The notes below the pieces were generated by a model, which was given only the letters and a program-made list of their open reading frames with translations, was not told where the DNA came from and ran no database searches. DNA of 64,000 nucleotides from Bryobacterales bacterium (GTDB taxonomy: Bacteria > Acidobacteriota > Terriglobia > Bryobacterales > UBA6623), in assembly GCA_028819235.1 (NCBI GenBank), contig JAPPMC010000095.1, positions 1 through 64,000 on the forward strand, written 5' to 3'. Of this stretch, positions 1-64,000 are shown piece by piece (positions within the stretch are counted from its first letter, which is position 1; the number at the start of each line of letters is the position of its first letter). A program made the translations under genes and the position numbers.

Positions 1-1377
1 GCTCACCCAAGGGAGCGTTACCCTGTCTCTGACCAAGCGCTTGGTGAACTCCAGTCAGCCGCCCGCTGAAGTCAACAGCCGAGCGCTGGGACCGAAACTA
101 CCCGGCGCTGCACCGGATGAACGGGACTCTCAGCGTCTCTGAGCGTTGCCCGGCCCAGCACCGGAGCCGGGGCACCGCGCAACGGACGCAGACATACCGT
201 GAGCAGCAAGACGGTCGCAGGGGCCGTGCATCTGGCACTGGCTGGGCAGACGCCTTGGCAGCAGTTCGAATTGGGTGGGCATGTACATCAGAGGACGATC
301 TGGAATTCGGGATGGTCGAGCAGCCTAACGTCTAGGTCCCGTGAGAGGGATCGCGTACGCGGCGTAACGAAGGGGTACGGGACCGACATGCACTGCCGCC
401 CGAGCCCTCGCAATTGGAGTCGAACGGCTGGGACTCCCTCGGCGGCAGCGGCTTCGTGCTGTCTTGTGACGACGAACTGGCCCCGATCAACGTGACGGTC
501 CAGTACGAAACGACGAACTTCCCCAACGGGACCCCACTGCCGGAGGCAATACGGGCGAACCGGAAGCGTCCGGACATGCTGAGCGTCCAGCTCGAGCACG
601 CGTCTAGAGACACGATGATCCGCGATGCGCAACCGCCTTGCAGGTGTCGATGGCTGCTGACTCTCGTACCCATCAGGAGACCACGACCACATTCGGGCGG
701 CACGTGGCCCGTCGGTGCGTTTGACAGCCCCCAGGCCTCGAGCGGGTGAAGTATGGTATCGAGTCGCTGCTTGACACGTGCCCGACCGCATAGCACTTAG
801 ATTCTCAAAAGCTTGCATAGAGGCGATCCGGTCGAAGTGCCGGTAAGGTACACGAGGCTTAGTCCGAGGAAGGATAGGAATGTTGGGAATGTACTGTAGC
901 GAGTAGAGCGGATGAAGGGTGTGGTCTGCGTGCTCGTGCTGTTCGCGGGGACGCTCGCGCGACAAGCCAAGAGCCAGTTCGACAACCCAACACTGACGAG
1001 ACCGTTGGTCAAGGAGGTGCCGCGGGGTGCTCTGGCCGAGAGTGGTAGGAACGGCTGAAGCGGCATCCCTACCTACCGTTCGGGAGCGGACGAGGCTAGT
1101 GATGCTTCAACAGGGGTGCGCGTCGGAGGAGGCGCCTTCGGCTCTCCTGCACGGAGCGCTTGTGGCATTGGTCCGTGTCCATGCGGGCGTACCATTCACG
1201 GGACCGCCCGTCCAGCAGACTTCCCATCAGGACCCAAGGCGCCTCCACCTTGACTGCAACGGCGCTCTCTGTGGCCGGTTTCGTGTGTCACCCCTGCAAC
1301 ACGCAAGATCGGCACTGGACCGCGCCCGTGCAGGATCGTCACTTCACCCCGTTGCGCCTAGGTTGTCAAGTACTAGT
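1..1377. other. Stretch without a recognisable gene
   Basis: No reading frame here has a convincing start, ribosome binding site and family resemblance. Several short overlapping frames on both strands have arginine- and proline-rich composition typical of chance ORFs in GC-rich DNA. The plus frame around 414-749 is the most protein-like, with a better balanced first ~60 residues, and could be the debris of a gene, but no family was recognised. The last part, just before 1410, carries the promoter-like elements listed separately. Confidence 0.5.
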
Positions 1378-1400
1378 CTTGGCGCCCAAGCGAATATAAT
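1378..1400 (+). promoter_or_regulatory. Promoter-like -10 with adjacent inverted repeat, upstream of the dehydratase
   Basis: A perfect TATAAT hexamer lies at 1395-1400, only nine bases before the ATG at 1410, so transcription from it would give an almost or fully leaderless mRNA. A short perfect inverted repeat (CTTGG-CGC-CCAAG, 1378-1390) sits just upstream in what would be the promoter spacer, where a repressor could bind. No good -35 is visible at 16-18 bp spacing; TTGTCA at 1363-1368 is too far away. The assignment rests on pattern only. Confidence 0.4.
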
Positions 1401-1409
1401 GGCCGCCAA

Positions 1410-3137
1410 ATGCCCGGCGAAAACGGAAAGCTGCGCTCAGAGGACTGGTTTGGACGGAACGACAAACTCGGGTTCCTGCACCGCTCGTGGATGCGGGCGG
1501 AGGGGTTTCCGGGGAGTGTCTTCTCCGGCAAGCCGGTCATCGGCATCTGCAATTCCTGGTCCGAGCTGACCAACTGCAACGCCCACCTGCGCCAAGTCGC
1601 CGAAGCCGTCAAGCGCGGTGTGTGGTCGGCGGGCGGTTTCCCGCTCGAGTTTCCGACCATCTCGCTCGGCGAACCCTTCATGCGTCCGTCCTCGATGATG
1701 TTCCGCAATCTGATGGCAATGGACGTAGAGGAGTCGATCCGGGCCAATCCCTTGGATGGGGTCGTGCTGCTGTGCGGTTGCGACAAGACTACGCCTGCCC
1801 AGCTGATGGGTGCTGCCAGTGCCGACCTCCCGTCGATATTCGTCACCGGTGGGCCGATGCTGAAGGGCAGGTGGAAGGATCGCCAACTCGGTTCGGGCAC
1901 GGATCTTTGGCACTACTGGGATGAGCTGCGCGCCGGTCGCATCACCCACGAGGAGATGTGCGAGATCGAATGTGGCATGTCCCGCTCGGCCGGGCACTGC
2001 ATGGTGATGGGCACCGCCTCGACCATGACCAGCATTGCCGAGGCCCTAGGCATGACGCTGACTGGCTGCGCGAACATTCCGGCTGCCGATTCGCGCCGTT
2101 ACGAGATCGCCCACCGCAGCGGCGAGCGCATCGTCGAGATGGTGCGCGAAGATCTGCGGCCCTCAAAGATCCTCACGCGCGAGGCGATAGAGAATGCCGT
2201 ACGCGTCGACATGGCCATCGGCGGATCGACCAACGCCATCATCCATCTAAAGGCGCTGGCCGGCCGGCTGGGCGTAGACCTACCTTTGGAGCGCTTCGAC
2301 GAGATCTCCCGGGAGACGGCTGTGGTCGCCAACATCCAGCCTTCGGGAGAGCATCTCATGGAGGACATGTTCTACGCCGGGGGGATCCCGGTCGTGATGA
2401 ACGACCTTCTTGACCAACTCAACGGCGAATGCATCACTGTCACGGGCAGAACCATTTCCGAGAACGTGCGCGGCTCCGAGTGCCATGACCGCGATGTTCT
2501 CCGTTCGCGCCACCGGGCGCTGCAGCCGGAGGGAGGCACAGTGATCCTGCGGGGAAACCTCTGCCCGCGCGGGGCTGTGCTGAAGACCAGCGCCGCGTCA
2601 AGGGATCTTCTGCAGCACACGGGCCGGGCCGTTGTCTTCGAAGACCACGAGGATCTGATGCGGCGTATCGACTTGGCGGACCTCGAAGTGGACGGGGAGT
2701 CCGTGTTGGTGCTCAAGAACGGCGGTCCGGTCGGGGCTCCGGGCATGCCGGAGTACGGCAACCTGCCAATCCCTGCCAAGCTGCTCAAGCGAGGGGTCCG
2801 CGATATGCTGCGCATCTCGGACGCCCGGATGAGCGGAACTGGATATGGCACAGTCGTGCTGCACGTCAGCCCCGAATCGGCGGTCGGAGGCCCGCTGGCG
2901 CTGGCTCGAACGGGTGACTTAGTGAGGCTCGACACCGCCGGGCGCCGACTCGACCTGCTGGTCGACGACGGTGAACTCCGGCGCAGGAAGCAGGCTTGGG
3001 ACCCGCGACCGGCCCACTATGACCGAGGTTTCGGAAAACTCTTCTTGGAATCGGTGATGCAGGCCGACGAGGGTTGCGATTTCAGGTTCCTGCGTTCGAC
3101 GGGCACGGCGGAGCCCTTCCTGCCGCTGGCCTTCTAA
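1410..3137 (+). CDS. IlvD/Edd-family sugar-acid dehydratase (L-arabinonate dehydratase type)
   Basis: A 575-residue IlvD/Edd dehydratase, predicted to remove water from an aldonic acid to give a 2-keto-3-deoxy acid in cytosolic sugar oxidation. The three cysteines expected to hold the iron-sulfur cluster are C56, C124 and C197. The likely carbamylated metal-binding lysine is K126 in CGCDKTTP, and the candidate catalytic serine is S475 in ARMSGT. From memory, the spacing of the cysteines matches the pentonate/L-arabinonate dehydratase branch (C59, C127, C200 in the Rhizobium enzyme) better than amino-acid-pathway IlvD, and no branched-chain amino-acid genes are nearby. Arabinonate, xylonate and similar acids cannot be told apart here. 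Start: ATG 1410, with no Shine-Dalgarno but a close -10 box. Confidence 0.88.
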   Translation: MPGENGKLRSEDWFGRNDKLGFLHRSWMRAEGFPGSVFSGKPVIGICNSWSELTNCNAHLRQVAEAVKRGVWSAGGFPLEFPTISLGEPFMRPSSMMFRNLMAMDVEESIRANPLDGVVLLCGCDKTTPAQLMGAASADLPSIFVTGGPMLKGRWKDRQLGSGTDLWHYWDELRAGRITHEEMCEIECGMSRSAGHCMVMGTASTMTSIAEALGMTLTGCANIPAADSRRYEIAHRSGERIVEMVREDLRPSKILTREAIENAVRVDMAIGGSTNAIIHLKALAGRLGVDLPLERFDEISRETAVVANIQPSGEHLMEDMFYAGGIPVVMNDLLDQLNGECITVTGRTISENVRGSECHDRDVLRSRHRALQPEGGTVILRGNLCPRGAVLKTSAASRDLLQHTGRAVVFEDHEDLMRRIDLADLEVDGESVLVLKNGGPVGAPGMPEYGNLPIPAKLLKRGVRDMLRISDARMSGTGYGTVVLHVSPESAVGGPLALARTGDLVRLDTAGRRLDLLVDDGELRRRKQAWDPRPAHYDRGFGKLFLESVMQADEGCDFRFLRSTGTAEPFLPLAF

Positions 3138-3202
3138 CGATTGGCCGCCATCGTCGCCCGCTGGCAAAAGCGCTGCTAACATTGGGCCCGGTCCGTCGGC
3201 TC

Positions 3203-4603
3203 ATGGCACAAGGGGAGAAGGAGGCGAACGAGTCCGGCCTCAGTCGCGGGGCCGGCATGGAGGCTTGGCTCGGCCCTTGGCGCGCCTATGTGGCGAGCCG
3301 CTGCGCGGATGGTTCGGACGCTGTGGAGGTGGCGGAGGAACGGCTGCGGGGCACGACGGGGGAGCTACAGAGCCGCGGCCTTGAGCCCGACGAGGCCTTC
3401 TTGGTCGCGGTCCGCCGGGTAGCAGTGGACCATGCCCCCACGGCGGAGTACGCGCGGCAGAACCTGGCTAGATTCTGGGAACGACAACCCGACGCCGAGA
3501 GCGATGCAGACTCTGCCAACCGAAGTCGCCTCCCTGAGATCGTCGTTGTGTTGGCGCTGGCCGTGGGTGCCGCCGTCTCAGTCAAGCTCGCGGGCTTAGC
3601 CGAGGCAGCCTCTGGAGAGAGGGCCGATGCCTTCTTCGTGCGGAACGCCGCCTTCTTCACCCTGCCGTGGCTGGCCGCGTACTTCTTGTGGAAGCGCTTT
3701 CCCGGAAGGAGGCTAGCCATCCTCACGGGGATCGGCTTCTCAGTCGCCATAGTGCTGGTAAACGCTTATCCGTTCGACATGGAAGGGATGACCGTCGTGC
3801 TGTCCGGCCTGCACATGCCGATCGCCCTCTGGCTGCTTGTCGGCATTGCCTACACCGGCGGCGAGTGGTCGCGAATGGGCCGTCGCATGGACTTCGTGCG
3901 TTTCTCGGGAGACCTCGTGATCTGCTTTGTGCTGATCGCATTGGGCGGTGGGGCTCTCACTGCCCTCTCCGTCGCTCTGTTCAGTTCGATCGGCCTCGAT
4001 CTTGAGTCGTTCGCGGAGAACTGGATCCTTCCATGCGGAGCGTGCGGTGCCGTCACGGTCAGCGCATGGCTGGCAGAAGTGCGCCGCGGCATGATCGGCG
4101 GAATGGCGTCGCTTCTGGCTCGGGTCTTCACGCCGCTCCTTTCGATCGTCCTAGTGGTGTTCCTTTCGACGATGGTGTGGACTCGGCAGGGCATCGAAGT
4201 CGAGCGTCATGTGCTGGTTGCTTTCGACGTGATCCTGATTCTGGTTGTCTGCCTGCTCTTGTACTCGCTGTCGTCCCGGGAGCGGTCCGATCGACCGAAC
4301 TGGTCTCACCGGCTGCAGCTTGTGCTCGTGGTCTGCGCCGTACTGGTGGACCTAGTCGCTTTGGCCGCCGTGCTGCAAAGAATCTCCGAATACGGGGCCA
4401 GTGCGAACAAGCTGGCGGCCTTGGCCGAGAACCTCATCTTGCTCGTCAACCTTGCATGGACAGCTTGGCTCTACGTCCGAGTCCTGCGCGGCAAGGCCGC
4501 TGTCTTCGCTATAGAGCGTTGGCAGACGGCCTACTTGCCGGTCTACGCTGCGTGGGCCGCGGTCGTGGTCGTACTCTTCCCGCCGCTGTTCCGCTTCGCA
4601 TGA
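3203..4603 (+). CDS. Polytopic membrane protein of unknown function
   Basis: About 466 residues. The first ~100 are soluble and acidic, reminiscent of the permease-prefix type of N-terminus (an alpha-helical region ending near PTAEYARQNLARFWERQP). The rest is about ten hydrophobic helices separated by short loops, resembling DUF4153-like membrane proteins. No transporter signature or catalytic motif was seen. The frame is open back to 3074, but an upstream start would overlap the dehydratase that ends at 3137, so the ATG at 3203 is preferred. It is co-directional with the dehydratase, 65 bp downstream, and convergent with the next gene (13 bp apart). Function is unknown. Confidence 0.7.
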   Translation: MAQGEKEANESGLSRGAGMEAWLGPWRAYVASRCADGSDAVEVAEERLRGTTGELQSRGLEPDEAFLVAVRRVAVDHAPTAEYARQNLARFWERQPDAESDADSANRSRLPEIVVVLALAVGAAVSVKLAGLAEAASGERADAFFVRNAAFFTLPWLAAYFLWKRFPGRRLAILTGIGFSVAIVLVNAYPFDMEGMTVVLSGLHMPIALWLLVGIAYTGGEWSRMGRRMDFVRFSGDLVICFVLIALGGGALTALSVALFSSIGLDLESFAENWILPCGACGAVTVSAWLAEVRRGMIGGMASLLARVFTPLLSIVLVVFLSTMVWTRQGIEVERHVLVAFDVILILVVCLLLYSLSSRERSDRPNWSHRLQLVLVVCAVLVDLVALAAVLQRISEYGASANKLAALAENLILLVNLAWTAWLYVRVLRGKAAVFAIERWQTAYLPVYAAWAAVVVVLFPPLFRFA

Positions 4604-4616
4604 GGCTGCGGCACGC

Positions 4617-5486
4617 TCAGCGGCCCTTTTCCTGCTTGCGGCTTGCCTCGTATTCCTGCATTGTGCTTTCGTCAGGCGGATACACGCCGTAGATCGAGCG
4701 GCCTTCAAACAGTAGGCCACGCTGGAAGCTCTCGAAGTCTTGCTTGGCCAGCGCTGCGTCCACCACTTCCTCGGCAAGCGCAGCTGGGATCACCAGTATC
4801 CCGTGCCGTTCCCCTAGCAAGATGTCGCCGGGCCGCACGGTCACGCCGCCGATGCGCACCGGAACTTGGTAGTCGACGCTCATCAGGTGAGGCCGTACTG
4901 CAGCGGCTTGGCCCCGACGCTGGTAAACCTGGATTGGCAGCGCGGCGATTTCCGGAACGTCGCGCAGGGCTCCGTCGACCACTAGTCCCGCCCCTCCGCG
5001 TGCCACGAAGCGGATTGTGGTGACCTCGCCGGACACCGCCGACCTCGTGTCCCCGCCGGCATCGAAGACGATGACGTCCCCCGGTTCTGCCTCCTCGGCC
5101 GTCACGTAGTTGAGCTGCCTGCGCACCGCGTAGATCTCTTCGCGCAAGTCCGGACGGGTGGGCAGGTACCGTGCGGTCCGCGCCCTGCCCACTAGGCGTC
5201 TATCAGGATGCAATGCGTCAAGTTCGTTGATGAAGCAGTGGCCGTAGCCCTTTGCCGTAAGGTGGGACCACACGGCCTCCAGCGGAGCACGAGCAAGCTT
5301 GTCGAAGAGGACCCGGTCGGATTCGCCAAGCCGCTCCAGGACGTAAGGGCTGAGCTCCCGCTGGAAGTCGGGAACTTCAAGTCGCGACTGGCCCCAGGCC
5401 GCGGTAGCGCACACGCTAGCTGCGACTAGGAAAGCGCGCACGCCGACTGCGCGAGCCAGACGCCGGAAGAATAGCAGACTTTGCAT
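4617..5486 (-). CDS. Exported RraA-like / HMG-aldolase-fold protein
   Basis: About 289 residues beginning with a signal peptide (basic start, hydrophobic core, cleavage near ATAAWG), so it is predicted to be exported. The rest resembles the RraA/demethylmenaquinone methyltransferase-like family, whose better studied members are class II 4-hydroxy-4-methyl-2-oxoglutarate aldolases. The family signature is visible as a conserved glycine in SGEVTTIRF followed by GALRDVPEI, where the Arg-Asp pair is the usual pyruvate/metal-binding element, and then GDILLGERHGILVIP. An exported location is unusual for this fold. The start at 5486 is chosen because the signal peptide begins there; the frame stays open further upstream without homology. 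Substrate unknown. Confidence 0.78.
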   Translation of the reverse strand: MQSLLFFRRLARAVGVRAFLVAASVCATAAWGQSRLEVPDFQRELSPYVLERLGESDRVLFDKLARAPLEAVWSHLTAKGYGHCFINELDALHPDRRLVGRARTARYLPTRPDLREEIYAVRRQLNYVTAEEAEPGDVIVFDAGGDTRSAVSGEVTTIRFVARGGAGLVVDGALRDVPEIAALPIQVYQRRGQAAAVRPHLMSVDYQVPVRIGGVTVRPGDILLGERHGILVIPAALAEEVVDAALAKQDFESFQRGLLFEGRSIYGVYPPDESTMQEYEASRKQEKGR

Positions 5487-5639
5487 GGGATTCGCCTCAG
5501 TTCGTCTCTGACGGCCACAATGGCGCCCCGGACGGATAGCGCGGATTATAGACGACACCCAAAGCCGGGGCGGCACGCCGGTCACTGGTCGCCGTCCGCG
5601 TCGCGAGTGGAGGACGGCCCAGCCCGGACGGGCCCGCGG

Positions 5640-6190
5640 CAGCTCCGACACTTCACGAAGGCATGCCCTGACACGGCGCTCGGTTCGCTAGGGGATGGTG
5701 TCGTACGGAAAGACGGCCCGATGGATCTCCCGAACCTCGACCATGGTTCTGATGCCGAGTTCCAGCGCAAGCGACTCGACGTCTTCCAAGGCGCGCTCGC
5801 GAGGCGCGGACCTACATGGCGAGCACTTGGCCAGCGGATGCACCGGTGACACCGAGATGAGGCGAGTCGAAGAGTACCTCGACCCGAACACCCGGTGCGG
5901 TTAACACAGGAATCCAGCTGACGTGATCGTTCAGCCAGTCGTCTGGCAGTTCTTGCTCCGCCGCCACCTTACTTGCGGCATCCAACACCAAGCGCCGGTA
6001 GTGAGTCTATAGCGCGTCCGCGTCCATCGTCTTCCGACTGCTTCGGTGCGCCAACACGAGCGCCGCGCTGCCGAAGATGTACACGTGTGCCCGATCACCT
6101 CGCTCTTCGAGATGCCTATCAGGGAGTTCGAAGGCCCGTGCGATGGAGCGGCGGTTGAGCGGCCGACCGGCCTCAGGGGGTCCAGGCAGC
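5640..6190 (-). pseudogene. Decayed DUF6036-type nucleotidyltransferase
   Basis: Reading the minus strand from about 6190, the sequence begins LNRRSIARAFELPDRHLEE and continues through YIFGSAALVLAHRSSRKTMDADAL. This matches the N-terminus of DUF6036 nucleotidyltransferases (helix, G-[GS]-A-A, then T-x-D-x-D/A). An in-frame stop follows immediately, and the same frame then continues as THYRRLVLDAASKVAEQELP to GQVLAM. A frameshift leads to the expected C-terminal element ALEDVESLALELGIRT, and a further stop interrupts the last ~20 residues. At least three lesions make this a pseudogene. The family is AbiEii-like and often acts as the toxin half of a two-gene module; the partner remnant lies directly upstream. 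Confidence 0.62.
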
Positions 6191-6600
6191 TCTTCGCCGC
6201 CCCATGTGTCAAGGTCGCTGGGATGAGGGAAAACGCTGTGCTGGATGAACGCTTCGGGGGTGTTGAGGATGGAATCTGCCGCGATGATCGGATTGGCGGG
6301 ATTCACTCACGGGACTTAGAGGAAACGCGTCGGCTCGTTGCCCCAGTCTGGCACTGAATGGCCGTGCAAGCGCGCGATGTGCTCCACCGCTACGGCCAGC
6401 AGTGCATCCCAGCGGGTACCCGTCAGCGGTGGCGGATCCCCCAGCGCCTACGCTTGATCCGCCTTGGTCAAACTGTGGGATCGCCGAGAAAGCTGGTGCA
6501 TCAGCGCGCAGTAGCGGTCCATCTCGTCATAGTCCCCCTCTGTCGTCCGGCTGAAGGACGATAGGCTGAACTCCGCGCGCACGTCATCAATGTGGTCCGG
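6191..6600 (-). pseudogene. Decayed partner gene (antitoxin-like) of the DUF6036 protein
   Basis: The minus-strand frame can be followed from DDVRAEFSLSSFSRTTEG through an in-frame stop into ALGDPPPLTGTRWDALLA and VEHIARLHGHSVPDWGNEP. Two more stops follow, then NPIIAADSILNTPEAFIQH and SDLDTWGGEE. In my recollection, proteins ending with this W-D-A-L-L-A, E-P-x-R-F-L and A-F-x-x-x-x-x-F-P order are encoded just before DUF6036 nucleotidyltransferases and act as the antitoxin or regulator half. The three stops show it is broken. No clear start codon was found; the 5' boundary near 6600 is approximate. Confidence 0.5.
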
Positions 6601-7582
6601 CAACGCGCGGCAGTGAGTCCGCTGACGCAACCGACCGGTCTCCATCATGGCGGTTTGGTTTGCCGACGCTGCCGCTTTCTGGCGGCGGAGCATGACTGCA
6701 GGGTTCTGCCCTCCACTTGTGAGTGGGGCGCTGTCCGTCTCCGTCCGGGATTCGCTTGTATTGCCCACAAACGCCCCGCCAGCCCGATCGGGGATGGTTC
6801 CGCCAGACGAAGGGGGGCAACGACCGCGGAATCGCCGGGCGGCAGGCAACGGCACCCATCTCCTCACCGAGGGCGGTTGGGAACTCTCGTTTCTCCGGGC
6901 ATTTCGGGCCCGAATATCAGGCATCGGCCAGCGGCAACGCAACCAAGTGTCCGCGTCGGCCCCGTTCCCGAGCGTGAGTTTGGCGTCACATCTCCTCGCG
7001 CGTCGATAGCGGCATCGGCGAACACTGAGGGTTGCGCAGAATCCCGTCAGAATCGCACCGTGGCACCCACCGGCACTCAACGCATACTGTCCGGGCCGCT
7101 CAGCAACGTACCGTCGAATCTGAACGGGCGGGAGGCCAACGCAGTAGCGAGGAGCGTGTCGGCAGAGGTGAGGTCGATTACTGCGAAGAGCGGCCCAAAC
7201 CGGACGCCCTCGCCGAACCTGAGTGAACGCAGCAGGCGGATGTCCCACGCACAGGATTCGCCCTCCGGTCTCAGTGTGACGCATCACAGGAAGGTTCGAT
7301 CGACGCAGAGGCGATCTGTGGCTTGGGAGCCTTTGCGATGCCGCAGCAGGTGCCGTTTGCCGCACCGAGACTGCTCAGGAAATGGCTGCGGCCGACAACC
7401 CCATGTAACGCGTCGTCGGCCAACTGCTGTCGAACAGCAAGAACGGACCTTGTCGGGCCTGCCCTGCACCCCTTAGCGAGAGTCAAGCGGCATCTGTCTC
7501 AACTCTCTCACTACGATGTCGTACGCTCGATGCTGTAGGGGCGGTTGACTTATTTGAGTCGCTCGCCTGTTCTAGGTCCTCG
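6601..7582. other. Stretch without a recognisable gene
   Basis: Long open frames exist on both strands (for example a plus frame 6592-7476) but they are rich in Arg, Ser and Pro, show no domain and lack ribosome binding sites. They are interpreted as chance ORFs in decayed accessory DNA between two dead toxin-antitoxin-type modules. No insertion-sequence ends, terminal repeats or RNA gene were recognised. Confidence 0.45.
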
Positions 7583-7820
7583 ATGGATAGCGTGCGCACG
7601 AGCCTAGATATTCCGCGCGACTTGCACCGTAGGCTTCACGAGGCGGCGAGGCTGCTCGGTCCGCCAGATGATCCTCGAGTGCATTGAGAGGGCAGTCTTG
7701 GAGGTGTCGCCACAGAGACCAAGACGTCGTCTATCGCTTGATCGAGCGCCGGTGTCATCGCGCGGTAAAGTATTCGACCTCTCGCCGGAACAGATACATG
7801 AACTCATTGAGTTTCCCTGA
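7583..7820 (+). pseudogene. Frameshifted VapB-like (ribbon-helix-helix) antitoxin
   Basis: From ATG 7583 the sequence reads MDSVRTSLDIPRDLHRRLHE, a typical ribbon-helix-helix antitoxin N-terminus, then leaves frame and stops at 7685. In the frame one base further on, the family sequence resumes as RGCSVRQMILECIERAV and runs through GKVFDLSPEQIHELIEF to a TGA at 7818-7820. The two halves join near 7645-7660, which implies one inserted or two deleted bases. The C-terminal part overlaps the start of the toxin gene by 23 bases, the usual arrangement of a vapBC operon. Without programmed frameshifting or a sequencing error, no functional antitoxin would be made. Confidence 0.72.
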
Positions 7821-8229
7821 CATAAACGTCTGGCTGGCTCTGCTCATCGAAGACCACGTCCACAGGCCAGCGGCCCTCGCATGGTGGCGCGCAGGGTGGT
7901 CTGATCAGATTACATTCTCACGCCTAACCCAGATTGGAGTGCTGCGCCTGCTGACCACATCCGCTGCGATGAACGGCCAGCCCCTCTCAATGGCAGAGGC
8001 TTGGTCCGCCCACGACTATCTGTATCTGGATGATCGGGTTGTCTTCTTGCCCGAACCGCCGATGCTGGAGCGAGGGTTTCGTAACGCGGCCTCTGGCGAT
8101 CAAGCCTCGCCGAAGCTCTGGGCGAACGCCTACATCGCGGCGTTTGCCGAGGCGGCAGGGGCCCAAGTGGTAACCTTCGATCGGGCTCTGGCGCGTCGCT
8201 GCGACGGGAGCCACTTGCTAGTCGGATAA
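7798..8229 (+). CDS. VapC-like PIN-domain protein with a substituted active-site residue
   Basis: 143 residues, full length for a PIN-domain ribonuclease toxin. The first acidic residue is D8 in FPDINVWLAL. The C-terminal active-site region reads LWANAYIAAFA...VVTFDRAL, with D128 present. In this family the first of these stretches is normally W-x-D-A-Y-L-A-A-F, so residue 110 is Asn where the metal-binding Asp is expected (codon AAC at 8125-8127, one base from GAC). This change would be predicted to weaken or abolish RNA cleavage. The ATG at 7798 lies inside the 3' end of the antitoxin frame. Family identity is secure; loss of activity is inference. Confidence 0.82.
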   Translation: MNSLSFPDINVWLALLIEDHVHRPAALAWWRAGWSDQITFSRLTQIGVLRLLTTSAAMNGQPLSMAEAWSAHDYLYLDDRVVFLPEPPMLERGFRNAASGDQASPKLWANAYIAAFAEAAGAQVVTFDRALARRCDGSHLLVG

Positions 8230-8946
8230 CGCGGCGGCTTCAGGGCTCTGCTGTGGGGGCTCTTGCCTGAACACTTGGAGTGCGGCGCCAGATCCCCTCG
8301 TTCCAGCGTTCGTTGAAGCCAAGCAGCGCCATCGCTGCCAGTGGTGCGTGGAGGCCGCCCTCCGCACGATTACGGACCGATCGAGATGTGTGTGGCAGAC
8401 CTGGAGCTGGGCGTAGGCACCGATTGGGGAGCAGGTGGCATAGATGGCGCTGTGGGCCTCGCGTTGCGGCACCAGCTCAGGTGGCAGGGCACCGGAGTGT
8501 GGCCTGGGAGCTGCTGGAGTCGCTGCGCTTGGCGGAGTTCCGACCCACTGCGCAGGCCCCAACGCATGGGAATTTGCGGCCGACTTAATGTCTAACCAAG
8601 TTTCCGCATGGTTGCGTTCGGCTAGTTGAACTGAGTTGGCCCATCGTCCCAGGTCGCAGCAAGTCACTATTTCCCGCCGTTTCGGAGGTGACGGCGATAC
8701 GGGAATCGACCGCACGGACTGATTTCGCATCAACCGGTGAACTCCACGATGCGTGGTGCGATCCGAGAGCCGATCGGCCCGTCGGAAGTGATTGCAGGCT
8801 GGGCCGTCGGAACACGGACGCTGGAAACTCCGACAGGTATCGGCGATCGGTTGAGCCATCATCCGAGCGAGCGATGCGTGCGGAAATGTGCCCTGCAGTT
8901 CTCGAACCGTGTGGCGCCGGCCTCGGTAAGCGATTGAACGCTACCG
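8230..8946. other. Stretch without a recognisable gene
   Basis: Open frames on both strands overlap one another and have the composition of chance ORFs. No domain, signal peptide or start with a ribosome binding site was found. It separates the VapC gene from the outer-membrane protein gene and probably holds decayed accessory DNA. Confidence 0.45.
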
Positions 8947-9636
8947 TCAGAATGTCAGGCCGAAGCGTACTCCCGCCCTCAGCCAGCCGTTGTCGACGGC
9001 AACGAGTGCGACGTAGGGTCGCACCAACACCCTGCCGAACTCCACCGTGACTCCGCCTTGCACCACGGTGGCCATTCCTCTGCTGCGTATCTGGATGTCT
9101 CCTTCGATGAGGCGCTCTACTTCGTGACCTTCGGCTGTGACGATCAGCGAGGGAATCATGGCAAGAGCCGAATTCGGTGCGCTAAAGCGACGACCCAGCG
9201 CCAGTCCGCCTCCGAAGATTGGTTTGGAAGAGTAGGGTAGGGAGCGAGAGTCTCTCGACGAGACGCCCTCTGACCCGATGGTCAGGACCGGGCACAGCGA
9301 GAGCGACGACGTGATGGCTTCGTAGCCGACCGTCGCCCGGAAGTTCTGGAAGCCGAACGTCTGACCGAACTCGTCAGTGCCCGAAAACTTCAGGTAGCTG
9401 GCTACCGCACCCACTCGGCCGATTCTGAGGCCACCGCTCCCTCCGAAGCCCGTCATCGTGTAAGACCACTCTCGTCTAGTGGCTCCCGCCGCACCTATGA
9501 AGCCGTCGCCGCTGAAGCCAAGGCAGCTCTGTGCTTCGAGCGACGACGCGGTCAGCGGCCCGAATATCGTGCAGGCCAGCAACAGGCGCACCGGCAGCAG
9601 CGCAGCGGGTCGCTGGTTCGTTGCCGCCACGGTCAC
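8947..9636 (-). CDS. Predicted outer-membrane beta-barrel protein
   Basis: 229 residues starting at a GTG. A signal peptide spans about residues 1-36 (hydrophobic stretch LLPVRLLLACTIFG, cleavage after SSLEAQ or nearby). The mature part has alternating short Gly/Ser turns and amphipathic strands and ends in a terminal Phe (VRFGLTF), the usual C-terminal signature for insertion by the BAM machinery. The size suggests an eight-stranded barrel of the OmpA/OmpX kind. No partner gene is adjacent and the specific role is unknown. It stands alone between two gene-poor stretches, which makes it the one healthy-looking gene in this part of the accessory region. Confidence 0.65.
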   Translation of the reverse strand: MTVAATNQRPAALLPVRLLLACTIFGPLTASSLEAQSCLGFSGDGFIGAAGATRREWSYTMTGFGGSGGLRIGRVGAVASYLKFSGTDEFGQTFGFQNFRATVGYEAITSSLSLCPVLTIGSEGVSSRDSRSLPYSSKPIFGGGLALGRRFSAPNSALAMIPSLIVTAEGHEVERLIEGDIQIRSRGMATVVQGGVTVEFGRVLVRPYVALVAVDNGWLRAGVRFGLTF

Positions 9637-10546
9637 CCTGTCGCTTGGCGCCGCCTAGTGCATCTCGCCCGTCGCTCCAAAGGGCTTCGCATGGCCAGCA
9701 CGTCTTGAGTGTACAAGCGCCTCTTGAGTGTGTAGGGAATCCAGTTACCGGCGAACGGCAACGGGCTGTTCAACGGGCGTCGAGACCCACGGCGGTCAAG
9801 CCAGCACGTGGAGCGGTGCTCAAGTGGCTACATCCCAGGGTCCGAAGCAACTGGTTGGATGCATTCCTGTTCGATCACCAGCCCTGTTCGAACGCCCCTG
9901 TTGATACCAGCAACCCACGCTTTCGGCATCGCCTGCCGAGCCCGACGCCTCAGTCGCCGTGCGGACACCGATTGCCCAGCGCTCTCTGCTCAGATTCCGC
10001 ACAAGCGCGCTAGCGCTTACAGGTCGGGCCTCAGGGGTTTGAGCCGAACGGCCTGTCCGGCCATGGATGCCGGATGCGGACCCGGGGGCCACCGCGGCTT
10101 CGTTGTCGTGTCCTGCTTCCTCCCAGCGAAGCAATCCCGCAGCGAACGCCGACGTAGCGCGCTCATCCACAGCCGCCTTACCTGTTGAATGAACGCGTGC
10201 AGCCATCGGCTGTCCCCGGGTACTGCATACTCCCATACATGATCGGCTGTGCCCTCCCTGCCACGCGGGAGGCCAGTGGCTGGTAGAGGTCTCGCCGGTC
10301 AGCACCCATCAAGCCTAGCTCGGAACGTTTCAGCCTTCTTGGAGAGGACTCTCGTGCGCGGGAGGCTGCGAATCTTGCGGTTTGCGATCCGTTCGTAGTG
10401 CTCTCCTACCGCCACCGCCGGTGTTATCTCTCGGAAGTTGATTCGGGCAGTCGATGATTGCCAGCCCTTGTGCTTTTCAGCGGCTTGCCTCCGCAACTCG
10501 GCTGTCGCCCATGGCCGGGCAGTGCTTGTTCATTGACGAGCCCGAG
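9637..10546. other. Stretch without a recognisable gene
   Basis: No supported gene. A minus-strand frame near 10310-10440 (INFREITPAVAVGEHYERIA and following) has balanced composition and could be part of a decayed gene, but no family was recognised and no start is visible. Other frames look like chance ORFs. Confidence 0.4.
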
Positions 10547-10981
10547 TCAGTTGCGTCGTGTCGCGAGCAGCCAAACCTTCCGGCCCAGCACCGGGACCCC
10601 AACCAGCAGAAAGTACGGCAGCAGTGCCCAGACCACCACACCGATTGGGCCGAGCAAGCCGCCCATCAGGCTGCCCACTACGGCTAGAGGTGTTGCCACC
10701 CCTGCTGCCAGAAGCATCGCCCTTCGCCACGTCGGGCTTGCGCCTCGCAACAGAGCGCGAACCCAGAGGTACGCCAGTGCCCCTGCCGCAAAGAACAGCG
10801 CGAGCCCGAACAGTATGCTTCCCATCGGGCCACCCTCCGGAAGCCTTCCGAATCGCAGCAGGGCCACTGCCACTTGCAGCGCACAGAACGCAAGCCCAGC
10901 GACCGCGGGCGCCTTCCAACCGACCCAGAAGCCCCCCGTCCGAGTAGCCTCCGGTCGCTGGTTGTCAGCCAATGTCGGCAC
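10547..10981 (-). CDS. Small integral membrane protein
   Basis: 144 residues from a GTG at 10981, preceded by a good Shine-Dalgarno (GGAGG about 11 bases upstream) that lies directly after the stop of the acyl-CoA dehydrogenase. Four hydrophobic segments are visible, ending with a basic tail (GRKVWLLATRRN). No family was recognised. The tight spacing (16 bp) and the placing of its ribosome binding site indicate it is the last gene of the acyl-CoA dehydrogenase operon. The frame is open further upstream, but that extension is arginine/serine-rich and overlaps the dehydrogenase gene, so it is not used. Confidence 0.6.
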   Translation of the reverse strand: MPTLADNQRPEATRTGGFWVGWKAPAVAGLAFCALQVAVALLRFGRLPEGGPMGSILFGLALFFAAGALAYLWVRALLRGASPTWRRAMLLAAGVATPLAVVGSLMGGLLGPIGVVVWALLPYFLLVGVPVLGRKVWLLATRRN

Positions 10982-10997
10982 GCTAAAGCATCCTCCG

Positions 10998-12158
10998 CTA
11001 GAGCCGCAGCAGCGCCTTGGCGATTGTCTGCAGCTGCATGTTTGACGTGCCCTCGTAGATCGTGCCGATCTTGGCGTCCCTGTAGAACTTGGCGACTGGG
11101 TAGTCGTTCGTGAAGCCGACACCTCCGAATAGGTCTACGCATTCAGCGGTGATTCGAACGGCCATCTCGGAGGCATGGTACTTCGCAATGGCGGCCGACG
11201 GGACGAAGTGCTCGCCACGGTCCTTCAGCCGCGCAGCGTTCCACACCAGAAGCCGTGCCGCCTCGATCTCAGTGGCCATCTTCGCCACCTGGAATTGGAC
11301 GCCCTGAAAATCCGCGATGCGTTGACCGAACTGCTTGCGCTCCTGAATGTACTGCAGCGCGTGCCCGAAGGCACCTTCGGCGATCCCGACCATTTGGGCG
11401 CCGATCGCTATGCGACCTTCATTGAGCGTCTCGATCGCGACCGTGTAGCCTCTGCCGGGTTCGTGCAAGACGTTTTCGCTCGGCACGAAGCAGTCATCGA
11501 AGAGCACTTCGCAGGTGGATGATGCGCGGATGCCTAGCTTGTCCTCCTTCTTGCCCACGGTCAGCCCTGGAGATTCGCGCTCTACCACAAACGCTGTGAC
11601 TCCCCGGTAGCCCGCGGCCGGGTCGGCGTTGGCGAAGACCAGAAAGAGCCCGGCCTCCGACGCGTTGGTGATCCACAGCTTGCGCCCGTTCAGCACCCAA
11701 CCGCCGTCCGCTGGGTTGGCGCGCGCCTGCATCGCAAAGGCGTCGCTCCCCGAGCCGGCCTCTGACAGGGCGTAGCTCGCCACCGTGTCGCGGCTGAGCC
11801 GGGGCAAGAAGCGCCTCCGCTGGTCATCGCTACCCCAGCGCAGTAGCGCGTTCGCCACGAGCGTGTTCTGCACGTCGACGACTACGGAGACCGACGCATC
11901 CACGCGTGAGAGCGCTTGAATCGCTAGGACCGCATCGAAAAACGTTCCCCCTTGGCCGCCTAGATCCTCTGGAATCTCGATCCCCATCAGCCCGAAGTCG
12001 AAGAGCTTGCGGATCACGTCGGTGCGCAACTGGCCCGCCTCGTCCATTGCCCGGACGTGCGGAGCAATCTCGTCGCCGGCGAACTCCAAGACCGCGTCGA
12101 AGAACAGGGCCTCCTCTTCGCCCAGCACGGAAAGTGCCGGGGCGCAGTCGTCCTTCAA
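10998..12158 (-). CDS. Acyl-CoA dehydrogenase (short/branched-chain type)
   Basis: 386 residues, normal length. It is an FAD flavoprotein that oxidises an acyl-CoA to the trans-2-enoyl-CoA, passing electrons to ETF. Seen are the first family signature (YALSEAGSGSDA), the second (QIADFQGVQ-like segment ERKQFGQRIADFQGVQFQVA), and the catalytic base E369 in IYEGTSNMQL near the C-terminus, the position used by short-chain and short/branched-chain enzymes. This fits degradation of short or branched acyl-CoAs; exact chain length is not determinable. Its ATG overlaps the stop of the zinc-ribbon gene by four bases, indicating translational coupling. Confidence 0.92.
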   Translation of the reverse strand: MKDDCAPALSVLGEEEALFFDAVLEFAGDEIAPHVRAMDEAGQLRTDVIRKLFDFGLMGIEIPEDLGGQGGTFFDAVLAIQALSRVDASVSVVVDVQNTLVANALLRWGSDDQRRRFLPRLSRDTVASYALSEAGSGSDAFAMQARANPADGGWVLNGRKLWITNASEAGLFLVFANADPAAGYRGVTAFVVERESPGLTVGKKEDKLGIRASSTCEVLFDDCFVPSENVLHEPGRGYTVAIETLNEGRIAIGAQMVGIAEGAFGHALQYIQERKQFGQRIADFQGVQFQVAKMATEIEAARLLVWNAARLKDRGEHFVPSAAIAKYHASEMAVRITAECVDLFGGVGFTNDYPVAKFYRDAKIGTIYEGTSNMQLQTIAKALLRL

Positions 12159-12886
12159 TTGGCTGGCTCTCCCTCGGGCTCGTCTTCGGGAACGTACACG
12201 ATAAGCCCGCAGCTCTCGCAGCAGAGGACACCCTCCGTCTGCAGCCGCAGGTCCTGCAGGAGCTTGGGCCTGAGCCGGACGTGGCAGGAGGAGCAGTTCT
12301 CCCCGGCCACATGGGCCACCGCAACGCCCCGCGACTGGCGGATCCGTTCGTAGGTTCGAAGCACGGGCGCCTTCAGGCGTCCGGCTAGGCTCGACCTCTG
12401 CGAAACCCGCTGTACCCTCTCGCGCTTGTCTTGCTCGATTCGAGCCCGCGCCGCTTGCACGTCGGCCGACACCGTTGCGCTCTCGGCCTTCAGGCTCGCC
12501 TGTGCGGCGGCCACTTGTTGCTCGAGCACTTCCGCGTCTTCCATCTTTTCGAGGATCTCTTCCTCCTCGGTATCGATCGCGTCCCGGCAGTATTGGATCT
12601 CGTGCTGAAATGCACGGAACTGCTCGTTCGTGCGCGCACTATTCATCTGATCCTGAAGGCGGGAGATCTTGAGGCGCAGGTCCTCAACCTTCCGCTCCAG
12701 GAGGCGGCGCTGCTTGCCGTTATCGGCAAGCCGCGCCTCCTGCTGCGTAAGCGCCTCCTTGTGGGATGCGAGCCTACCCTCAACGAGCGCGATACTCTTC
12801 GGCAGGCCGTCAATCTCGCGCGTCAGCCCGGCGATGCGCAAGTCCAGCTGTTGGAGTTCCAGCACCTGGGACAGATCGCGGTGCAA
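12155..12886 (-). CDS. Coiled-coil protein with C4-type zinc ribbon
   Basis: 243 residues. About residues 1-170 form a long heptad-rich coiled coil. The C-terminal part carries a zinc ribbon with two CxxC-type pairs (ENCSSCHVRLRP and CCESCGLIVY). This is the DUF164/C4-type zinc-ribbon family, present in many phyla and thought to bind nucleic acid or act as a hydrolase-associated factor; the biochemical role is not settled. The tail is acidic. Its stop overlaps the start of the acyl-CoA dehydrogenase gene, and it follows the lipid kinase gene by about 60 bp on the same strand. Confidence 0.85.
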   Translation of the reverse strand: MHRDLSQVLELQQLDLRIAGLTREIDGLPKSIALVEGRLASHKEALTQQEARLADNGKQRRLLERKVEDLRLKISRLQDQMNSARTNEQFRAFQHEIQYCRDAIDTEEEEILEKMEDAEVLEQQVAAAQASLKAESATVSADVQAARARIEQDKRERVQRVSQRSSLAGRLKAPVLRTYERIRQSRGVAVAHVAGENCSSCHVRLRPKLLQDLRLQTEGVLCCESCGLIVYVPEDEPEGEPAN

Positions 12887-12946
12887 CGTCAGCTAGCCCT
12901 CACTCGCCGAATGGTAGCACGCAGGCAGCAACTGATCTTGGACGCC

Positions 12947-13936
12947 TTATGGGCCTCCAGAGTGGCTGACATTTGGTCGATCCGTAGCGGCTATGTCGAG
13001 GCCGGCCATCTTCACCGCTCCCGGCAGGACTTCGGCCTCTAGGGGTAAAGTGCCGATCGCTTCCCCGTCAACCTCGATGGCCACCTTCGTCTGCGAGGTT
13101 GCGGCGACCCGTCGCGCTCGGAAGTGATGGCATTTCGGGTGTGTGTAGACCGTTCCCGCGTACAGGAGCCGCAAGGACATGAGGAACGTGAGCAGGCCGA
13201 CCTCCTCTACGACCGTGATCTCCATTCGCCCCGAGTCCAGCCTTGCCTTGGGGCAGATTGCCATACCTCCGCCTTGGTAGGTTCCGTTCCCGAGCGCAAC
13301 CTGCATGATCCGGACCGCTTGCTCGGGACGCTCGCCAACCTTCAGTTGCACTTGCTTAGCCCGGTATCGGAGGAATGACAGGCCCGTCGCCCAGAGGAAG
13401 GCCCCCTTGCCGCTCACCGAGCTCAGGAAGCTGCGCTTAGCGGCAGTCGCCACTTCGCCCCCCATTCCGAAGCTGGCAGTGTTGATGCAGAATCGCTCCA
13501 CGGTCGAGCCGCTGTGGCCGCGCAACCGCAGCCTACAGGCGTCAACGAGCCGCGTCTGTCTCGATGCCATTGCCCCGATGGCTTCCCGTGGACGGCGTGG
13601 AATGCCTGCGGACCTCCGGAAGTCTCCTCCCGTCCCGAATGGGCATAGGCCTAGCGCCGCAGCGGCAGCGCTGTCCGGCCCGGCCGACAAGTAGCCGTTG
13701 ACGACTTCGCTGAGCGTGCCGTCGCCCCCGCAGGCTACGATCAGGTCTGCCCCGCCTCGCAGGGCATCGCGAGACAGGTCAATGGCGTGGCCCGGCGCTT
13801 CCGTGAACAGCGCCTCGGTCGCCCCTAGGGATTCTTCAAAGAGAGGTCGCAACAGCGGCCAGCGTCGCAGCGCGCGACCACTGGCCGCTTTTGGATTCAG
13901 GATTACGCAGGGTTTGCGGAAGCGCCGCCCGGCCAT
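12947..13936 (-). CDS. Diacylglycerol kinase-family lipid kinase
   Basis: About 329 residues with the DAGK catalytic fold. NPKAASGRA is the nucleotide-binding start and CGGDGTLSEVVNG contains the invariant GGDGT loop. A second half reads INTASFGMGGEV, GNGTYQGGGM and a terminal VDGEAIGTLPLE. Such enzymes phosphorylate diacylglycerol, sphingoid bases or undecaprenol-related lipids at the membrane, and the substrate cannot be chosen from sequence. ATG 13936 is preferred because it lies just before the kinase fold and 7 bp after the stop of the gene upstream; a longer frame (to 14032) would overlap that gene. Part of the SDR-RHH-kinase operon. Confidence 0.85.
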   Translation of the reverse strand: MAGRRFRKPCVILNPKAASGRALRRWPLLRPLFEESLGATEALFTEAPGHAIDLSRDALRGGADLIVACGGDGTLSEVVNGYLSAGPDSAAAAALGLCPFGTGGDFRRSAGIPRRPREAIGAMASRQTRLVDACRLRLRGHSGSTVERFCINTASFGMGGEVATAAKRSFLSSVSGKGAFLWATGLSFLRYRAKQVQLKVGERPEQAVRIMQVALGNGTYQGGGMAICPKARLDSGRMEITVVEEVGLLTFLMSLRLLYAGTVYTHPKCHHFRARRVAATSQTKVAIEVDGEAIGTLPLEAEVLPGAVKMAGLDIAATDRPNVSHSGGP

Positions 13937-13943
13937 GCCTGAG

Positions 13944-14159
13944 TCAGGACTCCTTGGTCCACCCCGGCCGGCCCCCGCAACGCAAGCAGCGGATCTCCGA
14001 AAAGATCTCGTCCCAGTCCCCGTCTCGGGCAACGTAGTCCAAGATGCAGCGCAACGCCTTGTCCCGACTGGTAAGGCCGTATCGGCTGGCGGCCTCGCCC
14101 AGCATCGCGACCAGATCGCTCTGCACCTCGAAGGTCACCGAGTTCTTGACTCCAGCCAT
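13944..14159 (-). CDS. Small ribbon-helix-helix-like protein
   Basis: 71 residues beginning MAGVKNSVTFEVQSDLVAML, followed by a helix (SRYGLTSRDKALRCILDYV). This is the strand-helix-helix pattern of MetJ/Arc or CopG-type proteins. The C-terminus is unusual, holding a CxxC pair (RCLRCGG) and ending GWTKES. It sits between an SDR gene (22 bp upstream) and the lipid kinase gene (7 bp downstream) on the same strand, so it is probably co-transcribed. No toxin partner is present, so a conserved accessory or regulatory role is more likely than an antitoxin. Unrecognised at family level. Confidence 0.55.
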   Translation of the reverse strand: MAGVKNSVTFEVQSDLVAMLGEAASRYGLTSRDKALRCILDYVARDGDWDEIFSEIRCLRCGGRPGWTKES

Positions 14160-14181
14160 GGTGTTTCCCCAATCTCTCCCG

Positions 14182-15171
14182 CTACGCCGCTCCGGACGAG
14201 CGCAGGTATTCAATCGTGTCTGTGAGCGTCGTCTCCGCAGGGCGCGTCGCCAGACCCAAGGACTGCCTAGCCTTGCGAGCGTCGCAGTACCAGAATAGCG
14301 TGGACATGAGAATGCTCGCGTCGTCGAGCTCGAACCGCTTTCCGAACACCGGATATATGGCGCGCAGGGCTGCGGCTCCCAGCCGCGCCACTGGCAGCGG
14401 GTACTGGAATAGCGGACGCGACACACCGGCGATGCGGGCCGTCCGGGCTATCCACTCCTTGAACGTCAGGTTCTCGCCGCCGAGCAGGTACCGTTCGCCA
14501 GGCTCGCCGAGCCGCATCGCCCCAGCCACCGCCGCCGCAGCATCGCGCACGTCGATCAGGTTGAGCCCCCCGCTGGGGACCGCCTTGATCTGCCCCTTCA
14601 GGAACAGCCGCACGTCGTTTGTGGAGGACAGGCGGTCGTCGCCTGGCCCGAGCAGCAGGCTTGGGTTGACCACGACGACCGGCAGTTTCCGGTGCTCGAA
14701 GTACCAGAAGGCCTGCTTCTCCTGGTAGATCTTGCTCAAGTAGTAGGGCCAAGCGTGCACGACCCCCTGCTTGTAGCCTGAATCCTCGTCGTGGACGACG
14801 GGCTCCCGGCTGACGGCGACCGTCCCCGAAGAGGAGACAATCACGCATCGTCGCGCGCCTTGTGTGCAGATGGCATTCAGCAAGTTCCGCGTCCCGGCAA
14901 CGTGCGTGCGGTACGGTGCCCACGGGTCTTCGGGCGTGCGGTCGACCGTGCCGGCGAGGTGATAAATCTCGTCCGACCCGCCGACTGCACTTGCCACGCC
15001 GGCGGGATCGGTAATGTCCCCGCGCACACTCTCGACCCGCCCGTCGCCCTCGTCTGGGAAGATGCCCCGGCTGAACGCCCTTACACGGATCGCGGGATCG
15101 GCCTCAACCAGATGCCTGACAAGATGCCGGCCGAGAAAGCCACTGGCTCCCGTTACGAGTACGGTGTGCAT
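14182..15171 (-). CDS. NAD-dependent epimerase/dehydratase-family protein (extended SDR)
   Basis: 329 residues. The Rossmann motif is at the N-terminus (VTGASGFLGRHLV). The catalytic Tyr-Lys pair lies in WPYYLSKIYQEK, with a serine-rich strand before it (VIVSSSGTVAV) as expected, and the substrate-domain landmarks NPSLLLGPGD and LIDVRDAA are present. It resembles dihydroflavonol-reductase-like and HpnA-like SDRs, so a reductase or epimerase acting on a sugar or an isoprenoid-linked substrate is likely, without finer resolution. ATG 15171 is preceded by a G-rich ribosome binding site. It heads the SDR-RHH-lipid kinase cluster, which suggests a shared role in envelope lipid metabolism (inference). 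Confidence 0.83.
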   Translation of the reverse strand: MHTVLVTGASGFLGRHLVRHLVEADPAIRVRAFSRGIFPDEGDGRVESVRGDITDPAGVASAVGGSDEIYHLAGTVDRTPEDPWAPYRTHVAGTRNLLNAICTQGARRCVIVSSSGTVAVSREPVVHDEDSGYKQGVVHAWPYYLSKIYQEKQAFWYFEHRKLPVVVVNPSLLLGPGDDRLSSTNDVRLFLKGQIKAVPSGGLNLIDVRDAAAAVAGAMRLGEPGERYLLGGENLTFKEWIARTARIAGVSRPLFQYPLPVARLGAAALRAIYPVFGKRFELDDASILMSTLFWYCDARKARQSLGLATRPAETTLTDTIEYLRSSGAA

Positions 15172-15240
15172 GTTCCCCCGCAGGGCTTGTGCCGGCCGAG
15201 CCCCGACCGGACCTCACTCCCGGCGCCAAGGCGGCGGCTG

Positions 15241-16086
15241 TCAGGCGTTGCGCGAGCGCCGGACGGGATTCTTGAGGATGCCGATGCCGCTGACCTCCAC
15301 TTCGCAGATGTCGCCGTGCTTCATCGCCGAAGTGGATCCGGGCGTTCCTGTGAAGATCACATCGCCGGGCTGCAGCGTGACGTACGTACTGATGAAGCTA
15401 ACGATCTTCTCCGGTTTGAACAGCAGGTCGCTGATTTTCTGCTGCTGTTTCACCTCGCCGTTGAGGCGCAGAGTGATCTCTGAATCCATGTAGTCGAGAC
15501 CGACCGCGATCGACGGGCCCATCGGTCCGAACGTATCGCAGCCCTTGCCGCGCCACCATTGCAGGTCGCCACCCTGCCAGTCCCGCTCCGAGACGTCGTT
15601 CCCGCAGGTGTAGCCGAGGATGTAGTCGGCCGCGTCACTCTCGGAGACGCCTTTCGCTCGCTTGCCCACTACGATGACGAACTCGGCTTCGAAGTGGGTG
15701 TTCTTGGAGCCGGGCGGGATGATGATCGGCGCGCCGGGATGCTGCAGGGACGTCGTCGGCTTGAAGAAGATCTCCGGATTCTTGGGCTCCTCCCTACCTG
15801 CTAGGTGGCTCTTGTAGTTGAGGCCCACGGCGAAGACCTTAGGCGCGGTAATGGGGAATAGCAGGTTTACGTCCGACAGGGCCACTTTCGCCCCTGTTCG
15901 CGTCCGGGTCTGCAGCGGCGAGCCTTCAAGCGGGTAGATCGTGTCACCCTCCAGTTCGCCAAAGGCCCGGTTCCTGCCCTGGCGATAGCGGACGTAGTGC
16001 TTGACGCCCGACTCTGCCCGCAGGCCGGGGATACCGGCCGAGGCCAGCGCCGCGCCCGCTAGCAGGTGTCGTCTTGTGATGGCCAT
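15241..16086 (-). CDS. Exported fumarylacetoacetate hydrolase-family protein
   Basis: 281 residues. The N-terminus MAITRRHLLAGAALASAGIP is a Tat-type signal, so the protein is predicted to cross the membrane folded. The rest is the FAH fold. Metal-ligand region FEAEFVIVVG has the two acidic ligands, GNDVSERDWQ the Asp, and GVVFTGTP-like GDVIFTGTPGSTS the C-terminal glycine loop. Family members hydrolyse or decarboxylate beta-diketo acids such as 5-oxopent-3-ene-1,2,5-tricarboxylate derivatives. Most are cytosolic, so the Tat signal is noteworthy. Start at 16086 has a strong ribosome binding site (GGAGGG). It is divergent from the cytochrome gene and lies 69 bp before the SDR gene. Confidence 0.85.
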   Translation of the reverse strand: MAITRRHLLAGAALASAGIPGLRAESGVKHYVRYRQGRNRAFGELEGDTIYPLEGSPLQTRTRTGAKVALSDVNLLFPITAPKVFAVGLNYKSHLAGREEPKNPEIFFKPTTSLQHPGAPIIIPPGSKNTHFEAEFVIVVGKRAKGVSESDAADYILGYTCGNDVSERDWQGGDLQWWRGKGCDTFGPMGPSIAVGLDYMDSEITLRLNGEVKQQQKISDLLFKPEKIVSFISTYVTLQPGDVIFTGTPGSTSAMKHGDICEVEVSGIGILKNPVRRSRNA

Positions 16087-16183
16087 CTCATGCCCTCCTT
16101 CCCGGAAATGGTAGCACCGCGGCGGTCGGCCGACCGGCGTGTGGACCCCGCTGTTCCAAGATTTGCCGATAACATGGTCTTGA

Positions 16184-18571
16184 ATGCTGGCCCGCGCCCC
16201 GGCCGTGACATGGCTCTTGGCCGTGGCCTCATTGGGGGTGTCGACCGCGGCCCCAGGGCTGGTGCTGTCCAGTTCCGGTACGCAGATGGTCCGGCCCCAT
16301 CCGCGCGTATTCTTGGCCCCCGGCGAAGGGTTCACGCCCCGGTCGGCCGTCTCGGATGGAACGTTCAGGGGATTGCTCGCCGTCGAGCGGGCCGGTCAAT
16401 ACACGTTCCATGTCTCCGCGGGAAGGCTCTTGTTGGACGGCCAGAACGTCCCTGCAGGACCGCTCACCCTTACGGCCGGAGCCCGCTTGTTCGAATTCTT
16501 CGTTCCGCGAGGCACCGGGCAGCTGCGTGTCGGCATCGACTGGGAGGGGCCCGGGTTCGAGCGCGAGCCGATCCCCCAGCAGTACTTCTCGCACGAGGCG
16601 GGACCGCGCGGCCCTCAGGACGGCAGACGGCTCTTCGAGGATCTCGGGTGCGGTAACTGCCACGACGACGAGTCTGACTCATTGACGGCGAGGCAGGGAC
16701 CGCACTTGGGCGGCATCGGCGGTCGGCTAAAGGCCGCTTGGATCCGGCGCTGGCTGGACGCACCGGACCGCTTCCGGCCGTGGGCAACGATGCCGCAGAT
16801 GCTTCGCCCGCAGGAACGCGTGCACGTGGCCGCCTTCCTCGCATCGCTCTCGGCGGAGCCGATAGAAGAGCGAGAGCCACGAAAGAGCGATTCCGAGCGC
16901 GGCAGGACCTCATTCCAGTCCTTGGGTTGCGCGGCGTGTCATGGTGCCGCGCTCCCGCTGTCCGGCCTTGGTTCAAAGATGACTCCGGCCCGGCTCCAGC
17001 GCTACCTGCTCGACCCATTTCGTCACGCGCCAGACGGGCGGATGCCGGACTTCCACCTCTCGGAGTCGGAAGCGTTCGATCTGGCTGCCTACCTCGCGAT
17101 GTCCCGCAACGAGGCATTCGAGGCGGCGCGTGCGGATGTCGGCGACGTTCGGGAGGGACGGCGGCTGGTGGCCGAGTCTGGCTGCTTGGCCTGCCATGAG
17201 CTGGACGGATTGCGATCGCAGGCGAGTGCCCCGGATTTGGCAGGACTCGACCACACCCGGGGCTGTCTGGCCGACGCCGTCGCCGTCGGACTGCCGCGGT
17301 ACGGCCTCGCGGACGGGGCCCGGCTTCAGCTCAGGGCGTTTGTCCGAGACATTCAGGAGACCCCGGACTCGGTGCCGTCGCCTGTCCACGACCTTCCCCG
17401 CCGTCTGTCGCAACTGGGCTGCCACGCGTGCCACGAGCTGGATGGAGCTCCGCCTACCGGATACTTGGCCGAGGTGGCACCGCCGCTCAGTGGCGTTGGG
17501 GCCAAGCTGCGTTCGGCCGCGATCGAGCGAATTCTGCAGTCCCGGTCGCACAACCTTGACTGGCAGGAGTTGCGAATGCCCGGCTACGGGCCTGAGCGGG
17601 CTGCCGCGCTGGCCGGCGCGCTGGCCAAGGCTGCCGGCGTCGATCCCGGCGAGTCACCGGTGCCAGCTACGACAGGGCGTGCCTCCCGAGGCCTAGACAT
17701 GCTAGGTGTCGATGGCGAGATCGGGGGGATGGGATGCATCGGCTGCCATGGTTGGGGAGCTTTCCCGGCCCTCGGGGAGGACGGCCCCAATCTGTTCGAC
17801 GCTGGAGCGCGTTTGCGCTGGCCCTGGTTCGATCGCTGGATGCGCGCTCCGGCACGGATCCTGGCCGGGACATCGATGCCAAGCTACTTCCGGGCACCCG
17901 CTGATCACCGGGCCCTCGCCGCGATAGCAGATCTGTGGGCGGCGTTCCGGGCCGCTGCCGAACTGCCCGCACCCGTTGGATTTCGGAGCTCCGACACCGA
18001 GGCGCTCCCGGGTAGTGAAGCGAGGCCGATCCCCCGTGACAAGGCTGTCGTAATCCGATGGGACATGCCAGAAGCCACGCCCTCCGCATTCGCCGTTGGC
18101 CTGCCGGGAGGCGTTTCGTACTGCTTTGACGCGGCGGAGACGCGCCTGCGCTACGCCTGGCGCGGCGGGTTTGTCGACATGTCGCGAACCCTTCTGAGCA
18201 AGAAGAACCGGGAAACGAACCTGACCGAGACGGCTGAGATCGTGGGTGAAATCTTCTTCCGGGAAGGCCCGGCCCCGATCCGCGTTGGGGACAGGGAACG
18301 CTTGCCGCAGCGGAGGTTCTTGGGCTACCGCCTCGTCGGTTCCGTGCCGGAGTTCCGTTACACGCTCGACGGGATGGTCATCCACGAGCGGATCTCTCCT
18401 GCCGACGGCGGCCTGCTGCGGAGTTTTCGCATCCAGGATGTGGACCGACCGGCTTGGTTCGTCGCCACAGAATCCGACAGTGCCGACATTCGCTCGACGC
18501 TGGAGGGCGGAGGTCGCATCCCCCTCGGCAGCGAGGTGCGCTTCGAGGTGAGGGTCCTTGCGCGCCCCTAG
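16184..18571 (+). CDS. Secreted pentahaem c-type cytochrome
   Basis: 795 residues with a signal peptide (about 1-22). Five haem-binding CxxCH motifs are seen at about residues 156-160 (CGNCH), 249-253 (CAACH), 334-338 (CLACH), 413-417 (CHACH) and 518-522 (CIGCH), each followed by Met/Gly-rich cytochrome c-like segments. Residues 25-125 form a beta-rich region that may be PA14-like (LLLDGQNVP... FFVPRGTGQLRVGIDW). The last ~200 residues are haem-free. The gene overlaps the next one by 14 bases. Together they resemble the cytochrome plus membrane-bound-dehydrogenase-like propeller genes of Planctomycetes, Verrucomicrobia and Acidobacteria, which are presumed to oxidise sugars or alcohols in the periplasm. 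Confidence 0.82.
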   Translation: MLARAPAVTWLLAVASLGVSTAAPGLVLSSSGTQMVRPHPRVFLAPGEGFTPRSAVSDGTFRGLLAVERAGQYTFHVSAGRLLLDGQNVPAGPLTLTAGARLFEFFVPRGTGQLRVGIDWEGPGFEREPIPQQYFSHEAGPRGPQDGRRLFEDLGCGNCHDDESDSLTARQGPHLGGIGGRLKAAWIRRWLDAPDRFRPWATMPQMLRPQERVHVAAFLASLSAEPIEEREPRKSDSERGRTSFQSLGCAACHGAALPLSGLGSKMTPARLQRYLLDPFRHAPDGRMPDFHLSESEAFDLAAYLAMSRNEAFEAARADVGDVREGRRLVAESGCLACHELDGLRSQASAPDLAGLDHTRGCLADAVAVGLPRYGLADGARLQLRAFVRDIQETPDSVPSPVHDLPRRLSQLGCHACHELDGAPPTGYLAEVAPPLSGVGAKLRSAAIERILQSRSHNLDWQELRMPGYGPERAAALAGALAKAAGVDPGESPVPATTGRASRGLDMLGVDGEIGGMGCIGCHGWGAFPALGEDGPNLFDAGARLRWPWFDRWMRAPARILAGTSMPSYFRAPADHRALAAIADLWAAFRAAAELPAPVGFRSSDTEALPGSEARPIPRDKAVVIRWDMPEATPSAFAVGLPGGVSYCFDAAETRLRYAWRGGFVDMSRTLLSKKNRETNLTETAEIVGEIFFREGPAPIRVGDRERLPQRRFLGYRLVGSVPEFRYTLDGMVIHERISPADGGLLRSFRIQDVDRPAWFVATESDSADIRSTLEGGGRIPLGSEVRFEVRVLARP

Positions 18572-20069
18572 CTGGATCGCGGCCGGCCTGCTTGTGCTGG
18601 GCGGCCCGCCTCCGGGCGCACCGCAAGTGCCCGGTACTGCGTACCGTGTCGAGACTCTGCGGGGCCCGCGGGATGCCAAGGCCGAAATCTCTGCGGTCGA
18701 GTTTGGGCATGACGGGAGACTGTACGCCACTTTTCGCCGGGGCTACGTCTACTCGTTCGACACGCGGACACGCCGTTGGCGGCGATTCGCGGAAGGGCTG
18801 AACACGCCGCTCGGTATCGCGCGGGGGCGGAAGCCCGGCAGTTTTCTGGTTGCGCAGGTGCCGGAGCTGACAAGGGTCGAGGACACTGACGGCGATGGCC
18901 AAGCAGACCTGTACGAGACCGTCTCCGATGCGTGGGGCCTGTCGGGAAATTACCACGAGTTCATCGCCGGACCGGTCCGTGACGCGGAGGGGAATCTCTA
19001 CGTGTCGCTCGGGCTGGCATCGGGCAATGCCGACCCTCGACCGCCGGTGCGGGGCGAGATGACCCGCCGGCCGCGAGTGGCGGCTACTCCGGTCGAGGGG
19101 CTGGTCAACAAGATCGGCCACTACTCCCCAGTGCCGTACAGGGGCTGCGCCCTGCAGATCCGCCCGGATGGCACGGCGCGGCCGTTCGCCTGCGGGTTCC
19201 GGCAGCCCAACGGGATCATTGCCACGCCCGACGGCGAGATCCTAGTGGCTGACAACCAGGGCGACTGGGTCGGCACCTCGCCGCTGCACCACGTCACGGA
19301 TGGAGCGTTTCACGGGCATCCGGCATCGCTCCACTGGCACCCGGAATTCCTCGGCACCAATCCGGTCGAGGCGGCCGTTGACGAACTGGACCGGCGTCGG
19401 AAGCGGCCCGCGATTCTCTTCCCTCAGGGCGACATGGGCGGATCAACCGCCGGCATGGCGTTCGACCTTAGCGGTGGGGCATTCGGGCCCTACCATGGCC
19501 AGCTGTTCGTTGCCGAATGGACGTACCCGCGCGTGCTGAGGGTGGACCTGCAATGGGTTGGCGACACCCTCCAAGGGGCGGCCTTTCCGTTCGTGGAGGG
19601 TAACGGCCTGCGGATGGCCAACAATCGGCTGGCGTTTTCTCCAGACGGCCGCAGCCTCTACGTCGCACAGACCTCACGCATATGGGGCTCCACGGAGGGG
19701 CTTCAGAGAGTCGTGTGGCAGGGCCGCACGGCGTTCGATATTCTCGCGATGAGACTCGTGCGGGAGGGCTTTGAGCTGCGATTCACCAAAGCCGTCGATC
19801 TGGACACGGCCAGCGATCCCGGAAACTACTCCATGACACGGTACCGCTACCTGTACCACGCCGCGTACGGATCGCCGAAGGTCGGCGTCACTCCCGTCGC
19901 AGTGACCCGCGCCCGCGTGTCCGACGACAAGATGGCTGTGGAGCTGTCTGTGCCGGACCTCGTGGAGGGCTGGCTCTACGATCTGCGCCCGGTGTCGGTG
20001 CGAAGCTCTGGTGGCGAGAGACTCGTCACGACGATGGTCGCCTACACCCTCAATCGCAGGGTCGAGTAG
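18558..20069 (+). CDS. Secreted beta-propeller protein (glucose/sorbosone dehydrogenase-like)
   Basis: 503 residues starting at a TTG inside the end of the cytochrome gene, with a signal peptide (PSWIAAGLLVLGGPPPGAP). The body is a six-bladed propeller of the soluble glucose/sorbosone dehydrogenase or membrane-bound-dehydrogenase type. Repeated blade signatures are GLNTPLGIARG, EDTDGDGQADLYETV, GFRQPNGIIATPDGEI, DNQGDW and GQLFVAEWTYPRVLRVDLQ. The DTDGDGQAD loop is a calcium-binding type and is common in this group. It may accept electrons from a substrate and pass them to the pentahaem cytochrome with which it is translationally coupled; that role is inference. Whether it binds PQQ cannot be told. 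Confidence 0.8.
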   Translation: MRAPSWIAAGLLVLGGPPPGAPQVPGTAYRVETLRGPRDAKAEISAVEFGHDGRLYATFRRGYVYSFDTRTRRWRRFAEGLNTPLGIARGRKPGSFLVAQVPELTRVEDTDGDGQADLYETVSDAWGLSGNYHEFIAGPVRDAEGNLYVSLGLASGNADPRPPVRGEMTRRPRVAATPVEGLVNKIGHYSPVPYRGCALQIRPDGTARPFACGFRQPNGIIATPDGEILVADNQGDWVGTSPLHHVTDGAFHGHPASLHWHPEFLGTNPVEAAVDELDRRRKRPAILFPQGDMGGSTAGMAFDLSGGAFGPYHGQLFVAEWTYPRVLRVDLQWVGDTLQGAAFPFVEGNGLRMANNRLAFSPDGRSLYVAQTSRIWGSTEGLQRVVWQGRTAFDILAMRLVREGFELRFTKAVDLDTASDPGNYSMTRYRYLYHAAYGSPKVGVTPVAVTRARVSDDKMAVELSVPDLVEGWLYDLRPVSVRSSGGERLVTTMVAYTLNRRVE

Positions 20070-20087
20070 CCGCTTGGGCGGCCCACC

Positions 20088-20516
20088 TCAGGCCTTGAGC
20101 CACTTGAAGTAATAGAAGACCAGGTCTTGCGATCCGGTGTTCTTGATGCCGTGGAGCTCGTTCGCGTTGGTGTACATCATTGCGCCGGCCTGCACGTGGG
20201 TGGTCTTGCCCTCGACGTAGATCTCGCCGATCCCTTCCGCGAGGAGAAGGATCTCCTCTTCCGGATGCTTGTGGGGCGGGTGCGGCTCCATTCCCGGGCG
20301 GAGGCGCAAGCTGCCGCCCTCGAATACCCGTAGGTCGTTTGTAGCGCCTTGGTAGTAGATGTGCTGGACTCCGAAGGCGTGCGATAGCTCTTGGGCCTTC
20401 TCCGGCGTCCGGACGTCGGCCTTGATTCCAGCGCGCGCGGCGCTCGAGCCGCCGGCTAGGATTGCCGAGCCCATCGTGGCGGTCGCCATTGAGAGAAACA
20501 GTCGGCGATCTTCCAT
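20088..20516 (-). CDS. Exported cupin-domain protein
   Basis: 142 residues. The start at 20516 gives a signal sequence (MEDRRLFLSMATATMGSAIL, cleavage near SAARA). The remainder is a single cupin barrel. The first motif is HPPHKHPEEEILLLAEGIGE with His, His and Glu ligands, followed by AGAMMYTNANELHGIKNTG with the final His. This suggests a metal-binding cupin located outside the cytoplasm. Enzymatic or binding function is unknown; small exported cupins of this kind are frequent in Acidobacteria. It is convergent with the propeller gene (18 bp apart) and is not obviously in an operon. Confidence 0.78.
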   Translation of the reverse strand: MEDRRLFLSMATATMGSAILAGGSSAARAGIKADVRTPEKAQELSHAFGVQHIYYQGATNDLRVFEGGSLRLRPGMEPHPPHKHPEEEILLLAEGIGEIYVEGKTTHVQAGAMMYTNANELHGIKNTGSQDLVFYYFKWLKA

Positions 20517-20747
20517 AGAAACCCTCCCTTCGCCGACCTCAAGGGCCAGCGGGAGCCCCAATGTACAGCGCGGCCCGGCCCACAGTCAACCAAGGGTCGA
20601 GCCCGCTAGCGCAAGGCCCATTGCCTTCACGCTGGTCTCCCGCGATGCTACGACAGATGACGAGTTCCGCACGGCGCTCGACCTACCCCGTGAGACCGCG
20701 CGGCGCATCCGTGGCAGTCTTGGCAGGGGAGTGGTTTTGCAGTGGCC

Positions 20748-21881
<1,134 letters not shown>

Positions 21882-22084
21882 GGCTCAATTGTGGACCATC
21901 AAACGCCGAGGCTGCGCCGTTCCTGCCAGTGTCCAAGAACCTGGCAATTCAGCGACGCCGGCTGATCTCGGTCCGGATCTCCAAGACGCATAGGAATCTG
22001 AAGGCCCGCTGAGCGGCTCTCGCGAGTCCTGCAAGGCATAGGTAGCCCCGAATTCAGAATTGCCTCGGGTGGCTGCGGACACAT

Positions 22085-22383
22085 CGCATCACGATAAGGT
22101 CGAAACATTCGGCATGGCGCTCTGCGGCGGTCCTTCCGCGCGGCGATGCCAGCAGGCCGGACGCAGGGAATGCCCTGCGCATCAAGGGCATCCTCGAGGC
22201 GCTTCGCGAGGATGACCTGCTGGGCGGTGACCTAAGGGTGCCAACCCTCCGGCTGCGTCTGGTGAAGGGGACCGTAAGGGCCAATCGTCAGTGCGTGTGG
22301 TCCGAGCTTGGCCGATCGTATTCCGTGTTGAGAGTGCCAACGTCCTTGACGCTGACCTGACGAACTACCACTTGGAGGGACCC
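22085..22383 (+). pseudogene. Frameshifted HigB-like toxin
   Basis: One frame from about 22085 reads RGDASRPDAGNALRIKGILE and LRVPTLRLRLVKGT, matching the middle of HigB/RelE toxins (basic helix, then L-x-L-P-x-x-R-L-H-x-L-K-G). After about 22275 the family sequence continues in another frame as VRVVRAWPIVFRVES and DADLTNYH, the expected beta-strand and C-terminal D-Y-H. The join needs a one-base deletion or two-base insertion. No start codon is obvious, and the usual stop after D-Y-H is missing, so the 3' end reads in frame into the HigA gene. The toxin cannot be made as a normal protein. Confidence 0.62.
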
Positions 22384-22722
22384 ATGAGCGAGAGCAACGA
22401 GAGCCTGCCCTACGATTCGTGGCTGCGGCGCGATCCGTCGCATTCCGGCAGGTTCGTGAGCGACTGGATGGAAGACGTGGACGGCAAGCTCATGCCGGCG
22501 GCCGAGGCGGCTCGCAAGCTCGGAGTGTCCATCCCAGAGCTGGATCGCGTGCTTAACGGTCGGGGGCGCATCTCGGTGGCGCTGGCGCCGAAACTGGAGG
22601 CAGAAGGCTGGGGCAAGGCGGATGCGTGGATACGGAAGCAAGTCGCTTATGACTTGGCGCGACAGCTAAACCGCATTGGCCAGTGGCCCGACGAGACCGC
22701 GGTCAAGGCCGAGGCGGCATGA
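22384..22722 (+). CDS. higA: HigA-like antitoxin (HTH)
   Basis: 112 residues from ATG 22384. The HTH of HigA/VapI antitoxins is visible: AAEAARKLGVSIPELDRVLNG is followed by RGRISVALAPKLEAEGWGKA and IRKQVAYDLARQ, the equivalent of the usual alpha-helical W-x-x-x-Q-x-x-Y-D-L. The Shine-Dalgarno lies in GGAGGG just upstream. It is the second gene of a HigBA arrangement, toxin first. Its frame is intact while the toxin is broken, so it may persist as a free-standing repressor or be on the way to decay. Confidence 0.75.
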   Translation: MSESNESLPYDSWLRRDPSHSGRFVSDWMEDVDGKLMPAAEAARKLGVSIPELDRVLNGRGRISVALAPKLEAEGWGKADAWIRKQVAYDLARQLNRIGQWPDETAVKAEAA

Positions 22723-22889
22723 TGTTTCCGATGGCAGCCCATTGCTTCACGGCAGGGGCTGGTTCCTTCTGGATTCGCCCCCATCTGCGCGGCCACCCGG
22801 ACGGGCGCGATGAACTGCAACCTAGCGTTGCCGGCCCGTCGCCGCTAGTAGTTGATTCCGGCACCGGAACTGCGTGTAGTCTCACAGCT

Positions 22890-23325
22890 CCCGACTTGGG
22901 CTAACGTGCCCGGTCCCAGCTTCTTGGCCGACAAGCCAGCTTCGGTGATGGCGGGATCGACTGGCGGGTTTCCAAGTGGGATTCTCCGTCTCCCGATGCA
23001 AGGTCTCGGTGCAGAATCGCAGTAGATGGCCGAGGTGCTGTCGGCGCGCCGGCTATATCGGGCCGGGGAACTGCCCAACAGAGCGGTGGCCGAACAGGCC
23101 AGGTTAGGCCGCGGGTCTCGGAAGGCGTCCTGCTGAGTCTTGGTGGGCGCAGGTCAAGGACCACATGCGGATCTCTGCCGATGAGCCAGCCCATGCGGAC
23201 CGGCGACGGGCAGGGTGACCTGTGACAACCTTCAGGACATCCTGGTAACGGAACACGGTCCCCATGCACTTCAGGACTTGACGATTGACGCCAAGGCCTT
23301 CGGGATCAGAGACATCAGGAACTGT
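22890..23325 (+). repeat. Direct repeat, copy A (left of the Rpn gene)
   Basis: This ~440 bp stretch aligns along its length with 25125-25575 in the same orientation. The best conserved block is 23131-23224 against 25368-25463, about 90% identical by eye and starting TGCTGAGTCTTGGTGGGCGC; the flanks are nearer 65-75%. In the plus strand both copies can be read as SWWAQVKD followed by RISAD-P, and both contain similar stops and frame breaks, so the repeat may derive from a decayed coding sequence. No terminal inverted repeats were found and the family was not recognised. Confidence 0.65.
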
Positions 23326-23582
23326 CGATCCCGCAGGATCCACTCTCGCTCGGAGGTGTGCGCTACGACTGGTCTGGGCAGATTCTCGATACTGCCAGAG
23401 TCAGCCCCTCGCTGCTGATTCAGTGACGGGTGCATGCCGCGAGGCACATCCGACCTTGCGTCGGGACTCTACCCAGTCGATCATCCTTGGCTAAGACCGG
23501 AGCAGCCGAGGATCCTGCCGTTGGTGGGCTCACGTCGCAAATGCCCAACGTCGCCAACTCCAAAGCCAACTACGGCTAGCAG

Positions 23583-24605
23583 TCAGGACTGTCGCACGCG
23601 CGCAAGCAAGGCGTCGCCGCTGTCGCAGATCAGCAGCCACTCCCCGATCTCCTCCAAGAGATCCGTGTCCGTGATTCCCTCCAAAAGGTTGGCGAGGCGG
23701 CCGACCGCGGCACTGCCGAAGCGGATCCTCGCCAATCTCAGCAACAGTCTGCGCTCCCTCTCCAGACCCGCCTCGTATTCTTCCTCGCGGCCTTCCTCAC
23801 GGCCTTCCTCGCGGCCTTGGAGTCGGCCTTCCTGACGACCCTCGTCTCGCATCCTGTCGGCCCATGTCGTCGGCTCCGTCTGCAGCATGTCCAGCACCTC
23901 CATGAGATTGTCGCTCACCGGCGCGTCGGTGATCCCCAAATCGTGGAGCGCAACCTGCGTTATCCAGGACGCGAACGCACTCGCCAGATCCGCACGCCCC
24001 GGCTCACTCGCCCACCCGCCCAGCGGTTCCGCTGCCTCGCAGAGGGCCTCCGGAGTGGCACACCGCTGCAGCCTCGCCAGCAGCACTGCCATGTTCCCCT
24101 CCCCGCCGGGGTCCGGCCAGTTTCGGAAGTCCAGCGTCGGGCACTCCATCCGCGGCGCATCCGCTCCCAGACCACCCTCCTCGGCTTCGATCATCTCCGA
24201 GACCTCGGCAGCGGCCTCCCATTGCCTGCGCCCGCTGTACAGGGTCAGGTGGCGGACGCGCGGCACGCGAGTCGCCGTGTAGCCGTACTCGACAGGCGGG
24301 TCACGGCTCAGGTCGAAGCACATCGTCGCCACAGCCTGGAGCATACGGAATGGCATTGTCGGGTCCGGCTCGGCTTGGCACTCCACCAGCAGCCAGACCA
24401 GGCTGCCGTCTCGCAGGACCAGTCGCCAGGCAACATCGGTGAGGCGTTGGGAGAGGTCTGGGCCGACGATGTTGGCGCTGGCCGGATGCAGCTCCGCAAT
24501 CTGCCCCTCGTCGAGACCGGGCAGGGGGTGGGCGCGGAGCAAGTGCCGGATGAAGTCAGCGTTGTGGACGAAGCGCTTGAATGCCGCGTCGCGCGGCAGT
24601 CGCAT
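23583..24605 (-). CDS. Rpn-family PD-(D/E)XK nuclease/putative transposase-like protein
   Basis: 340 residues. The N-terminal two thirds matches the Rpn/YhgA family: DAAFKRFVHNADFIRHLLRAH, then LTDVAWRLVLRDGSLVWLLVECQAEPDPTM (D, then E-x-Q as the PD-(D/E)XK acidic and Gln residues) and MPFRMLQAV. Rpn proteins promote RecA-independent recombination and cut DNA in E. coli. A Glu/Arg-rich linker (GREEGREEGREEE) leads to a DUF4351-like C-terminus (LARIRFGSAAVGRLANLLEG... LLICDSGDALL). Start at 24605 is chosen because family similarity begins there; the frame runs on upstream without similarity. It lies between the two direct repeats. Confidence 0.82.
   Translation of the reverse strand: MRLPRDAAFKRFVHNADFIRHLLRAHPLPGLDEGQIAELHPASANIVGPDLSQRLTDVAWRLVLRDGSLVWLLVECQAEPDPTMPFRMLQAVATMCFDLSRDPPVEYGYTATRVPRVRHLTLYSGRRQWEAAAEVSEMIEAEEGGLGADAPRMECPTLDFRNWPDPGGEGNMAVLLARLQRCATPEALCEAAEPLGGWASEPGRADLASAFASWITQVALHDLGITDAPVSDNLMEVLDMLQTEPTTWADRMRDEGRQEGRLQGREEGREEGREEEYEAGLERERRLLLRLARIRFGSAAVGRLANLLEGITDTDLLEEIGEWLLICDSGDALLARVRQS
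23775..23840. repeat. Short tandem repeats encoding the Rpn linker
   Basis: On the plus strand, near-identical 12-base units of the form CTTCCTCGCGGC recur about four to five times, with variants (CTTCCTCACGGC, TTGGAGTCGGCC). Read on the minus strand they encode the imperfect GREE repeats of the linker between the nuclease and C-terminal domains of the Rpn protein. The in-frame 12-base unit means copy-number change would lengthen or shorten the linker without disrupting the protein. Similar repeat linkers are known in this family. Confidence 0.6.
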
Positions 24606-25912
24606 GCCGAAATCGAAGGTTTCAAATGGAGCTTGGCAGGGATCGCGACATCGGACTCGCTCGCCTGCCGGCACGCGATTGTAGCGAATGTGCCTACGGA
24701 ACGCCGCTGACCAGCACTCCGACCGAAGCGCTGAAACCATGAGCCCCTCTGGAGGCCCTGAGCCTTCCTAGGGTGTGTGGCAGATTCGCCGGTGAATCTC
24801 CCCTCGGGCAGAACAGGCCGCTCCTGCAGGGCAGGCCTGGGCGTTGGATTCTGTGCGGCTCGCAGCAAGAGGGCATCACCAGCACCATGAACGGGGAGCC
24901 GTTCACGATGACTGCGTCCTCCTCAATGCTGAGTTCGGGGGGCAATGAGCAGCGCACAGACGGCGTCGGCACACCCGAGCCCATCGGCGAGATTGCCGGC
25001 CTAAGCGGTGACAGCCTGAAGTTCTACAGCAATGCGGTCGCGATTCCCAAGGGGAACCACGCTGAGAAGCGCCGGGCGCGAGCGTTTCGACCGATCGGGC
25101 CTGCCGCGGGGCTCGACCACAGTTTTTCACTAGGGCTAACGTGCGCTGTTCCTGTTTCTTGGACGCCAGGCCAGCTTCGGTGGTGGAAAGACCAACCTGT
25201 GGGAGCGACCAAGTGCAATCCTCCGTTTCCCATTGCAGGACCTAAGTGCAGGCTCGCAGTGGATCGCCGAGGTGCCGACGGCGCACCGACGAGAGTTGGC
25301 CGCACCTCTGCCGGAGAGCGCGTTGGTGGGACAGGCCAAAGCAGCGGGCGGGTATCGCTGGAGGTACTGCTGAATCTTGGTGGGCGCAGGTCAAGGACCA
25401 AGTGCGGATCTCTGCCGATGACCCAGCCCGTGCGGACTGGCGACACGGGCAGGGTCACCTGTGGCGACCTCAGGTCTCAGGACATCCTGATAGTTGAACT
25501 CCAGCCGCCATGCACACCGTGACGCGACGATTGACGCCACGGCCTTCGAAATCATCGAGATCAGGAGCCGTTCCGACCGGATACACGCGGGAGAGGGAAT
25601 GGGCGGAGACTCCGCCAAGCCTCCGGTACGAGAGGCTGACCGTACTCGCACCGGAGAGTTGGACCCGCAACAAGTACCAGCCGGCCAATGCGGAGAAGCA
25701 GGAGGCGCTTCGCACGGATTCTAGCTTCGACGAGGCCGTCGATGCTGCGCTCACTACATGAGGGCATTCGCTGAATCGACAAAACTAAGGACTAGCGGCC
25801 AAGCTAGTAGCGGTCTCGGGAGTCTCGAATCTCAGCCCCACTTACTTGGGCCGTCACACGCTGTTTCCGAGACGCGCCGCTTGCCCCATCCCCAGTGGCC
25901 TCGCGGCAGCCG
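24606..25912. other. Gene-poor stretch around the right-hand repeat
   Basis: No supported gene. Upstream of the right-hand repeat, plus-strand text such as IGEIAGLSGDSLKFYSNAV has balanced composition but no start with a ribosome binding site and no recognised family. After the repeat, a plus frame ends in a protein-like peptide (LAPESWTRNKYQPANAEKQ, then SSFDEAVDAALTT and a stop at about 25761) that may be the tail of the same decayed gene as the repeat. A long frame over 24773-25522 is judged spurious. Confidence 0.4.
25125..25575 (+). repeat. Direct repeat, copy B (right of the Rpn gene)
   Basis: Second copy of the element at 22890-23325, in the same orientation. It starts at GGGCTAACGTGC (25134) as copy A does at 22899, and ends at GATTGACGCC...ATCAGGA in both. 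Copy B has the longer uninterrupted reading of the shared peptide (SWWAQVKDQVRISADDPARA). The spacing of the two copies is about 2.24 kb and the Rpn gene occupies most of the interval. Confidence 0.65.
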
Positions 25913-26725
25913 TCAGCCGGGCTGGCGCTCGTGGTAGTCCGTGCGTTCCCCTCTCGGCCGGTTCTTGAACTCCCGCACGAGGCGCACGAACGCGCTGACG
26001 ACCGCTTCGAAAATCGCCTCGCCTTTCGCGGGTGTCCCAAGTGTCGGGTCTCCGTAGGTCCCAGTCTTGCTGAATCGCGTCCACTCGTCCATCAGGTGCA
26101 CCGGCGACCCGTCCATCAGGTCCATCCAAATGAACTCGGATTCGGGCATTCCGATCTCCTTCACAGCCCGGTCCATCTCCACTTTGTCCGGGGCGAGGTG
26201 CAGGTAGACCGATGTTTCCAACTCACCTGCATGAGACATGCCTCCGCGGCCCGACTCGCGCTGTCGGCGGATCTCCTCACGGGCGAGGCTAGGCCAGATG
26301 AACGTACCGCACAGGGCATCGGTCTCGAGGATCGTCCGGCGTGCAACGAGGTCAAGGATCGGCATGTTCGAGCCGTGCCCATCGGCGATCAGAATGCGCC
26401 GGAAGCCGTGGTGGGCCACGCTCTTGGTCACGTCTAGCACGAAGTGCAGGAGGTGCTCTTGGCGGATGTCGATCGTCCCCGTGAAGTCCATGTGGTGGGT
26501 CTCGAACCCGTACGGGATCAGCGGCAACAGGAGGATTTCGCCGGCGGCACGTTTAGCGGCCTCTTCGCAAATGCTCCAGATCAGGAAGTTGTCGGTGTCG
26601 AGCGGCAGGTGGTGGCCATGGTCCTCGACGGAGCCGATCGGCAACACGACGACCGGCTGTTCGCGGACGCGGGCGCCCAGATCCTGCCAAGTATGGTGCT
26701 GGTAGAGGTACGGGATCTTTGCCAT
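25913..26725 (-). CDS. Creatininase-family amidohydrolase
   Basis: 270 residues of the creatinine amidohydrolase family, metal-dependent hydrolases of cyclic amides. The signature begins VVLPIGSVEDHGHHLPLDTD, giving the Glu, His and Asp metal ligands. It continues with IADGHGSNMPILD and GGMSHAGELETSVYLHLAP (the second metal Glu in HAGELET). Family members include creatininase and enzymes in riboflavin/F420 or mycofactocin biosynthesis. Placing directly after an MFS transporter gene (6 bp apart, same strand) favours a catabolic role on an imported compound. Creatinine itself is not proven. Confidence 0.88.
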   Translation of the reverse strand: MAKIPYLYQHHTWQDLGARVREQPVVVLPIGSVEDHGHHLPLDTDNFLIWSICEEAAKRAAGEILLLPLIPYGFETHHMDFTGTIDIRQEHLLHFVLDVTKSVAHHGFRRILIADGHGSNMPILDLVARRTILETDALCGTFIWPSLAREEIRRQRESGRGGMSHAGELETSVYLHLAPDKVEMDRAVKEIGMPESEFIWMDLMDGSPVHLMDEWTRFSKTGTYGDPTLGTPAKGEAIFEAVVSAFVRLVREFKNRPRGERTDYHERQPG

Positions 26726-26730
26726 CGCTG

Positions 26731-27987
26731 CTATGCCTCCGCCCTGACGCGCCGCGCCGGATCGATGGCAAACCAGAGCAGGGCGCCTACACCATACACG
26801 ACGGTCGCGGTCCAGAACATCGCATCGAACGAGCCGAACCTAGCGGCCAGCCACGCCGCCGAGATCGGCGAAATCACTGCTGACGCGCTCGAGGCAGTGT
26901 TCATGAAGCCGGTCGCCGTGCCGCCGTAGCGGTGGCCCACGTCGACGCACACGGCCCATGCGACAGGCAGGGTCAGATCCTGCGCGCCTTGGGCGAATGC
27001 CATCCACAGCACGGCAGCGAGCGGCTCCCCGGCCTCAGCCGCAAGAGCGAAGCCAAGTGCCGCAAGAGCGAAGCCGGCGATGCCCACGGCCCTGCGACCC
27101 CACCGCAGGCCAATCTTCGCCACCAGCCAGTCCGACAGCGTGCCGCCGAACACGCACGCCGCCGCCCCGGCCAGCAGGGGAATCGCCGAGTACAGGCCGG
27201 AGCGCTCCAGCGTCAGGCCGTATTCGTCCATCAAGTAGGTCGGCAGCCACGTGACGAAAAAGTAGAAGCCATAGGCTGAGCAGAAGTACATCCAGAAGAG
27301 CGTCCACAGGTTGCCGTCCTTCAGCATGCTCCTCCACGGAATCGCCGCTGCTTCCGCCGGCGGCGTGCCCTCCGACCGGATGTACGCCAGTTCGTCCGGC
27401 CCCACCGCAGGGTGGTCCGCCGGGTCGTCGGCATACCAGCGCCAGAACAGCCAGCACCAAGCCAAGCCCACTACGCCCAGCGCGGCGAACGACGGGCGCC
27501 ATCCCATGAGGGTGATGAGGACTGCCATGACCGGCGGGGCCGCCGAACCACCAATGCGCGCTCCCATCCACATCAGTCCCGTCGTCGCTCCTCTCTTGCT
27601 GGCCGGAAACCAACGTGCCAGAGCCCGCGTGAGCGTAGGGAAGGCTCCCGCTTGGGCAGCGCCGAAGAGAAAGCGTATGGAGATGAGGCCGACAAGCCCC
27701 CTTACAGCACCGGTCAGGACCGTGAGCAGGGACCACCCGACGACGATCGGGAGCATCAGGCGCCGTTGCCCGAAGCGGTCTCCTAGCCACCCCGTCGGAA
27801 TCTCGAACAGTCCGTACGCGAGCGCGAAAGCGCTGAACACGTATCCCATTTGCGCATTGCTCAGGCCCAGGTCGTCGGTCACGAAGGGAGCGGCAACAGA
27901 AATGCAGACACGGTGTAGGTAGGTGATGAATGCGACGGTGATGGCGAGTGAGAGCGTGGTGCGGCGGGCGTGGGTGGAGGTGTTCAC
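26731..27987 (-). CDS. MFS transporter (anion:cation symporter-like)
   Basis: 418 residues with about twelve membrane segments. MFS landmarks are visible: GWLGDRFGQRR in the loop between helices 2 and 3, and the matching motif GGTLSDWLVAKIGLRWGRR in the second half. The N-terminus (TTLSLAITVAFITYLHRVCISVA) and DLGLSNAQMGYVFSAFALAYGL-type segment resemble the ACS family that imports hexuronates, glucarate and other organic anions. It precedes the creatininase-family gene by 6 bp and is presumably co-transcribed, suggesting uptake of that enzyme's substrate. Start is a GTG at 27987, in a 250 bp intergenic region shared with the divergent ABC-transporter operon. Confidence 0.85.
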   Translation of the reverse strand: MNTSTHARRTTLSLAITVAFITYLHRVCISVAAPFVTDDLGLSNAQMGYVFSAFALAYGLFEIPTGWLGDRFGQRRLMLPIVVGWSLLTVLTGAVRGLVGLISIRFLFGAAQAGAFPTLTRALARWFPASKRGATTGLMWMGARIGGSAAPPVMAVLITLMGWRPSFAALGVVGLAWCWLFWRWYADDPADHPAVGPDELAYIRSEGTPPAEAAAIPWRSMLKDGNLWTLFWMYFCSAYGFYFFVTWLPTYLMDEYGLTLERSGLYSAIPLLAGAAACVFGGTLSDWLVAKIGLRWGRRAVGIAGFALAALGFALAAEAGEPLAAVLWMAFAQGAQDLTLPVAWAVCVDVGHRYGGTATGFMNTASSASAVISPISAAWLAARFGSFDAMFWTATVVYGVGALLWFAIDPARRVRAEA

Positions 27988-28236
27988 GGAAGCGGCTGGA
28001 TTCTACCAGCGGCTGCAGTCGCCTCGCGCTCAACGGGGTCGATAGCCCACTCGGCAGCGGGCTCTGGATCGTGCGCAGCGCATGGGCGTTCGCCGGCCCA
28101 TTCCGGAATGAACACGCCCCATGCCACTGACAGGTGCGTGATATCATCGGGTCACGCTAGGGTCGCCGCTATGGCGGCCCCAAGACCGACGGTCGGAGGT
28201 GCGGCATCAGTTCCCCCGGGCCGGGTGAGTCCGCAC

Positions 28237-29253
28237 ATGCGGCCGGGCACGAATCGCGGCGGCGCCGGAGTCGCTATCTCCGTGCTTGCGGCGGTGTCCG
28301 TGCTGGGCCCGGCCGGTTGCGTCGTAGACTCGGATTGCGGCCCGGTCACTGTTGCCGAGATGACTTGGCCGACCGCCGCCTTTGCGGCCAACGTAGAGCA
28401 CTTCATCCTGCAGCACGGCTACGGTTGCCTGTCGGAGGTTGTGCCAGGCAACACCGTGCCGACCGTCACTGCGATGGTCGAGCGGGGCGAGCCCGACGTT
28501 GCCCCCGAGGTCTGGCTGAACTCGATCCGGCTGGTTGTAGAGCGGGGCCTTGCGGAAGGTCGGCTGAGGATGGCTGGGGACATCGTTTCCGACGGAGGGG
28601 ACGAAGGCTGGTACGTCCCGGAGTTCGTCGTCGAGCAGCACCCGGAGCTCGCAACCTTGGACGGCGTCCTTGGCCGTCCTGACTTGTTTCCGGACGTCGA
28701 AGAGCCCGGCAAGGGCCGCTTCTACACCTGTCCTCCTGGCTGGGCGTGCCAGATCATCGACAAGAACCTCTACCGCGCGTTCGGCATGGAAGCCGCAGGC
28801 TTCACGCTCTTCAACCCGGGATCCGGCGAAGGACTCAGTGCGGCCATTGCACGTGCCTCTGAGCGACGAGAGCCGATCTTCGCCTACTTCTACACGCCAA
28901 GCCCCCTCGTGGCGCGTTACCCGATGCGAAAGCTGCAGTCCGTGCCCCACGACCCGGGCACTTGGCCCTGCATGACGACGCCCGACTGCGCGAGCCCGGT
29001 GCGCAATTCGTATCCCAAGCCAGTCGTGAAGACTGTGGTGAGTGCGTCGTTCGCCGAGCGTGCCCCCGACGCCTACGCATTCGTGTCGCGCGTATCATGG
29101 ACGAATGCCTTCCTGAGTGGGCTGATGGATTGGCAGGAAACGGAATACGCGACCCCGAGGGAGACCGCGTTGCACTTCTTGAGGACGCACGAGCCCGTCT
29201 GGACCCAGTGGGTGCCCGCGGAAGTAGCGGCGCGGGTGAGGTCTGCCCTCTGA
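28237..29253 (+). CDS. Glycine betaine/proline-type ABC substrate-binding lipoprotein
   Basis: About 338 residues from ATG 28237. A lipobox (VSVLGPAGC) ends the signal, so it is predicted to be a lipoprotein in the periplasm. The body matches OpuAC/ProX binding proteins: TVAEMTWPTAAFAANVEHFI, WLNSIR, GWYVPEFVVEQHPEL, GRFYTCPPGWACQIIDKNL and the C-terminal VSWTNAFLSGLMDWQETE. Trp and Tyr residues in these segments would form the aromatic cage for a quaternary ammonium ligand such as glycine betaine. ATG 28171 is an alternative start that would lengthen the N-terminus. It is first in an operon with the permease (34 bp) and ATPase genes. Confidence 0.85.
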   Translation: MRPGTNRGGAGVAISVLAAVSVLGPAGCVVDSDCGPVTVAEMTWPTAAFAANVEHFILQHGYGCLSEVVPGNTVPTVTAMVERGEPDVAPEVWLNSIRLVVERGLAEGRLRMAGDIVSDGGDEGWYVPEFVVEQHPELATLDGVLGRPDLFPDVEEPGKGRFYTCPPGWACQIIDKNLYRAFGMEAAGFTLFNPGSGEGLSAAIARASERREPIFAYFYTPSPLVARYPMRKLQSVPHDPGTWPCMTTPDCASPVRNSYPKPVVKTVVSASFAERAPDAYAFVSRVSWTNAFLSGLMDWQETEYATPRETALHFLRTHEPVWTQWVPAEVAARVRSAL

Positions 29254-29286
29254 CGACAAAGACAAACGGCCTAGGACGTGCTCACG

Positions 29287-30162
29287 ATGCCTGAGTGGCT
29301 CAAAAGCTTCCCGACGCTTGGAGAAGAGTTCCTGCGATCGGTCAGGAGGGTCTTCGACGAAGGATACCGGTCCTTCTCCCGCGAATATGGCGAGGCGGTC
29401 GAGGCGATCTTCGATCCGCTGCTGTACCTGCTCGTCTGGTTCGAGCGACTGCTGCTGGCCACTCCCTGGTGGCTGGTGGTCGCTGCTGTGTGTGCGCTCT
29501 GCTACGCAGCGACGCGCAGCAAGAAGCTGGTCGCCTGGACGCTGGCCACTCTGCTGGTGGTCGGATTGCTCGGCATGTGGGAAGACACGATGCGCACTCT
29601 GGCGATCATCTCGATCTCGACGCTGATCACCGTGGTGCTGGGCGTTCCATTGGGCATCGCTATGTCCAGGTCCGACCGTTTGCAGGCGATCTTCACGCCA
29701 GTTTTGGACGTCATGCAGACCATGCCCATTTTCGTGTACCTGATTCCGGTAGTGATGCTGTTCGGTTTGGGGAAGATTCCCGGGGTCATCGCCGTGGTGA
29801 TCTACGCGATTCCCCCCGTGATCCGATTGACGAATCTGGGGATTCGACTGGTGGCCGAGGAAGTCCTTGAGGCGTCCGACGCGTTCGGCGCTTCCGGGAG
29901 GGACAAGCTCATTCAAGTGCAGCTGCCCTTGGCCCTGCCGAACATCATGGCGGGCATCAACCAGACGATCATGATGGCCTTGTCGATGGTGGTCATCGCT
30001 TCGATGATCGGCGTTCGCGGCCTAGGCCAGCCCGTGCTCGAGGCGGTCACAAACCAGTACTTCGCCATGGGAATCCTGAACGGTGCAGCCGTTGTCGCGC
30101 TTGCAATCTTGTTCGACCGGATAACTCAGGCGTACGGCCGCCGTCTGCGCGCCATCAGGTAG
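29287..30162 (+). CDS. Glycine betaine/proline-type ABC permease (ProW/OpuAB-like)
   Basis: About 291 residues from ATG 29287 (GTG 29278 is an alternative). Five to six membrane helices follow an amphipathic N-terminus. The binding-protein-dependent transport signature lies in AEEVLEASDAFGASGRDKLIQVQLPLALPNIMAG, including the EAA-like loop ASDAFGASGRDKL that contacts the ATPase. Upstream, TLITVVLGVPLGIAMSRSDRL and VMQTMPIFVYLIPVVMLFGLGK are typical of ProW. It sits between the binding protein and the ATPase and its stop directly abuts the ATPase GTG, so the three proteins should form one transporter. Confidence 0.9.
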   Translation: MPEWLKSFPTLGEEFLRSVRRVFDEGYRSFSREYGEAVEAIFDPLLYLLVWFERLLLATPWWLVVAAVCALCYAATRSKKLVAWTLATLLVVGLLGMWEDTMRTLAIISISTLITVVLGVPLGIAMSRSDRLQAIFTPVLDVMQTMPIFVYLIPVVMLFGLGKIPGVIAVVIYAIPPVIRLTNLGIRLVAEEVLEASDAFGASGRDKLIQVQLPLALPNIMAGINQTIMMALSMVVIASMIGVRGLGQPVLEAVTNQYFAMGILNGAAVVALAILFDRITQAYGRRLRAIR

Positions 30163-31245
30163 GTGGCGAGGGTGAGCTCCGGATCGATCCAGGTCCAAGG
30201 GCTCTACAAGGTCTTTGGGCGCGATCCGGCTGCGGTCATGCCGCTCGTCCGCGAGGGCATTGGCAAGGAAGAGCTGCGCGACACTCATGGCCACGTCCTT
30301 GCTCTACGGAACATCGACCTTAGCGTCCCCGAGGGAAGCGTACAGGTGATCATGGGCCTGAGCGGCTGCGGCAAGTCGACGCTCGTCCGGCACTTCAACC
30401 GGCTCGTTGAGCCGACAGAGGGCAGTGTCTCAGTAGGCGGAGTGGACGTGCTGACACTTCCGCCCGGGGAACTCAGGCACTTTCGACAGAGCGTCATCAG
30501 CATGGTGTTCCAGCGCTTTGCGCTGTTCCCGCACAAGACCGTGCGGGCCAATGTCGGCTTCGGACTCGACGTTCAGCGGACAGAGGAACGCGAACGCGAC
30601 AGGAGGGTCGCCCGGTGGATCGAGCGCGTCGGGCTGGCGGGATACGAAGAATCCTACCCGGGAGAGCTCTCAGGTGGGATGCAACAGCGAGTGGGTCTTG
30701 CCCGGGCACTAGCCACTGACGCCAAGATCCTTTTGATGGACGAGCCGTTCGGCGCACTCGACCCCCTGATACGGGCGGATATGCAGGAATTGGTGCTAGG
30801 TCTGCAGGCCGAGCTGAAGAAGACCGTGGTCTTTGTCACGCACGACCTTGAGGAGGCCATCGCAGTCGGGGACAGGATCGCGATCCTTCGCGACGGTGAG
30901 ATTGTGCAGAACGCCGACTCCCAAGAGCTCGTCCTGCGGCCGGCCGACCGCTACATCGAGCAGTTCACGCTCAAGATCAACCGTGCGCGAGTCCTGCGGG
31001 TTGGATCGGTGATGGAACCCCCGAACATGGAACTGGACAGCCCGTTGCACTGCGGTGCTGACATGTCCTTGGAAGAGGCGCTCCCGCGCGTAAGCGCTTC
31101 GCCAGGCGAAGAGGCCCCCGTCACAGACCGGGATGGAAACGTGGTGGGTGCGATTTCCGTGCTCAGGATTCTCGTCGCCGTGGCCGGGGGGCGCTACTCC
31201 TTGGGGGATGGATCGGAGGACCGCCTCAAGCGGATTTTACGGTGA
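30163..31245 (+). CDS. Glycine betaine/proline-type ABC ATPase (ProV/OpuAA-like)
   Basis: 360 residues starting at a GTG immediately after the permease stop. Walker A is GLSGCGKST (about 65-73), the signature motif LSGGMQQR (169-176) and Walker B ILLMDEP (189-195), followed by FGALDPL and the switch His in FVTHDLEEA. The N-terminus has the ProV-type extension ([20 protein letters not shown]). After about residue 270 the region [19 protein letters not shown] and [14 protein letters not shown] resembles a single, partial CBS domain rather than the tandem pair seen in osmoregulated OpuA, which may mean a different control of transport. It completes the operon. Confidence 0.92.
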
Positions 31246-31344
31246 GAGGCGTCAGTCCCGGTTTCTTGGCGCCGCCAATCACTGCGACGGCCCGCCGGCT
31301 CTCCTTGCGGTCCAGGCCGTCGCCGATCGGTCCGCGGCGCCCGG

Positions 31345-32004
31345 TCATCGCAGCGGACGGACGCGGATCCTGCGGTATTCCACGCGCATCGGCTCACCGC
31401 GGTGCAGCTGCATGGCCAGAACGCCTTGGAGAGCGCCGGGGTCCAGCACGTCGTTCGTTACGACGCCATTGACCTCGATTCGAATGCGGTGGCCGCGACA
31501 CAGGACCTCAACCGTGTTCCACCCGGGTCCGACAACATGCTCGGCCCGGTCCTGCCAGCCGTCCAGGATGAGCCCCCCTTCGAGGCCTTCGCCGTGCAGG
31601 TTGCCCCAGCCCTTTCCTTCCGCCAGATCGGCTTGATATCCGTGTACCACCCAGCCTTCGAGCCTCTTGCTGCGGAACTGCATTCCACTGTTGCCGTTGT
31701 GCAGGCGAACCTCGAATCGCAGCACGAAGTCCGAGAACGATCGCCGGGAGACCAAGAACGAGTTCTGTCGCAGCGGATTCGACTCTGTCGATCCCACGAT
31801 GACGCCATCCTGCACGCTCCAAAGGCTTGGATCACCGTCCCAACCGGCAAGATCGCGACCGTTGAAGAGCGACTCGAAGCCTGCGGCGGCCTCTTCCGGC
31901 GTGACGCTAGCGTCGATCGCCGATAGCCAAGGCAGGAATGAAGCGGCCGCCAAGACTGGCACCATTCGGGTGGCCGAGGTGCCGACCCTTGTGGCGAACC
32001 GCAC
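31345..32004 (-). CDS. Exported DUF1080 (3-keto-disaccharide hydrolase-type) protein
   Basis: 219 residues from a GTG at 32004 with a signal peptide (residues ~1-30, LAAASFLPWLSAI). The mature part is the DUF1080 fold: GFESLFNGRDLAGWDGDPSLWSVQDGVIVG, then SFSDFVLRFEVRLHNGNSGMQFRS and YQADLAEGKGWGNLHGE. This is a concanavalin-like beta-sandwich found in great numbers in Acidobacteria and Planctomycetes; some members hydrolyse 3-keto-glycosides. It starts 4 bp after the prfA stop on the same strand and may be co-transcribed, although the functions are unrelated. Substrate unknown. Confidence 0.85.
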   Translation of the reverse strand: MRFATRVGTSATRMVPVLAAASFLPWLSAIDASVTPEEAAAGFESLFNGRDLAGWDGDPSLWSVQDGVIVGSTESNPLRQNSFLVSRRSFSDFVLRFEVRLHNGNSGMQFRSKRLEGWVVHGYQADLAEGKGWGNLHGEGLEGGLILDGWQDRAEHVVGPGWNTVEVLCRGHRIRIEVNGVVTNDVLDPGALQGVLAMQLHRGEPMRVEYRRIRVRPLR

Positions 32005-32008
32005 GATT

Positions 32009-33082
32009 TCACCCTACCTGCGCTGCCAAGGCCTCGGCCTGCCCGGCGGCCGCCAGCGGCTTGATGAGCACGTCCAGATTGCCATCCAAGACTTGGGACA
32101 GCTGATGGACCTTGAGGCCAATGCGGTGGTCCGTGATGCGCATCTCCGGGAAGTTGTACGTTCGAATCTTCTCTGAGCGGTCCCCTGCGCGCACCATGGC
32201 ACGGCGTTTCGAGGCCTGTTCCGAATGCTGGCGCTCGCGTTCGATTTCGTAGAGCCTCGACCGCAGCACCTGCATCGCCTTCTTCCGGTTCTTGATCTGG
32301 GACTTCTCGTCTTGGCACGTGACAACCAGACCGGTGGGTCGATGCGTGATCCGCACCGCGGAGTACGTGGTGTTCACCGACTGGCCGCCCGGCCCGGACG
32401 AGCAGTAAGTGTCGATCCTGAGGTCGCTCTCCGCGATCTTTACGTCGACCTCATCCGCTTCCGGCAGCACGGCAACCGTGACCGCAGAGGTATGGATGCG
32501 CCCCTGCGACTCCGTCTTAGGCACCCGCTGCACCCGGTGCACTCCGCTCTCGTACTTGAGCTTGGAGTAGACACCCTTCCCGGTCACCAGGGCGATGACC
32601 TCCTTGATCCCGCCAGCCTCGGAGTCGTTGCGCACGGTTGTCTCCACCTTCCAAGACCGGCTCTCGGCATACTTCAAGTACATCCGGAAGACTTCCAGGG
32701 CGAACAGGGTGGCCTCATCCCCTCCCGTGCCCGCGCGGATCTCTAGGACCGCTCCTTTGGCGTCGGTGGGGTCTACTGGCAGCAGCAGGACTCGGATCTC
32801 TTCCGCGAGGCCGGACTGCCGCGCCCGAAGCTGCGCGATCTCCTCTTGCGCCATCTCGATGAGCTCAGGATCGGGGTCGCCCAGCAATTCCGCTGTGTCT
32901 TCGATCTGATTCCCGGCTCGCTTCCACTCCCGAAACTTGTCAACGACCTCGGCTATCGAGGCGTGCTGGCGGGCGCACTGCTGATAGGCCCTGCGGTCCG
33001 CGATCAGGGCTGGGTCGGCGAGCTTTGCAGAGAGGTCCTCGAAGCGCGCCTCCACTTCTTCGATGCTGCGTATCCACTCCAT
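32009..33082 (-). CDS. prfA: Peptide chain release factor 1
   Basis: 357 residues, normal length. It terminates translation at UAA and UAG. The codon-reading PxT tripeptide is PKT at about 188-190 within RVPKTESQGRIHTSA, and the peptidyl-tRNA hydrolysis motif GGQ is at about 232-234 in SSGPGGQSVNTTYSAVR. The PxT form identifies RF1 rather than RF2, and no programmed frameshift is present. It follows the DUF1385 gene on the same strand after ~90 bp, a common pairing (rpmE-DUF1385-prfA-prmC in many bacteria), but prmC is not the next gene here; a DUF1080 gene is. Confidence 0.96.
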   Translation of the reverse strand: MEWIRSIEEVEARFEDLSAKLADPALIADRRAYQQCARQHASIAEVVDKFREWKRAGNQIEDTAELLGDPDPELIEMAQEEIAQLRARQSGLAEEIRVLLLPVDPTDAKGAVLEIRAGTGGDEATLFALEVFRMYLKYAESRSWKVETTVRNDSEAGGIKEVIALVTGKGVYSKLKYESGVHRVQRVPKTESQGRIHTSAVTVAVLPEADEVDVKIAESDLRIDTYCSSGPGGQSVNTTYSAVRITHRPTGLVVTCQDEKSQIKNRKKAMQVLRSRLYEIERERQHSEQASKRRAMVRAGDRSEKIRTYNFPEMRITDHRIGLKVHQLSQVLDGNLDVLIKPLAAAGQAEALAAQVG

Positions 33083-33173
33083 GGGTCACCCCCGCGAAGG
33101 CGGTCCGCCCAACGGCACCGGCGTCGCCCAGAGCGGTGCGGCGTTGCGCGCACCTGTGGCCGCCGGCCCCGCC

Positions 33174-34148
33174 TCAGGCGATCACTGCCGATCCCCCCGC
33201 CCGACGCTCGAAATCAAAGGCCCGCTCTAGTGCATGTATGGCGACCTCCACCTGGCTGTCGTCGGGCTGGCGGGTAGTGATCCGCTGCAGCCACAGCCCT
33301 GGCTGTGCCACGAGGGAGAATACGCTGCCTTGGCGCTTGGCTGTGTAGCGTATGATCTCAAAGCTTGCGCCCGCGATGAGGGGCAGAAGCGCGATGCGCG
33401 CAAGAAACGAACCGACCATGTTCTCCACTGGTACGAAAGCGTAGACGGCGATCGCGACGAGCATCACGAACATTAGGAAGCTCGTCCCGCAGCGCGGGTG
33501 CAGCGTCGTGAATCGCTGCGCATTAGCGACGCTCAGACCTTGGCCAGACTCGTGGTTGTGGACCACCTTGTGCTCAGCCCCGTGGTACTCGAACACCCGG
33601 CGGATGTCCTTCATGCGTGCGATCGCGAGGAGGAAGGCGAGGAAGATCCCGATTCGCACGACCCCCTCGACGGCGCTGAAGGCGACTGGCGTGCCGAGGA
33701 CGGGAAGCAGACCTTCCAGCTGGCTTGTGGCAAGCAGTGGGACGAGCTTATACATGACGATGAAAAACCCGACCGAGATGGCAATGTTTACGCCCAGCAT
33801 CCACCCCGGCAGTTCCTCGGGCTCCTCGTCTGCCCCGTCCGCGGCTTGGCTGGCGGAGAAGTTCAGGGCTTTGACACCGAGTGCCATAGACTGCCCGAGC
33901 ACTCCGCAGCCCCGCACCAGTGGCACGGCCCAAAACCTGCTGCGGTCCGAGAGTCGAACGGAAGAATCCTCCAAAGTGGTGATATCTCCGCTGGGCTTGC
34001 GCACCGCCACGCAGTACGACTGGGGGGTCCGCATCATGACCCCCTCCATAACCGCCTGCCCGCCGATCAGCGGGTCGCCCTCCGCCCTCATGGCGGGAAA
34101 CAAGGTGGAGTGCGCGCACAGGCGCGCGATCTTTCCTAAGGCGCCCAT
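33174..34148 (-). CDS. DUF1385 membrane protein (YqhQ-like)
   Basis: Up to 324 residues; the family normally begins a few residues before GGQAVMEGVMM, so an internal ATG at 34091 could be the true start. The conserved block DPLIGGQAVMEGVMMRTPQ lies near the N-terminus. EYHGAEHKVVHNHE carries the histidine-rich segment that gave the family its predicted metal dependence, and HPRCGTSF follows. Three to four membrane helices are visible (GVNIAISVGFFIVM, FLMFVMLVAIAVYAF). Biochemical role unknown. It is divergent from the next gene (66 bp apart) and upstream of prfA on the same strand, the usual context of this family. Confidence 0.88.
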   Translation of the reverse strand: MGALGKIARLCAHSTLFPAMRAEGDPLIGGQAVMEGVMMRTPQSYCVAVRKPSGDITTLEDSSVRLSDRSRFWAVPLVRGCGVLGQSMALGVKALNFSASQAADGADEEPEELPGWMLGVNIAISVGFFIVMYKLVPLLATSQLEGLLPVLGTPVAFSAVEGVVRIGIFLAFLLAIARMKDIRRVFEYHGAEHKVVHNHESGQGLSVANAQRFTTLHPRCGTSFLMFVMLVAIAVYAFVPVENMVGSFLARIALLPLIAGASFEIIRYTAKRQGSVFSLVAQPGLWLQRITTRQPDDSQVEVAIHALERAFDFERRAGGSAVIA

Positions 34149-34201
34149 CCCGAGAGGCCTTTCTGCGCGGCGCGACGAGAGGCGTCAGCTCCCACCTAGG
34201 A

Positions 34202-34207
34202 TACACT
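34202..34207 (+). promoter_or_regulatory. Possible -10 element just upstream of 34214
   Basis: TACACT within GGATACACTG ends six bases before the ATG at 34214, with no Shine-Dalgarno between, in the 66 bp space between divergent genes. If used it would give a nearly leaderless transcript, as proposed for 1410. No convincing -35 was found, so this is weak. Confidence 0.25.
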
Positions 34208-34213
34208 GAGAGT

Positions 34214-34621
34214 ATGATCCGGAAGCTCTGGGTGCGCTTCCGCCCGGCTGTCTTCTGGGACTTTCCCCGGGGCTCGTGGCAGTACGACGTCGTCGTCGTG
34301 CTGATATTGGCGTTCATCTTCCTGATGCCCGCCGGGCTCTTCAATGACCGCCCGAGCGAGCCGGTCGTGCAGGAGATCGAGCATGGGGTTGGCGATTCGC
34401 GGGTTTTCTGGATCGATCCCGGAGCGCTCGGTCGTGCCGATCCGGAGCACGCGAGGGAAGGGCTTGAAGCGCTGCTCGAGGCCAAGGTGGGCAGCGAGCT
34501 CGCTGTGGACCGCATCCAGCCCGCAACTGACCGGGCAGGGAACGTCCAAGCCTATCTCGTCTTCACGGTGCCCGCCAATTCCGACGGGCGAACGGAGGGC
34601 GCGCCGCACGGTCAGGAGTAA
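34214..34621 (+). CDS. Small membrane-anchored protein
   Basis: 135 residues. Residues ~20-45 form one membrane helix (YDVVVVLILAFIFLMPAGLF) after a short basic start. The rest is soluble and probably faces the periplasm; it includes a strand-helix-strand pattern ending AYLVFTVPANSDG. A TonB- or energy-transducer-like C-terminus is possible but not shown. It lies 25 bp upstream of a LolA-like gene on the same strand, and the two are probably co-expressed and could work together at the envelope. No family was recognised. The gene is divergent from the DUF1385 gene. Confidence 0.6.
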   Translation: MIRKLWVRFRPAVFWDFPRGSWQYDVVVVLILAFIFLMPAGLFNDRPSEPVVQEIEHGVGDSRVFWIDPGALGRADPEHAREGLEALLEAKVGSELAVDRIQPATDRAGNVQAYLVFTVPANSDGRTEGAPHGQE

Positions 34622-34646
34622 ACCAGCCTTTTTGGGCTGGGGTCGC

Positions 34647-35357
34647 ATGACGGAGGGAATCATCCGCCAGTTCGGGAAAGCGTTCCCTGCGCTGGCACTG
34701 CTCGTGGCAACTGTGGCCTTGCCTTCGGCCGCCGCGGACTTGGACGGGCTGCTCCGGAGCATGGATTCGGCGGCTGCCGCTTGGCGGGGCATGCGGGCCG
34801 ATGTTGAGTGGTCTCGCTACATGTCCCTGGTCGAAGACCGGACTTCGGAGTTCGGGCGGATCGCCGTGCGGCGCGACCGGTCCGGTGAGGTCTCGATGCT
34901 GATCTCCTTTGAGCGCCCAAACGCTTACTTCCTGTCAGTGAAGGGCACCAAGGTGGAAATCTACAAGCCCAAGACCAAGACTGTTGAGGAGTATGACCTG
35001 AGCGACTCCCGCGCGAAGCTTGAGAACGCCCTGCTGCTGGGCTTCGGCATCTCGGGAGCGTATCTCAGGAAGCACTTCGACATCAAAGTCGTTGGCGGAG
35101 AGGACATCGGCGGCCACGAGACCCTGCACATCGACCTTCAGCCCAGGGCTCCAGACGCGGAACTGAACAACCAGCGCATCGAGATGTGGATTTCCACCAC
35201 GCATTGGCAGCCTGTCCGGCAGAGGGTCCACGACCGGCTCACTGACGACTACCGGGCTTACTCCTATTCCGGAATGGAGGTCAACCCTGCCTTGCAGGAT
35301 GGCGAGTTTCGGCTCCGCCTCGCGCGCGGGACGCGTCGCGTCCGCCCGCAGCGCTGA
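34647..35357 (+). CDS. LolA-like outer-membrane lipoprotein-sorting protein
   Basis: 236 residues from ATG 34647, with a signal peptide (FPALALLVATVALPSAAA). The mature region has the LolA/LolB-type concave beta-sheet pattern: a helical start (LLRSMDSAAAAWRGMRADVEW), then strands VSMLISFERPNAYFLSVKG and VEIYKPKTKTVEEYDL, then SRAKLENALLLGFG and HIDLQPRAP. It is a periplasmic carrier or lipid-binding protein candidate. True LolA moves lipoproteins between membranes; here no lolCDE is near, so the cargo is open. Co-directional with 34214-34621 and convergent with the PPC-domain gene. Confidence 0.7.
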   Translation: MTEGIIRQFGKAFPALALLVATVALPSAAADLDGLLRSMDSAAAAWRGMRADVEWSRYMSLVEDRTSEFGRIAVRRDRSGEVSMLISFERPNAYFLSVKGTKVEIYKPKTKTVEEYDLSDSRAKLENALLLGFGISGAYLRKHFDIKVVGGEDIGGHETLHIDLQPRAPDAELNNQRIEMWISTTHWQPVRQRVHDRLTDDYRAYSYSGMEVNPALQDGEFRLRLARGTRRVRPQR

Positions 35358-35369
35358 TCGTCGTGGGCT

Positions 35370-37787
35370 TCACCTGCGGACTGTGATCCGGCCGTTGGCC
35401 GGATCTGCAGGGTACGGCGTGGTCCCCTCGTCCGAGAGCACGGACTCGGCTTTGACATCGACATCGTGCTCTCCAATCGGTGCATCGGTCGACGCGCTGC
35501 AGGCCAGTTCGAATTCTGTCTGCTCCCCCTCGAGCTCGGTCGTCTCGCAGCGGATTCCGGCCGGTAGGCCGGTCGCGCTGACGGACACTGTCCGGCGAAA
35601 GACGTCTTCGCGCCAGATCGAACCTCTCCAAGTGCCATCGCCTCCTTGCGCGAGCTCCAGGCCCTGCTGCAGAGGATTGATACCGTAGCCTTCGACCACC
35701 TCGACCTCCAGTGGTCTTGAGATCAGCTGCTGCTCACGGTCTGCGATCCTGAGCGAGGCCCTGAGGTTGAGGTTCATCGTCCCAAGCGACGTGCGCTCGT
35801 GGGAGAAGATGCGGAACTTGCCGCCCTTGGAACCGTCCCAGCCGTCCATCTTGCGCAGCCTCAGACTTCCCGCGTTGCGCGGGATGTCGACCTTGTTCGC
35901 TATTTGAGCGTCCGGCCGGCGGTCCAACAGGGCCCACTGGGCGGTCAGGCCCCCGCCGCCCTTGACGAGCTTCATCCGGCGCTCCGTCAGGAATTCCAGA
36001 CGCCCCGCTTGCGGAGGCGTAATGCGCACGGGAAGGTCCAGTCCTAGCCATTCCGCCTTCACCGGAGCCTGCCCCTCGCCTTTGACCGGCACGACGATGC
36101 CAGGGCCGGTCGCCCGGCGATCCAGGTCCTTTCCCGCCTCGGTCGCGCGGCCGCGGATGACGAGGCTCAGGCGGCGAGGCTCGGCGGTTGGCAGTGAGCT
36201 GAGCGTCAGCTGGCCGTTCTCGAACCGGGCGAGCGTGTTGTTGAGACGCGAGGTCGGAGGAATGTGGCCGCCGGACACTCGCAGGTCGGTCGGAGCGTCC
36301 TGCACGTAGAGCTGGATCGGGCCGAAGTATCCGCGTCGCTCTGCCGTTACGGTGACCACGACAGAGCCGCCGCTCGGAATGTTCAAGAAGGGCTCGCTAA
36401 TCCGCAGCAGGAAGTCCGGACCCTGCTGGCGCGCCACTAGTCTGTACGCGAAGCCGGGGCCGCCGCGCCCGAGCAAGTCTTCCACCGAGACCCTCAGCTC
36501 GTCGGCTCCGGGAGGGACGGCGAGGTTCACAAACGGGAAGCTGGCCGTCTGACCGGTAGTTGAGATCACGTACGGGTTGGGGTCGCCCGCATGCTTTCCC
36601 GCTACCGCCAGAACGCCGCCGTCGTGTGCGATCTCCAAGACTCCGTAAAGGGCCGAACCCGGCAGTTCCCCAGACCGAAGCTCGAAGGCCCATTCCTCCC
36701 CAGCTCGAACCGGCAGTATGTACTCGTCGCGCTCGCCAACGTTTCGGATCCGGCCATTGACCACCACGCCGTCTCGGAGGGTGCCGCTGGCCCGGCCCTC
36801 AGACACCTCTAGTCCCTGGCCCACCACGAACGGCACGGAAGCCGGCGTGCCTGGAACCGGCACCCAAGTCTCTGTGGCGCTCGGGGAGACTCCCGACAAG
36901 TCGACCGATGACTCGACGGCCTGAGGAAGGTTGCCGCCGGAGAATTCCACTTCGACCGGCGAGTGACGGCCCCAGCCGAGTGGGTAGACAGTGTCGGCGT
37001 AGCGGTAATCTCCTACGGTTAGTCGGTAGAAGTCCGCAGCCTGATCGCTGTAGCGCTCATCCCGGACCACCACGAAGTAGTCGCCGTCTTCGGGCGCGAC
37101 CATCGACAGACGGGCGTCAAGCCCTAGCCCCGATGCGTCTGCGGAGCGTGCGCGGACCAGCCCACTGCTGTCCAGCAACTCGAGGTTCGGGTCAATCGCG
37201 GAGCCGATCCGCCGTGCCTCGACCTCGGCGACGAGTGTCCGTCCCTTGGCAGCGCGGACCCGATAGATGTCCCTCTCTGCGCCCCGAAGCCTCCCCTCCA
37301 CCGTCACAGGTGGGTGGACTTGTTGGGCGGTGTGGCGGAAGTCGTTCGCGGGTGCCTCAGACTCGGGTAGAGATTCCTCCTCGGCCGCGGTCGGGAATCG
37401 GCCGATCGAGAACAGAAGGGCGTTGGAGATGCCCTCATTGGATTCGACTCGCAGCGGGTACACGCCGGCCGCCGCGGATGGAGCGACCTCCATAAGGTAG
37501 GCAAGCTTGCCGGCTGGCTCCGTTCCATCGCTTGGACCAATCGCCAGCGGGGTGGCAGAGAGCCCGGGTGCGGCGCCCAAGTCCAAGCGCGCTCCCGCAA
37601 CTAGCCGTGTGCCCTTCAGCACAAGGCGGACGGCCGAGCCTGCTTGGGCTCCGCGCGGCTCCATGGACGAGAGCATCGGCTGTGCCCCCAGCGAGGCTGT
37701 GAGAGAAGCCGCTGCCGCCAGCACGCACAGGCGGTTGAGTCGAATGGGTCTGGATAGGGAGACCATGCTTTTGGGCGCCCCAAGCAT
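35370..37787 (-). CDS. Large secreted protein with pre-peptidase C-terminal (PPC)-type domains
   Basis: 805 residues with a signal peptide (LCVLAAAASLTASLGAQ). An IPT-like or first beta-domain (GAQAGSAVRLVLKGTRL) is followed by a PPC-type domain: GAERDIYRVRAAKGRTLVAEVEA, IDPNLELLDSSG and DGDYFVVVRDERYSDQAADFYRLTVG. A second similar block follows (GERDEYILPVRAGEEWAFEL), then long beta-sandwich regions. No protease or other catalytic domain was seen. Such PPC proteins are abundant in Planctomycetes and Acidobacteria and are thought to act in extracellular matrix or substrate handling. ATG 37787 has AGGTG upstream; 37766 is an alternative. Stand-alone gene. Confidence 0.75.
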   Translation of the reverse strand: MLGAPKSMVSLSRPIRLNRLCVLAAAASLTASLGAQPMLSSMEPRGAQAGSAVRLVLKGTRLVAGARLDLGAAPGLSATPLAIGPSDGTEPAGKLAYLMEVAPSAAAGVYPLRVESNEGISNALLFSIGRFPTAAEEESLPESEAPANDFRHTAQQVHPPVTVEGRLRGAERDIYRVRAAKGRTLVAEVEARRIGSAIDPNLELLDSSGLVRARSADASGLGLDARLSMVAPEDGDYFVVVRDERYSDQAADFYRLTVGDYRYADTVYPLGWGRHSPVEVEFSGGNLPQAVESSVDLSGVSPSATETWVPVPGTPASVPFVVGQGLEVSEGRASGTLRDGVVVNGRIRNVGERDEYILPVRAGEEWAFELRSGELPGSALYGVLEIAHDGGVLAVAGKHAGDPNPYVISTTGQTASFPFVNLAVPPGADELRVSVEDLLGRGGPGFAYRLVARQQGPDFLLRISEPFLNIPSGGSVVVTVTAERRGYFGPIQLYVQDAPTDLRVSGGHIPPTSRLNNTLARFENGQLTLSSLPTAEPRRLSLVIRGRATEAGKDLDRRATGPGIVVPVKGEGQAPVKAEWLGLDLPVRITPPQAGRLEFLTERRMKLVKGGGGLTAQWALLDRRPDAQIANKVDIPRNAGSLRLRKMDGWDGSKGGKFRIFSHERTSLGTMNLNLRASLRIADREQQLISRPLEVEVVEGYGINPLQQGLELAQGGDGTWRGSIWREDVFRRTVSVSATGLPAGIRCETTELEGEQTEFELACSASTDAPIGEHDVDVKAESVLSDEGTTPYPADPANGRITVRR

Positions 37788-37883
37788 AGCAATTCACCTG
37801 AAGATCCAGACCGTTGGCGAGCCTCAATGTCGGGGGTTTGGAGGGGGGCACGGTCCGAGAGGTGACGGGGCCAAGAACACCCG

Positions 37884-39194
37884 CTACACCCGTTGGGGAA
37901 TCACAAACGGGGGCCGGTATCGCCGGGAGAGCAATTCGTTCGCAATGCCATTTCCCACGAACATCCCGGTATCACGGTCAGTGTGCAGCTGCTGGCCGCA
38001 CCGATAGCTGATGTTGGCCAAGTGGCAGAGTTCTGCCGCGGCCGCGCCGATCTGGATGTCGGCGTTTAGGGAGTAACGGTTGCGGGACCGGACGGCATCC
38101 AGGAAGTTCGCCATGTGCGGGCGAGGGTCCCAGATCCGCTCCTCGTGCGGCTTCTCCTCGTGCGTCTTATGGCGCTCGTCACCGAGGTGGATGCGGAAAC
38201 CGTATGGATCGACGACCATGTAACCCGCATCGCCGAAGAAGATGTTTCCCACATAGCTCGAACCCTGCAGCGGCGAGCCACCTTCGCTCGGGCTGGACAG
38301 GTTGCGGACATCAAACACGATCTCGGAATCGTCGAACCGGAAGTGCGCCTGCTGCGTGTTGGGGGTCTCTTGGTCGTCCTCCCAGAGGAACTTGCCGCCG
38401 GTGGACGAGATCGATCGGGGCTTGGAGTACTCCCCAAGCCCCCAACGGCAGATGTCCATCTCGTGGACGCCTTGATTTCCGATGTCCCCGTTGCCCGTGT
38501 CCCAGAACCAGTGCCAGTTGTAGGCAAAGCGGTTCTTGGTGTAGGGACGCAATGGAGCAGGCCCCAGAAACTGGTCCCAGTCCAGCCCTGGCGGCACCGG
38601 TTCTTCCGGCGTATGACCGATGGACTTGCGGCGGCGGAAGCATAGGCCGCGGGCCATGTAGATCCTTCCAATGGCCCCCTCACGCAGCATGGCCATCGCC
38701 TCGCGCTTGTGGCCGATGGAGCGACTCTGGGAACCGACCTGGACCATTCGTCCGTACTTCCGGGCTGCTGCGACCATCTGCTCGCCCTCGAACGGGTTGT
38801 GGCTGGCGGGCTTCTCCACATAGACGTCCTTGCCAGCTTGGCAGGCCCAGATGGTGGTCAGAGCGTGCCAATGGTTCGGTGTGGCCACCGACACCGCGTC
38901 GATATCCGGGTCGTCGAAGACTTGGCGCATGTTCCCGTATTCCTTGGGCGCGCTCTCCTGCAGGTTTCGCACCATCGCCGCGGCCCGCTCGCGTGCCTCC
39001 TGATTGACGTCACAGACGGCCACGATTCGCGAATCGGGAACATCCGAGAAGTACTGGATATGGCCCCGGCCGCGCCCGCCAGTGCCGATCACGGCCAGGT
39101 TCACTGTCTCGTTGGCGCCAACTACAGGCATTGCCCGGGTCGCCACCAGGGCGGCCGATCCGCGCAACATGGCCCTCCTGCTCGGGTGCTTCAT
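37884..39194 (-). CDS. Exported Gfo/Idh/MocA-family oxidoreductase
   Basis: 436 residues. The N-terminus (HPSRRAMLRGSAALVATRAM) is a Tat-type signal, as expected for a cofactor-binding protein exported folded. The NAD(P)-binding motif is VIGTGGRGRGHIQYF, and the catalytic Lys lies in VYVEKPASHN. NWHWFWDTGNGDIGNQGVHEMDI is the substrate-side segment with His and Asp seen in the Tat-exported, Planctomycetes/Acidobacteria branch of this family. Members oxidise, epimerise or hydrolyse sugars and inositols (some are retaining glycosidases using bound NAD). Substrate unknown. Stand-alone gene next to a long gene-poor region. Confidence 0.88.
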   Translation of the reverse strand: MKHPSRRAMLRGSAALVATRAMPVVGANETVNLAVIGTGGRGRGHIQYFSDVPDSRIVAVCDVNQEARERAAAMVRNLQESAPKEYGNMRQVFDDPDIDAVSVATPNHWHALTTIWACQAGKDVYVEKPASHNPFEGEQMVAAARKYGRMVQVGSQSRSIGHKREAMAMLREGAIGRIYMARGLCFRRRKSIGHTPEEPVPPGLDWDQFLGPAPLRPYTKNRFAYNWHWFWDTGNGDIGNQGVHEMDICRWGLGEYSKPRSISSTGGKFLWEDDQETPNTQQAHFRFDDSEIVFDVRNLSSPSEGGSPLQGSSYVGNIFFGDAGYMVVDPYGFRIHLGDERHKTHEEKPHEERIWDPRPHMANFLDAVRSRNRYSLNADIQIGAAAAELCHLANISYRCGQQLHTDRDTGMFVGNGIANELLSRRYRPPFVIPQRV

Positions 39195-40762
39195 GGCGTT
39201 CAGGCTACCAGAGAGGGGGGCTCTGCGAGCTCAGGAATCGACGGCTGGGGAAGTCTCGGCAAGAGGCATTGGGGTCCGTGCGCCGTTGTCGAGACGACTT
39301 CCGGCTAGCTCCCGTGAGGGTCGGACAAAGTGCCCTAAGTGGCACTTAGACAGGGGTATCGAGGACGGCGGTGAAGCAGGAAAGGACCGTCTATCGGCCT
39401 TGGTGTGCCCGCCGGCGTCCTGAGGTGGCGGTGCTGTTTAGTGCCATCCGCAGCAAAGAAGGTCGTGCGAAGGAGCCGACTTGGCAATACTGGGCTTGTC
39501 TGGGAATCGCTCTGAGCATCAAGCGTCGGTCCTGAGCCCCGTGCTAGAGTACGTCAGAAACGCGCTTGAGGCAGTCGACCATGGGTGTCCGCAGACTCGC
39601 CTCTGTCCTGGGCCACTCCCATTCGCGCGATCCGCGATCTTGGTCCTGCTGGTCTGTCCAACTGGCCCGCAGGCAATGGAGTGACATTTGTTGAACTGGC
39701 GCTGAAGGTTCGGCGTAGACATTGCTGACAGATGTTTCGTCCTCGCCGGCCCCGAGGCGTGCCACGTCTGGCCCAACCCGGGTGATCTGGGGTGGAGCCC
39801 GATCGGTCGCTGCCATGGCGGCTGACCCGATTGGGGTCCGGGGGAAGGGCTTACAACGGCGGAGCATGAACGCTGTTGGCGGCCGGGTGAAGGGCCGGCC
39901 GGGAACCCGGGCAGGAGCGACTCGAGTCCTGTGTCCTCGCGGTCCGAGTGTGTTCGCCGACCGTGCCCGTACCGAGCGGCGTGCCATTCCCTTTGTTGCT
40001 CCGGAGCGGGCCCTTACCAAGCACGGAACTGCACTTGAGGCGAGTAGGTCTGCGATATGCGTCAGCCTCGTCCCACGGCTGTCCCGCTGCGGCGCGAGGA
40101 GCTGTGACGCATGGGGCTGCCTTGAGCGATTCGGAGTTGTGGCTGGTCTCGGGCGAGCCGCTGATCGGGACAGCATCGCTGCCGTTCCGCGACGGCCTGT
40201 GGCACTTGTGTTTTCCTCAGTGGCTATTGACACGTCGTGCCCGCAGTGCACCAGAGATCAGTTTGTCGCTTGTCGGTGCTGAGGCCCGAGACCTCGACCA
40301 GCCCCTTTCCTTCTCAAGAGATTCAAGGTTCGTCCGGACTACGCCATCTCAATGCTCCATGATTGCGAATGACGTCATAAGAACCCAGTGAGTCATGCTG
40401 TATTAAATCCAAGGTTCAACATGGTCGACGTATCGAACTCTCGCGATTTGCATAGTCAGTCATTGGCGATCTCGAGCCTTGCCACCTTACCATCGAGTTC
40501 GCCGAAGCGTCCCTTGGCCCTCTCGGGGCCTTATTGCGAATGTGGCCAGCCGCTGTCCCGACCAAAACTCTTGCCTGGCACTCGGCCGTGAACAGACTCT
40601 GGTCCGCTATCGGCTCCGGCGGGGACCCCATCAGGTCGACGCAACCTGTGGTGCGGAATCCGAATGCAGACCCCATGCCTGCACCACGGCGGCACTCAGC
40701 GGCGAACACTGCACGACCCGGTGCTCGGAGGAGACCTGAATTCGGAAGCAGTGCTCGGCCCT
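39195..40762. other. Long gene-poor stretch
   Basis: About 1.57 kb with no supported gene. Frames on both strands stay open for up to ~235 codons but lack starts with ribosome binding sites, have chance-ORF composition and show no family resemblance. A plus-frame segment near 40120-40320 (ELWLVSGEPLIGTASLPF and downstream) is the most protein-like and may be a decayed gene. No RNA gene or repeat was recognised. Confidence 0.45.
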
Positions 40763-41404
40763 TCAGCGCAGGCTGAATGGTGGGTAGCGATCCGTGACCA
40801 ACAGGAATGCGTATGCGGTAACGCGGAGAGACCACCGAAATACGCCGACCACGAAGTCAAACAATGCGCGAGGATAGGTGCCGGTCAGGAGAATTGCGAC
40901 CCAAGCTCCAATCAAGACCGGAATGGTCAGGATCCAAAGCAAGGCCAGTAGGAATACATGCGGGATCGCCAGCACCCACTTGACCAGCGGGAGCCAGCGA
41001 TTCAGATCGACTCCGGCATTCGGGTAGTCGATCTCAACGTGCACACCCTGCTCGTCGTCCGTGGACGGATAGCGGTCCGTCAATAGTGACAGGTAGGCGA
41101 AGACGCGTCCTCCGAACCGAGCCAGCTCGCGCACGAAATCGAACCACCATCGCGGGTACTTCCGCCGAAACACGATCATCAGGGCAGTGGCAACCGCCAG
41201 TCCCGCGGCAAGTCCTCCGTGGGTTTCGCTGTTGGCGGAATCCTGGCCGGAGGTCGCCGCGCCGGAGGCTGTGATCAAGGCAAGGATGATCAGAATCGGA
41301 ATTGCGCACGGTATACGCAGCAGCGTGGTGAGGCGGTCCAGCTTGTGCGGGTAGTCCACACTGACGCGGGCGGGATAATCAACGGCTTGACCGGTCACGG
41401 TCAT
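40763..41404 (-). CDS. DUF4389 membrane protein
   Basis: About 213 residues from ATG 41404. It opens with YPARVSVDYPHKLDRLTTLLRIPCAIPILIILALI, the signature of DUF4389 (a Y-P-x-R-x-x-V-D-Y-P start followed by a membrane helix), split here only for illustration as YPARVSVDYP and LRIPCAIPIL. About four membrane helices and paired repeats (KYPRWWFDFVRELARFGGRVFAYLSLLTDRYPS against YPRALFDFVVGVFRWSLRVT) suggest an internal duplication. Function of the family is unknown. The frame continues upstream to 41509, but that extension lacks similarity. It stands alone between gene-poor stretches. Confidence 0.82.
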   Translation of the reverse strand: MTVTGQAVDYPARVSVDYPHKLDRLTTLLRIPCAIPILIILALITASGAATSGQDSANSETHGGLAAGLAVATALMIVFRRKYPRWWFDFVRELARFGGRVFAYLSLLTDRYPSTDDEQGVHVEIDYPNAGVDLNRWLPLVKWVLAIPHVFLLALLWILTIPVLIGAWVAILLTGTYPRALFDFVVGVFRWSLRVTAYAFLLVTDRYPPFSLR

Positions 41405-42278
41405 TAGCGTAGACGAAGAACAGACGACGTCCGGAAGGAGCGGATGTCCTTCAAGTTCGTCTGCCAGCCCAGCAACGGCCGCACGGCAGGGTTGGCTCTC
41501 GGGCGGCATTCGTTCGACCCCAAGTTCGTCACTTGGTGCGATCTCTGCGCGGATCTCGCCTTGGGCACGTAGTCAAGCTCTAGTCCCAGAAGTTGGCTAT
41601 CTGTTCGTTGCGCTCCAGGGAGACGCTATCGGGACAGCAGAAGGCGGAAACAGGGAGAAGACCGAAATGTGAGTTCAGATCGACCTATCGGGCTCACACT
41701 CCCGGACATGGCTAACAGGGAGTGTCCACATTCTGGCTGCGGGGGCGCGAGGGCCAGTGGGGCCGGGGTGCCGGCGGAGAGTCCCAGACTGAGTTCGGTG
41801 GGCGCTGATCAGGTGCCCGATTCGTGTGTCCCGGGACAGGACCGGAGGTGGTTCTTCGGTCCGCACGAGAGGGTTGGCGCTGGCGGTCCGCAGAGTCTGT
41901 CCGACGCTGTCAGTGGTGTTGGGGCCCCGATGGTCAGCGTGACACTAACATCGACCGGCACCGTCCGTCCGCGTAAGTACAGCCACTGAGTCGGCCGGCC
42001 TGCCGCGCAACGATCCTCTCGGCCGACGGGCTGCGTGGCCTGTCCCGCGACCAGTCGGACTCGCCCCAGCCCGCGTCCGGCACAACCTCCCTGTCGAGCT
42101 GGCTGGAGCGCCGAGCCGGCGAGCCTGGGCCTGCGCCTTGCGCAGGGTGCCTTTTGCGCGGGTCGGCCACTATCGGGTCAATGGTGGGACAGGGTGAAGC
42201 GATGAGTGGAGACCGGCCGCCGTCCCGCACACGCCCCTCGCGGGAGGTCGCATACCATGCCCGCGAGAGGAGTCCCTG
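41405..42278. other. Gene-poor stretch
   Basis: No supported gene. Short frames on both strands look like chance ORFs. Right before 42279 there is a good Shine-Dalgarno (GAGAGGAG), which belongs to the next gene. Confidence 0.45.
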
Positions 42279-42563
42279 ATGCCCGACCACTCGCCGCCGC
42301 GTCCGGACTCTAAGCGGATGTTCGGCATCCTCGTCGGCCTGAAGATGGCTCCGGGCAGCGCGTATACTCTCATCCAAGAGGTCGAGAACATGGCTTCAGC
42401 CAACCTCATCGCCCGCTTCGAGTCCAAACTCGACGCGCAGGGCGAGCGCTTCGCAGCGGGCCTCGCCGACCTGCGTTACCAGATCCGTCGCGAGCGGGCC
42501 ATGCTCTGGGCAGTCATCGCCTTGCTAGGCGTCGCCGTCATGCGCTACCTCATCGCCGGCTGA
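42279..42563 (+). CDS. Small coiled-coil protein with a C-terminal membrane helix
   Basis: 94 residues from ATG 42279, preceded by GAGAGGAG at good spacing. An internal ATG at 42390 also has an AGAGG upstream and would give 57 residues; the second half is the more conserved-looking part. It contains a helix (ANLIARFESKLDAQGERFAA), continues RYQIRRERAMLW, and ends in a membrane helix (VIALLGVAVMRYLIAG). The pattern resembles DUF1640-like coiled-coil plus anchor proteins, sometimes found in mobile or accessory regions. Function unknown. Isolated between gene-poor stretches. Confidence 0.55.
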   Translation: MPDHSPPRPDSKRMFGILVGLKMAPGSAYTLIQEVENMASANLIARFESKLDAQGERFAAGLADLRYQIRRERAMLWAVIALLGVAVMRYLIAG

Positions 42564-44151
42564 CAGCCGCCGCCCAAGCGCGGCCGACCTGTCGCGCCAT
42601 ACGGCCTCGGGCTGAACTTACCTGTAACGTAACACGCTGCACGTCATCGCCGCCATTCGCCTAGGGTCTCAGCCGCGGCCTCAGTGCCGTCCTCGCGCTA
42701 GGTCCCGGCTAGGGGGCTCGGCCTCTCTCCGCGCGCAGCCAGCGCGCGGCCTGTGGCAGGTCGGCGGCTCCCGGATTGATCCGCCGCGGGCTGCGGGGCA
42801 CATGTTGGGTAGATTGGCCATCGCAGCCGTGCTGTGTTGGCTTACCTCGGAGTGGATGGCGCCTGCGGGCTCTGCGGACCCGAGACGGATTGGGGCAGCG
42901 AAGAGCCGACGGGTCCTGCCGCAAGCTCCTTGCGGGAGTTGCCCGTGCTCCGGTTTGCGCCCACGGGTGCTCGTGGGCCGCACGTTCGGGGAACATCGCC
43001 GGGTCTGGACACCCTGTGCGATCGCACTTACGGGAATCCGGGGCCCACGGCCATGAGTGTGCGTCGAGCGAGTCGTAATGCCTGGGCCGATCCGGCGTCG
43101 CCCGTGCGGTCTGTGCGCGAGCTTGTCTAGGTCTGTCTTGCTGAGGCAGTCGCGGTGGGACAGTTTTCGCCCGAACTTGCAGGAACTCATAAAGGAGAGT
43201 CAGGCTTCGGGGGCTAGGGAAAGGGCGCGCTCAGGGAGAGGCTCCAGAGCTGGCAGGCGGATTCCCACAGCTGGTGAAGCATCGCTTCGGTCGGCTGCCA
43301 CGTCCGGTTCGCGGACGTGTCGCACCGGCCACATCATCTCATCTGAGCGCTCGATTTCCGACTGCGCTAGGCGTAAGCTCCCTCGCCGAAGTGTATCCGG
43401 ACTCGATCTGGACTGAACAGCACGTCTGGGCGTCCGAGGAGTGAGTGAATAGTCCACTTGGATCGGAGTGTGACGGTTGTCACGGCCAGCGAATCTCGCC
43501 GTTTCCACGGTGTCGATCGGCGGGGCAAGGCAGCTGGGCAGCGTTTGAAGCCCCAGCGTGCCGCGCGCCCTAGGGCTCGAACCGCCGGGAGGGCTAGGTC
43601 TCTGACCGCGCTGATTCCCCGCCGCTTGAATTCCAGTATGCCTGCCCCCTTGCGGCCTCCTTCTGTGTGCTCTCCGTAGTAAACGGCACTTCGGAGGCAG
43701 GTTTCCCCGTGCGCTGGGCGAACTGGGGCGACAGGGGACGGCCGGCAAGACGTCCCCCGGCCACCGGCGGTCAATCCACGCCACACGGCCGCGCCCTTCG
43801 AACGGACAGGAAGGGTGGCACCGATCATCGCGCCGACCTCCTGAAGCCTTCGGCCGACAGGCAGAAAGGCCCCCGGGCCCCCAAGCGTCGACCGGGCTCA
43901 CCGGCACGGGGAATCCAGTCCCCGTTGGGCAAGCTCGTCCCGGCATGGTGTCGCACGATTCCGGCGGGACAGTTCCCGAGACTAGACGCTACACTGCGAC
44001 GGAAGCGCCAACTTGAGACTCACTAGGGGTTGCTTTCCTTCCCGCTCCGCAAGCTGACCCGCGTAGGGACGATCGTTTGCGCTGTCGCGGGGCCGTCCGA
44101 GCGCCTGTCCACGTCTTGCGGCAAGCGCGGCAAAGGCCGAGAGAAGATCCG
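42564..44151. other. Long gene-poor stretch, with a possible dead secreted protein
   Basis: About 1.6 kb without a supported gene. From 42802 a plus frame begins with what looks like a signal peptide (MLGRLAIAAVLCWLTSEWMA, then PAGSADPRR). After about 35 codons the sense-like text continues better in another frame (DWGSEEPTGPAASSLREL and onward), suggesting a frameshifted remnant of an exported protein. Family unknown. The remaining frames, including a minus frame over 43200-43946, look like chance ORFs. No repeat or RNA gene was recognised. Confidence 0.4.
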
Positions 44152-45627
44152 ATGTCTCAGGCACCGACAGTGTGCTATTTTCCGGCATTGCGGTTCGTGT
44201 GCTTGAGCGCTGTTGCGCTGCATGTCCTGGCCTCGGCGTCCGCCGCTGACCCGTCGTCCGTCGCTGACCTTAGGCGTGTCGCTCGAGAGCCTAGTGCCCT
44301 TGAAGCAGACCTCCACACGCTGTGTGATGTCATTGGACCGCGACCGGCCGGTACCCCGGCAATGCGCGCAGCTCTGGAATGGGCGCTCCGTGGATTTGGG
44401 GCGGCAGGGCTCACGAATCCCCACGTTGAACCAGTCGCAATCCCACGCTCCTGGACGGAGGGGAATACGCAGATCGAAGTGCTGACACCGTCCCGGTTCG
44501 CTCTCAACAGCGCCGCAACGGCGCTCTCACCGTCGATCTCCGAGCCACTCCAGGCCGAGGTAGTCCTGACCGGCAAAGGCAATGCCCGAGCAATGCCCGA
44601 CCTGTCCGGGAAGGTTGCCTTGGTCAGCCTCGATGAGGTCTCTTCGTTCGAGGGTCTTGGCGAGTCCCAGCGTGATGCACTGGTGGCGATGCGCGCAGCG
44701 GCGAAATCCGGAGCCGAGGCCGTGCTCTTCGTTTCCAATCGCCCCAATCAAGTGCTGTACCGTCACCTCCACAGCCTGACGGGAGACCTCGATCCCATCC
44801 CGACGGCGGTCGTGGCTCGCGACGAAGGGCTGCGCGTACTGAGGCTGCTCGAGGCAGGGGAGCGGGTGCAGGTCCGCGTTCATCTCCCCAACCGCATCGG
44901 GCCAGAGTTCGAGACGGCGAATGTTCTTGCCGAGATTGAAGGCTCCGAACTGCCGGGCGAAATTGTGCTTGTCGGTGCGCACTTGGACTCTTGGGACATG
45001 GGCACGGGCTGTTTGGACAACGCCGTCAACGCTGCGCTCGTCATGCACGTCGCGAGGTCTCTCCAGGCCTCGGGCGTGCGCCCTGCCCGTACGCTGCGAT
45101 TTGTGCTGTTCGGCGGGGAGGAGCTCGGACTGCATGGCGCGCGGGCCTATGCGGCCCGCCACGCGGGCCAGATGGACGACCACGTGGCGACGTTCATCCA
45201 CGACATGGGGGCTGGACCGCTGGTCGGCTATTCCACCGGCGGTCGCAGTGACCTGCTGCCGACGCTTGATCGGCTATTGGCAATGGCGAGCCCTGACCGA
45301 CACTTGCGTAACACCGCGGAAGGGTACTACATCAGCGACAACGTCGCCTTCCTGCTACGTGGAATCCCATCGCTGTTCGCCATCCAGGACACGGGCGACT
45401 ATGTCGTGTCCTACCACTCCGTTGCGGATACCCTCGACAAGGTGCGCGTCGGCGATGTGGCCGACACCGCCGCTACCGCCGCGGCACTGGTGTTGGCAGT
45501 CGCGGACATGGAGGGTCTTATCGGCCCTAGGCTGGACTCCCGGGAGGTCTTGGCTTGGCTTCGTCGGGAAGGGCTTGTGCGGCACTTCCGATTCCTTGGT
45601 GTCTGGGAGGCGTGGTGGCCAAAGTAG
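44152..45627 (+). CDS. Exported M28-family metallopeptidase
   Basis: About 491 residues from ATG 44152 (GAGAA ribosome binding site nearby), with a signal peptide (LSAVALHVLASASAA). A protease-associated domain (VALVSLDEVSSFEG... GAEAVLFVSNRP) is followed by the M28 di-zinc fold. Ligands are H277 in GAHLDSWD, D289 in CLDNAV, E323-E324 in FGGEELGL, D351 in IHDMG and a His in VVSYHSVADT. It should be an aminopeptidase or carboxypeptidase releasing single residues from peptides outside the cell. The bridging-metal segment reads GTGCLDNAVN rather than the more common GAxDNAAG. It is 80 bp upstream of the carboxyltransferase gene. Confidence 0.9.
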   Translation: MSQAPTVCYFPALRFVCLSAVALHVLASASAADPSSVADLRRVAREPSALEADLHTLCDVIGPRPAGTPAMRAALEWALRGFGAAGLTNPHVEPVAIPRSWTEGNTQIEVLTPSRFALNSAATALSPSISEPLQAEVVLTGKGNARAMPDLSGKVALVSLDEVSSFEGLGESQRDALVAMRAAAKSGAEAVLFVSNRPNQVLYRHLHSLTGDLDPIPTAVVARDEGLRVLRLLEAGERVQVRVHLPNRIGPEFETANVLAEIEGSELPGEIVLVGAHLDSWDMGTGCLDNAVNAALVMHVARSLQASGVRPARTLRFVLFGGEELGLHGARAYAARHAGQMDDHVATFIHDMGAGPLVGYSTGGRSDLLPTLDRLLAMASPDRHLRNTAEGYYISDNVAFLLRGIPSLFAIQDTGDYVVSYHSVADTLDKVRVGDVADTAATAAALVLAVADMEGLIGPRLDSREVLAWLRREGLVRHFRFLGVWEAWWPK

Positions 45628-45707
45628 ATCTTGCGCGCCTCGACGGAGCGCCTGACGGGCGGCTCTGCGGGACATGACAGCGCCTGTGGCGCTGCTAGCG
45701 TAGGTTC

Positions 45708-47342
45708 ATGGGGTTTCCGCTCGGACCGCAGCCGGGGCTCTCGCCTCCCGGCACGGGGGAGCTCGCTCGGCGCAAGGACTACATGGAGGCCCTTCTTGAA
45801 GAGCTTCGGCGGCTGGAGCGATCCCTGCGCAAGGGTGGCGGTCCCCGCAAGGCTGAGCGCCAGCGCTCCGCGGGCAAGATGCTCGCCCGGGAGCGGGTAG
45901 CCGCGCTATTGGACGACGGGGACTCTCCGCTTGAGATCGGGCTGCTGGTCGCATCGCAAGCACACGGCGGGGTTGCGCCGGCGGCTGGTGTGGTGACGGT
46001 AGTCGGCCGCGTGGCGGGGCGTCCGGTGGCCGTGATGGCCAACGACGCCACGGTCAAAGCTGGGAGCTGGTTTCCGGAGACAGTGGCGAAGATCGTGCGC
46101 ATCCAGGAGATCGCGATTCGTTGCAGGATTCCGATCGTGTACCTGGTCGACTCCGCCGGGATCTTCCTGCCGCTGCAGGACGAGACATTCCCAGGCCCGT
46201 TCGGCGGAGCACGGATCTTCCACAACTGCTCGAGGATGCGCCGTCAGCTCCGCATCCCGCAGATCTCGGCCGTCATGGGACCCTGCATTGCTGGCGGTGC
46301 CTACCTTCCGGCTCTCAGCGACGTCATCCTGATGGTCGAAGGAACCAGTTTCATGGGTCTCGGAGGGCCCAATCTCGTGCAGGGTGCGACGGGTCAGCGG
46401 GTCAGCGCCGAGGAGCTAGGCGGATCGCGAGTCCATACCGAGCGAAGCGGAGTTGCCCACTACCGAGTTGGAAGCGACGCGGAATGCCTGGCTCGGATCC
46501 GTGAGTTTCTGGCCGACCTTCCCGGCAAGCGGCGTTCCGCCCCGCCAGAAGCGGAGGCGGAGGTTGGCGATGGGCTCGAGAGCGTCCTGCCAGCAGACCA
46601 TCGGCGCCCTTACGACGTCCACGAGGTGGTGAGGAGGATCGCAGACGGCGATGGTTGTCTGGAATTCATGGCAGGGTGCGCTCCAGAATTGCTGTGCGCC
46701 AACTTGCGCATCGGGGGATGGGCAGTTGGGCTGATCGCGAACCGTCGCGGCGTCTTCCGGCAAGCTCGGCAGACCCGCATCGGCGCCATCATCTATGCCG
46801 AGACTGCGCGGAAGGCTACTGAGTTCGTCTCGAAGTGCGACCGGCAGGGACATCCGCTCGTATACCTGCAGGACGTGAGCGGATTCATGGTGGGTCCCAG
46901 CGCCGAGCGCGAGGGCATCATCCGGGCAGGGGCGGAGATGATCGAGTCGATGGCGACCACGCGCGTTCCGAAGATCGTGCTCACGCTGCGGCACGCCAGC
47001 GGTGCCGGATATTACGCGATGGCCGGCCAAGGGTTTGATCCCGAGTTCACACTGGCTTGGCCGACCGCAAGGATTGGAGTGATGGAGGGCGAGTCCGCCG
47101 TGCAGGCCCTCTTCGCTTCTCAGCTGCACGCGCTGGAACTCGCGGGCAGCGAGATCCCACCGGACCTCCTGCGCGAGATCGAAAGCACCCGCGACCGGTA
47201 TGAACGGACGCTCGATGCCAAGTGGTCTGCCTCGCGGGGCCACGTCGACGCGATCATTGCGCCCAGCGACACGCGCCGAGTTCTAATCTCGTGCCTTGAG
47301 GCCGTCCACAGCCACGGCTACTCACGCATCCCCCGCCAATAG
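45708..47342 (+). CDS. Acyl-CoA carboxylase carboxyltransferase subunit (methylcrotonyl/propionyl-CoA type)
   Basis: 544 residues. Two crotonase-like halves form the carboxyltransferase: the N-terminal half has MLARERVAALLDDG, YLVDSAGIFLPLQDETFP and GPCIAGGAYLPALSD, and the C-terminal half has YLQDVSGFMVGPSAEREGI, HASGAGYYAMAGQGFDPEF and GVMEGESAVQ. It moves a carboxyl group from biotin to an acyl-CoA. The SAG-x-x-L-P-x-Q form resembles methylcrotonyl-CoA carboxylase beta subunits involved in leucine breakdown. No biotin carboxylase or biotin carrier gene is adjacent, so its partner must be elsewhere. Substrate not certain. Confidence 0.88.
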   Translation: MGFPLGPQPGLSPPGTGELARRKDYMEALLEELRRLERSLRKGGGPRKAERQRSAGKMLARERVAALLDDGDSPLEIGLLVASQAHGGVAPAAGVVTVVGRVAGRPVAVMANDATVKAGSWFPETVAKIVRIQEIAIRCRIPIVYLVDSAGIFLPLQDETFPGPFGGARIFHNCSRMRRQLRIPQISAVMGPCIAGGAYLPALSDVILMVEGTSFMGLGGPNLVQGATGQRVSAEELGGSRVHTERSGVAHYRVGSDAECLARIREFLADLPGKRRSAPPEAEAEVGDGLESVLPADHRRPYDVHEVVRRIADGDGCLEFMAGCAPELLCANLRIGGWAVGLIANRRGVFRQARQTRIGAIIYAETARKATEFVSKCDRQGHPLVYLQDVSGFMVGPSAEREGIIRAGAEMIESMATTRVPKIVLTLRHASGAGYYAMAGQGFDPEFTLAWPTARIGVMEGESAVQALFASQLHALELAGSEIPPDLLREIESTRDRYERTLDAKWSASRGHVDAIIAPSDTRRVLISCLEAVHSHGYSRIPRQ

Positions 47343-47797
47343 GGACCGCTTGTTCCCGAAGAGGATCTCCCGATTGTTCCAACTCCACCCGAGGCCTGGG
47401 CTCGGCGCGCCGCAGGCGGCTGGCCGTCGCTCTTGATCGGGTCAGCCTCGTCTGGCCATTCCCCCACAGGGAGCGATGTTGGGTGGGCAAGGCCCGTTTG
47501 CCGAGTCCATTGGATGCGCTCGGCCGCATTGTGTAGTGAGGGTCCGCAATGGTCCCCTCGGCTGCGTACCCGCCGACGGCATGCCGACGCTCCACCCGTT
47601 CCAGAATGAAGACGACCCGAGACCAACAAAGTCAGCGGGAATCGAGGCCCTCCTTCCCGATGCTCTGCCGGTCATTGGCTCTTCACAGGAACGCGCCCTC
47701 ACGTCCGGGCCGTTAGGATTGATTCTAGGGTTTGAGCAGCGCTGCCAGAGGCGTTTCCTCCGCCGTGAAGCGACTAGGCGGATTCTGCGAACGGACA
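47343..47797. other. Intergenic stretch without a recognisable gene
   Basis: About 455 bp between the carboxyltransferase and the large secreted metalloprotease-like gene. Overlapping short frames occur on both strands but none has a domain or a ribosome binding site. A long 5' leader or promoter for the downstream gene could lie here, though no clear -35/-10 pair was seen. Confidence 0.4.
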
Positions 47798-50700
47798 ATG
47801 AAGGGTACGGCAGGATTGCACATCGGCTGGCCCTCAAGCAGTCTGCCCAACCTCGGGCCCACGCTCGCGCTGTGCTTTCTCATTCCCTCGTCGCAGTTTC
47901 CGGGGCTTGCGGCCCCGATCCTTGCGCCCGATTCGGGACGTGTTGCGTGCGGAGCGCCCCGCCATGCCAGCGAGCCGCTCGTCCTGCACCTACAGCGTTC
48001 AGTGGAACGGACGCAGGACGGACCGCGCCTCATGGAGCCTCCTGCGGAGCCTCCCGCCGATGTGGGGGACATTGCCGTCATCGAAGCGTCGAGCGAAATC
48101 TGGGCACCGGAGCGGGAGTTCGACCTGTCCGGATCGACCGTTTCGATCACCCCGGAGGGAGAGACGTTTAGGGTCCAGTCGGCCAGCGTTCCTGGAGGTG
48201 TGCCGATCAGCGAGATCGGAATCTGGCTGGACCTTGAGGACGATGACTCGGCCTTGATCGACCTGCCGTTCGAGTTCCCGTTCTACGGGCGGACTTACGG
48301 CCAGGTCTACGTGCAGTCAGACGGCAATTTGACATTCCTCTTTCCTGAGGCAAGGTCCGATCCGCGCACCTACACGCGCGCCGCGTTCGGTCCGCCGCGG
48401 ATCTGTCCCCTCTTTAAGGATCTCGATCCCAGCGTGGGCGGTAGGGTCCGCGTCGACGCGCGCCCGGACGCTGTCACGGTTTCGTGGGTGGAAGTGCCGG
48501 TCTTCTCCGAGTCCAACTCTGGCCGCCCGCAGACGTTCCAGGTCACGCTCGGGGCAGGAGGGGGCATTGAGTTCCGCTACGGAGACGTGGACGTACCCAA
48601 CGCGGTGGTCGGTCTGTTCACGGGCAACGCAAGCAGCGGCGTCGATGTCGTGGACTGGAGCGAAGGCGACGGCGCAGAGCTCGATTCCGCCAACATAGTG
48701 GCGGAAGTGTTCGTCGAGGAACAAACCCTTGACGAGTTCGCCATTTCGCACTCCTTCTTCCGAGGCCACGAGGACGCGTACGACGTCTTGGTCGTATTCA
48801 ACGACATTGGAATCGATGCCAGCCGGTACTCCTTCGCGCATCAGTTCACCGTGCGCAACGAGGTCAAGGGAGTGGGTGACTTCGATGGGAACTATGGCAC
48901 GGTGTTCGGATCGCGCACGCGGCTTTCCTCATTCGTCAACATGGGCCCGCTTACGCAGTACCCGCCAGGTCCCACAGACCCGATTCCGGGACTGCTCGGG
49001 GACACGATGCTGACAGTACTGGCCCACGAGGTGGGCCATCGACACTTGGCATATCCGCACTTCGTCGATCCGGAAACCGGCGAGGACTCGGACCAGCTGC
49101 TGGGGCGTCAGGACGCACACTGGAGCTTCTTCTTCAGCTCGGAGGCTTCCGTTGTGGAAGGGAATTCCATCGTCGACAACGGGCGTTTCGCCAGCCCGCG
49201 GTTCGTGACCGGTGTGCCCAGCCAGCGCTACTCAAAGCTGGACCAGTACCTGATGGGCCTGCTGGATCCGTCGGAAGTGCCGGCCTTCTTCTTGGTTACC
49301 TCTCCGGTCACGCCCAGGACGGATTTCCGTCCCGGGCTCCGGTTCGGATCTCCGGCGCGTTCCCCGGAGGAGGGCATTGAGTTCGACGGCGTCAGGAAGG
49401 ACTTGCGGGTCGAAGACATCGTGCTCAAAGAGGGGCCGAGACGTCCCGACTGGACGGTCGCTCAGCGGCACTTCAGGCACGCCTTCGCCCTTGTCGTGCC
49501 CGAAGGCGAGCAGCCCAAGCCGCAGTCTCTGTCCACCCTCCAGGATCTCCGGCGGGAATGGCTTGCCTTCTTCGAGTCCAACTTCGGCGCACGGGCGTCG
49601 GCCGCAACCGGGGTGGCCAGAATGCTGCACCTCTCAACGTGGCCGGCCGCCGGGCTGATCGCAGGATCTTCGGGTTCTGCACAGGTTGAGATCGGTGCTC
49701 CGCTCGAGACGGACTTCGACGTGAATCTGCGCCTCGACACCGCGATCGCGACGATTCCGGCGGTCGTGACCATCCCGGCCGGCGAGGTGAGGGTGGCCTT
49801 CGAACTGGAGGGCCTGTCTCCGGGAACTGCAACTCTGTTTGCGGAGGCGCCCGTCGCTGGCTATTCCCGGGCTGTGACGCGGCTCGTCGTTCGCGAAGAT
49901 CGTGTTGGCCTAGAACTTGAGGCCGGCCAGCCAGAGCAACTGTACGGCGTGGCGAACAGGCCAGCGACATTGCGATTCCGCGTCCGTGACAACAATCTCG
50001 TCCACTACAGCGGTGTCGAGATGGAGTTATGCGCGACAGGCTATGAGGATTGCCCGGCCGCCACAGCTGTCACTGACGGTAGGGGCGTGGCGCTTATCCA
50101 TTGGCCATTCGTCGACTCGGCGTCCGAGCAGACACTCACCGTGCAGATCGCCGGGCTGCCGGATGTCCGGTTGGAGACGGATGCGGCCGTGGCTCTCGAG
50201 ATACCAATGCTCGACCCGCTTATGGCCGCGAACGCCGCCAGCGGCGCCGTTCTTGGCGAAGGGCAGGGCTTCGCGCCCGGGAGTCTTATAACGGTTTCGG
50301 GAATTGGGTTGGCGGCTGAAGAACAGGTGTACGGCACTCGCCTCCTGCCGATTGAGCCAGAGGACGGGGACGATCCCCTGCCGGCGCCTCCATCGCTTCC
50401 GCGCGAGCTTGCCGGCACGCGCGTCAGTGTCGGAGGTGTTGCCGCGCCATTGACCAGCGTGTCCCCGCTGGCCGTCACCCTCCAAGTGCCCTTCGGGGTG
50501 GCCACCGACCGGGCCCGCATCGTGGCGACGACGCCATTTGGCTCGGCCCCCGCCATTGAGATCCCTATCGCCCCGGTCCATCCGGGAATCTTCCCCAATC
50601 GGATTGTTGGCGGGACGCTGGAAGGGTCTCCGCCAGAGTTTCGCCCGGTCGACGGCCTGCCGGTTGCAGGCGGCGCAATCGCGCTGTATTGCACGGGGCT

Positions 50701-50953
50701 GGGTGCGGTCAGCCCTCCCGGCCGCACGGGCCGTCCGGGCTTGGCCCACCCCCTCCAAGAGGTGGTAGCCCGAATCCGGGCTTGGATTGACGGCGAGTCG
50801 GCCGGTGTCGCCGCCTGCGCCTTGGACACCGAAGACGTCGGATTCTACAAGATCCTCCTGCGCCTGCCGAGCGGCCTGAGTGCTGGGTCCCATTCGGTAT
50901 GGATCTCGGCGGACGGTCAGGCCAGCAACAGGGTCCGATTCGAGTCTCGCTAG
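47798..50953 (+). CDS. Secreted metalloprotease-like protein with C-terminal TIGR03437 (Solibacter-type) domain
   Basis: About 1051 residues from ATG 47798, with a hydrophobic signal (NLGPTLALCFLIPSSQFPGLAA). A beta-rich N-terminal region (residues ~100-250, including PFEFPFYGRTYGQVYVQSDG) precedes a zincin-like centre. HEVGH is at residues 410-414 (LTVLAHEVGHR), with downstream AYPHFVDPE and DQYLMGL segments. Ig-like stretches follow. The C-terminus, about 820-1050, has GQGFAPGSLITVSGIGLA, TRVSVGGVAAPLTSVSPLAVTLQVPFG and a FPN-to-YCTGLGAVSPPGRTG part, recognisable as the Solibacter-type TIGR03437 domain of uncertain role. The HExxH is real, but third ligand and family are not certain. Confidence 0.8.
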   Translation: MKGTAGLHIGWPSSSLPNLGPTLALCFLIPSSQFPGLAAPILAPDSGRVACGAPRHASEPLVLHLQRSVERTQDGPRLMEPPAEPPADVGDIAVIEASSEIWAPEREFDLSGSTVSITPEGETFRVQSASVPGGVPISEIGIWLDLEDDDSALIDLPFEFPFYGRTYGQVYVQSDGNLTFLFPEARSDPRTYTRAAFGPPRICPLFKDLDPSVGGRVRVDARPDAVTVSWVEVPVFSESNSGRPQTFQVTLGAGGGIEFRYGDVDVPNAVVGLFTGNASSGVDVVDWSEGDGAELDSANIVAEVFVEEQTLDEFAISHSFFRGHEDAYDVLVVFNDIGIDASRYSFAHQFTVRNEVKGVGDFDGNYGTVFGSRTRLSSFVNMGPLTQYPPGPTDPIPGLLGDTMLTVLAHEVGHRHLAYPHFVDPETGEDSDQLLGRQDAHWSFFFSSEASVVEGNSIVDNGRFASPRFVTGVPSQRYSKLDQYLMGLLDPSEVPAFFLVTSPVTPRTDFRPGLRFGSPARSPEEGIEFDGVRKDLRVEDIVLKEGPRRPDWTVAQRHFRHAFALVVPEGEQPKPQSLSTLQDLRREWLAFFESNFGARASAATGVARMLHLSTWPAAGLIAGSSGSAQVEIGAPLETDFDVNLRLDTAIATIPAVVTIPAGEVRVAFELEGLSPGTATLFAEAPVAGYSRAVTRLVVREDRVGLELEAGQPEQLYGVANRPATLRFRVRDNNLVHYSGVEMELCATGYEDCPAATAVTDGRGVALIHWPFVDSASEQTLTVQIAGLPDVRLETDAAVALEIPMLDPLMAANAASGAVLGEGQGFAPGSLITVSGIGLAAEEQVYGTRLLPIEPEDGDDPLPAPPSLPRELAGTRVSVGGVAAPLTSVSPLAVTLQVPFGVATDRARIVATTPFGSAPAIEIPIAPVHPGIFPNRIVGGTLEGSPPEFRPVDGLPVAGGAIALYCTGLGAVSPPGRTGRPGLAHPLQEVVARIRAWIDGESAGVAACALDTEDVGFYKILLRLPSGLSAGSHSVWISADGQASNRVRFESR

Positions 50954-50955
50954 CC

Positions 50956-51693
50956 GTGGCACAGTCGCGCCTGAGCCCTAAGAGCGCCCCTTCCCGTCGC
51001 TCGCTATCGGGGCCGGTGCTGCGCTGGGGACTCGCGACGCTCCTGCTGGCGGCCGCCGTGCTGGTGCCTTTCTGGCTGCTCGACGAGCCGCTGGCCACGG
51101 CCACCGGAGAGTTGCTCATGCCGGGTTCGAGCTGGGCGGTCACCGCCTCGCTGGTCGTGCTGCTCCTGGCGGCCGATGTGCTGCTCCCGGTTCCTTCCAG
51201 CCTGGTGCTGACCGCCTCTGGCCTGTTGCTGGGCATGCTTCCGGGCCTGGCTGCCGGTTGGGTTGGCCTGCAGTGCGGGGCGTTGGTCGGGTATGCGCTT
51301 GGCCGGTTTGCCGGCTCGAGAATCGCGGTGCGCCTTGTGGGCGCGGATGAACTCGATCGCGCCTCGCGGGCATGGCGGCGGTGGGGGGATGCGGCTTTGG
51401 TCGCCGCGCGCGCAGTTCCGGTGCTGGCCGAGAGCACGGTGGTGCTTGCGGGAGTTGCAGGGATGCCGCCGGCCCGCTTCGCCCTGCTTGCCGGCTGCTC
51501 GAATGCCGGTATTGCCGCCGTCTATGCCGGAGTGGGTGCCCGTGCTCGCGGGCTTCACGGATTCCTCGCCGCATTTGCGGCTGCGCTGCTAGTTCCTGGG
51601 GCCCTCATGCTGGCCGCTCGTTATGCCACGGTCGTCCTGCCGGGCGGCAAGCGCGGGTCCGTTCCCGGCAGCGGCCACGGGGAGGGCTCTTGA
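50956..51693 (+). CDS. VTT/DedA-family membrane protein
   Basis: 245 residues from a GTG at 50956, right after the stop of the metalloprotease-like gene. Five or six membrane helices are visible. The VTT signature is VPSSLVLTASGLLLGMLPGLAAGWVGLQCGALVGYALGRFAG, split here as VPSSLVLTASGLLLG and GALVGYALGRFAG, together with AARAVPVLAESTVVLAGVAGM. Family members (DedA, TVP38, YqjA) act in lipid scrambling and membrane homeostasis. ORF extension upstream to 50899 would overlap the previous gene and is not used. Its stop overlaps the TTG start of the SAM hydrolase gene. Confidence 0.82.
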   Translation: MAQSRLSPKSAPSRRSLSGPVLRWGLATLLLAAAVLVPFWLLDEPLATATGELLMPGSSWAVTASLVVLLLAADVLLPVPSSLVLTASGLLLGMLPGLAAGWVGLQCGALVGYALGRFAGSRIAVRLVGADELDRASRAWRRWGDAALVAARAVPVLAESTVVLAGVAGMPPARFALLAGCSNAGIAAVYAGVGARARGLHGFLAAFAAALLVPGALMLAARYATVVLPGGKRGSVPGSGHGEGS

Positions 51694-52523
51694 GCCACCG
51701 TGCGGCCGCAGCCGGTTCTTCCGAGGTTGCAGAAGGGCGGGGGGGCCCGCTCCTGACGCTTACGACGGACTTTGGGCTTCGCGACCACTACGTGGGCGTG
51801 ATGAAGGGGGTCATCGCCGGGATCGCGCCGGAAGTGGGGGTGATTGACATAACCCACGACGTGCCGGCATTCAGCATTCCCGAGGGCGCCTTTGCGATCC
51901 TGCAGGCCTATCGCTGGTTTCCGAGCGGCACGGCCCACGTGGTCGTGGTGGACCCCGGCGTGGGCTCGCACCGAAACGCCGTCGCCGCCCGCGCCGGTGG
52001 CCACGTGTTCGTTGCGCCCGACAATGGTGTGCTGTCATTCGTGTTCGAGCGCCATCCGGAGTTTGAGGTGCGCGCGATCGATACAAGGCATGGCCTCGCG
52101 GAGATCAGCCGCACCTTCCACGGCAGGGACCTCTTCGCCCCGGCGGCTGCGCGCCTCATGGCCGGGCTGCGATTCGACCAAGTGGGGCCCAGAGTGCGTG
52201 AGCCCGTGATGCTGCATTCCATGGAGCCCACCGCCCGCCGTGGCCGCGTGCTGCACGTAGATCGCTTCGGGAACTTGGTGACCAACTTCCGTGCCGGCCA
52301 GCTGGGAAGTCGTGAGGGCCTGCAATTGGGGTCGGCGTCGGTCTTCGTGAGGGTCGAGTCCTATGCCGAGGCTCCGGCCGGCGACCCATTCCTGATCGAG
52401 GGCAGCAGCGGTTATCTGGAGGTCTCCGCCAATCGGGCAAGTGCGGCACAACTGCTCGGCGTGCGCGCCGGTGCGGAGATCGCGATCTGCCCGCCTGACG
52501 GCGGCAATTCGCGGGAGCCCTAA
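51690..52523 (+). CDS. SAM hydrolase (DUF62, S-adenosyl-L-methionine hydrolase family)
   Basis: 277 residues from a TTG at 51690 that overlaps the previous stop (TTGA), with GGGGAGGG just upstream. The family fold is clear: LTLTTDFGLRDHYVGVMKGV, VIDITHDVPAFSIPEGAF, HVVVVDPGVGSHRNAVAAR and the C-terminal VDRFGNLVTNFRAG. Members use water (SAM hydroxide adenosyltransferase) or, in fluorinase/chlorinase, a halide, to split SAM to adenosine (or haloadenosine) and methionine. The hydrolase is far the most common and is assumed here. The convergent M23 peptidase gene overlaps its stop by four bases. Confidence 0.88.
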   Translation: MSHRAAAAGSSEVAEGRGGPLLTLTTDFGLRDHYVGVMKGVIAGIAPEVGVIDITHDVPAFSIPEGAFAILQAYRWFPSGTAHVVVVDPGVGSHRNAVAARAGGHVFVAPDNGVLSFVFERHPEFEVRAIDTRHGLAEISRTFHGRDLFAPAAARLMAGLRFDQVGPRVREPVMLHSMEPTARRGRVLHVDRFGNLVTNFRAGQLGSREGLQLGSASVFVRVESYAEAPAGDPFLIEGSSGYLEVSANRASAAQLLGVRAGAEIAICPPDGGNSREP

Positions 52524-53380
52524 TCGGTCAGCCGGGTCGGCTCGACGAAGTTGCGGGCTCGGAGGTACTTGTAGGGATTCACCGTCAGGCCCTTGTATGT
52601 CACCTCATAGTGCACATGGTTGCCCGTCGTGCGCCCCGTGGCACCGACCGAACCGATGACTTCGCCCCGGCGGACAACCTGTCCGACGCGCACCAAAGAG
52701 TCCTTGAGGTGCCCGTAGCGGGTGCCGAAGCCAGCTCGGCCGTGGCTGATGGTGATCGTCCGTCCCAAGCCGCCGGATTCCCATCCAGAGCCCACGACAA
52801 TCCCATCCGCGGTCGCCCAGACGGGGGTGCCATTCGGCGCGCTGATGTCCATGCCCGGATGGAATGCCGAACTGCCGCTGAAAGGATCCGTCCGCCTTCC
52901 GAAGGCGCTGGTGATCCTCCCACGGACCGGCCAGATCGATGGAGTCGTGTTGGCCAGCAGTTCGGTTGCCGAACCGCGGTCGATCGTCGCCTGCAGCCGA
53001 TCGAACTGGCTCAGCGAGGTGTAGTACAGCGAAGGAGCGTCCCCTCCCAAGCCTGGGTGCGCCGCCGCGCCGTCACGGCGAATGCCGTACGCGATGGATA
53101 CGTGGTAGGCGAGTGACGAGAGCGACTCGATCTGCCGGCCCCGCTCGTCGATGGTCAGGGCCATGCTCTGACCTACCGCCCTCAGCGCCTCATTCTCGGC
53201 GTTGAGCCGCCGGTTCTCGGTGGTCGCCCGGTAGAATTCCGCGGCAAAGCCCAGCAGGGCGACAAGACTTATCCCCGCTGCGACCAAGGCGCCATGAATC
53301 GCGCGGTTCGATAGGCTGACCCTGCCAATCCGGCCCAGCTTCGGGTGGGCGACAATGAACAGGAATCGGTCTGCTCTCAT
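52520..53380 (-). CDS. M23-family (LytM) peptidoglycan endopeptidase
   Basis: 286 residues. The N-terminal membrane anchor lies at about residues 28-50 (GALVAAGISLVALLGFAAEF), then a coiled-coil segment (TTENRRLNAENEALRAV). The LytM domain has its zinc ligands in FHPGMDISAP (His and Asp) and NHVHYEV (His of HVH), with RYGHLKDSLVRVGQVV between. It should cut peptide cross-links of peptidoglycan in the periplasm or act as an inactive activator; all visible ligands are present, so activity is likely. Transcription probably starts from the promoter at 53480-53509. Convergent with the SAM hydrolase gene. Confidence 0.88.
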   Translation of the reverse strand: MRADRFLFIVAHPKLGRIGRVSLSNRAIHGALVAAGISLVALLGFAAEFYRATTENRRLNAENEALRAVGQSMALTIDERGRQIESLSSLAYHVSIAYGIRRDGAAAHPGLGGDAPSLYYTSLSQFDRLQATIDRGSATELLANTTPSIWPVRGRITSAFGRRTDPFSGSSAFHPGMDISAPNGTPVWATADGIVVGSGWESGGLGRTITISHGRAGFGTRYGHLKDSLVRVGQVVRRGEVIGSVGATGRTTGNHVHYEVTYKGLTVNPYKYLRARNFVEPTRLTD

Positions 53381-53479
53381 CGGGCTCAGCTCGCTCGAGG
53401 TAGGTGTTCGATCGACACGGAAAACACCATATGTGGCGGGCCGTGGGAAGACACTCTCGCTAGGCCAGCAAGATCAACT

Positions 53480-53509
53480 ATGTTACATAAACCGAATCTG
53501 CCGTGTCAA
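53480..53509 (-). promoter_or_regulatory. Sigma-70-type promoter for the M23 peptidase gene
   Basis: On the minus strand TTGACA (53509-53504) and TAACAT (53485-53480) are separated by 18 bp, a good match to consensus spacing. It is upstream of and faces the M23 gene at 53380, giving a leader of about 95 bases. It lies in the ~150 bp divergent region with thiL. The -10 region TATGTTACATA (plus strand, 53479-53489) is also a near-palindrome. Confidence 0.5.
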
Positions 53510-53530
53510 TGCCCGACCACGTCCGGGGCC

Positions 53531-54472
53531 ATGCGAGAAGCGCGCATTATTGAGAGAATCGAGTCGCTCTGGGGCGCACTGCCGGACAGCGCTGGGGTGG
53601 TTCGCGGCGATGATTGCGCGGTCCTGGAACTGCCGGGGCTGGCACATGACCTGCTGATCACGACCGACCAGATCGTAGAGGGCACCCACTTCGTCTGGGG
53701 TCGCCATTCCCCGCGCGATCTGGGCCGCAAGGCGCTGGTCAGATCCCTCAGTGACGTGGCTGCCATGGGCGGCTGGCCGCTGTTCTTGGCGCAGACGGTG
53801 TGCCTTCCCGCGAAGGCATTGGCGGGAGACTGGCATGACAAGTTTCAGCAGGGTCTGCGGCAGGCTGCGACCGAGGCAGGTGTGCCCGGCCTGGCATTGC
53901 TGGGCGGGGACGTCTCCAGCGGGGAGCGCTTTGTCGCGACTGTCACGCTCGTAGGCCGGGCCAAGCCCGGCCGCGCTCTGTTGCGCTGCGGTGCGCGGCC
54001 CGGCGACGGGCTGTTCGTCTCCGGAATGCTTGGTGGCTCCATCCTCGGCCTGCGCCGGCTCTTGGAGGAGACCGATACCGATAGGCGGGACGCTGCGGTC
54101 CGCAGGCACTGCGCCCCGTCAGCGAGAATCGCCTTGGGTCTCCAGCTCGCGGAAGTCCCCGCGACGGCCGCCATCGACGTGAGCGACGGCCTCGGGCTGG
54201 ACTTGAGCCGGCTGGCCGAGGCCAGCGGAGTGATGGCCGTTGTCGAGCAGGGTGCCGTTCCGGTCTTCCCCGGGGCCTCTCACGACGAGGCCTTGAGTTC
54301 GGGTGAGGAGTACGAGCTGCTTTTCACGCTGCCCGCCGGGACGCAACCTCCAGAGGCCCATGCCGTATCCCGGATCGGCTGGATCGAGCGGGGTGCAGGA
54401 GCCTGGGTCCAGGACTCTGGAGGCCGGCGTCGCCTTGATGCTGCCGGCTTCTCGCACTTCGCGGCGGGTTAG
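53531..54472 (+). CDS. thiL: Thiamine-monophosphate kinase
   Basis: 313 residues from ATG 53531, normal length. It phosphorylates thiamine monophosphate to thiamine diphosphate in the last step of vitamin B1 biosynthesis. The AIR synthase-like fold shows RGDDCAVLELPG, TTDQIVEGTHFVWGRHSPRDLGRKALVRSLSDVAAMGGWP (key parts TDQIVEGTHF and LSDVAAMGG), LLGGDVSSGE and AIDVSDGLGLDLSRLAEAS. The Asp-rich metal loops are intact. The frame extends upstream to 53345, but similarity begins at MREARIIERIES. No other thiamine genes are nearby. It converges on the sodium:solute symporter gene, with overlapping stop codons. Confidence 0.94.
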   Translation: MREARIIERIESLWGALPDSAGVVRGDDCAVLELPGLAHDLLITTDQIVEGTHFVWGRHSPRDLGRKALVRSLSDVAAMGGWPLFLAQTVCLPAKALAGDWHDKFQQGLRQAATEAGVPGLALLGGDVSSGERFVATVTLVGRAKPGRALLRCGARPGDGLFVSGMLGGSILGLRRLLEETDTDRRDAAVRRHCAPSARIALGLQLAEVPATAAIDVSDGLGLDLSRLAEASGVMAVVEQGAVPVFPGASHDEALSSGEEYELLFTLPAGTQPPEAHAVSRIGWIERGAGAWVQDSGGRRRLDAAGFSHFAAG

Positions 54473-55941
54473 ACGTCCATCAGGGCGTCGATGTCTGGGG
54501 CTAGCTTCCGAGGGCGGGTCGCCAGCGAGACCAGAACGAACACAACTGTGGAGGCCAGCAGCGCTACGGCGCCGACGGCCAGCCCCGGCGGCAGGAGGCT
54601 GAGGCCGTTGCGCGCCGACATTTCCAGCGTGAAGTTGAGCGCGATGCTGGTGGCGATCGATGCCACGCAGGCCTGACCGGTCGCGCGTTTCCAGTTCAGT
54701 CCGATGCAGATGCTGGGGACAATTGCAGCTGCGAAAGTTCCCCACCCGAACGTGCCTAGCAGCGCAATCAAGCTCTCCATATAGAGCGCGAACAGGGCGG
54801 ATAGCAGCAGCAGGCACCCTGTCGCAACACGGGACCAGAACAGCTCGCCCTTGAGGGGCCTGCCCAGAACCGCCATCGGCACGTCACGCACAACCGCTGC
54901 CGCGCCGAGGTTGAGGAACGAGTCCGCGGTCGACATGATCGCGGCCAGCAGGCCGGCGAACACGAGGCCTGCCAGCAGTTCCGGGGTGTAGTACAGCAGG
55001 AACGTTGGTGCGGCCAGGTCCGGGTTCTCCAGCTCGGGGTGGTCGCCCCGTGCTACCACTGTGCGCATCGCCAGACCGACGCCCATCCACAGCGTCGCTA
55101 GCACGAGATAGCTGGAGCCTGTAGCCAGGGCGCTCCAGCGCAACCGCCGGACATCCTTAAGCATCATGAGCTTAGTGATGAAGTGGGGCTGCCCGGCTGC
55201 GCCAAGGCCGAACAGCAGCATCCAGCTGAGGGCAGCCAGATCGCCGCGCGTGCCCCATGGACCGAAATACTCCGGATCCATGGCCCAGAGTGTCTGGGTC
55301 ATCGACTCCAGACCGCCGCCAACCTTGAGGCACTGGGCGAGCACGGCGATGGCCGCGCCCAACATCAGAACTCCCTGGAAAAGGTCGGTGTAGACCCCGG
55401 CCACAATGCCCCCAGCGATCGAGTAGAAGGCCAGCACGCCGAGGCCGATGGCCAAGGCGGTCAGCAGGTCAATTCCCAGCACTGCCTGCAGGACTGTGCC
55501 GATGGCCAGCACCTGCGTGCCCAGGTAGCCGATCACTCCTAGGAAAATCGCCAGGCTCATCGCCAGCGCCGGGAGGATCCCCCCGTAGCGCGCCGAGACA
55601 GCTTCGGGCAGGGTCAGGATGGGACGGGCTTCCACGAGGAGCCGCAGACGCTTGCCCGTCAGGACGTAGGTGGTCGGAAGACTGAAGGCGCACACGAAGG
55701 CCATCCACAATGAGCTCGAGCCCGACTCGTACACCAAGCCCGGCCCGCCGACGAAGCCGAATCCGCTCATGACGCTGGAGATCGAAGCCATCACGACGAC
55801 CATCGGGCCTAGGGACTTGCCTGCGAGGAAGAAGTCTGCGGCCGAGGCTGTTCGTCTCATGGCCCACACGCCGATCGCGGCGCATATGCCCAGATAGCCG
55901 ACCACGAAGGAGATGATCAGGCCCGAGTCCGCTGAGGGCAT
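54469..55941 (-). CDS. Sodium:solute symporter (SSS family)
   Basis: 490 residues with about thirteen membrane helices. SSS landmarks are YESGSSSLWMAFVCAFSLPTTY, RYGGILPALAMSLAIFLGVIGYLG, FYSIAGGIVAGVYTDLFQGVLM and LAAIMSTADSFLNLGAAAVVRDV (split here for clarity). It imports an organic solute with sodium; the substrate may be a sugar, amino acid or carboxylate. It is the third gene of a sulfatase - small membrane protein - symporter run, 14 bp after the small gene, so it plausibly imports what the sulfatase releases. Its stop codon overlaps that of thiL (TTAG). Confidence 0.87.
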   Translation of the reverse strand: MPSADSGLIISFVVGYLGICAAIGVWAMRRTASAADFFLAGKSLGPMVVVMASISSVMSGFGFVGGPGLVYESGSSSLWMAFVCAFSLPTTYVLTGKRLRLLVEARPILTLPEAVSARYGGILPALAMSLAIFLGVIGYLGTQVLAIGTVLQAVLGIDLLTALAIGLGVLAFYSIAGGIVAGVYTDLFQGVLMLGAAIAVLAQCLKVGGGLESMTQTLWAMDPEYFGPWGTRGDLAALSWMLLFGLGAAGQPHFITKLMMLKDVRRLRWSALATGSSYLVLATLWMGVGLAMRTVVARGDHPELENPDLAAPTFLLYYTPELLAGLVFAGLLAAIMSTADSFLNLGAAAVVRDVPMAVLGRPLKGELFWSRVATGCLLLLSALFALYMESLIALLGTFGWGTFAAAIVPSICIGLNWKRATGQACVASIATSIALNFTLEMSARNGLSLLPPGLAVGAVALLASTVVFVLVSLATRPRKLAPDIDALMDV

Positions 55942-55955
55942 GCGTGGTCGGTGGC

Positions 55956-56363
55956 CTACTTCTTGGCGTGGCGCGAGAGGAAATCGCGCAGCCGCTGATC
56001 GGGGAGCACCTCAGACGAGAACGTGGCTCCGTAGATCAGGCCGACTGAGAGGCCGAGAGGCGCGATGCCGTACAGCAGCATGGCCGTTCCCGGCGGTATT
56101 CCTCCCAGTGTCTGGACCGGCTCGGATGGCTTGTGGAGCCGACCGGCCAGAACCAGCAGCGCGCAGAATGCGAGTGCGAACGCCAGAAGGACCGACACGG
56201 TCCTAGCGGACGGCTGGCCCGGAGAGCGCAGCCCGAGCAGACAGAGCCCGACCAACAGAGCAACGGCGCAAATGCCGAGCGCGAGGGCGTGGCCTGAAAG
56301 CCCCGCAGCCAGAGCCGCCACGGAAACCGCGGTGAGCGCCAGCGGCAAGCCACTGGCCTTCAC
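55956..56363 (-). CDS. Small membrane protein between sulfatase and symporter
   Basis: 135 residues from a GTG at 56363 that overlaps the sulfatase stop (GTGA), so translation is probably coupled. About four membrane helices: ASGLPLALTAVSVAALAAGL, ALALGICAVALLVGLCLLGL, TVSVLLAFALAFCALLVLAG and a last one near LLYGIAPLGLSVGLIYGATF. It ends with a basic tail (SRHAKK). Size and placing resemble the short accessory subunits found beside some SSS symporters (such as DUF4212-like proteins beside acetate permeases), but family similarity was not established. The longer frame to 56435 overlaps the sulfatase and is not used. Confidence 0.6.
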   Translation of the reverse strand: MKASGLPLALTAVSVAALAAGLSGHALALGICAVALLVGLCLLGLRSPGQPSARTVSVLLAFALAFCALLVLAGRLHKPSEPVQTLGGIPPGTAMLLYGIAPLGLSVGLIYGATFSSEVLPDQRLRDFLSRHAKK

Positions 56364-57814
56364 TTCCAAGGGGTCTCCCGCTCGGCGAGGAACTCGTAGG
56401 CTTCTGGATAGGTCTTGGCCATCCGTTCCTCCCACTCGGCTGCGATACGGGGATCCTCCGGAATCTCCCCCTTGTCTCCGTAGCGCTGGATCCAGAGGTC
56501 CAGGGCCGTAGCCATCTGGGTCAGGACCTGCTGGTGTTCGGCCGAATCGGCGAGATTGTTGAGCTCGTCCGGATCCGATTGCGTGTCGTACAGCTCTTCC
56601 TCGGGGCGCGTGGACGCCAAGAACGGGAACTCGCTCTCGTCCGCCTCGCCGTGCATCCGCATCCGCGACATCTGGCGCCAGATCGGGTACGAAACCTCCT
56701 TGTAGCGGTTGAGCTGCATGTACGGCCGGTCGGGATGGTAGTTTCGGATGTACTTGTAGCGCTTGTCTCGCACAGCCCGGATGCGGTCGACCGTCTCATC
56801 GCAGCGGTCCCTGGCCGAAAAGACGTAGTCGCGGTCCAGAGCCTCGCCGAGGCCCAGCAGCGTTCTTCCCTCCATGTGCTCCGGAACCTGGATGCCGGCG
56901 ATTGCCAGAGAGGTCGCGGAGAGGTCGATTGAGCTGACCAGCTCGTCCCGGACGCTGCCGGGTTCAACCTGGCCCGGCCAGCGGATGATAAGAGGGACTC
57001 GGATTCCGCCGTCGTACAGGAATTGCTTGTCCCGCGGCATCGGCCTCCCATGGTCGCCAAAGAAGATGACCACGGTGTTGTCAGAGAGCCCGTCTTCGTC
57101 AAGCCGGTCCAGCACCCTCCCGACCTTCTCGTCAAGAATGCGGACTGCATCCAGATACCCCGCCCAGTCACGCCGCGAAATCTCGTCTTGGGGATAGTAC
57201 GCCGGCGGGCTGACGGCGTCCGGGTTTGTTGGGTTTTCGAGTCCCTCGGTGAATGACCAGACGTCAGGAGGCCGCCCACGGTGCGGCTCGAAGATGTTGA
57301 CCTGCGCGTAGAACGGCTGGCCCGGATCCCGGTCCCGCCAATCGGTGCCGTCGAACGGCCGCTCGTGTTCGAAGTTGAAGTCGGTCTTGTTGCGGCCTCC
57401 GAGACCGCTCTCGTGGTCGTTGACGGTAAAGTAGCCGGCCTCGCGGAAGTAGTCCGTGATCATGCGCACGGGGGCCGGCAGTCTGAAGCCGTCGCTCCTG
57501 TGGCTCCTGTGCCCATGGGCTCCGATGCTGGTCTGGTACATGCCCGTGATCAGAGCCGAGCGGGAGGGCGAGCACACCGGGCAGGTCACATAGGCATGCT
57601 CGAAACGTGCGCCGTCAGCCGCCAGCCGGTCGATGTTCGGCGTGTGAACTTCGCTGCTGCCGTAGCAGGACAAGTCCGGCGAAAGGTCGTCGGCGATGAT
57701 CCAGACCACGTTCCAACGGGCGTCGCCAGCGCTGGAGCACGCCTGCTGAAACGATGACGCCACCGACGCCGCGGCCGTCAGACCGCCGAGGAAATGCCTG
57801 CGAGTCGTAGCCAT
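56360..57814 (-). CDS. Exported type I sulfatase
   Basis: 484 residues. The N-terminus TTRRHFLGGLTAAASVASSF is a Tat signal followed by a possible lipobox (QQAC). The catalytic motif is CSPSR at 81-85 (C81 would be matured to formylglycine), followed by SALITGMYQ. Metal ligands include the DD in IIADDLSPD and the GDHGRPM segment near 250. The overall pattern, including HTPNIDRLAADGARFEHAYV, resembles heparan N-sulfatase/SGSH-like S1 sulfatases. It should remove sulfate from sulfated glycans outside the cytoplasm. It is followed by a small membrane protein and an SSS symporter, and preceded by tonB. Confidence 0.9.
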   Translation of the reverse strand: MATTRRHFLGGLTAAASVASSFQQACSSAGDARWNVVWIIADDLSPDLSCYGSSEVHTPNIDRLAADGARFEHAYVTCPVCSPSRSALITGMYQTSIGAHGHRSHRSDGFRLPAPVRMITDYFREAGYFTVNDHESGLGGRNKTDFNFEHERPFDGTDWRDRDPGQPFYAQVNIFEPHRGRPPDVWSFTEGLENPTNPDAVSPPAYYPQDEISRRDWAGYLDAVRILDEKVGRVLDRLDEDGLSDNTVVIFFGDHGRPMPRDKQFLYDGGIRVPLIIRWPGQVEPGSVRDELVSSIDLSATSLAIAGIQVPEHMEGRTLLGLGEALDRDYVFSARDRCDETVDRIRAVRDKRYKYIRNYHPDRPYMQLNRYKEVSYPIWRQMSRMRMHGEADESEFPFLASTRPEEELYDTQSDPDELNNLADSAEHQQVLTQMATALDLWIQRYGDKGEIPEDPRIAAEWEERMAKTYPEAYEFLAERETPWK

Positions 57815-57860
57815 AGCGGTTCCCCAATGCCGGATCGCGGCCCCACCTGCCGCCGTCGGC

Positions 57861-59258
57861 TCACGGGTTCCGCATATTGTACAGGAACGTGAACTGGAGA
57901 CGGATCTCGCCTCCCAGGTACTCTTGCGGTAGGGGCGGGAACGGATTGGAGGCGCTGACCCCGGCCACCGCGGCGCGGTCGAGCGGCGGCGTTCCGGAAC
58001 TCCTCGCTATCACGAGCTTGGGAACGGCACCGTTGCGCGCGACCGAGAACTGGATCAGAGTGCGGCCACGCGTCATCCCGCGCCTTGCGCTCTGCGGTAT
58101 CACCGCGAACCAGTTTCTTCGCACGGTCGCCAAGACCTGAGTCAGGTAGGGCCGGAAGTCCACTCCCCGCGGATCGCTGAGCAGCTCCACCAGGCTCCCG
58201 GCATCGGTAGGGCCTGGGGGCAGTCCGACGCTGGCAGTCGAGCCCCCGAACCCGTCTCCCACAGCCTGACGCGGGCCGCCGCCCCGCTTTAGGCTCGCCA
58301 CGGCGCCGGAGATGATCTGGTCCGGCCGCGGCACGAGTTCGAGCGTTCCCGCCTGGGCGCTGCCGGTGCGGCCGGGCATGCTCGCCCTTGGGTTCTCCAG
58401 CTGCAAGACAGCACGTTTGCGGCTAGGAGCCTTGGGCATTGGCAGCAGCCGCGGGTCGCGCGCGGTGGCCAGCTGCGTACCAGTGCGGAACTCCCCCGGG
58501 CTCGGGCTTTGCGCCGGGGTGGGCTCGGGTTCCGGCTCCGGTTCCGGTTCCGGCTCGGTCTCGGCAATCGCTGGGCCTTCGTCTTCCGGTTCCGGTTCCT
58601 CCTCTGGCTCGATCGGCTGCACTTCAGGCTCTTCCGGCTCGGGCTCCGGTTCGGACTCCGGCTCAGGGTCAGGCTCGGGACCGGGCCCCTCTTCCGGGGC
58701 GGGGAGTGGCAGGCCCCGGAAGCCGCTGTCGCCTTCTCCCGGAATGTCGAGGCTTGCCTGCAGGGGGGGGAGGTCGTCGAGCGGCGGTGCCATGAGCGTG
58801 ATGTGCATCGCGTTCCAGTCGGCGGGCTCCCTTAGGTCAAGCTCCATCTCGGCCGGGATGAGCAGCAGTAGCAGGAGGACCGCGTGCACCAGGGCGGATG
58901 CCGACCGGGTCATCGCCGGCGGGAAGCGCAGGCTGTGGGAGCCCCAGTCCACGCCGATCTCGAGAGGCGTGACCGGGTCGGGTGGCCACACGCCACTCCC
59001 GGAAGTGGACCTGTACCGCGCTACCGGGTCAAAGCGCTCTGCCAGCAACTCCCGCAGCGGGCCGCCGGGACGCAACGACATCGGGGAGGCATGGGCGAGC
59101 TGCCAGCGAATGCGGTCTCCGAAGGCGTGCGCCTCCAGCCACAGCGGCAGCTCACTCGGTGCCAGTTTGGACGGAGGACCCTGCGAGGCGCGTTCTGAGA
59201 CGCTCTTGCCGTAGTCCTCCAGCAAGAGGTGCAGCGCTGCCGGGCGGGGGTCGTTCAA
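57861..59258 (-). CDS. Energy transducer TonB with an N-terminal extension
   Basis: 465 residues from a TTG directly after the upstream stop. About 116 residues precede the membrane anchor ([20 protein letters not shown], ~119-138). Residues ~190-262 are a rigid Glu-Pro/Pro-Glu-rich spacer to span the periplasm. The C-terminal TonB domain reads [20 protein letters not shown], then [41 protein letters not shown] and FLYNMRNP. It would pass the proton-motive force to TonB-dependent receptors. No exbB/exbD or receptor is in the window. The long soluble N-terminal region is unusual for TonB. Confidence 0.85.
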
Positions 59259-60221
59259 TTAGCTGAGCGCGGAGAGAGTCTTCGAGACCAACCTCGAATG
59301 TTTCTCGATGGCCTCCCTTATTCTAAGTGCGAGGTCCAGCGCTGCGAGGCCTTCTCGGCCGGTCACCGGCGGCTCTTGGCAGTTCCTGACTGCCTTGACG
59401 AACGCCTCGAGTTGGCGGCGCAGCGGTTCGTCCCGGCCGGGGCGGATGGGACGGACGCGCAGGTCCGATGAGGATCCGACCGCGATGCGCACGCCGCTTT
59501 GCGACATGTAGTCGATCGAGACGTACTCGCCCGGCTGAAAGAACCGCAACTTGCGGACCTTCTCGGTCGACACGCGGCTCGCCGTCAGGTTCGCGACACA
59601 CCCGGACTCGAACTGAAGGCGCGCGTTGGCTATGTCGGCATGCGTGCTGACGACGGGGACGCCGCTGGCATCGACCTTGCACACTGGGGAGTGCGCCAGA
59701 TTGAGCACAATATCGATGTCGTGAATCATCAGGTCCAGCACGACGTCGATGTCCAGGCTTCTCGGGCTGAACGGGCTCAGCCGGTGGATCTCAAAGAACA
59801 GAGGGACGGTAGCATTCGCAGCGGCGATCTGCACGGCCGGGTTGAATCGCTCCAAGTGGCCGACCTGCAGGATCCGGCCCATGCGCTCGGCTGTCTGCAC
59901 GAGCTCTAGGGCGCCCTCTGCCCCCGCCGCGAGCGGCTTTTCGACCAAGATGTCGAAGCCCCTCTTGAGCAAGGCCAGCCCGACCGGCACGTGTAGCACG
60001 GTCGGCACTGCGACGCTCGCCGCCCGGATGCTGTCCGGGAGGCTGCCGATGTCCTCCACTGGGTCACAGCCGAACTCCCCGGCGACCCGCCCGGCGCGGT
60101 CCCGGTCCGGATCCACGACGGCGACCAGCCGGGCCTCCGGCATGGCCGAGTACACGCGGGCGTGCTGTCGCCCGAACGCTCCAACGCCAACCACTGCCAC
60201 ATCTACCGGGTCTGGTGCCAT
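59259..60221 (-). CDS. Gfo/Idh/MocA-family oxidoreductase (GnnA/WlbA-like)
   Basis: 320 residues from ATG 60221 (GGAAGAG upstream); a GTG at 60236 is possible. The Rossmann motif is VVGVGAFGRQHARVYSAMP, the catalytic Lys lies in ILVEKPLAAG, and IHDIDIVLNLAHSP is the second-domain His/Asp segment. The GHLERFNPAV element is typical of UDP-N-acetylglucosamine 3-dehydrogenases such as GnnA, which start 2,3-diamino-sugar synthesis for lipid A. No GnnB-like transaminase is adjacent, so the precise reaction is open. Cytosolic, unlike the Tat-exported relative at 37884-39194. Its stop abuts the TonB start. Confidence 0.83.
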   Translation of the reverse strand: MAPDPVDVAVVGVGAFGRQHARVYSAMPEARLVAVVDPDRDRAGRVAGEFGCDPVEDIGSLPDSIRAASVAVPTVLHVPVGLALLKRGFDILVEKPLAAGAEGALELVQTAERMGRILQVGHLERFNPAVQIAAANATVPLFFEIHRLSPFSPRSLDIDVVLDLMIHDIDIVLNLAHSPVCKVDASGVPVVSTHADIANARLQFESGCVANLTASRVSTEKVRKLRFFQPGEYVSIDYMSQSGVRIAVGSSSDLRVRPIRPGRDEPLRRQLEAFVKAVRNCQEPPVTGREGLAALDLALRIREAIEKHSRLVSKTLSALS

Positions 60222-60257
60222 TGGCCGCTCTTCCACTTGGATCGTGCGCGCGAGTCT

Positions 60258-61706
60258 TTAGCGCAGGTCGTACGCGGCCATTTCGGTCTGGTTGCGGACG
60301 TACAGGATGCCGTCTGCCATGGCCGGCACGTTCCAGGTCTTGCCGGGGATCGCCTCGAAGCGCGCCAGCTCTCGGTACTCCTCGGGCGTGGCCTCCACGA
60401 GCGCGAGGTCGCCTTGCTCGCTTACCACTATCAAGTGCCCGCCGGCGTGGAGCAGCTGTCCGTAGCGATACCTGCCCTGCTTCCAGTGGCGCTCGCCCGT
60501 TCGGACGTCCAACGCGACCATGATTCCCTCGTCCAGCCCGTAGACCACCCCACTGGCGAGAACTGAGGGGTTGAACTTGTTCTTCATGTTGCGGTTGAAC
60601 CAGACTTCCTCGACCGAAAAGGCTTCGCCGTCGGCCGTGATCTTCAGCAGCGCCGCTCCGTGGCCATAACCGGATGAAACAAACACGTGTTCCCCGTCAA
60701 CCACTAGGGGTTGGGCGCAGTTCGCGTCGTAGGAAGTCCTCCACGGATGGCTCCAAAGAAGCGAGCCGTCATCGAGCGATGCGCCCAGAACTCGCGTGCC
60801 GCTGATGACGAGCAGCTGTCTGCGCCCGGCCAGTTCGGCGACCTGCGGCGAGACATACCCTGCCTTGTCGTTCAGAGCGGACCAGCGTACGTCACCGCTC
60901 AACTTGTCGTAGGCGATGATCGACCTGCCCCGGCGGCCTCCCGGCAACGTGACGACGATGTCGTCCACGACCAGCGGGGCGCCCGCCATGCCCCAAGTGA
61001 GGTTGTCGGCCCCCGCGTCTGCGAGGATGTTCCGCTCCCACAGGACGCGGCCATCGGAGGCCTGCAGGCACGTCAGGTGTCCACTGGCGCCAAGCGCGTA
61101 AAGGCGTCCGTCGGACCATGTTGGGGTCGCTCGCGGGCCGTCGCCGCCCATGGACTCACTGAAGCGGGCCCTCCATGAGTGCTCCCACGCTTGGCTCCCG
61201 TCCTCGATCCGGTAGGCTGCAACGACTTCCCGGCCTCTTCGCTGCTCGATAGTGAAGACGAGCGAATCGGCGACAACCATGGATGCGTACCCGCCGCCGA
61301 TCTGCTGCCGCCAGAGCTCCGGCGGACCCTCGGCGGGCCAGTCCGTGCGAATCTTGGTCTCGCCGTAGATCCCGGCTCGGCCTGGGCCACGGTACTCTGT
61401 CCAGTAGTTGGCGGGGCCTGTCGGCTGCTCGACGGCGGGTGCCGGTTTGGCTGCGACTGCCGACCGCTCCAAGTCCTGCCGGGCGGGGTGCGCTTGCGCC
61501 CGCTCCTGGGCCCGGCGGGATTCCTCCAAGTCCTGCATGCGCCGCTCGGAGTTGGCGTGCTCGATGACGATGCCGCGCCCCGATCCCGACAGCCCGACGC
61601 TGGCGCCAGACCACCGGATATAGGCCGTTCCGCAAAGCGCCACGGCCACCAGTGCAGCTGCCCCGTACAGGCATGCTCTCAATACACGACTGCCCATCGT
61701 CATCAA
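60258..61706 (-). CDS. Membrane-anchored PQQ-like beta-propeller repeat protein
   Basis: 482 residues. ATG 61706 has an ideal ribosome binding site (GAAAGGAG, six bases upstream). A single membrane helix near the N-terminus (ACLYGAAALVAVALCGTAYI) anchors it. After a charged spacer, repeated W-propeller blades follow: LVFTIEQRRGREVVAAYRIEDGSQAWEH, LYALGASGHLTCLQASDGRVLWE, IIAYDKLSGDVRWSA, LGASLDDGSLLWSHPW and VALDVRTGERHWKQG (each is a blade signature). Similar proteins are abundant in Planctomycetes and Acidobacteria. It may be a structural or BamB-like protein rather than a PQQ enzyme; no dehydrogenase motif was seen. Confidence 0.78.
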   Translation of the reverse strand: MMTMGSRVLRACLYGAAALVAVALCGTAYIRWSGASVGLSGSGRGIVIEHANSERRMQDLEESRRAQERAQAHPARQDLERSAVAAKPAPAVEQPTGPANYWTEYRGPGRAGIYGETKIRTDWPAEGPPELWRQQIGGGYASMVVADSLVFTIEQRRGREVVAAYRIEDGSQAWEHSWRARFSESMGGDGPRATPTWSDGRLYALGASGHLTCLQASDGRVLWERNILADAGADNLTWGMAGAPLVVDDIVVTLPGGRRGRSIIAYDKLSGDVRWSALNDKAGYVSPQVAELAGRRQLLVISGTRVLGASLDDGSLLWSHPWRTSYDANCAQPLVVDGEHVFVSSGYGHGAALLKITADGEAFSVEEVWFNRNMKNKFNPSVLASGVVYGLDEGIMVALDVRTGERHWKQGRYRYGQLLHAGGHLIVVSEQGDLALVEATPEEYRELARFEAIPGKTWNVPAMADGILYVRNQTEMAAYDLR

Positions 61707-61751
61707 GTGCTCCTTTCGCTCGAACCCCTCAGCGGATGCCCTATCCCTAGC

Positions 61752-63410
61752 CTATCGGACGTACCTCTGGGCGATCGGGTACCTGCGCCCCATGCCGAAG
61801 GCCTTGGATGTCACGCGCAGCCCGGGTGCCGCCTGCTGGCGCTTGTACTCATTGCGGTCCACCATCCGTGCGATCTCCTGCACAAGCTCCGCCGGCTGGC
61901 CGAGACGCTCGGCGATCTCCGCCACGGGCAGGCTCTCTTCGACATACGCCTGCAGGATCGGGTCCAGCACCTCGTAGCGGGGCAGGGAATCCGAGTCCTT
62001 CTGGTCGGGGCGAAGCTCGGCACTGGGGGGCTTGGTCAGCACGGACTCAGGGATCGCACCGGGATGGCGCCGGTTGGCGACGCCAGCGAGCTTGTATGCC
62101 ATGGTCTTCGGCACGTCGCTGATGACTGCCAAGCCGCCGCACATGTCCCCGTAGATCGTGCAATAGCCCACGGCAAGCTCGCTCTTGTTCCCGGTTGTCA
62201 GCACGAGGCCGCCGAACTTGTTCGCCAAGGCCATCAGAACAGAGCCCCGCAGGCGCGCTTGCAGGTTCTCCTCTGCCGTGTTAGCGGGCATCCCCTCGAA
62301 ACTCGGTGCGAGCTGCCTGATAAACCTACCGTAGACCGGCGTGATCTCGATGGTCTTGAAGCCGATGCCCAGCGACGCAGCCGTGTGGCGCGCGTCCACC
62401 AGGCTGGCATCGGACGAGTACGGCCCGGGCATCGCAACGCCCGTCACATGGTGCGGGCCCAAGGCATCGCTTGCGATCACCGCTGTCAGCGCCGAGTCGA
62501 TGCCCCCGCTCATCCCGACGAATACGTCGCGGAACCCGCACTTCGTCACGTAGTCGCGCGTGCCCAGCGTGAGAGCCTCGTACACCGCCCCGAGCTCCGC
62601 GTCGGAGTCCGCCCGCCCGGGCCACGGTGGGTCCATGCGTGCCCCCCTTGCCACGTCCCAGCAGACCAGTTGCTCCGCGAACGAAGCGGCTGTCGCCCCC
62701 AGGCGGCCCGTGCGGTCGACCGCAAAGCTCGAGCCGTCGAAGATCAGCTGGTCGTTCCCCCCCACCTGGTTCACGAACGCCGCCGGGATTGCGTGGCGGG
62801 CGGCCAGCGCCCGGAACATCCGCAGCCGAAACTGGCGACGGCCCGCGTGGTACGGCGACGCCGAGATGTTCAACAGCAGGTCGGCGCCTTGCGACGCCAG
62901 CTCTTCGACTGGATCCCTGGAGTAGCGCGTGCGCTCCCAGAATTGCTTATCGTTCCAGGCGTCTTCGCAGATCGTCAGGCCGATTCGTGCGCCCCCGAAC
63001 CTCCACACTGCAGGCGTGCGCCCGGACTCGAAGTAGCGTGCCTCGTCGAAGACGTCGTACGTGGGCAGCAGCGACTTGGCTTGGCGGTGGACAATCTCGC
63101 CACGGTGGACGCACGCGACGCAGTTGCTAGCCTTGCCCGGCTCGGCCGACACACCGCAGAAGCCGAGGACGATACCGGTGCGGAGGCCTGCGGACCGCTG
63201 GGCGATCTTGCGTACCCGCGCTTCACAGGCCTGCGGGAAGCCCGCAGTGCTGACAAGGTCCAAGGGCGGGTAGCCCGCTACTGCGAGCTCCGGGAAAACG
63301 GCCAGATCGGCTCCCAAGGCGTCGGCCTTGTGAGCCAGCGCTAGGATCTTTTCCGAGTTGCCGGTCAGATCGCCGACCGTGAAGTTTGCTTGGGCCAGTG
63401 CCAGCCGCAT
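61752..63410 (-). CDS. nadE: Glutamine-dependent NAD+ synthetase
   Basis: 552 residues from ATG 63410 (six residues after a possible start at 63428). The N-terminal nitrilase-type glutaminase has the catalytic triad E41 (VFPELAVAGYPP), K112 (RQAKSLLPTYDVFDE) and C148 (LTICEDAWND). The C-terminal synthetase domain carries the P-loop FVGMSGGIDSALT and the TTGNKSELAVGYCTIYGDMCGG block. It makes NAD+ from deamido-NAD+, ATP and glutamine, the final step of NAD synthesis. The C-terminal DRNEYKRQQAAPGLRVT is also typical. A 721-codon open frame on the opposite strand is a shadow of this gene and its neighbour. Confidence 0.95.
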   Translation of the reverse strand: MRLALAQANFTVGDLTGNSEKILALAHKADALGADLAVFPELAVAGYPPLDLVSTAGFPQACEARVRKIAQRSAGLRTGIVLGFCGVSAEPGKASNCVACVHRGEIVHRQAKSLLPTYDVFDEARYFESGRTPAVWRFGGARIGLTICEDAWNDKQFWERTRYSRDPVEELASQGADLLLNISASPYHAGRRQFRLRMFRALAARHAIPAAFVNQVGGNDQLIFDGSSFAVDRTGRLGATAASFAEQLVCWDVARGARMDPPWPGRADSDAELGAVYEALTLGTRDYVTKCGFRDVFVGMSGGIDSALTAVIASDALGPHHVTGVAMPGPYSSDASLVDARHTAASLGIGFKTIEITPVYGRFIRQLAPSFEGMPANTAEENLQARLRGSVLMALANKFGGLVLTTGNKSELAVGYCTIYGDMCGGLAVISDVPKTMAYKLAGVANRRHPGAIPESVLTKPPSAELRPDQKDSDSLPRYEVLDPILQAYVEESLPVAEIAERLGQPAELVQEIARMVDRNEYKRQQAAPGLRVTSKAFGMGRRYPIAQRYVR

Positions 63411-63481
63411 CAGCCCCAGCCCCGGCACAGGTGCCGCGCGGGCACTCCCGCGCGGGCGATAGGATGTGGCGCGAGCCCGAC

Positions 63482-64000
63482 CTAGAACGTGTGGCCGTCC
63501 GTCAAGGTGAGCCGGAAAGGCTCCCTCACCAAGCCGCTGGCAACGCCGTCGATGGTCAGCAAGGAGCCGGTTCGAACTCCCGTCCGGCGCCGGTTCTCCA
63601 GGTTAAGCACAACTTCCGTGCGTCCCCCCGGCTCGCTGGTCAGGTTGATCGTCGCCGGTCGCTCCGGAGGCGAAGCGGACACGACGTACAGGCCCATTCT
63701 GGGCGTGAGCTTGCCGCGCAGGTCGCTCCACGTCGCATCGCCGCTGGGCCCCAGCAGGGTCGTCTTGAGATCCTTGAACACCCACAGGGTCGGGAGCTGC
63801 CTGCGCGACTCCTGCTCGGCCTCGAACTTCATCTCTTCGTCGGACTTCAGCTCGATTCGCTCCGTCGGTGCGGCCCCCGCCCTGGCCATTTCCTCGAACT
63901 TGGGCCAGAACGTATCGAAGGACTGCTCGCCGTAGTTGTTCTTTAAGAGGTTCTGCACGTATTCCAAGACCTGCTGGCGGCCTTCGGCCGGCATCGAACC
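63482..64000 (-). CDS. Unknown protein, 5' end cut by the window
   Basis: At least 170 residues; the frame stays open to the right edge, so the true start may lie outside the window (an ATG at 63994 is possible). The N-terminal half is helical and charged (EYVQNLLKNNYGEQSFDTFW, ELKSDEEMKFEAEQESRRQ). The C-terminal half is beta-rich (LYVVSASPPERPATINLTSE and TEVVLNLENRRRTGVRTG). No signal peptide is visible in the part seen, and no family was recognised. It is about 70 bp upstream of nadE on the same strand. Confidence 0.6.
   Translation of the reverse strand, partial: GSMPAEGRQQVLEYVQNLLKNNYGEQSFDTFWPKFEEMARAGAAPTERIELKSDEEMKFEAEQESRRQLPTLWVFKDLKTTLLGPSGDATWSDLRGKLTPRMGLYVVSASPPERPATINLTSEPGGRTEVVLNLENRRRTGVRTGSLLTIDGVASGLVREPFRLTLTDGHTF

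Follow-up and report, generated by a model that had tools for sequence, protein, structure and literature searches.

Probable MITE-like elements flanking an Rpn-type nuclease gene in a Bryobacterales genome, and the genes enclosed by related element pairs

Two direct repeats, R1 and R2, lie on either side of an Rpn-type nuclease gene in the window analysed here, a 64-kb stretch of a Bryobacterales contig. They are very probably decayed copies of a non-autonomous, MITE-like element family, here named E, that has no recognised gene of its own; the nuclease gene would be cargo or a neighbour, not the engine of the arrangement. At other places in the genome, E brackets further toxin-like genes, some of them copied along with it, which suggests a route for gene hitchhiking.

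The repeat pair and its surroundings

21854..25902, no strand: block missing from the sister species G002 (4049 bp in the window vs 199 bp in G002)
22110..22383, + strand: possible frame-broken HigB-like remnant upstream of the HigA-like ORF, read by eye from the sequence alone
22384..22722, + strand: HigA-like antitoxin ORF adjoining R1 (TIGR02607 at 4.7e-10 and 39.2 bits, below the cut-off of 47.7; HTH_3 also below cut-off)
22883..23326, + strand: R1, a complete, decayed element E with left end (LE, 22883-23003, E-value 7e-24) and right end (RE, 23069-23325, E-value 1e-52)
22883..22897, + strand: terminal inverted repeat at the left end of R1, differing from the family motif at 3 positions
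23312..23326, - strand: terminal inverted repeat at the right end of R1, likewise with 3 mismatches
23583..24740, - strand: Rpn-like (YhgA-like, PF04754) PD-(D/E)XK nuclease gene between R1 and R2, probable start 24605
23776..23849, - strand: 12-bp repeat array within the Rpn gene, coding a 4-amino-acid repeat
24773..25116, + strand: remnant with weak likeness to part of an outer-membrane beta-barrel protein (PF25183, 1.2e-4, below cut-off)
25113..25117, no strand: left copy of the probable 5-bp target duplication of R2, 4/5 bases identical to the right copy
25118..25572, + strand: R2, a second decayed element E in the orientation of R1 (LE 25118-25245, E-value 4e-30; RE 25310-25571, E-value 9e-56)
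25573..25577, no strand: right copy of the same probable duplication, 4/5 bases identical to the left copy

A first-pass annotation had described direct repeats of about 440 bp around the Rpn gene, about 2.2 kb apart, and trimmed R1 and R2 indeed align globally with 75% identity over 444 aligned columns, with 11 gap characters and a spacing of 2235 bp; the limits it gave, 22890-25575, differ little from the ends determined in this analysis (22883 and 25572). A repeat search returned a 236-nt ungapped direct match of 76% (22972-23207 and 25209-25444), with more collinear blocks from 22883/25118 through 23325/25571 at spacings of 2235-2246 bp, and blastn with R1 as query recovered R2 at an E-value of 9.6e-75. 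The homology is far longer than the 95-bp core beyond which the annotation had proposed to look by pairwise alignment. As it had also stated, the repeats are old and diverged, and the window arrangement of first element, Rpn gene and second element (E1, Rpn, E2) is worn and probably immobile by now.

Allowing up to 3 mismatches, the family motif occurs four times in the 64-kb window. Two of these matches coincide exactly with the ends of R1; the inverted repeats of R2 are absent among them. The flanks of R1 agree at only 2/5 bases. Because R2 carries a probable target duplication of its own, the window pair may represent two separate insertions. It is a little short of an even chance that the pairing is coincidental, with two E copies landing separately in an insertion-prone spot with HigA-like and Rpn genes and the Rpn gene never moving as a unit. 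Such a history is favoured, besides the duplication, by the retention of both inner ends, all four ends (LE and RE of both R1 and R2) being present; by the closer likeness of R2 to the copy of E at C229 (79%) than to R1 (75%); and by an Rpn paralogue at C14, where a right-end piece accompanies the Rpn gene without E2. The evidence against coincidence comes from other pairs of the family and is given below.

The nuclease gene matches PF04754 at 5.9e-12 and 46 bits, above the Pfam curated cut-off of 21, and NCBIfam TIGR01784 at 30.7 bits, below the cut-off of 52.1. Its start is probably at 24605, since DNA homology with four paralogous loci stops there. In the 4-amino-acid repeat, its C14 paralogue has two units (8 residues) fewer. 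The remnant at 24773..25116 has related stretches at C14 and in G002, some accompanied by Rpn and some not. The point at which C14 homology stops, exactly at R2, was considered as a telling sign and set aside, because a related G002 stretch (C408) stops 14 bp earlier and the limit may be that segment's own end. G002 lacks both repeats at the window locus and also lacks the C14 block, and searches beyond the window locus found no second full E1-Rpn-E2 copy.

Ends, probable target duplications and copies of family E

Taken on its sequence features, E is a MITE-like transposon family, with terminal inverted repeats, probable 5-bp target duplications and many dispersed copies. It comprises a left end of ~135 bp, a right end of ~275 bp and terminal inverted repeats of 15 bp (about 15-17), CACAGTTCCTKACAT, derived from aligned element ends; compact copies with both ends span about 290-670 bp. 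The window genome (G000) holds ~44 dispersed E sites. The inverted-repeat motif was counted 14 times there, 10 times in G002, once in G004 and 0 times in eight other same-genus genomes, with 0-1 matches for a reversed-motif control, and left-end matches numbered 11 in G002 and 0 in nine other same-genus genomes.

In a genome contig collection that possibly holds no records near the window's own genome, a 28-base left-end pattern was found on four contigs of one Bryobacterales MAG, which may be G002 itself; the pattern was not found in viral contigs. Blastn matches of 28 bp and 44 bp in G051 and G048 were taken as chance, and profile searches there gave weak matches only.

Target duplications of 5 bp were tested on partly related elements, with nine duplication lengths tried in each test: hand-set ends gave 37/85 matches (mean after shuffling 21.9, p=0.0005, n=17 elements), and profile-set ends gave 43/105 (mean after shuffling 27.3, p=0.0014, n=21), where a length of 6 also reached p=0.015. 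Five elements added only in the hand-set test had 7/25 flank matches, about chance, and many old copies show no matching duplication. Together, the inverted repeats and 5-bp duplications point to transposition as the route of E spread. An integron gene cassette, considered as toxin genes alternate with repeats, was set aside given these same two features.

Close pairs of elements and the genes between them

E copies or ends were found close together in twelve pairs, all 12 in direct orientation. In 11 of these pairs a gene of recognised type lies between the partners, belonging to the Uma2, Rpn, VapBC-type, DUF433 or coiled-coil group. These regularities argue against coincidence at the window, as does the proximity of Rpn genes to E, with 6/24 Rpn places within 1.5 kb of an E site against 0.51 expected, although the copies are related and the background density was measured for Rpn only. 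The Uma2 unit is present at C206 and C104 (91.8% over 2.9 kb) and the coiled-coil unit at C100, C22 and C178; since both are repeated end to end at separate sites, such units appear to move. The 5-bp outer flanks of whole units match at 5/5 bases for C178 and C229, 4/5 for C206 and C22, 2/5 for C131, and 1/5 for C104 and C100.

The proposed mechanism is one in which a transposase acting in trans would recognise the inverted repeats and move E copies. Where two copies lie in direct orientation, their outermost ends could be used together, and the gene lying between would thereby become cargo. Several cargo units resemble a matured form of this layout, LE1-cargo-LE2-RE2, which lacks the first right end and often has a truncated second left end; inner element ends are missing from many cargo units. 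The window would then hold an unmatured form of it; otherwise, its two elements would have inserted separately next to an Rpn gene. Of the composite unit suggested in the first-pass annotation, what stands is that direct pairs of the family enclose cargo moved elsewhere, whereas the window pair itself may be separate insertions.

The locus C229 bears on a different history, in which cargo is gained and lost mainly by homologous recombination between repeats following one insertion. In the window genome, the VapBC-type genes at this locus are flanked by two partial E copies that overlap, and the G002 counterpart, C774, has one complete E without those genes, in flanks 86-88% identical. The outer flanks share the same insertion point (5/5 in G000, 4/5 in G002), which indicates one insertion with two internal states, and recombination between repeats may account for the single-repeat state in G002. 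The annotation had proposed to seek relatives with a single repeat and no Rpn gene; a relative with a single repeat and no cargo is found for the VapBC pair, and at the window locus the whole block is absent from G002. The two C229 copies are 76% alike, no more than either is to the G002 copy where they overlap, so a recent event is not demonstrated. As the main process, recombination seems rather unlikely: it leaves the ~44 sites, the inverted repeats and the unit copies at different sites unexplained, and G002 has neither repeat at the window.

The annotation had also raised a segmental duplication that the Rpn nuclease itself would have promoted. In E. coli, a contribution of Rpn proteins to transfer independent of RecA has been described (PMC5350276), and Rpn genes occur as tandem repeats in the window genome, yet we regard this origin as very improbable. 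E has transposon ends and target duplications, an equal layout surrounds the Uma2, VapBC-type, DUF433 and coiled-coil genes, and in the genome-wide search for copies that the annotation had proposed, 6 of the ~44 E sites have a gene with a full or partial Rpn nuclease domain no more than 1.5 kb away, leaving 38 without one; C-terminal Rpn-like pieces occur at four further sites.

E might instead be a vehicle specialised in carrying solo toxins and nucleases, with units of the form LE1-cargo-LE2-RE2 kept because cargo such as Rpn, Uma2 and VapBC punishes loss, and with PD-(D/E)XK proteins perhaps helping to cut or join ends in the manner of TnsA in Tn7. We hold this improbable; if true, Rpn and Uma2 would be working transposition parts, not passengers.

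Known systems, coding content and a partner transposase

TIMEs are Tn3-derived miniature elements, and a composite with a TIME at each boundary is termed a TIME-COMP (PMC4133298, PMC13367494). As described there, TIMEs share with E terminal inverted repeats, the lack of a recognised transposase gene and target duplications of 5 bp (5 or 6), and TIME-COMP pairs mobilise the DNA between them, as E pairs likewise enclose other DNA. The 38-bp Tn3-type inverted repeats that mark Tn3-family TIMEs (PMC4133298) are not those of E, which are ~15-17 bp and of other sequence, a distinction drawn from the published description of TIMEs. TIME-COMPs are described in both orientations, whereas the 12 close pairs of E are all direct, and E cargo differs in consisting of nuclease- and toxin-like genes. 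In Acinetobacter, a pair of 439-bp MITEs that encloses class 1 integrons is similar in size and, like R1 and R2, has its copies in the same direction, and the composite is flanked by 5-bp direct repeats, as in the duplications of E (PMC3934969). Those copies are reported as identical, AT-rich (72% AT) and associated with resistance integrons (PMC3934969), unlike E copies, which are 61-65% GC (five checked) and much diverged. With the units described here, MITE-bounded composites would come to include genes resembling those of toxins and nucleases, in an acidobacterial genome.

RpnL and RpnS are toxin-antitoxin, anti-phage proteins (PMC10327210), and the window gene resembles them as a PF04754 protein whose 4-amino-acid repeat number varies relative to its nearest paralogue. 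The same account notes no sign of autonomous transposition of rpn genes and suggests hitchhiking (PMC10327210); here, by contrast, a candidate vehicle adjoins some Rpn genes. As small transposons bracketing Rpn, Uma2 and VapBC-type genes, E is a concrete candidate vehicle for rpn spread, and its inverted repeat offers a sequence tag for testing the idea. None of the best literature matches concerned a miniature transposon containing an rpn or Uma2 gene, which is weak evidence of absence.

In the ORFs tried, profile searches assigned E itself to no family; they gave no Pfam match in a 154-aa ORF spanning the E copy of G002, and no Rfam match at gathering thresholds within 20000-28000. Phase tests over whole elements yielded p>0.05 for 11/11 copy pairs. 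In alignment columns 119-235 (117 bp, in the right half of E), one frame is open in 6/6 copies, third positions are most variable in 15/15 pairs (significantly in 6) and variable columns by phase number 10/15/27 (p=0.012). With this codon-like pattern, E may in part be of coding origin, and the stretch may be a remnant of a parent's gene. RNAalifold on six copies gave a covariation term of +3.85 with two-sided change in 4/64 pairs; given that positive term and few two-sided changes, RNA structure is not claimed.

No transposase with E-type ends was recognised in the inspected loci, and several G002 copies run into contig ends. At C131 a transposase gene lies 62 bp away from the left end of E, and others are close to E at C178, C29 (DDE_3) and G002 C662 (IS110-like); we take the one at C178 to be IS1634-like. 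A 775-aa DruA/Tn5-like transposase at C178 was considered as the autonomous element and rejected, being nested in the coiled-coil unit with an 8-bp junction overlap; it is a nested insertion sequence inside the E unit. When G002 was searched with 614 bp of a young element, most matches lay at contig ends; the others were one copy bearing Uma2 (C170), a stretch of 125 bp at C443 and some short matches.

The Rpn-like locus and its repeat family

The direct repeats of about 440 bp that the first-pass annotation placed around an Rpn gene are genuine, collinear and in the same orientation, and the trimmed copies, R1 and R2, are 75% identical over 444 aligned columns.

Features of the window locus
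22883-23326: R1, trimmed copy of the repeat E
23583-24740, minus strand: Rpn-like gene, between R1 and R2
25118-25572: R2, trimmed copy of E, oriented as R1

The product of the Rpn-like gene scores 46 bits against PF04754 (cut-off 21) and falls below the cut-off of the stricter NCBIfam Rpn model. Its start is probably at 24605, because DNA homology to four paralogous loci stops at that position. The gene includes an array of 12-bp repeats encoding a 4-amino-acid repeat, at which a paralogue (89% identical) on contig C14 of the same genome, G000, is shorter by two units, resembling the variation reported for RpnS (PMC10327210). Beside that paralogue lies an ORF judged HicB-like by eye, with a weak, sub-cut-off DUF7387 match (extracted stretch L019:6092-6517). 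In the window, a HigA-like ORF scoring below its model's cut-off adjoins R1, and a remnant between the Rpn gene and R2 bears a weak likeness to an outer-membrane beta-barrel protein.

A search for further copies revealed a dispersed, MITE-like family, E, with 44 sites in G000 after merging left-end and R-model matches. Among 61 genomes, blastn with R1 gave eight matches in G000 (R1 counted), one in the sister species G002, and in two further genomes only short stretches of 28 and 44 bp. When a sequence-only model was built from six copies, it matched 22 times in G000 and once, strongly, in G002, with four more of 18 family genomes matching only at E-values of 5e-4 or weaker. By a full-length profile, many copies are divided into left and right ends with other DNA in between, and a left-end model matched 48 times in G000, 11 times in G002 and not at all in nine other same-genus genomes. 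No recognised gene was found within E. In all six copies compared, R1 and R2 among them, a 117-bp stretch keeps an open frame and shows a codon-like third-position excess, and one 154-aa frame is open throughout the G002 copy (L045:1773-2237); neither matches a family. Three copies (C259, C106 and C280; L196, L198 and L199) share the same bases past the assigned right end and are therefore related by more than E alone.

Inverted ends and probable target duplications

Aligned copies of E carry CACAGTTCCTKACAT at the left end and its reverse complement at the right, as terminal inverted repeats. With at most one mismatch, this motif occurs 14 times in G000, 10 times in G002 and once in the further genome G004, and is absent from the eight other genomes of the set scanned; the reversed pattern, used as a control, occurs 0-1 times per genome. 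At up to three mismatches, just four matches lie in the window, two of them exactly at the ends of R1.

With the ends of 17 elements set by hand, flanks of length five agree at 37 of 85 positions, where shuffling gives a mean of 21.9 (p=0.0005). This length was first spotted in a comparison that placed the right end 3 bp shorter for R2 and 10 bp shorter for C305. Lengths 2-4 and 6-10 all gave p>0.14, and the five elements added for this test (C65, C106, C280, C68 and C282) match at about chance (7/25).

Flank matches at length five, hand-set ends (elements named by contig)
5: C178
4: R2, C774, C206, C22
3: C282
2: R1, C155, C131, C106
1: C104, C100, C305, C65, C280
0: C113, C68

Ends set by profile alone in 21 elements, now including C229 (5/5) and C259 (0/5), gave 43 of 105 matches against 27.3 (p=0.0014), with p=0.015 at length six and p>0.15 at other lengths; these values are approximate, since two inner left ends were counted as alternatives and related copies were included. 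Target duplications of 5 bp are well supported, and E, as judged from its sequence, behaves as a transposon.

Paired copies and their cargo

The twelve pairs of E copies or ends counted at spacings of about 4.2 kb or less are all direct, although several are copies of one unit and the twelve are not independent events.

Close pairs of E (contigs of G000 unless marked)
C104, C206, C131, C100, C229: first 20-70 positions of the second left end missing
C217, 105-106 kb: likewise; no clear gene enclosed
C22, C178, window pair (C217): start of second left end kept
C220, G002 C378: start kept; pair without right end
C221: right ends only

A direct pair at 5.8 kb spacing (C117) also lacks these first positions in its second left end, and the nearest oppositely oriented neighbours seen are 5.3 kb apart (C178). 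A transposase acting in trans would move E, the outer ends of direct pairs may be used together, and inner ends would be lost as a unit matures.

The units on C206 and C104 begin with a left end, enclose an antisense Uma2 gene (PF05685) and finish with a partial second left end and a right end; they are 91.8% identical over 2.9 kb, up to the inverted repeats, in differing surroundings. The same layout recurs on C100, C22 and C178, in a shared unit that carries a small coiled-coil gene. E is a family with terminal inverted repeats whose cargo-bearing units exist in copies. The C178 unit additionally holds an insertion sequence, nested with a junction overlap of 8 bp; its 775-aa ORF (L155:8027-10354) combines a DruA domain (PF14236, 6.6e-34) with a Tn5-like transposase.

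Uma2 genes are also present within or next to E on C131, C220, C282, C35, C1, C280, C171 and G002 C170. An E. coli-type Rpn gene is enclosed by two left ends on G002 C378, and Rpn genes immediately precede left ends on C117. C-terminal Rpn-like pieces lie ahead of left ends on C155 and C296 (blastn) and on C68 and C137 (by eye), the C137 piece giving no Rpn family in Pfam, just a sub-cut-off P5CR_dimer. PIN and Phd/YefM genes (VapBC-type) stand between two partial copies on C229, flanked within the pair by another direct repeat, some 80 bp long and 84% identical (L020:4919-4999 and 5837-5916), and a DUF433 gene lies between the right ends on C221. On C212, two related genes (66% nucleotide identity; L119:432-2012 and 2773-4173) flank a solo right end beside a Fic-domain gene; a Pfam scan of the second gave no match.

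The recurrence of Uma2 and Rpn is of interest because Uma2 has been described as a likely solo toxin and predicted PD-(D/E)XK endonuclease (PMC2701414), and Rpn as a toxin-antitoxin and anti-phage protein not mobile by itself (PMC10327210). The nearest relatives are MITE-bounded composites, namely TIME-COMPs (PMC4133298, PMC13367494) and a 439-bp Acinetobacter MITE pair (PMC3934969), from which E differs in ends, host and cargo.

Origin of the window pair and association with Rpn

Pectate lyase and creatininase genes around the window locus are 199 bp apart in G002 (completeness listed as 87%) versus 4049 bp in G000, and the C14 locus spacing is 237 versus 3472 bp. Nine other same-genus genomes are uninformative on the window locus, since their pectate lyase match is missing or apart from creatininase (on another contig, or distant on the same one). 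At the C229 locus, G002 has one complete E without the VapBC-type genes, between flanks 86-88% identical; the insertion point is the same in both genomes, so that one insertion has two internal states. A left end also occupies the same site in G002 C443 and G000 C158 (L158/L166), and next to it the former has about 3.16 kb extra, which includes a phage-integrase-family gene.

On the origin of R1 and R2 the evidence points both ways, with about an even chance that they are two separate insertions rather than one unit. Whichever holds, Rpn need not have acted, and the Rpn-promoted duplication raised in the first-pass annotation is not supported.

The PF04754 search of G000 gave 25 matches, which amount to 24 places once two pieces on C106 are joined. 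Of these places, six are within 1.5 kb of E, where the DNA covered would predict 0.51 (naive p=9e-6, inflated by related copies), and the same number within 2.5 kb against 0.76; the other 18 are not near E. Rpn genes also occur in tandem repeats (1.8-2.8 kb, 86-99% identical) on C296, C6 and C217:90000-105000 (L025, L026 and L028), and several Rpn matches follow one another on G002 C204. Matches to the C-terminal part only (C296:4613-5107, C6:2430-2831, C305:1012-1320 and C312:432-872) look like stand-alone RpnS-like pieces.
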